Below are positions 1 to 9,178 of a stretch of 9,178 nt of DNA, in pieces. Source of the stretch: Acidobacteriota bacterium. GTDB taxonomy: Bacteria > Acidobacteriota > Vicinamibacteria > Vicinamibacterales > UBA2999. The notes under the pieces were generated by a model. The model worked only from the letters and a program-made list of their open reading frames with translations. It made no database searches and was not told the DNA's origin. The stretch covers positions 1 to 9,178 of the forward strand of contig JACCSI010000412.1 of the NCBI GenBank assembly GCA_013813075.1. The letters are read 5' to 3'. The position numbers were made by a program, and so were the translations under genes. The stretch's first letter is position 1. Every line of letters starts with the position of its first letter.

Positions 1-891
1 CGCATACTCCTCACGGAAGCGTTCGCGCAGCCACGTGCTCACGAGGTTCAGGCTGAACGTCATCAGGAAGAGCAGCATGCCCACCGCGAAAATGGTCCGG
101 TACTCGAGCGTGCCCTGCGGCGTGTCACCGAGGCTGACCTGCACGATATAGGCGGTCATGGTTTCAATCGGGACCAGCGGGTTGGCCGTCAGCCGCGGCT
201 GCTGGCCCGCGGCAATGGCCACAATCATGGTTTCTCCAATCGCGCGCGACACCGCCAGGATGGACGCCGCGGTAATGCCCGAGAACGCGGCCGGCACGAC
301 GACGCTCAGCGACGTCTGCATGCGCGTCGCCCCGAGCGCATACGCGCCTTCGCGCAGCCCGCGCGGCACCGCGCGCATCGCGTCCTCAGAGAGTGACGAC
401 ACCAGCGGCAAGATCATGATGCCCATCACAATGCCGGGGCTCAGCGCGTTGAAGCCGGCGAGGCCGGGAATCAGTGGCTGCAGTAACGGCGTGACGAACA
501 TCAGCGCGAAGTAGCCGTAAACCACCGTCGGCACGCCCGCCAGAATCTCGAGGATCGGTTTGACAATGCGCCGCAGCCCCTCGGGCGCATACTCACTGAG
601 ATAGATCGCGCTCAACAGGCCCATGGGCAGGGCGACGACCATGGCGATTGACGACACCAGCACCGTGCCGGCGACCAGCGGCAGCACGCCGAATCGCTTG
701 TTCGCAAAGAGGGGTGTCCACTCGGTGCCCGTGAGGAACTCGACCAGCGAGACCTCTCGCAGAAACCCGAACGTCTCGAACGCGAGCACCATGATGATGC
801 CCGCCGTGGTCAGGACCGAGACGACTGCACAAAGGAACAGCAGCCACTCGACGACCCACTCGCTCGGCCGCTTAGTGCCGTTCTTTGGCAA
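1..891 (-). CDS. pstC: Phosphate ABC transporter permease PstC (3' end cut by window edge)
   Basis: PstC is one of the two inner-membrane permease subunits of the high-affinity PstSCAB phosphate importer. The reverse-strand frame gives 297 residues without a stop up to the edge, close to the usual ~300-320, so only a short C-terminus is missing. Visible hallmarks are a first hydrophobic segment at about residues 13-40, the family-typical [11 protein letters not shown] then [30 protein letters not shown], and [12 protein letters not shown]. The ABC-permease EAA-type loop is [12 protein letters not shown] (about 180-191), followed by [14 protein letters not shown]. The only usable start ahead of the first membrane segment is TTG at 891, inside the 3' end of pstS, giving a 20-bp overlap and suggesting translational coupling; a stop lies upstream in frame near 907-909. 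pstA, pstB and phoU would be expected beyond position 1. Identity is secure; the TTG start is inferred. Confidence 0.95.
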
Positions 892-1909
892 GCAGCTGCT
901 CGATCGTCATGCCGATTTGAGAGTTCCCGTCACCAAACAGCGTTCCGGGCCGGCGGGTCTTGAAATGCTGTCCGACGAGGCGATACCCCTCGTCCCCGAG
1001 CTGCACGTAGCCGACTTCCTCGGCCAGCGTGGCGGCGTTCGCGATATAAAAATCCATAAAGCGCTGGATTTCGGGTCGCGCCAGCGCCTTCTCGCTTACG
1101 TACACGAACAACGGCCGTGCCAGTGGTTGGTAGGTGCCCGTCCGAATGGTGTCGAAGCTCGGCACGATCGCGCCGTCGCCATCCTCCGCCTTCTTGTTAT
1201 CAACTGGCACCACTTTCAACCGTTGCTGGTTCTCCCGGAAATAGGCAAACGGCAGGAAACCAAGCGCCAACTCGTCGCTGGACACTCCTTGCACGAGGAC
1301 ATTGTCATCTTCGCTGGCGGTAAAGTCGCCGCGGCTGGCGCCCTCCTTGCCCACGATCGCTTCGGTGAAGTAGTCGTACGTCCCCGAGTCCACGCCCGCG
1401 CCGTAGAGATGGATCTCGCGGTCCGGCCAGCCCTTGCGCACCTGGTTCCAGCGCATGACCTTGCGCTGGGCGTCGGGCGCCCAGAGTGCACGCAATTCGT
1501 CAACGGTGATGTCATTGATCCACGTCGCCTTGGGACTGACGACCACGGCGATACCATCGTAGGCAATCGGTACTTCGAAGAAATTGATGCCGCTGGCCTT
1601 GCACGCCTCGATCTCCGTGGGCCGAATCGGCCGCGACGCATCGTTGATGTCGGTCTCACCGCGGCAGAACTTCTGAAAGCCGCCGCCAGTTCCGGATTGA
1701 CCGACGGTGACGCGGACGCCACGTTCGGCCTTCTGGAATTCTTCGGCCACGGCTTCGCTGACCACGAAGACCGTGCTCGAGCCGTCGACCTTGATATCAG
1801 ACGCGGCCGTCCCGTCTGCGTTTGGGGAGGTTGATCCGGCGCCCCCACACGCGGTCGACAGGGCGAAGGCGGCCAGGATCCCCAGGCGATGAAGCAATGA
1901 CGCACTCAT
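872..1909 (-). CDS. pstS: Phosphate-binding protein PstS (PstS/SphX type)
   Basis: This is the extracytoplasmic phosphate receptor that feeds PstC/PstA. The 345-residue product starts with a signal sequence (hydrophobic ILAAFAL, residues 11-17) ending at LSTAC-GG, so Cys21 is a likely lipid-attachment site, although Ser at -3 is an imperfect lipobox. The mature part has ligand-binding signatures: DGSSTVF (42-48), [18 protein letters not shown] (71-88) with NDASRPI after it, and [16 protein letters not shown] (170-185) followed by GKEGASR. These resemble the SphX-like branch more than E. coli PstS. I chose ATG 1909 because it immediately precedes the signal peptide, although a GGAGG lies only 1 nt upstream, which is unusually close; TTG at 1897 (codon 5) would sit 13 nt from it. 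It is preceded by a Pho box and followed by an overlapping pstC. The frame continues open upstream of 1909, but that part covers the promoter and the ppx end and is not expected to be translated. Confidence 0.96.
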
Positions 1910-1910
1910 G

Positions 1911-1918
1911 CCTCCACC
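1911..1918 (-). promoter_or_regulatory. Ribosome binding site of pstS, unusually close to ATG
   Basis: Read on the minus strand, GGTGGAGG lies 1 nt before the ATG at 1909. The sequence is a good Shine-Dalgarno match, but the spacing is shorter than normal. It either works poorly with this ATG or serves the in-frame TTG at 1897, which would remove only four residues from the signal peptide. Confidence 0.4.
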
Positions 1919-1947
1919 GTAACCGTGGGCAATTTCGCCCCAGTTTC

Positions 1948-1980
1948 GGAGTTGTAAATTTAGTGTAACGTCGGTGACAA
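1948..1980 (-). promoter_or_regulatory. Pho box (three 11-bp units) upstream of pstS
   Basis: Read on the minus strand, three consecutive 11-mers line up: TTGTCACCGAC (1980-1970), GTTACACTAAA (1969-1959) and TTTACAACTCC (1958-1948). The last two share TTACA exactly 11 bp apart, and the first contains TGTCAC, as in the E. coli half-site CTGTCAY. PhoB/PhoP-family regulators are known to bind tandem half-sites at this 11-bp pitch. The element ends about 38 bp before the pstS ATG, a sensible distance for an activator site overlapping the -35 region. No convincing -10 hexamer is obvious. The PhoB-like regulator encoded at 6428-7150 is the natural candidate ligand; that link is inferred. Confidence 0.75.
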
Positions 1981-1993
1981 ACACACTCAGAGG

Positions 1994-2049
1994 ACCAACC
2001 CACGCAACACGCCGACAGGCGAGGCGCTGGGCGCGTGGACTAGGTTGGT
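1994..2049. repeat. Interrupted 12-bp inverted repeat spanning the ppx stop codon
   Basis: On the plus strand ACCAAC plus CCACGC (1994-2005) pairs with GCGTGG (2033-2038) plus GTTGGT (2044-2049), with a 5-nt bulge holding the ppx stop region. The internal loop is GC-rich and can fold further (GCC-GACA-GGC, 2011-2020). On the minus transcript the second arm is followed by a moderately T-rich stretch (TGTGTTTG) but no clean U-tract. It could weaken read-through from ppx into pstS, yet it is not a classical terminator. Confidence 0.35.
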
Positions 2050-3626
2050 CGGCGGCGCTTGCCGCTGGATTTGACGGATTCGTCCGGCTCTTCGAGGTGG
2101 TGGGACACGATCTTCGCCGGGCGCCCGAGCGCTTTTTCGAGCGCCGGCAGTTGGCGAGTGGCCGCCCACACTTCAAGCTCGCTGTCGCCCGCGCCAAAGA
2201 CGTCGAGCCGCATGGTGCCCATGCGCTCGTGCACATCGACTTTCTTGATCACCCCGTTGCGGCTGCGGTCGAGCGACTCCGCGGTGCGCAGAAAGGCGGC
2301 GAGCACGCCCAGGGTCTTTTGCAGTTTACGCGGCAGGTCACTGACGCCCAGATGCTTCCGCGCCGGCAGTGCGCGGCGGTGATAGCGCGCGACCAGCGCG
2401 ATGATCTCGATCTCTTCAGGCTCGAAGCCGCGCAGGTCGCCGTTTTTAATCAGGTAGTACGAATGCCGGTGGTGCTTTTCGTAACTGATGTGGTTGCCGA
2501 TGTCGTGGAGCAGCGCGGCGTACTCGAGCCATTCCCGCTCGCGGTCGCCGAGATGGTGCATGCTCATGGTCTGGTCGAACAGCGACAGGGCCAGGCGGGT
2601 CACCCGCTTCGAGTGCTCGGCCTCCCAGTTGCACCGTTCTGCGAGCTCAATGGCTGAGCGCCGACGCACATCGGGGTAGCGTTCGACGCGCGCGATTTCC
2701 GACCGATGGCGGTGGATGTAGTCCAGTACCAATCCCTCGCGCAGGGCGAGGTCGCACAACGTGATCTCGCTGACGCCCAACTTGCGCAGAATCGTGTCGA
2801 GCAGCACGGCTCCCGCCACCGTCAGATCAGCGCGGCGCGGATCCAGTCCCGGCAGGTGCAAGCGCTCCTGGAGATCGAGTGTCGTCGCGAGCTTGCGAAA
2901 GCGTCGAATGCTCTTCGCAGGCACCCGGAGGTTGCGTGTTTCGGCGGGAACGCTGCCGCGGTCGATGGCGGTCGCCACCGTGCCGATCGACAGAATCGTG
3001 CCCGAGGTGCCGATCACGCGATCGAATCCCGCGTGCACCACGTGGCGGAGATACTGGTCGACTTGTGCGCCGATGTGCTTGGTCAGCTTGCGCTCGTCGC
3101 GGCGATTGAGCGGGTCCGAACTGACGAAGCGCTCGGTCAGGCGAATGACGCCAATCTTGAAGCTGCGCGCGAACTGCACCTGCGGGCCGACGCCGCGTGT
3201 AATTTCGACGCTGCCGCCGCCAATGTCGATGGCCACCGTCGACTTCGGCGTGTCGACGCCATACACCGCAGCCATGTGGATCAGGCGCGCCTCTTCAGTG
3301 CCGGTGATGACACGAGGCCGAATGCCGGTGGTGCGCTCGATGGCCTTGAGAAACTCGCCGCCATTTTCGGCTTCGCGCGTCGCACTGGTGGCGGCGGCGA
3401 GAATCGCGTCGACTCGATGTGATGTGGCGAGACGTTCGAATTTCGACAATGCCTGCAGCGCGGACGTCATCGCCTCGTGTGTCAGTTTCTTCCCATCAAG
3501 GCCGCCGGCGCCGAGCCGGACCATCTCCTTTTCACGATCGATGACCTCAAAGGAAAAGTCCGGGCGCACTCGCACCACAATCATGTGAACGGAGTTGGTA
3601 CCGATATCGATGGCGGCAAGACGCAT
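2040..3626 (-). CDS. ppx: Ppx/GppA family phosphatase with C-terminal HD region
   Basis: Exopolyphosphatase/guanosine pentaphosphatase family: releases Pi from the ends of polyphosphate or converts pppGpp to ppGpp, in the cytoplasm. The 528-residue length matches long E. coli-type Ppx/GppA. The actin-like ATPase fold signatures are AAIDIGTNSVHMIV (4-17), a conserved TGTEEARLIH (108-117) and the second phosphate loop AIDIGGGSVEITRG (132-145), with IGTSGT (205-210) further on. The C-terminal half has an HD-like helical domain: EAEHSKRVTRLALSLFDQ (335-352), LLHDIGNHISYEKHH (372-386) and ARYHRRALP (413-421). Start ATG 3626 directly precedes the first motif; there is no strong Shine-Dalgarno. It lies 130 bp upstream of pstS on the same strand and is divergent from the CHAD gene. 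Sequence alone does not decide between polyP and pppGpp; the phosphate and CHAD context favours polyP. A longer open frame upstream, antisense to CHAD, is not part of the gene. Confidence 0.94.
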   Translation of the reverse strand: MRLAAIDIGTNSVHMIVVRVRPDFSFEVIDREKEMVRLGAGGLDGKKLTHEAMTSALQALSKFERLATSHRVDAILAAATSATREAENGGEFLKAIERTTGIRPRVITGTEEARLIHMAAVYGVDTPKSTVAIDIGGGSVEITRGVGPQVQFARSFKIGVIRLTERFVSSDPLNRRDERKLTKHIGAQVDQYLRHVVHAGFDRVIGTSGTILSIGTVATAIDRGSVPAETRNLRVPAKSIRRFRKLATTLDLQERLHLPGLDPRRADLTVAGAVLLDTILRKLGVSEITLCDLALREGLVLDYIHRHRSEIARVERYPDVRRRSAIELAERCNWEAEHSKRVTRLALSLFDQTMSMHHLGDREREWLEYAALLHDIGNHISYEKHHRHSYYLIKNGDLRGFEPEEIEIIALVARYHRRALPARKHLGVSDLPRKLQKTLGVLAAFLRTAESLDRSRNGVIKKVDVHERMGTMRLDVFGAGDSELEVWAATRQLPALEKALGRPAKIVSHHLEEPDESVKSSGKRRRPT

Positions 3627-3639
3627 GAGCTGTGAAGCG

Positions 3640-3645
3640 TATAAT
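3640..3645 (+). promoter_or_regulatory. TATAAT -10-like element in the ppx/CHAD divergent gap
   Basis: A perfect TATAAT occurs 32 bp before the CHAD start in an otherwise GC-rich region. No matching -35 hexamer is found 16-18 bp upstream, which would fall inside the ppx start. The reverse complement reads ATTATA, so it could also serve ppx. A transcript starting just downstream would have a leader of roughly 25 nt. Confidence 0.35.
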
Positions 3646-3677
3646 CCAGCAGGATGCAGAATCCATAGAAATCCAGC

Positions 3678-4562
3678 ATGGACCACCGCGCGGCGCTTCT
3701 CGGGCTGCTGAAGCAGCGACTGACCACGTTGATTGACGCGATGCCCGCGGCTCAGGCGGGCGACATGCGATCGGTCCATCAAGCGCGCGTCGCCACCCGT
3801 CGTCTTCGCGAAGCGCTCCCGGTCCTCCGCACATCCGTCAACACTCAGACGCTCAGGCGCGTCAAGCGGCAGGTGCGCCGGATGACGCGAGCGCTGGGTC
3901 CGGTCCGCGAGCTCGACGTCGCCCTGTTGCAGCTCGACGAGCAGTCGGCGCACAGCGTCGTGTCGACGCGGGCACTGGCGCGGGTGCGTCAATCCATGGC
4001 ACGCGAGCGGTTGAAACGCCGGCGCGACATGCTGGCCGCCATCACACCAGGGAAAGTGGAGAAGCTGCGCCATCGTCTTGGGCAGGTCAGCTCGGGGAGC
4101 GAAGCCGCCAAACCCGCAGCAGCGCTGCACGAGGTGCAGCTGCTGGTGGACCGACGTGCTCGCCGCCTCACCGCGTCCATCGAACGAGCCGGTGGCTTGT
4201 ATTTGCCCGACCGTCTGCACGCCGTGCGAATCGCTGCCAAGAAACTGCGCTATGCGCTGGAGATCGATCGTGAGTTGAAACGATCGCGCGCCACCGCACG
4301 CATCGCCCAGTTGAAGCGCCTGCAGGACTTGCTGGGCCGGATGCACGATTTCGAGATTCTCATCGACCGCACGCGTCAGGTACAGGCCGACGTCGCCCGC
4401 ACCGATCGCAGGCTGACGACGGAACTCGATGTGCTTATTCTGAACCTGGAAGAAGCGTGTCGACGGGAGCACGCCACCTATATGCGGCGACGGCCGTCGA
4501 TTGTGAAGTTGTGTGAGACCCTGAAGCCTTCCGAATCCCTCACCTCGTCGGCCGTGGCCTGA
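3678..4562 (+). CDS. CHAD domain protein (polyphosphate-associated)
   Basis: CHAD domains are all-helical, strongly basic modules; characterised members bind inorganic polyphosphate and localise to polyphosphate granules. The 294-residue product is essentially one CHAD domain. It shows the two diagnostic conserved-histidine basic helices: SVHQARVATRRLREAL (32-47) and LHAVRIAAKKLRYALE (180-195), then LKRLQDLLGRMHDFEILID (212-230). Arg/Lys richness is visible throughout (for example RRVKRQVRRMTR at 60-71). There is no N-terminal CYTH domain, so it is a stand-alone CHAD protein. It leads a plus-strand run with sixA 13 bp downstream and is divergent from ppx. The ATG at 3678 lacks a Shine-Dalgarno; a tiny four-codon frame (3654-3668, with AGCAGG before it) lies just ahead. 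Polyphosphate binding here is inferred from the family. Confidence 0.92.
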   Translation: MDHRAALLGLLKQRLTTLIDAMPAAQAGDMRSVHQARVATRRLREALPVLRTSVNTQTLRRVKRQVRRMTRALGPVRELDVALLQLDEQSAHSVVSTRALARVRQSMARERLKRRRDMLAAITPGKVEKLRHRLGQVSSGSEAAKPAAALHEVQLLVDRRARRLTASIERAGGLYLPDRLHAVRIAAKKLRYALEIDRELKRSRATARIAQLKRLQDLLGRMHDFEILIDRTRQVQADVARTDRRLTTELDVLILNLEEACRREHATYMRRRPSIVKLCETLKPSESLTSSAVA

Positions 4563-4575
4563 CCACGCACCTGTT

Positions 4576-5085
4576 ATGGCCGCCACCATCGAGCTTTACC
4601 TCGTTCGTCATGCAGTTGCTGCCGAGAGAGGGCCGAACTATCCCGACGACCGCCAGCGCCCGCTGACCAGCGAGGGCGTCTCTCGTTTCAAACAAAGCGT
4701 CGAGGGGTTGAAGGGATTTGACGTCAAACTCGAGCTGATCGTGACAAGTCCGTTGGTGCGTGCGACTCATACCGCGGAACTGCTGGCGGCGGGCATCGGC
4801 GGCAAGCCGCGGCTTGAGTCGCTCGATGCGCTCGCGCCGGGCGGACGCATGGCACACGTGCTCGAGGCGGTGACGAAATATTCGAAACGGGCCAGTCACA
4901 TCGCCCTCGTCGGTCATGAACCAGACCTTGGCGAGCTGGCCGCGCGATTGCTGCGCTCGCGTGGTACGGTCGAGTTCAAGAAGGGCGCGGTGTGCTGTCT
5001 CGAACTTGATGGCGCGATGCCCAACGGCCCGGGCACGCTGAAGTGGCTGCTGCCGCCGCGGGCGCTTCGTAAGATCCGCAAATGA
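4576..5085 (+). CDS. sixA: SixA-type phosphohistidine phosphatase
   Basis: Histidine-phosphatase superfamily member, 169 residues, matching the compact SixA size. SixA removes phosphate from phosphohistidine of signalling or PTS proteins. The catalytic LVRHAVA motif (9-15, RH at 11-12) is at the N-terminus, followed by RPLTSEG (28-34), SPLVRATHTAELL (58-70) supplying the conserved Arg, and the second catalytic histidine in LVGHEPDLGELA (111-122). Start ATG 4576 is 13 bp after the CHAD stop with no clear ribosome site; the stop overlaps the next start as ATGA. Genes of this family are often found beside CHAD or polyP genes, so the substrate here could be a non-canonical phosphoprotein or small phosphate ester; the sequence does not tell. 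Family assignment is firm; the substrate is unknown. Confidence 0.9.
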   Translation: MAATIELYLVRHAVAAERGPNYPDDRQRPLTSEGVSRFKQSVEGLKGFDVKLELIVTSPLVRATHTAELLAAGIGGKPRLESLDALAPGGRMAHVLEAVTKYSKRASHIALVGHEPDLGELAARLLRSRGTVEFKKGAVCCLELDGAMPNGPGTLKWLLPPRALRKIRK

Positions 5086-5978
5086 CCCGCGCGGTCGTGG
5101 TCATCAACCCGCTGTCGGGACACGGCCGCTACGAACAGCAAATCCACGAGCACGCGCGTCTGGCGTGCGACGTCCTTGCCGGGCACCACATCGAAGCGAC
5201 GGTCCGGCCGACGACCAAGGGTGGCGACGCCCGCGCGTTTGCGAAAGAGGCGGCCGACGCCGGCTGCGAGCTGGTAGTGGCGTGGGGCGGTGATGGCACC
5301 GTCAACGAAGCGGCCGGCGCGCTCGTGCACACCGACGTGGTGCTTGGCATCGTGCCAGCCGGCTCCGGTAATGGCCTTGCATCGGACTTGGGCATCCCGT
5401 CCGACCCCCACGCGGCGCTGACGCTTGCGGCGGCCGGGCGCACCCTGGCGATTGATGCCGGTCAGGTCGACGATTGCCTGTTCTTCAACATTGCTGGGAT
5501 CGGCATCGACGCCGTCATCGCCGCGCGCTTCGCCGAACGCGGGTTGCGCCGCCGTGGACTTGCTGGATATCTGACGCTGAGCGGCGCCGAGTTGATGCGC
5601 TACCGCTCGCAGGTCTACACGCTGACGCTGGACGGGGAGCCTGCAGAGCAGCGTGCCATGCTCGTGGCCGTCGCCAATGGGCGACAGTACGGCAACCGCC
5701 TGTTCATCGCGCCAGGCGCGCAGCTTGACGATGGCCTGTTTGAAGTTGTCGTGGTCGAAGAGTTGTCGTTGCTGGCGATCGCGTGGCGCTTGCCGTCGCT
5801 CTTCCGTGGAACGCTGCAACCCGGGCGCGGCGTCTCGATGACTGCCGCGAAGACGGTCCGCATCAAATCCTCCGGCCCGATTCCATATCACGTAGACGGA
5901 GAGCCGCGGCTAGGGAGTGACGAGCTGTCGATCGTGATTCACCCCGGTGCATTGCGGGTGCGCGCTCCGGCACGTTAG
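5082..5978 (+). CDS. Diacylglycerol/sphingosine kinase-like lipid kinase (YegS/LCB5 type)
   Basis: ATP-dependent kinase of the DAGK_cat fold, 298 residues, normal for soluble bacterial lipid kinases (YegS, DgkB, BmrU). It phosphorylates diacylglycerol or a related lipid at the inner membrane face. Visible motifs are VVINPLSGHGR (6-16), the nucleotide loop VVAWGGDGTVNEAAGAL (65-81) and IVPAGSGNGLASDLGIP (90-106). The C-terminal lid domain has FNIAGIGIDA (135-144), VANGRQYGNRLFIAPGAQL (197-215), DDGLFEVVVVE (216-226) and HVDGEP (270-275). The GSGNGLA variant, instead of GTGNDFA, points to the LCB5/YegS-like side. Start ATG 5082 overlaps the sixA stop by four bases (ATGA), a classic coupling arrangement. 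The lipid substrate cannot be read from sequence. Confidence 0.92.
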   Translation: MTRAVVVINPLSGHGRYEQQIHEHARLACDVLAGHHIEATVRPTTKGGDARAFAKEAADAGCELVVAWGGDGTVNEAAGALVHTDVVLGIVPAGSGNGLASDLGIPSDPHAALTLAAAGRTLAIDAGQVDDCLFFNIAGIGIDAVIAARFAERGLRRRGLAGYLTLSGAELMRYRSQVYTLTLDGEPAEQRAMLVAVANGRQYGNRLFIAPGAQLDDGLFEVVVVEELSLLAIAWRLPSLFRGTLQPGRGVSMTAAKTVRIKSSGPIPYHVDGEPRLGSDELSIVIHPGALRVRAPAR

Positions 5979-6006
5979 GCTTATCAAGGCGCGCGACCGG
6001 CAATCA

Positions 6007-6039
6007 GCAAAAAGTCTCGGATTTCCGGCCTGTTTTTGC
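6007..6039. repeat. Perfect 7-bp inverted repeat GCAAAAA / TTTTTGC
   Basis: GCAAAAA (6007-6013) and TTTTTGC (6033-6039) are exact reverse complements, separated by a 19-nt loop. It lies 28 bp after the lipid-kinase stop and just upstream of the second Pho-box-like element. The A and T runs stand out in this GC-rich DNA. It may end the CHAD-sixA-kinase transcript or form an AT-rich UP-like element for the next promoter. The stem is AT-rich and no separate U-tract follows, so terminator function is uncertain. Confidence 0.4.
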
Positions 6040-6053
6040 ATTTGCCCAAATCC

Positions 6054-6075
6054 GTTACGCCGAATTTACAGCGTC
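6054..6075 (+). promoter_or_regulatory. Second Pho-box-like element, upstream of the 71-aa gene
   Basis: Two 11-bp units, GTTACGCCGAA (6054-6064) and TTTACAGCGTC (6065-6075), repeat TTAC at an 11-bp pitch. The 17-bp core GTTACGCCGAATTTACA matches the pstS element GTTACACTAAATTTACA at 14 of 17 positions, all three differences being transitions. The core ends 36 bp before the ATG at 6107, against 43 bp for pstS, so the architecture is alike. A third upstream unit comparable to TTGTCAC is not present. A -10 hexamer is not obvious. Confidence 0.6.
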
Positions 6076-6091
6076 GCAAGCGTCGATTGGT

Positions 6092-6097
6092 GAAGGA
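6092..6097 (+). promoter_or_regulatory. Ribosome binding site for the 71-aa gene
   Basis: GAAGGA ends 9 nt before ATG 6107 and 12 nt before the adjacent ATG 6110. This favours the first ATG and supports translation of this small frame over the overlapping GTG frame at 6100, which would be only 2 nt away. Confidence 0.55.
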
Positions 6098-6106
6098 TCG
6101 TGAACG

Positions 6107-6322
6107 ATGATGGCCTTCTCCAAGAGTATTCGCAAGGCGGATCGCATCCGCCGATACATCATTCAGACGACCGACGCCGGCTGGGAAGTCCGAGAAGAAC
6201 AGGACCGCGAGGTCGTGCGCCAAGCCTGGTATCAGGATTGGCACCGGGTCGAGCGTGCGCGGCGCGCGTTCGTCATCTCGATGACCTCGTTGCGCAACGA
6301 GGGCTGGACGGAAACCGACTAA
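6107..6322 (+). CDS. Small charged protein of unknown function (71 aa)
   Basis: I do not recognise this protein. It has 71 residues, rich in Arg, Glu and Asp, with four tryptophans in a repeating aromatic pattern (GWEVREE, AWYQDWHRVERARR, EGWTETD). There is no signal peptide, membrane segment or cysteine. The alternating pattern RRYIIQTTDAGWEVR looks like a beta hairpin, followed by an amphipathic helix from about residue 36 to 64 (WYQDWHRVERARRAF onward), so a small folded cytoplasmic domain is plausible. Support for a real gene: a good ribosome site, G/C-rich third positions, and a promoter region with a Pho-box-like element almost matching that of pstS. It follows the lipid-kinase gene by 128 bp and converges on the response regulator. 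A role in phosphate starvation is inferred from the promoter only. Confidence 0.75.
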   Translation: MMAFSKSIRKADRIRRYIIQTTDAGWEVREEQDREVVRQAWYQDWHRVERARRAFVISMTSLRNEGWTETD

Positions 6323-6330
6323 CGCCCCGC

Positions 6331-6359
6331 CCCGCTTCCGCGGGTTCTGCGAATGCAGA
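6331..6359. terminator. Twin short hairpins between convergent genes
   Basis: Two perfect 5-bp stems with 4-nt loops sit side by side 8 nt after the small-gene stop: CCCGC-TTCC-GCGGG (6331-6344) and TCTGC-GAAT-GCAGA (6346-6359). They lie between converging genes, where a bidirectional terminator is expected. Neither strand carries a U-tract afterwards, so intrinsic termination is weakly supported. The rest of the gap to 6427 shows nothing else convincing. Confidence 0.3.
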
Positions 6360-6427
6360 GTGCCCGAGACAGCCTCGTCGACGACACGCCGTCACCGCCC
6401 CTTCAAAACAGGTGAGCTGCGGGGTCG

Positions 6428-7150
6428 TTATTCGACGAAGCGGTAGCCCAGGCCGACAACCGTTTCAATCTGGCGGCCTGCCGCTTTGAGCTTACTGCGG
6501 AGGCGTCCGACGTGGACGTCCACCGATCGCGTTTCGATGAAACGCTCGTAGCCCCATACGCGTTCAAGCAGTCGATCACGCGAGAGCACACGGTTGCGGT
6601 TGTCGACCAGATAGCGGAGCAGTTCGAACTCGCGCCGTGTCAACCGAATCGACTCGCCGTCAACCGTAATGTTCACGGCATCGAAGTCCGCCATCAAGTG
6701 CTGCCCGCGATAGACGGCCGGCGCTTCGGGTTCGTCACGGCGGCGTCGCAGCACGGCACGGACGCGCGCCGCCAGCTCGCGGGTGCTGAAGGGCTTGGTC
6801 ACGTAGTCGTCGGCCCCGGCGTCGAGCCCGACCACGCGATCGCTTTCCGTCGAGCGCGCGGTCAGCATGATGATCGGGACGTGCCGCGTTGCTGGCCGCG
6901 ACCGAAGCAGCCGGCACACCTCGAGACCGCTGACTGCGGGGAGATTGAGGTCGAGCAGGATGACCTCTGGTGGGCGTTCCGCGGCGGCTTTCAGCGCCGC
7001 GTCGCCGCTGTAGGCAATCTCGACGTCGATATCTCCGCCCCGCTCGAGCGTGTGCTTGATAAGGTCGGCGATATCTCGTTCGTCTTCGACGACCAGGACA
7101 CGTGGGCGGTTTTGCGTGCGCGGTGCACCGGGACGGGTGCGGCTGGTCAC
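6428..7150 (-). CDS. PhoB/OmpR-family response regulator
   Basis: Two-domain DNA-binding response regulator. Receiver domain: RVLVVEDERD (17-26) supplies the acidic pocket, phosphoacceptor Asp67 in ILLDLNLP (64-71), Thr97 in IIMLTARS, and Lys119 in DDYVTKPF. The C-terminal winged helix (about 150-240) has LTRREFELLRYLV, RDRLLERVWGY, TRSVDVHVGRLRSKL and ending GYRFVE. This is the OmpR/PhoB pattern and is PhoB-like in length (240 aa). Three in-frame starts exist: ATG 7228, ATG 7195 and GTG 7150. I prefer GTG 7150: GAGGGA lies 6 nt before it, codons upstream have unusual third-position A/T, and the product begins shortly before the receiver domain. No histidine kinase is next to it in this window. 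It lies downstream of glgC on the same strand. Regulation of the Pho boxes at 1948-1980 and 6054-6075 is inferred. Confidence 0.93.
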   Translation of the reverse strand: MTSRTRPGAPRTQNRPRVLVVEDERDIADLIKHTLERGGDIDVEIAYSGDAALKAAAERPPEVILLDLNLPAVSGLEVCRLLRSRPATRHVPIIMLTARSTESDRVVGLDAGADDYVTKPFSTRELAARVRAVLRRRRDEPEAPAVYRGQHLMADFDAVNITVDGESIRLTRREFELLRYLVDNRNRVLSRDRLLERVWGYERFIETRSVDVHVGRLRSKLKAAGRQIETVVGLGYRFVE

Positions 7151-7156
7151 CGCCGA

Positions 7157-7162
7157 TCCCTC
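7157..7162 (-). promoter_or_regulatory. Ribosome binding site deciding the regulator start
   Basis: Minus-strand GAGGGA is separated from GTG 7150 by 6 nt (TCGGCG). It is a better site than those in front of ATG 7195 (GGA at 4 nt) or ATG 7228 (GAGG only 3 nt away), and so supports the shorter 240-aa protein. Confidence 0.5.
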
Positions 7163-7236
7163 GGGAGAGGCGCTTTGAGCGCTGTTATGTTGCATCGATC
7201 CGTGACTCTCACGGTATCGAAACCGCATTTCCTCGC

Positions 7237-7265
7237 CGTGACGAAGCGGTTAAATGTTGGTTACA
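7237..7265 (-). promoter_or_regulatory. Degenerate three-unit 11-bp repeat upstream of the response regulator
   Basis: On the minus strand TGTAACC (7265-7259), TTTAACC (7254-7248) and CGTCACG (7243-7237) recur at an exact 11-bp pitch in the 45-bp gap after the glgC stop and into the regulator leader. The pitch and T-A-rich/CAC composition resemble the Pho boxes, but the core is TAACC instead of TTACA. If genuine, it would suggest autoregulation and would fit a transcript start downstream of ATG 7228, in line with the GTG 7150 start. Confidence 0.35.
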
Positions 7266-7273
7266 CAGCCGTC

Positions 7274-8542
7274 TCAGAGCTCGAAGCCGGCCGGAATGAC
7301 CGCGTCCTTGGCGACGATGATGATGCCGTCGCGGATGAACACGCCGTCACCGTCGTAGGTCTGCTGCCGTTTCTTATTGATCAGCCTGGCACCTTCACCG
7401 ATGCGCGCGTTCTTGTCGACGATCACCCGATCGAGCTCCGCGTGAGGCCCGATGCCGTCAGGCGCCGGCCGGGAGGGGGACTCGTAGAGATCGGCGCCCA
7501 GCAGGACGCACCGGTGCAGCCGCGTGCCATTCTGCACAATGCTGCGAATGCCGACGACTGACTCGGACACCTGGCAGCGATCCAGGAAACTGCCTTCGGC
7601 GATCAGGCCGCTGCGCACTGTGCAGTCGATCAGTCGTGCGGGCGACAAAAAGCGCTGGTGCGTATAGATCGGACGCGTCGCGTCATAAAAGCTGAAGGGT
7701 GCGCCCTGCTGTGTCAGTGCGATGTTCGCGTCGTAAAAGTTGCCGACCGTACCGACGTCCGCCCAGTAGCCGTCAAACAGGTACGCCGAGACGCGATAGT
7801 GGCTCAGCGCGGCCGGGATGAGTTGGCGGCCGAAGTCGTTACCGGCCTGGTCGAGCATTTCCAGCAGCACGCGCCGCGAGAACAGGTAGATGCCCATCGA
7901 CGCAATGAATGGCTTGTCGTCCGTGGTCTCCAACAGCGTCGACCCGTCGGGCGCGCTGCTTTTCATTTCGCTGAGCCGTGCCGCCGTGGGCTTTTCTTCG
8001 AACGCCGTGATCTGTCCGGATCGATCGAAGGTGAAGATGCCCATTGCGGTGGCGTCGGCCGCCGTCGAAGGCAACGCCGCAATCGTGATGTCGGCCTTTT
8101 GTTCGCGGTGGGCGTTGAGCAGCGCCACGTAGTTCATCCGGTACAGATGATCCCCCGCAAGGATCAGGTAATAGTCGGCCTCATGTGCGGCAAAGTGACG
8201 GCGCGCCTTGCGCACCGCGTCGGCCGTCCCCTCGAACCAGGCGGCGCTGTCGGGTGTCTGCTCGGCCGCGATAATTTCGACGAACCCGTCGGAGAACAAG
8301 TCCATCCGGTAGGTGTTGCTGACATGACGGTTGAGCGATGCGGAGTTGAACTGCGTCAGCACGTAGATTCGCCGGATGTCGGCGTGCAGGCAATTGCTGA
8401 TCGGCACATCGATGAGGCGGTACTTGCCGCCGATAGGCACTGCGGGCTTGGCGCGGAGATGGGTCAGCGGAAACAAGCGACTGCCTTGTCCGCCTCCCAG
8501 AATGAGTGCGAGCACGGACCGCATGCGACCAGAATACTGCAT
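7274..8542 (-). CDS. glgC: Glucose-1-phosphate adenylyltransferase (ADP-glucose pyrophosphorylase)
   Basis: GlgC makes ADP-glucose and pyrophosphate from glucose-1-phosphate and ATP, the committed step of bacterial glycogen synthesis. The 422-residue frame carries the nucleotidyltransferase loop ALILGGGQGSRLFPLT (12-27), then KPAVPIGGKYRLIDVPISNC, LTQFNSASLNRH, WFEGTADAVR, the metal-site AGDHLYRMNY, FEEKP, SMGIYLF, DFGRQLIP and GYWADVGT, with a C-terminal left-handed beta-helix of hexapeptide-like repeats ending DGIIIVAKDAVIPAGFEL. These match plant and cyanobacterial enzymes (PAVPIGG, LTQFNSASLNRH) more than E. coli GlgC. The start is either ATG 8542 (AGGG 10 nt upstream) or ATG 8524 (six codons shorter, starting at MRSVLALILGGG); both lie in a repeated CGCATGC. 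The frame stays open upstream to about 9055 but that is not coding. It is the only glycogen gene seen here and lies 5' of the response-regulator gene. Confidence 0.95.
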   Translation of the reverse strand: MQYSGRMRSVLALILGGGQGSRLFPLTHLRAKPAVPIGGKYRLIDVPISNCLHADIRRIYVLTQFNSASLNRHVSNTYRMDLFSDGFVEIIAAEQTPDSAAWFEGTADAVRKARRHFAAHEADYYLILAGDHLYRMNYVALLNAHREQKADITIAALPSTAADATAMGIFTFDRSGQITAFEEKPTAARLSEMKSSAPDGSTLLETTDDKPFIASMGIYLFSRRVLLEMLDQAGNDFGRQLIPAALSHYRVSAYLFDGYWADVGTVGNFYDANIALTQQGAPFSFYDATRPIYTHQRFLSPARLIDCTVRSGLIAEGSFLDRCQVSESVVGIRSIVQNGTRLHRCVLLGADLYESPSRPAPDGIGPHAELDRVIVDKNARIGEGARLINKKRQQTYDGDGVFIRDGIIIVAKDAVIPAGFEL

Positions 8543-8741
8543 GCGTCTGTTGCCCTGACCGTCGCGGCCCGTACCCATCACAGGCCCAGGGCGCCGGCGG
8601 GGAGCGCCGGTTTCGATTGACCGAGTGCCGCAGAGAATCGAGGCGCCCCGATTGGGCGATGCGCGCAGACGATCTGATCGCGAAGACGTGTTCGTGGTAA
8701 CGCAGTGCTGCCACGTCACGCAGTTGTCACCCAGCCCGCGT
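8543..8741. other. Divergent intergenic region glgC / glycosyltransferase remnant
   Basis: About 200 bp without a supportable gene. It holds a GC-rich hairpin in the glgC leader (GGCGC 8590-8594 with GCGCC 8604-8608) and a tandem GTCAC pair on the plus strand, ACGTCAC (8713-8719) and TTGTCAC (8724-8730), 11 bp apart, which loosely resembles a Pho box. A short inverted repeat GTGG ... CCAC occurs at 8695-8714. No clear sigma70 promoter is visible for glgC. Confidence 0.4.
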
Positions 8742-8836
8742 ATGCTGTCTTTCCGATTGACGATCAGCGTCATCGTCTGCGCGTACAACGAAGAAGCGTT
8801 CATCTGTCCGTGCCTGCATTCGTTGTTGGCGCAAAC
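8742..8836 (+). pseudogene. 5' fragment of a family 2 glycosyltransferase
   Basis: From ATG 8742 the frame reads a GT2 amino-terminus: LTISVIVCAYNEEAF followed by CLHSLLAQTP. This is the first beta strand and nucleotide-sugar loop (SVIVCAYNEE) and the following helix (CLxSLLAQ) of GT-A glycosyltransferases, residues about 6-33. After that, similarity to GT2 stops and the DNA becomes a TonB-dependent receptor segment read in another frame. Only about 31 codons of a protein that is normally 230 residues or longer are present, so it cannot be functional. No ribosome site is visible before the ATG. TTG 8757 is another possible original start. The conserved Gly expected after FI is Cys here. It could be a true gene remnant or half of an assembly chimera. 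Confidence 0.6.
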
Positions 8837-9178
8837 GCCGAGTACGGCCGGTCCGGGGCGCAGGTCAATGTTGCACCAAATCCGGAAGTGCGCGTCCCCG
8901 TGGCTCGATATTCGAGTATCACGCGACAAGCGGTTCGACGAAGCGCCGTTCAATCTTGTCGGGGAGCTTCCCGAATGTCGGCGCGACAATTTCGGTGCCG
9001 CCATGGGGGACCCGTGCTGCCGGGCCGTGTGTTCTTTTTCGGCGCCTACGAACACCTGCGCCGTCGCGAAGGCGCCGCGTCGCTGACCACGGTGTCCGTG
9101 CCCACGGCGCTGGAGCGCGAGGGCGACTTCAGCGAATCACCCGGCGGCGGCATTTTCGACCCCGGCACCTCGAATACC
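8834..9178 (+). pseudogene. TonB-dependent receptor (Oar-like) fragment with three frameshifts
   Basis: Joined across three frames, the segment reads like an Oar/carboxypeptidase-regulatory type TonB-dependent outer-membrane receptor, around the end of the plug and the start of the barrel. NAEYGRSGAQVNV (8834-8872) is followed, in the next frame, by TKSGSARPRGSIFEYH (8878-8922), then RDKRFDEAPFNLVGEL with RRDNFGAAMG (8925-9007), then GPVLPGRVFFFGAYEHLRRR and VPTALEREGDFS to the window edge. Each frame change needs one extra base: at about 8873-8874 (GC for GTC), at 8920-8924 (CAC-GC for CAC-CGC) and in the five-G run 9005-9009, where six Gs restore the reading. The signal peptide, the carboxypeptidase-like domain and most of the plug are absent, replaced by the GT2 fragment. 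The gene continues beyond 9178. Either it is a pseudogene or the end of the contig is error-rich. Confidence 0.7.

What the first reader, a model, noticed from the sequence alone, without database searches (positions are those of the whole stretch)
6054..6322. Orphan 71-aa gene carries a near copy of the pstS Pho box
The core GTTACGCCGAATTTACA (6054-6070) agrees with GTTACACTAAATTTACA upstream of pstS in 14 of 17 positions, with the same 11-bp pitch of TTAC and nearly the same distance to the start codon (36 against 43 bp). The gene has its own ribosome site and encodes a Trp/Arg-rich cytoplasmic protein I cannot assign. Together this suggests an undescribed phosphate-starvation protein under the same regulator as pstS. 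Family and function are unknown; regulation is inferred from the DNA.
Basis: partly seen in the sequence, partly recalled or inferred. Interest (0 to 1): 0.75.

Follow-up and report, generated by a model that had tools for sequence, protein, structure and literature searches.

The report
Small phosphate-starvation protein beside phoB
A 71-residue protein, found within Acidobacteriota only in one order of the genomes we sampled, has in front of its gene a repeated DNA signal nearly identical to that of the phosphate-uptake gene pstS and akin to that of the regulator gene phoB, and most of its relatives have it too, so it is likely switched on by phosphate starvation and is predicted to be a small WGR-like regulatory protein; it matches no family in the libraries we searched.

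Summary
Observation confirmed; the regulatory reading is strongly supported. The only two perfect GTTACN4AATTTACA sites in the 3.36-Mb draft genome precede pstS and the 71-aa gene. The gene is no orphan: its family has 5201 proteins at E<=0.01, no convincing Pfam or NCBIfam match, and was found in 54 of 193 genomes of the class and 19 of 396 of the phylum, all in one order. A box scoring >=9/10 precedes 39 of 56 family genes, against 3 of 267 other ORF starts and 15 of 5191 random windows. A matrix trained only on phoB and pstS boxes ranks 47 of 56 family promoters above the 99th percentile of random windows. The gene sits tail-to-tail with phoB in 31 of 43 genomes holding both; elsewhere it lies by pst, DUF47-PHO4 or ppk genes. 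AlphaFold gives a confident bbbb-alpha domain, WGR-like but without the WGR motif. Function is inferred: likely a PhoB-induced small regulatory adaptor, like E. coli YtfK in kind but unrelated in sequence. PhoB binding and phosphate response are untested.

The parts
6054..6070 (+). Pho box of the 71-aa gene: two half-sites GTTACG / TTTACA at 11-bp pitch
6093..6098 (+). -10-like element (AAGGAT), 22 nt after the box; weakly conserved A..RAT in the 39 box-bearing promoters
   Evidence: 0.72, 0.54, 0.58, 0.99 bit at offsets 40, 42, 43, 44, not used in choosing the rows; reading as -10 inferred
6107..6322 (+). 71-aa gene, unnamed family, predicted bbbb-alpha WGR-like fold
6428..7228 (-). PhoB-like response regulator (receiver + winged helix), convergent partner of the 71-aa gene
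7248..7264 (-). Box of phoB itself (GTAACCAACATTTAACC; 9 of 17 positions as in the 71-aa box); autoregulation inferred
1953..1969 (-). Pho box of pstS (GTTACACTAAATTTACA)
   Evidence: relatives
872..1909 (-). pstS, phosphate-binding protein (PBP_like_2)
1..891 (-). pst permease gene (pstC-like), cut by the window end; name by reading and position, not scanned against a library
5082..5978 (+). DagK/YegS-type lipid kinase upstream of the box; not a constant neighbour in the order

Best explanation
The 71-residue gene carries a conserved direct-repeat box like those of pstS and phoB, so it is likely a PhoB-activated phosphate-starvation gene whose product is predicted to work as a small cytoplasmic regulatory protein with a WGR-like fold. 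Shown by sequence: the box, its conservation over the order, the related boxes at phoB and pstS, the frequent tail-to-tail pairing with phoB, and protein-level conservation. Inferred: when phosphate is low, phosphorylated PhoB binds the two 11-bp repeats where a -35 would lie, RNA polymerase starts from the -10-like element 22 nt downstream, and a short, nearly leaderless mRNA is made. Inferred and weaker (about 0.3): the protein binds a partner, a nucleic acid or a protein of the phosphate or stringent response, through the invariant DWHRVE start of its helix and Trp26/Arg29 of the sheet, and so tunes the starvation response, in the way that PhoB-induced YtfK acts on SpoT in E. coli.
For: Only 2 perfect sites in the draft genome, pstS and this gene. 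Box >=9/10 in 39 of 56 family upstreams vs 3 of 267 ORF starts and 15 of 5191 random windows, and in 0.2% of 5600 dinucleotide shuffles. A matrix from 27 phoB and 19 pstS boxes puts 47 of 56 family promoters above the 99th percentile of 15167 windows. Motif columns not used in the selection are conserved too (offsets 7-11 and the -10). An 11-bp-pitch box scores >=10/12 before phoB in 27 of 27 parsed genomes. Both genes in 43 genomes, phoB only 26, family only 11, neither 113; 31 of the 43 convergent within 118 nt. Other contexts: downstream of pstS-pstC-pstA-like genes (L069), before DUF47 and a PHO4 transporter (L016), beside polyphosphate kinase (L019). Gene and box both absent in G144, where dagK abuts phoB. 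Substitutions 176/134/392 over codon positions 1/2/3 in 14 close pairs. Model pLDDT 92.3 and 89.6; WGR domains rank first and third (2ra8 as WGR is recalled) and first to fourth.
Confidence: 0.72

Rival explanations
1. The protein is a dedicated feedback partner of PhoB (or its kinase): PhoB induces it, and it binds PhoB or the kinase to damp or sustain the signal, which is why the two genes stay side by side.
For: Tail-to-tail pairing in 31 of 43 genomes while the other flank changes; co-occurrence.
Against: Convergent genes are not co-transcribed, so adjacency is weak evidence of contact; 12 of 43 are not tail-to-tail neighbours (3 of them on different contigs); 26 phoB genomes do without it; no interaction could be tested.
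Confidence: 0.25
2. The main product of the Pho promoter is an RNA: the transcript runs on into the 3' end of phoB as antisense and damps phoB; the small ORF is secondary.
For: Gaps between the two matches are 50 nt or less in 28 of 31 convergent pairs, and the simple scan found no terminator-like site between the genes in the window.
Against: The ORF is under protein-level selection (invariant residues) and keeps a box where it is not tail-to-tail with phoB (L016, L019, L064). No Rfam family matches the window; the intergenic RNA folds only slightly better than shuffles (z -1.35).
Confidence: 0.08
3. It is a nucleic-acid-binding WGR-type module, protecting or marking DNA or RNA ends when phosphate is scarce.
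Confidence: 0.2
4. The box belongs to another OmpR-family regulator that shares the motif, and the gene is not phosphate-regulated.
For: Winged-helix regulators share direct-repeat sites (general knowledge); binding was not measured.
Against: Like motifs stand at phoB and pstS and the gene keeps company with pst, PHO4, ppk and phoB genes.
Confidence: 0.06

Closest known systems
YtfK (DUF1107, E. coli b4217)
   Same: About 8 kDa, member of the Pho regulon, induced by phosphate starvation (PMC6917717, passages seen); acts inside the cell.
   Different: No sequence relation (hhalign Prob 0.2 over one column); no PF06526 match in this genome; described there as specific to gamma-proteobacteria; SpoT binding untested here.
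WGR domain (PF05406; PARP2, PARP3, YehF)
   Same: Predicted fold: top structural matches of two models.
PUR repeat (PURA, Borrelia Pur-alpha)
   Same: bbbb-alpha order (recalled); first Foldseek row for both models (8chw_A E 0.37; 8cht_A E 2.2).
PHO box of E. coli and Streptomyces
   Same: Two 11-nt direct-repeat units, seven better and four less conserved positions each (PMC4415409, passages seen).
   Different: Core here is GTTACA/TTTACA/GTAACC/TTAACA instead of CTGTCAT or GTTCACC.

Membership tests
PHO box / Pho regulon promoter | Two 11-nt direct repeat units in tandem | tested here: met
   TTAC at 6055 and 6066; 39 of 56 relatives >=9/10
PHO box / Pho regulon promoter | Like motif at pstS and phoB of the same genomes | tested here: met
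   pstS 19 of 30 loci >=10/12 (8 of the other 11 were anchored on a wrong ORF by the script, 3 rightly anchored ones scored 9, 9 and 7); phoB 27 of 27 parsed >=10/12; cross-recognition 47 of 56 at 1%; in the window 14 of 17 with pstS, 9 of 17 with phoB
PHO box / Pho regulon promoter | Box at the -35 position with a -10 downstream | tested here: inconclusive
   -10-like A..RAT after 22 nt, 0.5-1.0 bit; no sigma-70 consensus hit
PHO box / Pho regulon promoter | Binding by phosphorylated PhoB and induction by low phosphate | not testable with these tools
   needs gel shift and transcripts
WGR domain (PF05406) | Conserved Trp-Gly-Arg motif | tested here: not met
   0 of 108 members of A2 contain WGR
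WGR domain (PF05406) | Match to the Pfam profile | tested here: not met
WGR domain (PF05406) | WGR fold | tested here: inconclusive
YtfK / DUF1107 | Sequence relation to DUF1107 | tested here: not met
   PF06526 is not among the families listed
YtfK / DUF1107 | Binds SpoT and raises (p)ppGpp | not testable with these tools
   needs experiment
PUR repeat | PUR fold | tested here: inconclusive

The most novel reading that the evidence does not exclude
phoB and this gene form a two-gene phosphate-response module of Vicinamibacterales: PhoB drives itself, pst and a free-standing, motif-less WGR-fold protein that acts as the module's dedicated effector or feedback arm, a role that no WGR protein or small Pho protein known to me has.
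Probability: 0.3. Interest if true: 0.75.

Novelty: new variant of a known kind. Interest (0 to 1): 0.62.

Why it matters
A protein family with over five thousand members (clustered at 90% identity) in public genomes and metagenomes, without a family name in the libraries searched, gets a testable role. It also suggests a Pho box consensus for an order of bacteria for which our paper searches found no described Pho box, so its phosphate regulon could be read from sequence.

Tried and rejected
WGR or YtfK by sequence: rejected. Solved-structure sequence search: five matches over 23-31 residues, four of them small heat-shock proteins, best E 0.1. Viral fold library: nothing at E<=0.001, best 0.023. 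Rfam: nothing. The one-mismatch site on G000:C72 lies inside an ORF frame, just 5' of an internal start of an NmrA-like protein (name by eye); not pursued. The first matrix control was spoiled because random windows held the training boxes themselves (3 of 56 above its 99th percentile); one search repeats it with 320 such windows excluded: 49, 47, 19 and 2 of 56 above the 95th, 99th, 99.5th and 99.9th percentiles. Its 25 highest random windows lie in L049 and L071 (phoB side) and L011, L014, L015 (pstS side), probably further true boxes (by position only). One search scanned pstS loci without turning minus-strand ones; one search corrects this but anchors 8 of 30 loci on a wrong ORF. L125, L146 and L159 were not parsed (31 sources given, 28 rows, window and L133 being the same), L125 not either. 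L081's start is uncertain. The near-leaderless idea rests on position only. One search uses the best match of each gene per genome; the second family matches of G123 and G069 were left out there but are in the 56.

Full report
What is there. The window is a contig of a draft genome (3,359,267 bases, 759 contigs, 84% complete). Genes in order: pstC-like (-, by reading), pstS (-), ppx/gppA (-), CHAD (+), histidine phosphatase (+), DagK/YegS kinase (+), the 71-aa gene (+), a PhoB-like response regulator (-), glgC-like (-).

The observation. In the whole draft genome GTTACN4AATTTACA occurs perfectly twice, at pstS and at this gene. Box-to-start distance has a median of 48 nt (36-101) in the 39 box-bearing promoters, 22 of them at 50 or less.

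The family. One search gave 109 proteins, the window's own included; a profile search gave 5201 at E<=0.01 among 7998 scored candidates, 120 listed. Of 108 aligned members scanned, no Pfam or NCBIfam family matches more than 5, with best E-values 0.005 and 0.0032. In the class 54 of 193 genomes hold it; in a phylum sample of 396 it was found in 19, all labelled own, same family or same order. W26, D44, W45, H46, R47, V48 and E49 are invariant in the 108. Substitutions fall mainly on third codon positions (176/134/392 in 14 pairs above 68% identity).

The promoter. From I took 56 distinct family genes. Score = matches to TTACA-N6-TTACA, best place within 200 bp. At least 9 of 10: 39 of 56 family genes, 3 of 267 starts of other ORFs in the same loci, 15 of 5191 random windows, 0.2% of 5600 shuffles with none at 10. 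One of the 3 ORF starts (L011, 356 aa) lies where pstS is expected by position. So as not to train on the answer I built a matrix from 27 phoB and 19 pstS boxes (31 distinct 17-mers): 49, 47, 19 and 2 of 56 family promoters exceed the 95th, 99th, 99.5th and 99.9th percentiles of 15167 random windows. The window's gene scores 22.7, reached by 49 of the 15167; the highest random windows seem to be further phoB and pstS promoters, by position. phoB itself has an 11-bp-pitch box scoring >=10/12 in each of 27 parsed genomes, 15 of them GTAACCCA[GC]A[AT]TTAAC (3 of 31 sources not parsed; no shuffled control for this score). In the window the phoB and 71-aa boxes share 9 of 17 positions. pstS: 19 of 30 loci >=10/12.

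Neighbours. phoB (E<=1e-80) is in 69 of 193 class genomes; both genes 43, family gene only 11, phoB only 26, neither 113; Fisher P 4e-15 without correction for kinship. Of the 43, 31 are convergent neighbours with 4-118 nt between the matches, stop codons included; 12 are not, 3 of these on different contigs. The other flank varies: dagK, glgC, or a divergent gene, with the box kept. In L069 the gene lies 161 nt downstream of pstS-pstC-pstA-like genes, with a weaker box (8/10); in L016 it precedes DUF47 and a PHO4-family transporter; in L019 it stands beside polyphosphate kinase. In G144 gene and box are both absent and dagK abuts phoB. Seven family genes without a box have no close phoB in the stretch held. 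So the box goes with the gene rather than with a given upstream neighbour.

How it most likely works. PhoB-activated, small, single domain, with one invariant stretch at the helix start: a starvation-induced adaptor. The nearest known case in kind is YtfK, an 8-kDa Pho-regulon protein that triggers SpoT (PMC6917717, passages); there is no sequence link. Regulation I hold at about 0.9, the adaptor role at about 0.3.

Literature. Listings only. No paper in the library held acidobacteri-, 'Pho box' and PhoB together; none of the 9 papers held 'acidobacteria'; none of 15 listed of 747 held 'vicinamibacter'; WHRVER was found in three plant papers on heat-shock proteins and DWHRVE in none. PMC4415409 was seen in passages.

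Noticed in passing
7248-7264 (-): phoB carries its own conserved 11-bp-pitch box, in many relatives with a third half-site, pointing to autoregulation.
   Followed up: yes
L004 (G117), 6000-6300: phoB is not found in this genome at E<=1e-80 and glgC follows the family gene closely, although the box before the family gene scores 9/10.
   Followed up: partly
L126 (G144): The 71-aa gene and its box are both absent; dagK abuts phoB.
   Followed up: yes
genomes G110, G113, G140, G141, G125, G127: Genomes at least 90% complete, same family, no phoB match at E<=1e-60: some lineages seem to have lost this regulator.
   Followed up: partly
L086-L111, upstream of pstS: In many loci the pstS box is followed by repeats of the form GAAACTG...GCGAAAC, perhaps weaker half-sites.
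   Followed up: no
L003, L024, L026, L084 (G112, G109, G114, G115; genus g2): First half-site reads TTGTC while the second stays TTTACA; two other g2 genomes (L002, L035) keep TTAC.
   Followed up: no
L002: The record is titled a Cyanobacteria MAG, yet its contig length equals that of G111, which is listed in the window's own family; the title may be a misnomer.
   Followed up: no
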